Positions 1 to 7,921 of a stretch of 7,921 nt of DNA are shown piece after piece (the first letter of the stretch is position 1; each line of letters opens with the position of its first letter). The stretch lies in assembly GCA_016928395.1 (NCBI GenBank), contig JAFGKV010000267.1, forward strand, positions 1 through 7,921. The letters run 5' to 3'. The position numbers were made by a program, and so were the translations under genes. The notes below the pieces were generated by a model. That model ran no database searches and had not been told where the DNA came from. It worked only from the letters and a program-made list of their open reading frames with translations. Origin of the DNA: Candidatus Fermentibacterota bacterium. GTDB taxonomy: Bacteria > JAFGKV01.

Positions 1-1505
1 ACATTGACGTGAGTCCGACGAGTCTGAGCATGACGGCGGAGGAGGGGTCGAGCACGACGGCGACATTGACGGTACAGAACGTGGGGGGTGCAACGCTGAC
101 GGTGAGTTCGATCACGGACAATCAGACCTGGCTGAGCGAGAGCCCGACGAACTTCAGTGTGAATGCGGGGTCGAGCCGTGCTGTGACAGTAACGGCGAGC
201 GCGGCGAGCCTGACTGTGGGGACCTACACCGCGACGATCACGATCACGAGCAATGATCCTGATGAAGCGACGAAGACGGTAGGGGTGACGTTCACGGTGA
301 CGGCAGAGCCCGAGATCTGGGTGAATGCGACGTACCTGGAGATCGAGGTGAATCAGGGGACCCAAGGAGAAGCCTGGTTCGAGGTGAAGAACGTGGGTGG
401 CGGCACGCTGCAAGTCACGGACATGCATGATGGATCGGATGATATCTGGCAGAGCGAGCAGGCATTCAATCTCGGCCCGAATGAAAGCAAGTGGGTAGGC
501 GTGTACTCCGGCAACTGGATGTACGGCGGGACCTACGATTTCACCATCACCATCGACAGCAATGCCGGCAACGCAACGATTGAACTGCACGTGATCATCA
601 ATCCCGTAGGTGGGGAATGCAGTGAGTTCAACTGGACTTCCGTCCACACTGACGGGATTGACTACTACGGAGTCTCATCAGACGGCTGGAACGGCTGGGC
701 CGCCGGATACCGCGGTATCTCACGCACCACAAATGGATCGTCGTGGAGTGAGCTTGGGGTCCAGGACAACTTCGCCGACATCCATGTGGTGGGATCAACA
801 GGGTTTGCCGTGTCAGGTGGGAGCTGGGGCAAGGTATTTCGAACCTACAACGGCAGCGATTGGGATCAGGTCTACGCTGCTGAAGGCGCAGGATGTGCCG
901 GCGTCTTCTACGATGGCGGTTCGACCGTGTGGGTCGCGGCCGGCGGCGGGAAGGTCTTGAAGAGCACTAACACTGGCGGCAATTGGGATGCCATTCAGGT
1001 CGGATCCTCCAACGTGCAGTTGCTCTCGGTGTTCTCTGAGGGGAACGGGGTCGTCTGGGCATGCGGCACTAGCGGCTCGTCGTGTCTCTACAAGTCCACC
1101 AACTGGGGCAACTCCGGTTCGTGGTCTCAGGTGAGCGTGACAAACATAGGTGGTCTCGAAGACGTATGGTTCAGCAATGGGACTGGCTGGCTCGCGGGGG
1201 CCTCAGGCATCCTCTACTCATCAAACGGCGGAGGAAGCTGGAACCAGGCGAGCGTCCCCGTTGGCGGACCATTCCGTGCCGTGCAGAGCGATGGCTGGAG
1301 CAGCACATGCGTGCACGCCGTGGGAGGAAATGACTACTCCGGATTCATCATCAGGTCATCCGATGGTGGCGCAACGTGGGAGACCGAGTACACAACCAGC
1401 TATCGCCTGATGGAATTGGTGATGGGTGACACATGGGGCTTCGTTGTCGGGGGCAATCCCGGACCAACCGGAGGGATCTGGAAAGGGGCTGCCACCGCAA
1501 GATGA
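1..1505 (+). CDS. Secreted/surface protein: two BACON-like modules plus Asp-box/Ycf48-like beta-propeller (5' partial)
   Basis: The frame is open from the window edge (first full codon at 3), so the true start lies upstream; the GTG at 9 is only the first possible internal start. Numbering from that GTG, residues ~1-100 and ~103-200 are two beta-sandwich modules with the pattern 'VQNVGG.TL.V' then 'YTATITITSNDPDE', typical of BACON/choice-of-anchor-type domains. Residues ~205-495 form a series of short blades that repeat a 'G..G.....S.(D/N)GG..W' Asp-box pattern (for example SSNGGGSW, SSDGGATW, STNTGGNW), as in sialidase-like or Ycf48-like propellers. No catalytic residues are recognisable, so a binding or structural role outside the cell is inferred. 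No C-terminal sorting domain is seen after the last blade, and the signal peptide would be off the window. The first module resembles residues 304-406 of the protein at 3890, linking the two genes. Family-level call is fairly sure; the biological role is unknown. Confidence 0.8.
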   Translation, partial: IDVSPTSLSMTAEEGSSTTATLTVQNVGGATLTVSSITDNQTWLSESPTNFSVNAGSSRAVTVTASAASLTVGTYTATITITSNDPDEATKTVGVTFTVTAEPEIWVNATYLEIEVNQGTQGEAWFEVKNVGGGTLQVTDMHDGSDDIWQSEQAFNLGPNESKWVGVYSGNWMYGGTYDFTITIDSNAGNATIELHVIINPVGGECSEFNWTSVHTDGIDYYGVSSDGWNGWAAGYRGISRTTNGSSWSELGVQDNFADIHVVGSTGFAVSGGSWGKVFRTYNGSDWDQVYAAEGAGCAGVFYDGGSTVWVAAGGGKVLKSTNTGGNWDAIQVGSSNVQLLSVFSEGNGVVWACGTSGSSCLYKSTNWGNSGSWSQVSVTNIGGLEDVWFSNGTGWLAGASGILYSSNGGGSWNQASVPVGGPFRAVQSDGWSSTCVHAVGGNDYSGFIIRSSDGGATWETEYTTSYRLMELVMGDTWGFVVGGNPGPTGGIWKGAATAR

Positions 1506-1549
1506 AGGAGTGAAAGAGCGCATTGGCCGCCCTGCAATGGCTGGTCTGC

Positions 1550-1574
1550 GGGAGGGTGCCCCATGTGCCCTCCC
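1550..1574 (+). terminator. Hairpin after the propeller gene, possible terminator
   Basis: GGGAGGG (1550-1556) pairs with CCCTCCC (1568-1574) across an 11-base loop, 45 bases after the stop of the upstream gene. There is no T-run after it, so it is a weak candidate for an intrinsic terminator. The rest of 1506-1683 shows no gene. Confidence 0.3.
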
Positions 1575-1683
1575 TACGCCCCAGCCTGGCTCGACACTCG
1601 TGAAGCGAACCTGCGGGCCAGAGCTCCTCGATCAGTGAGGGAGTAGAGCCAATCGAGCCTGTGTCGAACGCCGGGAGGATATC

Positions 1684-1932
1684 ATGCGGACGTTTGCAGT
1701 TATTCTGACAGTCATCACCTTTGGCCTGTTGGTCTCTCGCTGCTCGAAGGAGCTGGAGGCGCCGCCGGGGGCGCCGGGGATTGAGGTGACGTCACCGAGC
1801 AGTGGGGATGTGTGGGATTCGGGGAGTTCGCATGAGATTAGATGGACGTCTCAAGGAACCTCTGGTCATGTGAAGATCGATGTGAGCGACGACGCGGGAA
1901 GCACACGGGAGGGGGAGTTCTCCCCGGCATAG
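1684..1932 (+). pseudogene. Truncated lipoprotein-like gene, paralogue of the 3890 gene
   Basis: ATG at 1684 follows a good ribosome site, GGGAGGA at 1673-1679, the same heptamer used by the gene at 3890. The first 76 residues match residues 1-76 of the 650-residue protein at about 60 of 76 positions: a hydrophobic N-terminal segment, Cys20, then SKELEAPPGAPGIEVT and GDVWDSGSSHEI. The match stops at base ~1911; only six further codons (GEFSPA) follow before TAG at 1930-1932. The intact paralogue needs about 575 more codons, and no remnant is seen before 3890. The break coincides with the start of the AbiE module, so insertion with loss of the 3' part is the simplest explanation. A short exported peptide could still be made, but nothing supports a function. 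Pseudogene status is inferred from length and position of the break. Confidence 0.8.
1912..1925. repeat. 14-bp perfect palindrome at the gene-break junction
   Basis: GGGGAG (1912-1917), TT, CTCCCC (1920-1925). It begins at the first base after homology between the broken lipoprotein gene and its paralogue ends (~1911). It could be an element end, an attachment or recombination site, or chance. Confidence 0.5.
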
Positions 1933-1938
1933 CATGCG

Positions 1939-1979
1939 CGATTGCAGAAAGGCCCTTACTGAGGTACTTTCTGCAATCG
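1939..1979. promoter_or_regulatory. 13-bp inverted-repeat operator upstream of abiEi
   Basis: CGATTGCAGAAAG (1939-1951) and CTTTCTGCAATCG (1967-1979) are perfect reverse complements separated by 15 bases, and end 22 bases before the AbiEi start codon. AbiEi antitoxins are known to repress their own operons by binding inverted repeats in the promoter with an N-terminal winged helix. The position and symmetry fit that role; binding here is inferred. Confidence 0.7.
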
Positions 1980-1991
1980 GGAATGCAAAGT

Positions 1992-1997
1992 GGAGGA
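1992..1997 (+). promoter_or_regulatory. Ribosome binding site that sets the abiEi start at 2002
   Basis: GGAGGA at 1992-1997 lies four bases before ATG 2002. The longer possible start, GTG at 1990, would overlap this site and has no purine-rich sequence of its own, so ATG 2002 is preferred. Confidence 0.65.
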
Positions 1998-2001
1998 TCA
2001 G

Positions 2002-2814
2002 ATGCAGCGCGAGAGATCGCCGAGCCACCAAACGCTGCGCGATTTCGTTGACGCACTCCAAGCGGAGGGTCGCTACACCTTTGATCGCGCAGAGGCGATG
2101 GCCGTTCTCAAGGTGAGTAGCCCCGTGCTCAAGAAGGCCATGACGCGCCTTGTCGCCAAGCGGCGGATAGCGGTGCCCACGCGAGGCTTCTTCGTGATTG
2201 TGCCGCTGGAGTATCGGGCAGCCGGGGCACCCCCTGCTTCGTGGTTCATCGACGATCTCATGCGCCATCTGGGCAAACCCTACTACGTTGGCGTGCTGTC
2301 AGCCGCGGGGCTTCACGGTGCGGCACACCAACAGCCGCAGGAGTTCCAGGTCGTCACTGCCGTGAGCAGGCGATCAGCGGTGGCGGGCAGATCGCGGATC
2401 AGGTTCTTCGGTAAACGCCATGTCGAACACACGCCTACTGCGGTACTCAAGTCCGAAACGGGGACGATGCGCGTGTCCACGCCAGAAGCCACGGCGATCG
2501 ACCTCCTGCGTTACCTGTCTTCAGCCGGCGGCCTTGGCAATGTGGCGACCGTGCTCGCCGAACTGGCCGAACGGATAGATCCCGCACTTCTCGCCCAGGC
2601 GGCCGCCGACGATGGCGAATTCGCCTGCGCACAACGACTTGGCTACATCCTGGACGCTGTCGATAGCGGAGATCGGGCCGAGGAACTGGCCAAGCTCGTA
2701 GCGAACGCGGACCCTCGGAGGATTCCTCTCGTCCCGGGGCTGCCCACCAGGGGATGTCCTGTGGACCGGCGTTGGCACCTCATCCTCAACGAGCGGGTTG
2801 AAGCCGATCTGTGA
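2002..2814 (+). CDS. abiEi: Type IV toxin-antitoxin system AbiEi family antitoxin / autorepressor
   Basis: A 270-residue cytoplasmic protein from the preferred ATG. Residues ~8-66 form an N-terminal winged-helix segment (LRDFVDALQAEGRYTF, then KVSSPVLKKAMTRLV and a strand ending GFFVIVP), as in AbiEi DNA-binding heads. Residues ~90-150 hold the family hallmark 'YYVGVLSAAGLHGAAHQQP' followed by QVVT, and residues 159-171 hold STPEATAIDLLRY, typical of the C-terminal antitoxin domain. Length is normal for the family. In characterised AbiE systems AbiEi counteracts AbiEii without binding it directly (type IV mode) and represses the operon. It overlaps the toxin gene by the four bases GTGA, so the two are translationally coupled, and the inverted repeat at 1939-1979 is the probable operator. 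All key blocks are intact. The family call is very secure; phage-defence activity is not shown by sequence. Confidence 0.95.
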   Translation: MQRERSPSHQTLRDFVDALQAEGRYTFDRAEAMAVLKVSSPVLKKAMTRLVAKRRIAVPTRGFFVIVPLEYRAAGAPPASWFIDDLMRHLGKPYYVGVLSAAGLHGAAHQQPQEFQVVTAVSRRSAVAGRSRIRFFGKRHVEHTPTAVLKSETGTMRVSTPEATAIDLLRYLSSAGGLGNVATVLAELAERIDPALLAQAAADDGEFACAQRLGYILDAVDSGDRAEELAKLVANADPRRIPLVPGLPTRGCPVDRRWHLILNERVEADL

Positions 2815-3671
2815 TCCAGCGCGCGTTCATCACGGAGTGGAGGAGCAAGGCACCCTGGGCTCTCGACGAACAGGTGGAGCAGGATCTTGTCGTGTCCCGG
2901 GCTCTCGTGGAGCTCTACTCCGAAGAGGTGCTGCGGCGCGGGCTCGCATTCAGAGGAGGGACAGCACTGCATAAGCTGTACCTTGAGGTGCCGGCACGCT
3001 ACTCGGAGGACATCGATCTCGTACAGGTGGAAGCCGGCCCCATCGGCCCCGTGGTGGATGCAATCCGGCGACGGCTCGACCCCTGGCTCGGCGTACCGCA
3101 GTGGAAGCGCGGGCATGGCCGCGTGACGCTCAACTACCGGTTCATGACCGAACCCGAGCCGGTGCAGCAGAAACGACTCAAGGTAGAGATAAACACACGC
3201 GAGCACTTCTCGGTGCTTGGCCTCGTAGTCCGGCGTTTCGATCTTGCGAGCCGATGGTGGAGCAGGCAGGCCGAGATTACCACCTATGCGCTGGACGAGC
3301 TTCTCGGGACCAAGCTGCGTGCGCTCTACCAGCGAAAGAAATGCCGTGATCTCTTTGACTTGTGGATCGCCGCCAGCTGGTCGGATGTGGATGCGAGCAA
3401 GGTTGTGCACTGTTTCCTGCGCTATGTGGGCAATGATGGCCTGCGCGTCTCGCGAGCCGAGTTTGAGGCCAACCTGCACAGGAAGCTCTCCGACCCCCTG
3501 TTTGGACGAGACGTGGAGCCTCTGATCTCCCTGACGACAAAGTGGGATCAGGCTTCGGCTGCCGAGTACGTGTTGACCCATCTTGCACCGCTGTTGCCCG
3601 GGCAACCCTGGAAGGCGAACCCAAAGCCTCCGTCGGTGGTAGGGCGGAACCATGAACATATGTCGAGCTGA
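2811..3671 (+). CDS. abiEii: Type IV toxin-antitoxin system AbiEii family nucleotidyltransferase toxin
   Basis: A 286-residue protein starting at GTG 2811 inside the end of abiEi. It carries the DNA polymerase beta-like nucleotidyltransferase signature of AbiEii: RGGTALHKLYL at 48-58 (nucleotide-binding GG), SEDIDLV at 65-71 (metal-binding D67 and D69), KVEIN at 124-128 (E126 as third acidic residue) and the AbiEii-specific block at ~160-185 containing ELLGTK, R175 and RDLFDLW. All catalytic blocks are present, so the toxin is predicted active. In studied homologues AbiEii-type enzymes use NTPs to modify an RNA target and stop growth until AbiEi is restored; the substrate here cannot be read from sequence. 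It is co-transcribed with abiEi. The last ~20 residues are less family-like and rich in P, N and S. A long antisense frame over this gene (2643-3659) has no recognisable family and is treated as a shadow. Confidence 0.95.
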   Translation: MIQRAFITEWRSKAPWALDEQVEQDLVVSRALVELYSEEVLRRGLAFRGGTALHKLYLEVPARYSEDIDLVQVEAGPIGPVVDAIRRRLDPWLGVPQWKRGHGRVTLNYRFMTEPEPVQQKRLKVEINTREHFSVLGLVVRRFDLASRWWSRQAEITTYALDELLGTKLRALYQRKKCRDLFDLWIAASWSDVDASKVVHCFLRYVGNDGLRVSRAEFEANLHRKLSDPLFGRDVEPLISLTTKWDQASAAEYVLTHLAPLLPGQPWKANPKPPSVVGRNHEHMSS

Positions 3672-3791
3672 AGGACCTTCCGGCCGTTGGGCTGCAGGGT
3701 GGGTGTCGAGGGCCTTGCCGGGTGCGTAAGGTGTCGAAGGCGTACCGGTGAAACGGATACCCTGGCGGTGCGTGGTAGTGCGCCGTTTCGG

Positions 3792-3809
3792 GTGCCAGTG
3801 GTGCCAGTG
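3792..3809 (+). repeat. Tandem 9-bp direct repeat upstream of the FGE-like gene
   Basis: GTGCCAGTG occurs twice back to back (3792-3800 and 3801-3809), about 80 bases before ATG 3890, in the 218-base gap between abiEii and the lipoprotein gene. It could be an activator site or chance. No confident -35/-10 pair was found; TATCGT or TAATGT just downstream are weak -10 candidates. The gap holds no gene. Confidence 0.35.
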
Positions 3810-3889
3810 TGGTATCGTAATGTGGTGCGACGGTGTGGCCGACTGCCACCAGCTAGCGTCGGGCCAAGTCTGAACAACGGGAGGATGTA

Positions 3890-5842
3890 ATGAGAGCTCT
3901 TGGAATCATTGCCGCCGTCATCGCGGTTGGGCTGCTGATGTTTCGCTGCTCCAAGGAACTGGAGGCACCGCCGGGAGCGCCGGGGATTGAGGTCACAGCA
4001 CCGACCAGGGGAGACGTGTGGGATTCGGGGAGTTCGCATGAGATTGTCTGGACGTCGGAAGGGACGTCGGGTCACGTGAAGATCGATGTAAGTGACGATG
4101 CGGGGAGCACATGGGAGACGTTGGTCGCTTCCACCGACGATGATGGTGGTCATCCGTGGACGGTGCCGGACATGGCGTCTGGCCTGTGCCGGATCAGAGT
4201 AGCCGACACGGATGGGACGCCCTCAGCGTTAAGCGATACGTTTGCGATCGCGGGGATCTCCGTGGTCACACCAGCCGCGGGAGCAGTCTGGGCGGTCGGC
4301 GCCACTGAGGAGATCCGGTGGAGTTCGTATGGAGTCTCTGACAGGGTGAATCTGGAGGTCAATCGAGGCGGCAACTGGGTTGCTGTCGCCGATTCGGTTC
4401 AGAACACCGGGTCATATTTCTGGCTGGTATCCGGCCCCGAGGCCGGCAACGGGATGATTCGCGTATCGGATGTGGACGGGAGTTTCTCGGGCATGAGTGG
4501 GGCCTTTGCGATCCGGGAGCCGTACATCACGGTGACGGCGCCCGGAGCTGGAGATACATGGGTGGTGGGGACGAGCCGCGAGGTCATATGGACGAGCCTG
4601 GGTGCATCGGGATCAGTCGATGTAGCTGTCAGCTATGACAACGGGGCAGGCTGGAGCACGATCGCGTCCGGAGTTGCCGACAACGGAAGCAGAGCCTGGA
4701 CGGTCTCGGGCCAGGCCTCGAGCATGTGCAGGGTGCGGGTTCGCGATGCAGATGGAACTCCTGAAGGCCTCAGCGGCCTTTTCACCATCCACCTGCCCGC
4801 TCCGGACATCACGATCGCCCCAGCGAGTCTGACGCTGAGTATTTTTCAGGGGGCGAGCGTGGACACGGCGATTGTGGTGGCGAATTCCGGTGACGCGCCC
4901 TTGCAGGTCACCTCGATCACGGACAACGCCACGTGGTTGACTGCGGCACCGGCAAACTTCACTGTCGCGGTGGGATCCAACCAGAACGTGACAGTGACGG
5001 TCAACACGGCGGGTCTGGCCTACGGCCAGCACAACGCAACCATCACCATCGCCAGTAACGATCCGGAAGAGGGGCAGGTGGCCGCGCCGGTGAGCCTGAC
5101 CGTTCAAGAACCTCTCCTCGACATGGTCTCCCTGTCGGGCGGAACCTTCCAGATGGGGTCGACGTCGCAGTGGGCGGACTCGGACGAGCAGCCGGTGCAC
5201 ACGGTGACGGTGAGTTCGTTCTACATGTCGAAGTATGAGGTGACGCAGGCGCAATATCAGGAGGTGATGGGGACGAACCCGTCGTACTTCCAAGGTGCGA
5301 ACCGGCCGGTGGAGCGGGTGACGTGGTATGATGCTGCTCGGTTCTGCAACGCGTTGAGCGTGAGCGAGGGGTTGACGCCGTGCTACAATGAGAGCAACTG
5401 GAGCTGCACCTTCTCGGCGAACGGGTATCGGTTGCCGACGGAGGCGGAGTGGGAGTATGCGTGCCGTGCGGGGACGACGACAGACTACTACAACGGGAAC
5501 GAGACGCAGAGTGGCTGCAGTCCGATTGATCCGAACCTGAATCTGATCGGGTGGTACTGCGGGAATGCCAACAACCAGACGCATGACGTGGGAGGGAAGC
5601 AGCCGAACTCGTTTGGGTTGTACGACATGAGCGGGAACGTGTGGGAGTGGTGCAATGACTGGTATGGGAGCTACTCCTCGGGGTCGCAGACTGATCCGAC
5701 GGGGCCAAGCAGCGGTTCCTACCGGGTGCTCCGCGGCGGCCGCTGGTACGACTACGCCCAGTGCTGCCGCTCGGCCAATCGGTTCTACAACTCGCCCGGC
5801 GGCAGCAGCCGCTACGACGGGTTCCGTCCCGTCCGAGATTAG
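3890..5842 (+). CDS. Modular lipoprotein-like protein with C-terminal FGE-like/C-type-lectin domain; probable DGR variable protein
   Basis: 650 residues; ATG 3890 follows GGGAGGA (3879-3885). Residues 1-20 are a hydrophobic export signal ending at Cys20, a possible lipoprotein site although Arg19 before the Cys is atypical. Three related ~90-residue repeats follow (31-121, 122-209, 211-301), each with 'G.(V/T)W..G...EI.W.S.G.SG.V...VS.D.G..W' and a closing 'R(I/V)RV.D.DGTP..LS..F.I', resembling Kre9/Knh1-type beta-sandwich repeats. Residues 304-406 are a BACON-like module close to that of the first gene. Residues 411-650 are an FGE/SUMF1-type fold: GGTFQMGS, YEVTQAQYQEVMG, RPVERVTWYDAARFCN, YRLPTEAEWEYACRAGT, GLYDMSGNVWEWCNDWYG and the terminal RVLRGG..........CRSANR........GFRPV. 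True FGE enzymes have a reactive cysteine pair near the C-terminus; that arrangement is not evident, so ligand display rather than sulfatase activation is likely. The terminal block is the usual location of the variable region in FGE-type DGR targets, and the DGR enzymes lie 660 bases downstream. Confidence 0.88.
   Translation: MRALGIIAAVIAVGLLMFRCSKELEAPPGAPGIEVTAPTRGDVWDSGSSHEIVWTSEGTSGHVKIDVSDDAGSTWETLVASTDDDGGHPWTVPDMASGLCRIRVADTDGTPSALSDTFAIAGISVVTPAAGAVWAVGATEEIRWSSYGVSDRVNLEVNRGGNWVAVADSVQNTGSYFWLVSGPEAGNGMIRVSDVDGSFSGMSGAFAIREPYITVTAPGAGDTWVVGTSREVIWTSLGASGSVDVAVSYDNGAGWSTIASGVADNGSRAWTVSGQASSMCRVRVRDADGTPEGLSGLFTIHLPAPDITIAPASLTLSIFQGASVDTAIVVANSGDAPLQVTSITDNATWLTAAPANFTVAVGSNQNVTVTVNTAGLAYGQHNATITIASNDPEEGQVAAPVSLTVQEPLLDMVSLSGGTFQMGSTSQWADSDEQPVHTVTVSSFYMSKYEVTQAQYQEVMGTNPSYFQGANRPVERVTWYDAARFCNALSVSEGLTPCYNESNWSCTFSANGYRLPTEAEWEYACRAGTTTDYYNGNETQSGCSPIDPNLNLIGWYCGNANNQTHDVGGKQPNSFGLYDMSGNVWEWCNDWYGSYSSGSQTDPTGPSSGSYRVLRGGRWYDYAQCCRSANRFYNSPGGSSRYDGFRPVRD
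5705..5842 (+). other. Predicted DGR variable region (VR)
   Basis: The last ~46 codons of the FGE-like gene. In residues 618-643 most codons are NNC (TAC, GAC, TAC, TGC, CGC, TTC, TAC, AAC, GGC, AGC, CGC, TAC, GAC), which is what results when AAC and AGC codons of a template repeat are adenine-mutagenised. Fixed anchors are RGG.W, CRSANR, P and GFRP, as in other FGE-type VRs. Codon choice changes abruptly at ~5703: upstream glycine codons are mainly GGG and third-position G is common, whereas inside the region GGC and third-position C dominate. The GC-rich 3' end GGGTTCCGTCCCGTCC (5819-5834) is a candidate for the IMH (initiation of mutagenic homing) segment. No template repeat is visible in the window to confirm the exact limits; the core variable span is 5741-5818. 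Confidence 0.75.
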
Positions 5843-5882
5843 GTTTTGGATTTTGAAAGTTTTACCTTTTGCGGGTGCTGAG

Positions 5883-5978
5883 GCGCGAGGTCGGGATGCG
5901 AGCCGGCCTGCCTGCCCTGCCTCTGGCAGGCGGCAGGCAGGCAGCGAAGCGGCGCCGGCGGGCATCCCGACCTCGCGC
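5883..5978. repeat. 96-bp compound palindrome downstream of the VR
   Basis: GCGCGAGGTCGGGATGC (5883-5899) pairs perfectly with GCATCCCGACCTCGCGC (5962-5978). After two mismatches GCCGGC (5902-5907) pairs with GCCGGC (5954-5959). Within this, CTGCCTGCC (5908-5916) pairs with GGCAGGCAG (5932-5940) and CTGCC (5917-5921) with GGCAG (5925-5929). It starts 41 bases after the stop codon of the target gene. It may be a REP-like element, a terminator-like structure, or the hairpin seen downstream of the VR in some DGRs. Confidence 0.8.
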
Positions 5979-6065
5979 GCGGCGAAATCCCACCCGGCCT
6001 CCCGGATGGGGATGGAAGACTGGAATGATGGATGGGTGGATTGGTGGGAGAGGAGCGCAAATCCC

Positions 6066-6085
6066 TGCGGGAGCTTGCTCCCGCA
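6066..6085. repeat. Short perfect hairpin
   Basis: TGCGGGAGC (6066-6074), TT, GCTCCCGCA (6077-6085): a nine-base stem. It directly precedes the first copy of the 24-base repeat unit. Confidence 0.65.
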
Positions 6086-6214
6086 CTGTAGGAGCGTCGT
6101 CAGGCGCGAACGGCTCATCCCTTTGGGAAAGGGGGAGGGGGGGGGATTGGGCCGAAACCCTCCCAACCTCGCTTTTGCGAAAGAGAGGAGCTGTTAGAGC
6201 GTCGTCAGTCGCGA
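6086..6214. repeat. Pair of 24-base direct repeats, 105 bases apart
   Basis: 6086-6109 and 6191-6214 share 21 of 24 bases, with the identical core GAGCGTCGTCAG followed by one varying base and CGCGA. Between them is a CCCTTT/AAAGGG hairpin (6119-6124 with 6128-6133), a run of G5-A-G9 (6131-6145) and an imperfect CTCGCTTT/AAAGAGAG-like dyad near 6168-6187. The repeated unit points to a dispersed intergenic repeat family. Confidence 0.6.
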
Positions 6215-6215
6215 C

Positions 6216-6230
6216 GAGGGCGAAGCCCTC
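6216..6230. repeat. Short perfect hairpin
   Basis: GAGGGC (6216-6221), GAA, GCCCTC (6225-6230), immediately after the second copy of the 24-base repeat. Confidence 0.55.
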
Positions 6231-6278
6231 TTTGGAGTGCGCAGGCTTGCCCGCGCTTTGTGTAGCGGAAGTTTGCCA

Positions 6279-6349
6279 CAGCACCTTCTCATGCGGCGCA
6301 TGAGCGGAAGTGAATGCGCAGTGTGGCGGGATTCCGCGCGAAGGTGCTG
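6279..6349. repeat. Nested palindrome
   Basis: CAGCACCTTC (6279-6288) pairs with GAAGGTGCTG (6340-6349). Just inside the left arm TCATGC (6289-6294), GGC, GCATGA (6298-6303) forms a second hairpin. This gives a branched structure, as in small non-autonomous repeat elements. Confidence 0.6.
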
Positions 6350-6372
6350 GACTGCCGCTCCCGCTGCTGAAC

Positions 6373-6390
6373 GCGGTGGCAAGCCACCGC
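6373..6390. repeat. Short perfect hairpin
   Basis: GCGGTGGC (6373-6380), AA, GCCACCGC (6383-6390), followed by GCACTTCACACAAGG. The sequence at 6232-6262 looks like a degenerate inverted copy of the same GC-stem plus GAGTGC/TTTGTG flank. Confidence 0.55.
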
Positions 6391-6431
6391 ACTTCACACA
6401 AGGAGCGCGGTAAGGCGCGAAGATGCGGTTC

Positions 6432-6468
6432 GCGGTTGACACCGCTTCTAGACGCCGCTGAGGCGGCG
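6432..6468. repeat. Two adjacent hairpins before the DGR operon
   Basis: GCGGT (6432-6436), TGAC, ACCGC (6441-6445); then CGCCGC (6453-6458), TGAG, GCGGCG (6463-6468). They end 36 bases before the HRDC gene start and could shape its leader or be part of the upstream repeat cluster. Confidence 0.5.
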
Positions 6469-6504
6469 AGGCAACCGTGAACTCGTAGCGCAACGAGGAA
6501 TGCC

Positions 6505-6966
6505 ATGCCGGTACGAATCCTGACGGTGCGCTTTGACAGGGGCCGCGAGGTTTTTGATGACAGCGAGCTCCAGGCGTTCCTGCTGAACAAGCGGGTGGGC
6601 AGGGTCGAGACGGCGTTCTTTCACGTTGATGGGTCGCCCTACTGGTCACTTTTGATCGAGTACGACGAGGTGTTGGAACGCGCTACCGCTCAGACCGACG
6701 AACTCGGGGAAGCGGAACGGTTGCTGCTTCAACGGCTCCGGGAGTGGCGAAAGGCCACGGCCGATGCCGAAGGCGTTCCCGCCTACTTCATCGCGACCAA
6801 TAGCCAGCTCAAAGAAGTCGCGGTGCGCTCGCCGATCTCCCGCGAGTCGCTGAAAGGCATACGAGGATTCGGTGCGCGGAGAATGGAACGATACGGCGAC
6901 AAGATCCTCGATCTGGTGAAGGCATTCCTCGACCAGGAGCCGCAGCCAACGACCCATGCGGGATGA
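6505..6966 (+). CDS. HRDC-domain protein, probable DGR accessory factor
   Basis: 153 residues; ATG 6505 has GAGGA (6495-6499) five bases upstream. Residues ~3-55 form a small N-terminal alpha/beta segment (RILTVRF, DDSELQAFL, VETAFFHVDG, YWSLLIEY) that I do not recognise as a named domain but associate with DGR-linked HRDC proteins. Residues ~70-142 are an HRDC (helicase and RNase D C-terminal) helical domain: LLLQRLREWRKATADAEG, VPAYFIATNSQLKEVAVRSP, LKGIRGFGARRMERYGDKIL. HRDC domains bind nucleic acid, and stand-alone HRDC proteins have been noted beside some DGR reverse transcriptases. No helicase or nuclease domain is attached. The gene overlaps avd by 11 bases, so the three genes are one transcription unit. 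A role in handling template RNA, cDNA or the target DNA is inferred. Confidence 0.85.
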   Translation: MPVRILTVRFDRGREVFDDSELQAFLLNKRVGRVETAFFHVDGSPYWSLLIEYDEVLERATAQTDELGEAERLLLQRLREWRKATADAEGVPAYFIATNSQLKEVAVRSPISRESLKGIRGFGARRMERYGDKILDLVKAFLDQEPQPTTHAG

Positions 6967-7318
6967 CTATCCTCTCTTTGTCCACTGGTACAAGCAGTTG
7001 GACTGGATTCTGGATACGGTTGAGCGGTTTCCTCGCAGTTCTCGGTTCACCCTTGGGTCCCGGGTGGCGGATCTTGCCCTGGGGGTCTTGGAATGCATCG
7101 TGGAAGCCATCTACACGAAGGACCGAGCCGCGATCTTGCGGCGCATCAACCTGGATTTGGAGAAACTCAGGATTCTCTTCCGCATCGCGGCCGATAGGAA
7201 GTACATTTCCCTACGTCAACTCGAGTTCATCAGCCAGGGACTCGATGAAGCGGGTCGGATGACCGGCGGCTGGAGCAAACATGAGGCGATGCAACGGGCT
7301 GTTCGAGAGAGTCATTGA
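6956..7318 (+). CDS. avd: Avd-like four-helix-bundle DGR accessory variability protein
   Basis: 120 residues, ATG 6956 overlapping the HRDC gene. The sequence is almost wholly helical: residues ~3-24 (PLFVHWYKQLDWILDTVERF), ~32-53 (LGSRVADLALGVLECIVEAI), ~56-79 (basic, RRINLDLEKLRILFRIAAD) and ~83-103 (YISLRQLEFISQGLDEAGRM), ending GGW and a short basic tail. The length, the P-R-S-S-R-F-T-L-G turn after helix 1 and the closing GRMTGGW are typical of DGR Avd and related four-helix proteins. Avd forms a positively charged pentamer that binds the reverse transcriptase and template RNA and is required for mutagenic cDNA synthesis in the studied phage system. It overlaps the reverse transcriptase frame by 38 bases. 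Confidence 0.9.
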   Translation: MRDDYPLFVHWYKQLDWILDTVERFPRSSRFTLGSRVADLALGVLECIVEAIYTKDRAAILRRINLDLEKLRILFRIAADRKYISLRQLEFISQGLDEAGRMTGGWSKHEAMQRAVRESH

Positions 7319-7921
7319 CTTCGGGAGTCTCAAGGCGGCATTCCGGAGGGCCTTCCAGGGTTCGGGGCGAAGCTATGAGGCGTGCCGGTTCAACTTCCGC
7401 CTTGAGAAGGAGCTCCTGCAGCTGGGAGCAGAACTCGCGAGCGGAACGTACTATCCTGCGCCCCATCGATACTTCGCCGTGCGCGATCCCAAGGAGCGCG
7501 AGATTGCCGTGGCGCCGTTCAGGGATAGGGTCGTCCATCACGCCGTGGTGGCGGCGATGGAACCTGTGTTTGAGCCTTCGTTCATCTACGACTCATATGC
7601 GTGTAGAGTCGGCAAGGGCACCCACGCGGCCGTTCGGCGGGCCCAGCGGTTTCTGCGATGCGCTGGCTGGTTTCTCAAGGGAGATGTCGAAAAGTTCTTC
7701 GAGAGTGTTGATCACGAGATCTTGTTAGAGTTGGTCGCACGCAAGATCAAGGATTCCCCTTTCCTTGATCTCGTCGAACGAATCGTAAGGAACACGAGGA
7801 CCCAGGGGCGCGGCCTTCCTATCGGCAATCTTACCCCAAGTTCACCTCTGATTGAGCGGAAATGGGCGATTTTGAGGGGTGTGGGGCGTGGAAAGCCTTG
7901 TCCCATATTGGGGGGAAGTTC
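7281..7921 (+). CDS. DGR reverse transcriptase, 3' end disrupted and running off the window
   Basis: Frame from ATG 7281 (GGAG at 7272-7275, overlapping avd) stays open for 213 codons to the window edge. Residues 1-185 match DGR-type/group II-like reverse transcriptases: LEKELLQLGAELASGTYYPA (41-60), YFAVRDPKEREIAVAPFRDR (64-83), VVHHAVVAAMEPVFEPSFI (84-102), YACRVGKGTHAA (106-117), WFLKGDVEKFFESVDHEIL (130-148) with the first catalytic Asp at 135, and GLPIGNLT (178-185). In the family the last block continues as SQ..AN.YL and then a YxDD active site. Here it changes to PSSPLIERKWAILRG and stays unlike the family. The other two forward frames after 7835 hit stops within about five codons and do not restore the motif, so this is a junction with foreign DNA, not a simple frameshift. 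The enzyme is therefore predicted to lack its catalytic YxDD block unless the window edge is chimeric. Confidence 0.88.
   Translation, partial: MRRCNGLFERVIDFGSLKAAFRRAFQGSGRSYEACRFNFRLEKELLQLGAELASGTYYPAPHRYFAVRDPKEREIAVAPFRDRVVHHAVVAAMEPVFEPSFIYDSYACRVGKGTHAAVRRAQRFLRCAGWFLKGDVEKFFESVDHEILLELVARKIKDSPFLDLVERIVRNTRTQGRGLPIGNLTPSSPLIERKWAILRGVGRGKPCPILGGS
7836..7921. mobile_element. Unrelated sequence replacing the RT 3' part; possible element end
   Basis: From 7836 the sequence no longer codes for reverse transcriptase. It contains CCAAGTTC at 7836-7843 and GGAAGTTC at 7914-7921, two copies of AAGTTC 78 bases apart in direct orientation, and is G-rich between. Repeated short motifs near an end occur in some insertion sequences (for example IS21-like termini), but no transposase, complete inverted repeat or target duplication is visible because the window stops. 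Confidence 0.3.

Follow-up and report, generated by a model that had tools for sequence, protein, structure and literature searches.

An HRDC- and Avd-bearing diversity-generating retroelement in a Candidatus Fermentibacterota bacterium, with a reverse transcriptase gene apparently interrupted by a mobile element

A diversity-generating retroelement (DGR), a cassette that introduces random changes into part of a gene for a surface protein, was identified in the genome of a Candidatus Fermentibacterota bacterium, within a stretch of 7,921 nt (hereafter the window) that makes up the entire contig C334 of a 4.79 Mb assembly in 343 contigs. The locus is a genuine bacterial DGR of a sub-type carrying an extra nucleic-acid-binding protein with an HRDC domain, a sub-type that is widespread yet little described. 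The combined evidence makes it very probable that this is a cellular DGR arranged as target gene (with variable repeat, VR), HRDC, Avd, reverse transcriptase (RT) and template repeat (TR), that the RT gene has been interrupted by a mobile element, and that HRDC is an extra factor added once. The other half of this cassette (DGR1) was found on contig C213, which holds the remaining RT followed by the TR; the two contigs were joined on the basis of shared termini, a target-site duplication, frame continuity and the TR/VR match.

Open reading frame and family searches placed the HRDC gene at 6505-6966, the Avd gene at 6956-7318 and the RT gene from 7281 in the order of the operon. The original prediction, made from the window alone, had described three overlapping genes with overlaps of 11 and 38 bases, and all of its coordinates proved correct (HRDC/Avd, 11 bp; Avd/RT, 38 bp). 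Profile searches likewise matched all three families that it had named, i.e. HRDC, Avd-like and DGR-type RT. It had further placed the operon 660 bases after a gene for an FGE-like protein, the usual target type; the measured gap between the end of the FGE gene (5842) and the HRDC start is 662 bp, and it is this FGE protein that the DGR targets. Between the two genes, at window positions 6086-6420, an intergenic repeat of 24 nt (CTGTAGGAGCGTCGTCAGGCGCGA-like) occurs three times, and closely similar motifs were seen on contigs C111 and C213.

The target gene (3890..5842, forward strand) encodes a putative lipoprotein of 650 aa that combines Ig-like/choice-of-anchor-D repeats with an FGE-sulfatase (C-type-lectin-like) domain at its C-terminus (PF03781, 189 bits, residues 411-649), the latter containing the variable repeat. 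This repeat, VR1 (5713..5838, forward strand), lies within the last 43 codons, at the C-terminus of the C-type-lectin-fold/FGE target, ends 4 nt before the end of the gene and is still in frame. Over its 126 nt it aligned to TR1 at C213:4915-5040 (minus strand), which lies 245 nt 3′ of the RT stop and is rich in AAC codons. The two copies differed at 18 sites, every one of them a TR adenine (8 A>T, 8 A>G, 2 A>C), a result with a chance probability of ∼6e-11 given 34 adenines among the 126 sites and mismatches assumed to be evenly spread. The cassette has a TR near the RT gene, a VR within a protein gene and mismatches at TR adenines; adenine-only mismatches between TR and VR are the hallmark of a DGR. 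Immediately 5′ of the target gene is an AbiEi/AbiEii toxin-antitoxin pair (1990-2814 and 2811-3671, overlapping by 4 bp). A direct repeat of 246 bp, 80% identical, occupies window positions 1666-1932 and 3872-4117, the former copy being a truncated target N-terminus (82 codons) across the AbiE pair from the target gene, a layout as if AbiE were beside or within a duplicated target gene.

The 5′ part of the DGR RT gene (7281..7834, forward strand) covers residues 1-184/185 and ends within the GxxxSQ motif, with matches to PHROG 1423 (231 bits) and RVT_1 (38 bits). The reading frame in the window runs for 213 aa, with RT sequence only to residue ∼185 and the left end of the mobile element from 7835; the RT continues at C213:5286-5706 (minus strand). 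RVT_1 matches were found at three places in the genome: family positions 8-123 on C334, positions 123-186 at the end of C213, and a near-complete match on C111. Joining the flanks by script, to show the empty site, gave one frame of 324 aa in which the (I/V/L)GxxxSQ and YxDD motifs of DGR RTs are present as IGNLTSQ (within GNLTSQF) and YMDD. The RT does match a group II RT/maturase model, though below its cut-off (90.6 versus 300 bits), as it might if it were a group II intron or retron RT with coincidental neighbors. That origin is extremely improbable, being contradicted by the TR/VR adenine bias, by the SQ motif, by a tree rooted on group II RTs, in which the window RT fell among DGR RTs, and by the best solved relative of its profile, 8ub7 (216 bits; the top-scoring group II RT reached 115 and the top-scoring retron 36). 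This entry, titled “Reverse transcriptase”, we take to be the RT of the Bordetella BPP-1 DGR. The rooted tree and the 8ub7 match thus agree with the RT type originally predicted, namely DGR rather than group II or retron.

The RT gene is cut at 7834, inside the motif GNLT|SQF, by the end of a mobile element that the original prediction had missed. The left end of this element (7835..7921) carries the terminal inverted repeat CCCAAGTTCACC, and the contig stops within the element; C213 (minus strand) opens with the right end, ...GGTGAACTTGGG, a perfect complement of CCCAAGTTCACC over 12 bp. At the junctions, RT homology on C334 ends in ...GGCAATCTTAC and is followed by CCCAAGTTCACC..., and C213 (minus strand) reads ...GGTGAACTTGGG followed by TTACGAGCCAGTTTCTC.... 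A 4-bp target-site duplication, TTAC, is found at 7831..7834, with its second copy at C213:5707-5710. Because the 12-bp inverted termini and the TTAC duplication, both features of an insertion sequence or transposon, accompany a single joined frame, we read the interruption as a transposon-like element within the SQ motif; roughly 90% of DGR RTs conserve this motif (PMC3521204). The insertion sequence family was left unnamed since searches of the element's own genome and of plasmids gave no second copy, and those of 97 other genomes no full match. A 28-nt match in genome G082 lay inside an unrelated membrane-protein gene, a match to CCCAAGTTCACC on contig C109 was coding sequence, and both were dismissed.

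DGR1 as assembled is probably inactive; its RT gene is interrupted within a DGR signature motif, and the cassette therefore probably stopped diversifying recently. The interruption may also be polymorphic in the population. In a stronger form of this doubt, the interruption would reflect misassembly or a variant carried by a minority, leaving DGR1 intact and active in most cells. Consistent with that, the assembly is fragmented, each element end occurs once with the interior not assembled, and VR1 remains in frame and differs from TR1 at adenines only. Nevertheless, inverted termini that match perfectly over 12 bp, together with a duplication of 4 bp, at two independent contig ends and in the same codon, are the trace of a transposition, and the assembly holds no uninterrupted copy, with RT matches in only the three places listed above. 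We therefore consider an artefact or minority variant unlikely and retain the reading of an interrupted RT gene.

A second cassette, DGR2, was found in the same genome, with an FGE target and HRDC gene at the end of contig C318 and the start of C111 carrying an RT and TR, the middle being unassembled; no interruption was seen in its assembled parts. TR2 and VR2 differed at 15 positions, all 15 of them adenines, while the cross-pairs between cassettes had 27 and 32 differences, with 12 at non-adenine sites in each. Since each cassette's own pair differs at adenines only and the cross-pairs do not, DGR1 and DGR2 are private TR/VR pairs. The host seemingly lost one DGR to a mobile element and kept another, private cassette. 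FGE-like genes on contigs C291, C28, C51 and C102 are not established targets of TR1 or TR2; where they could be aligned, their VR regions have many non-adenine mismatches. Two of them near contig ends (L027 on C291, 119-300, and L028 on C28) have VR-like ends matching neither TR at adenines only, and a third TR may exist or have been lost. No DGR-type HRDC protein was found in the host's one same-genus and one same-family genome.

The second gene of the operon (6956..7318, forward strand) encodes a 120-aa accessory variability determinant (Avd). It exceeded the cut-offs of both Avd-specific models, NCBIfam NF033474 DivGenRetAVD (94.6 bits, cut-off 80) and PF22296 bAvd (69 bits, cut-off 40), matched the Avd family phrog_3206 and had a profile match to 4dwl (Bbp7; E 0.018). 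The 23S-rRNA intervening-sequence protein model PF05635 scored 16 bits, below its cut-off of 33.8, so that the Avd-like assignment first made for this 120-residue protein held. Where nearly all of 16 aligned Avd proteins have D, the window Avd has G (LALG for LALD), a change that may mark the onset of decay once the RT was lost.

Relatives were collected by an RT scan using one genome per species, which gave 80 loci whose neighbors were typed with profiles made from the window proteins. Rows of the first tree comprised 48 Avd-only cassettes, 20 with HRDC and Avd (window included), four with HRDC only, 12 showing neither gene and one truncated at a contig end. HRDC beside Avd had originally been called a minority arrangement; this is true in general but not among the nearest relatives of the window RT, for which HRDC+Avd was the rule (20 HRDC+Avd and four HRDC-only cassettes). 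The gene order of the window recurs in relatives, and most relative loci had A-specific TR/VR pairs. Wherever a TR was found in an HRDC+Avd cassette, it lay 3′ of the RT or overlapped its end. The further claim that Avd and RT are the core of all DGRs was too strong, as HRDC DGRs without Avd were seen at five loci (L036, L101, L107, L124 and L253). None of 80 related viral RT loci, selected by RT, contained HRDC.

In the group II-rooted tree, HRDC-bearing RTs formed one group inside the Avd-bearing DGRs (SH-aLRT 99), and in a bootstrapped tree a single branch with support 100/100 set 28 HRDC RTs and L067 apart from 36 RTs without HRDC. Across ∼90 sampled DGR RTs, every HRDC cassette fell on one side of the 100/100 branch; most keep Avd, and the HRDC-only members occupy one or two places inside the group. 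The simplest reading of these trees would be one gain of HRDC beside Avd, followed by one or two losses of Avd. Because the group is mostly Avd-bearing, with the Avd-less members nested, HRDC appears to have been added to an Avd-bearing DGR and is no simple Avd substitute. The trees were built without Treponema denticola DGR RTs and sampled by likeness to the window RT, and HRDC DGRs far from that RT may therefore be missing.

The HRDC protein itself (6505..6966, forward strand; 153 aa) has an N-terminal beta-alpha-beta-beta domain (residues 1-58) and an HRDC domain (residues 74-138; PF00570, 72 bits, E 4e-20). AlphaFold2 gave a mean pLDDT of 90 for the entire protein; the N-terminal domain by itself reached 95. 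The best Foldseek match of the model was the E. coli RecQ HRDC domain, 1wud. The N-terminal domain alone had no Foldseek match below E 0.001; in VIA-align it matched mixed small alpha-beta sheets (ACT-like, dodecin, MinE, Alba) with Z≤5.2. All 18 aligned relatives had PF00570 and shared the ∼58-aa N-terminal domain, and all 18 have Y or F in the column equivalent, on the basis of profile alignments, to E. coli RecQ Y555. Mutation of that residue abolishes ssDNA binding by the RecQ HRDC domain (PMC4464074), which also targets D-loops (PMC6773442).

Proteins with the same N-terminal domain were also found in genomes in which no DGR RT was found (G171, G309, G316 and G037). In G316, one such stand-alone HRDC protein, its N-terminal domain of the DGR type (L252:4388-4954), is encoded 16 bp upstream of comM. 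ComM is a branch-migration helicase of transformation. The comM link is clear in G316 and loose in G037, where the end of comM lies ∼1 kb upstream; comM was absent from the 1.5-kb flanks of two other stand-alone members found in that phylum. Stand-alone relatives also adjoin pheT, which points nowhere as to role.

In a DGR, the transcript of the TR is copied by RT and Avd in complex, errors arising at adenines, and the resulting cDNA takes the place of the VR. In DGR1, replacement of VR1 in the FGE target would yield variant surface lectins. The step understood least is how the mutagenized cDNA enters the target, and a long hairpin or cruciform 3′ of VR1 (5883..5978, forward strand; outer stem 5883-5899/5962-5978, 17 bp) is a candidate target-site structure. 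Folded as DNA it had z=−6.2, and a hairpin whose stem differs in sequence (z=−7.1) occupies the matching place at the DGR2 target on C318; each strong hairpin lies ∼45 nt past its VR. The DGR of BPP-1 has a structure-dependent target site at which a hairpin is required (PMC3240598), and both hairpins, as candidates, fit the structure to be expected of such a site. Hairpins of at least 6 bp with a GNA triloop occurred in 12 of 56 post-VR stretches (L096, L099, L077, L105, L138, L126, L062 and others) versus 0.7 expected from random windows, with control loops at 0-1; they are not typical of the HRDC+Avd group. A proposal that HRDC DGRs have stronger target hairpins was weakly supported, as the difference between HRDC+Avd and Avd-only loci was marginal (Mann-Whitney p 0.04, kinship uncorrected).

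We suggest that HRDC is an extra factor that binds single-stranded or branched nucleic acid and joined an Avd-bearing DGR lineage once. The most likely step for its action, although we would put this at somewhat under an even chance, is homing, as the cDNA pairs with its target next to the hairpin. A role at this encounter of cDNA and target is favored because of the Y555-equivalent residue, the D-loop targeting of RecQ HRDC and the comM neighbor; the hairpins 3′ of both VRs were also counted as support. A fuller version is more doubtful still: HRDC would be a factor dedicated to cDNA homing, taken up a single time from a stand-alone bacterial family that handles ssDNA or branched DNA into an Avd-bearing DGR, and it would act at the hairpin-flanked target and later have permitted some lineages to lose Avd.

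It is possible, though we think it rather improbable, that HRDC acts before homing, binding TR RNA or an RNA-cDNA hybrid, aiding RT priming or termination and able to replace an absent Avd. The known role of Avd is in cDNA synthesis, and HRDC lineages can dispense with Avd, since HRDC-only DGRs with A-specific TR/VR pairs exist (L036, L101 and L124); RNase D, an RNA enzyme, also has an HRDC domain. However, HRDC-only cases number just five, and HRDC and Avd are not simply redundant because most HRDC cassettes keep Avd. Less likely again, HRDC may have no role in retrohoming and be a hitch-hiking or regulatory operon gene, as its relatives in genomes without any DGR RT would allow and given that a retrohoming role is inferred. 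Against this, HRDC keeps its position and overlaps in many phyla and is confined to one RT clade behind the 100/100 branch. Returning to the homing role, the gain of a RecQ-type DNA-binding module alongside Avd in one coherent clade, with Avd then lost, would be a natural experiment separating cDNA synthesis from homing.

Among known systems, HRDC and MSL have been named as DGR accessory proteins (PMC10053308), and the accessory protein has been given as “avd or HRDC” (PMC3240598), a shorthand better put as “Avd, HRDC or both”. The prototype, that of Bordetella phage BPP-1 (mtd-avd-TR-brt), which has been reconstituted in laboratory E. coli (PMC12875486), shares with the window an Avd, an RT of the same clade, an adenine-specific TR/VR pair and a hairpin 3′ of the VR. 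It differs in having no HRDC, a phage tail-fiber protein as target and a TR between avd and the RT gene, whereas the TR of DGR1 is downstream of the RT gene. The Treponema denticola DGR, in the parts of its description consulted (PMC4891356), resembles the window in an HRDC gene that overlaps the RT gene and in lipoprotein targets of C-type-lectin type; it differs in having a single accessory gene (HRDC) between TR and RT and a TR upstream of the RT (group 1a), and those parts make no mention of Avd. The closest arrangement is that of plasmid pPAES01 of Prosthecochloris aestuarii DSM 271 (NC_011061), on which the order FGE-HRDC-avd-RT is already annotated (as FGE, HRDC, avd and RNA-directed DNA polymerase), with overlapping accessory and RT genes as in the window. 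Its RT belongs to the same clade as the window RT but to a different sub-branch, and unlike DGR1 the pPAES01 cassette is plasmid-borne, has an uninterrupted RT and is followed by a second FGE gene downstream.
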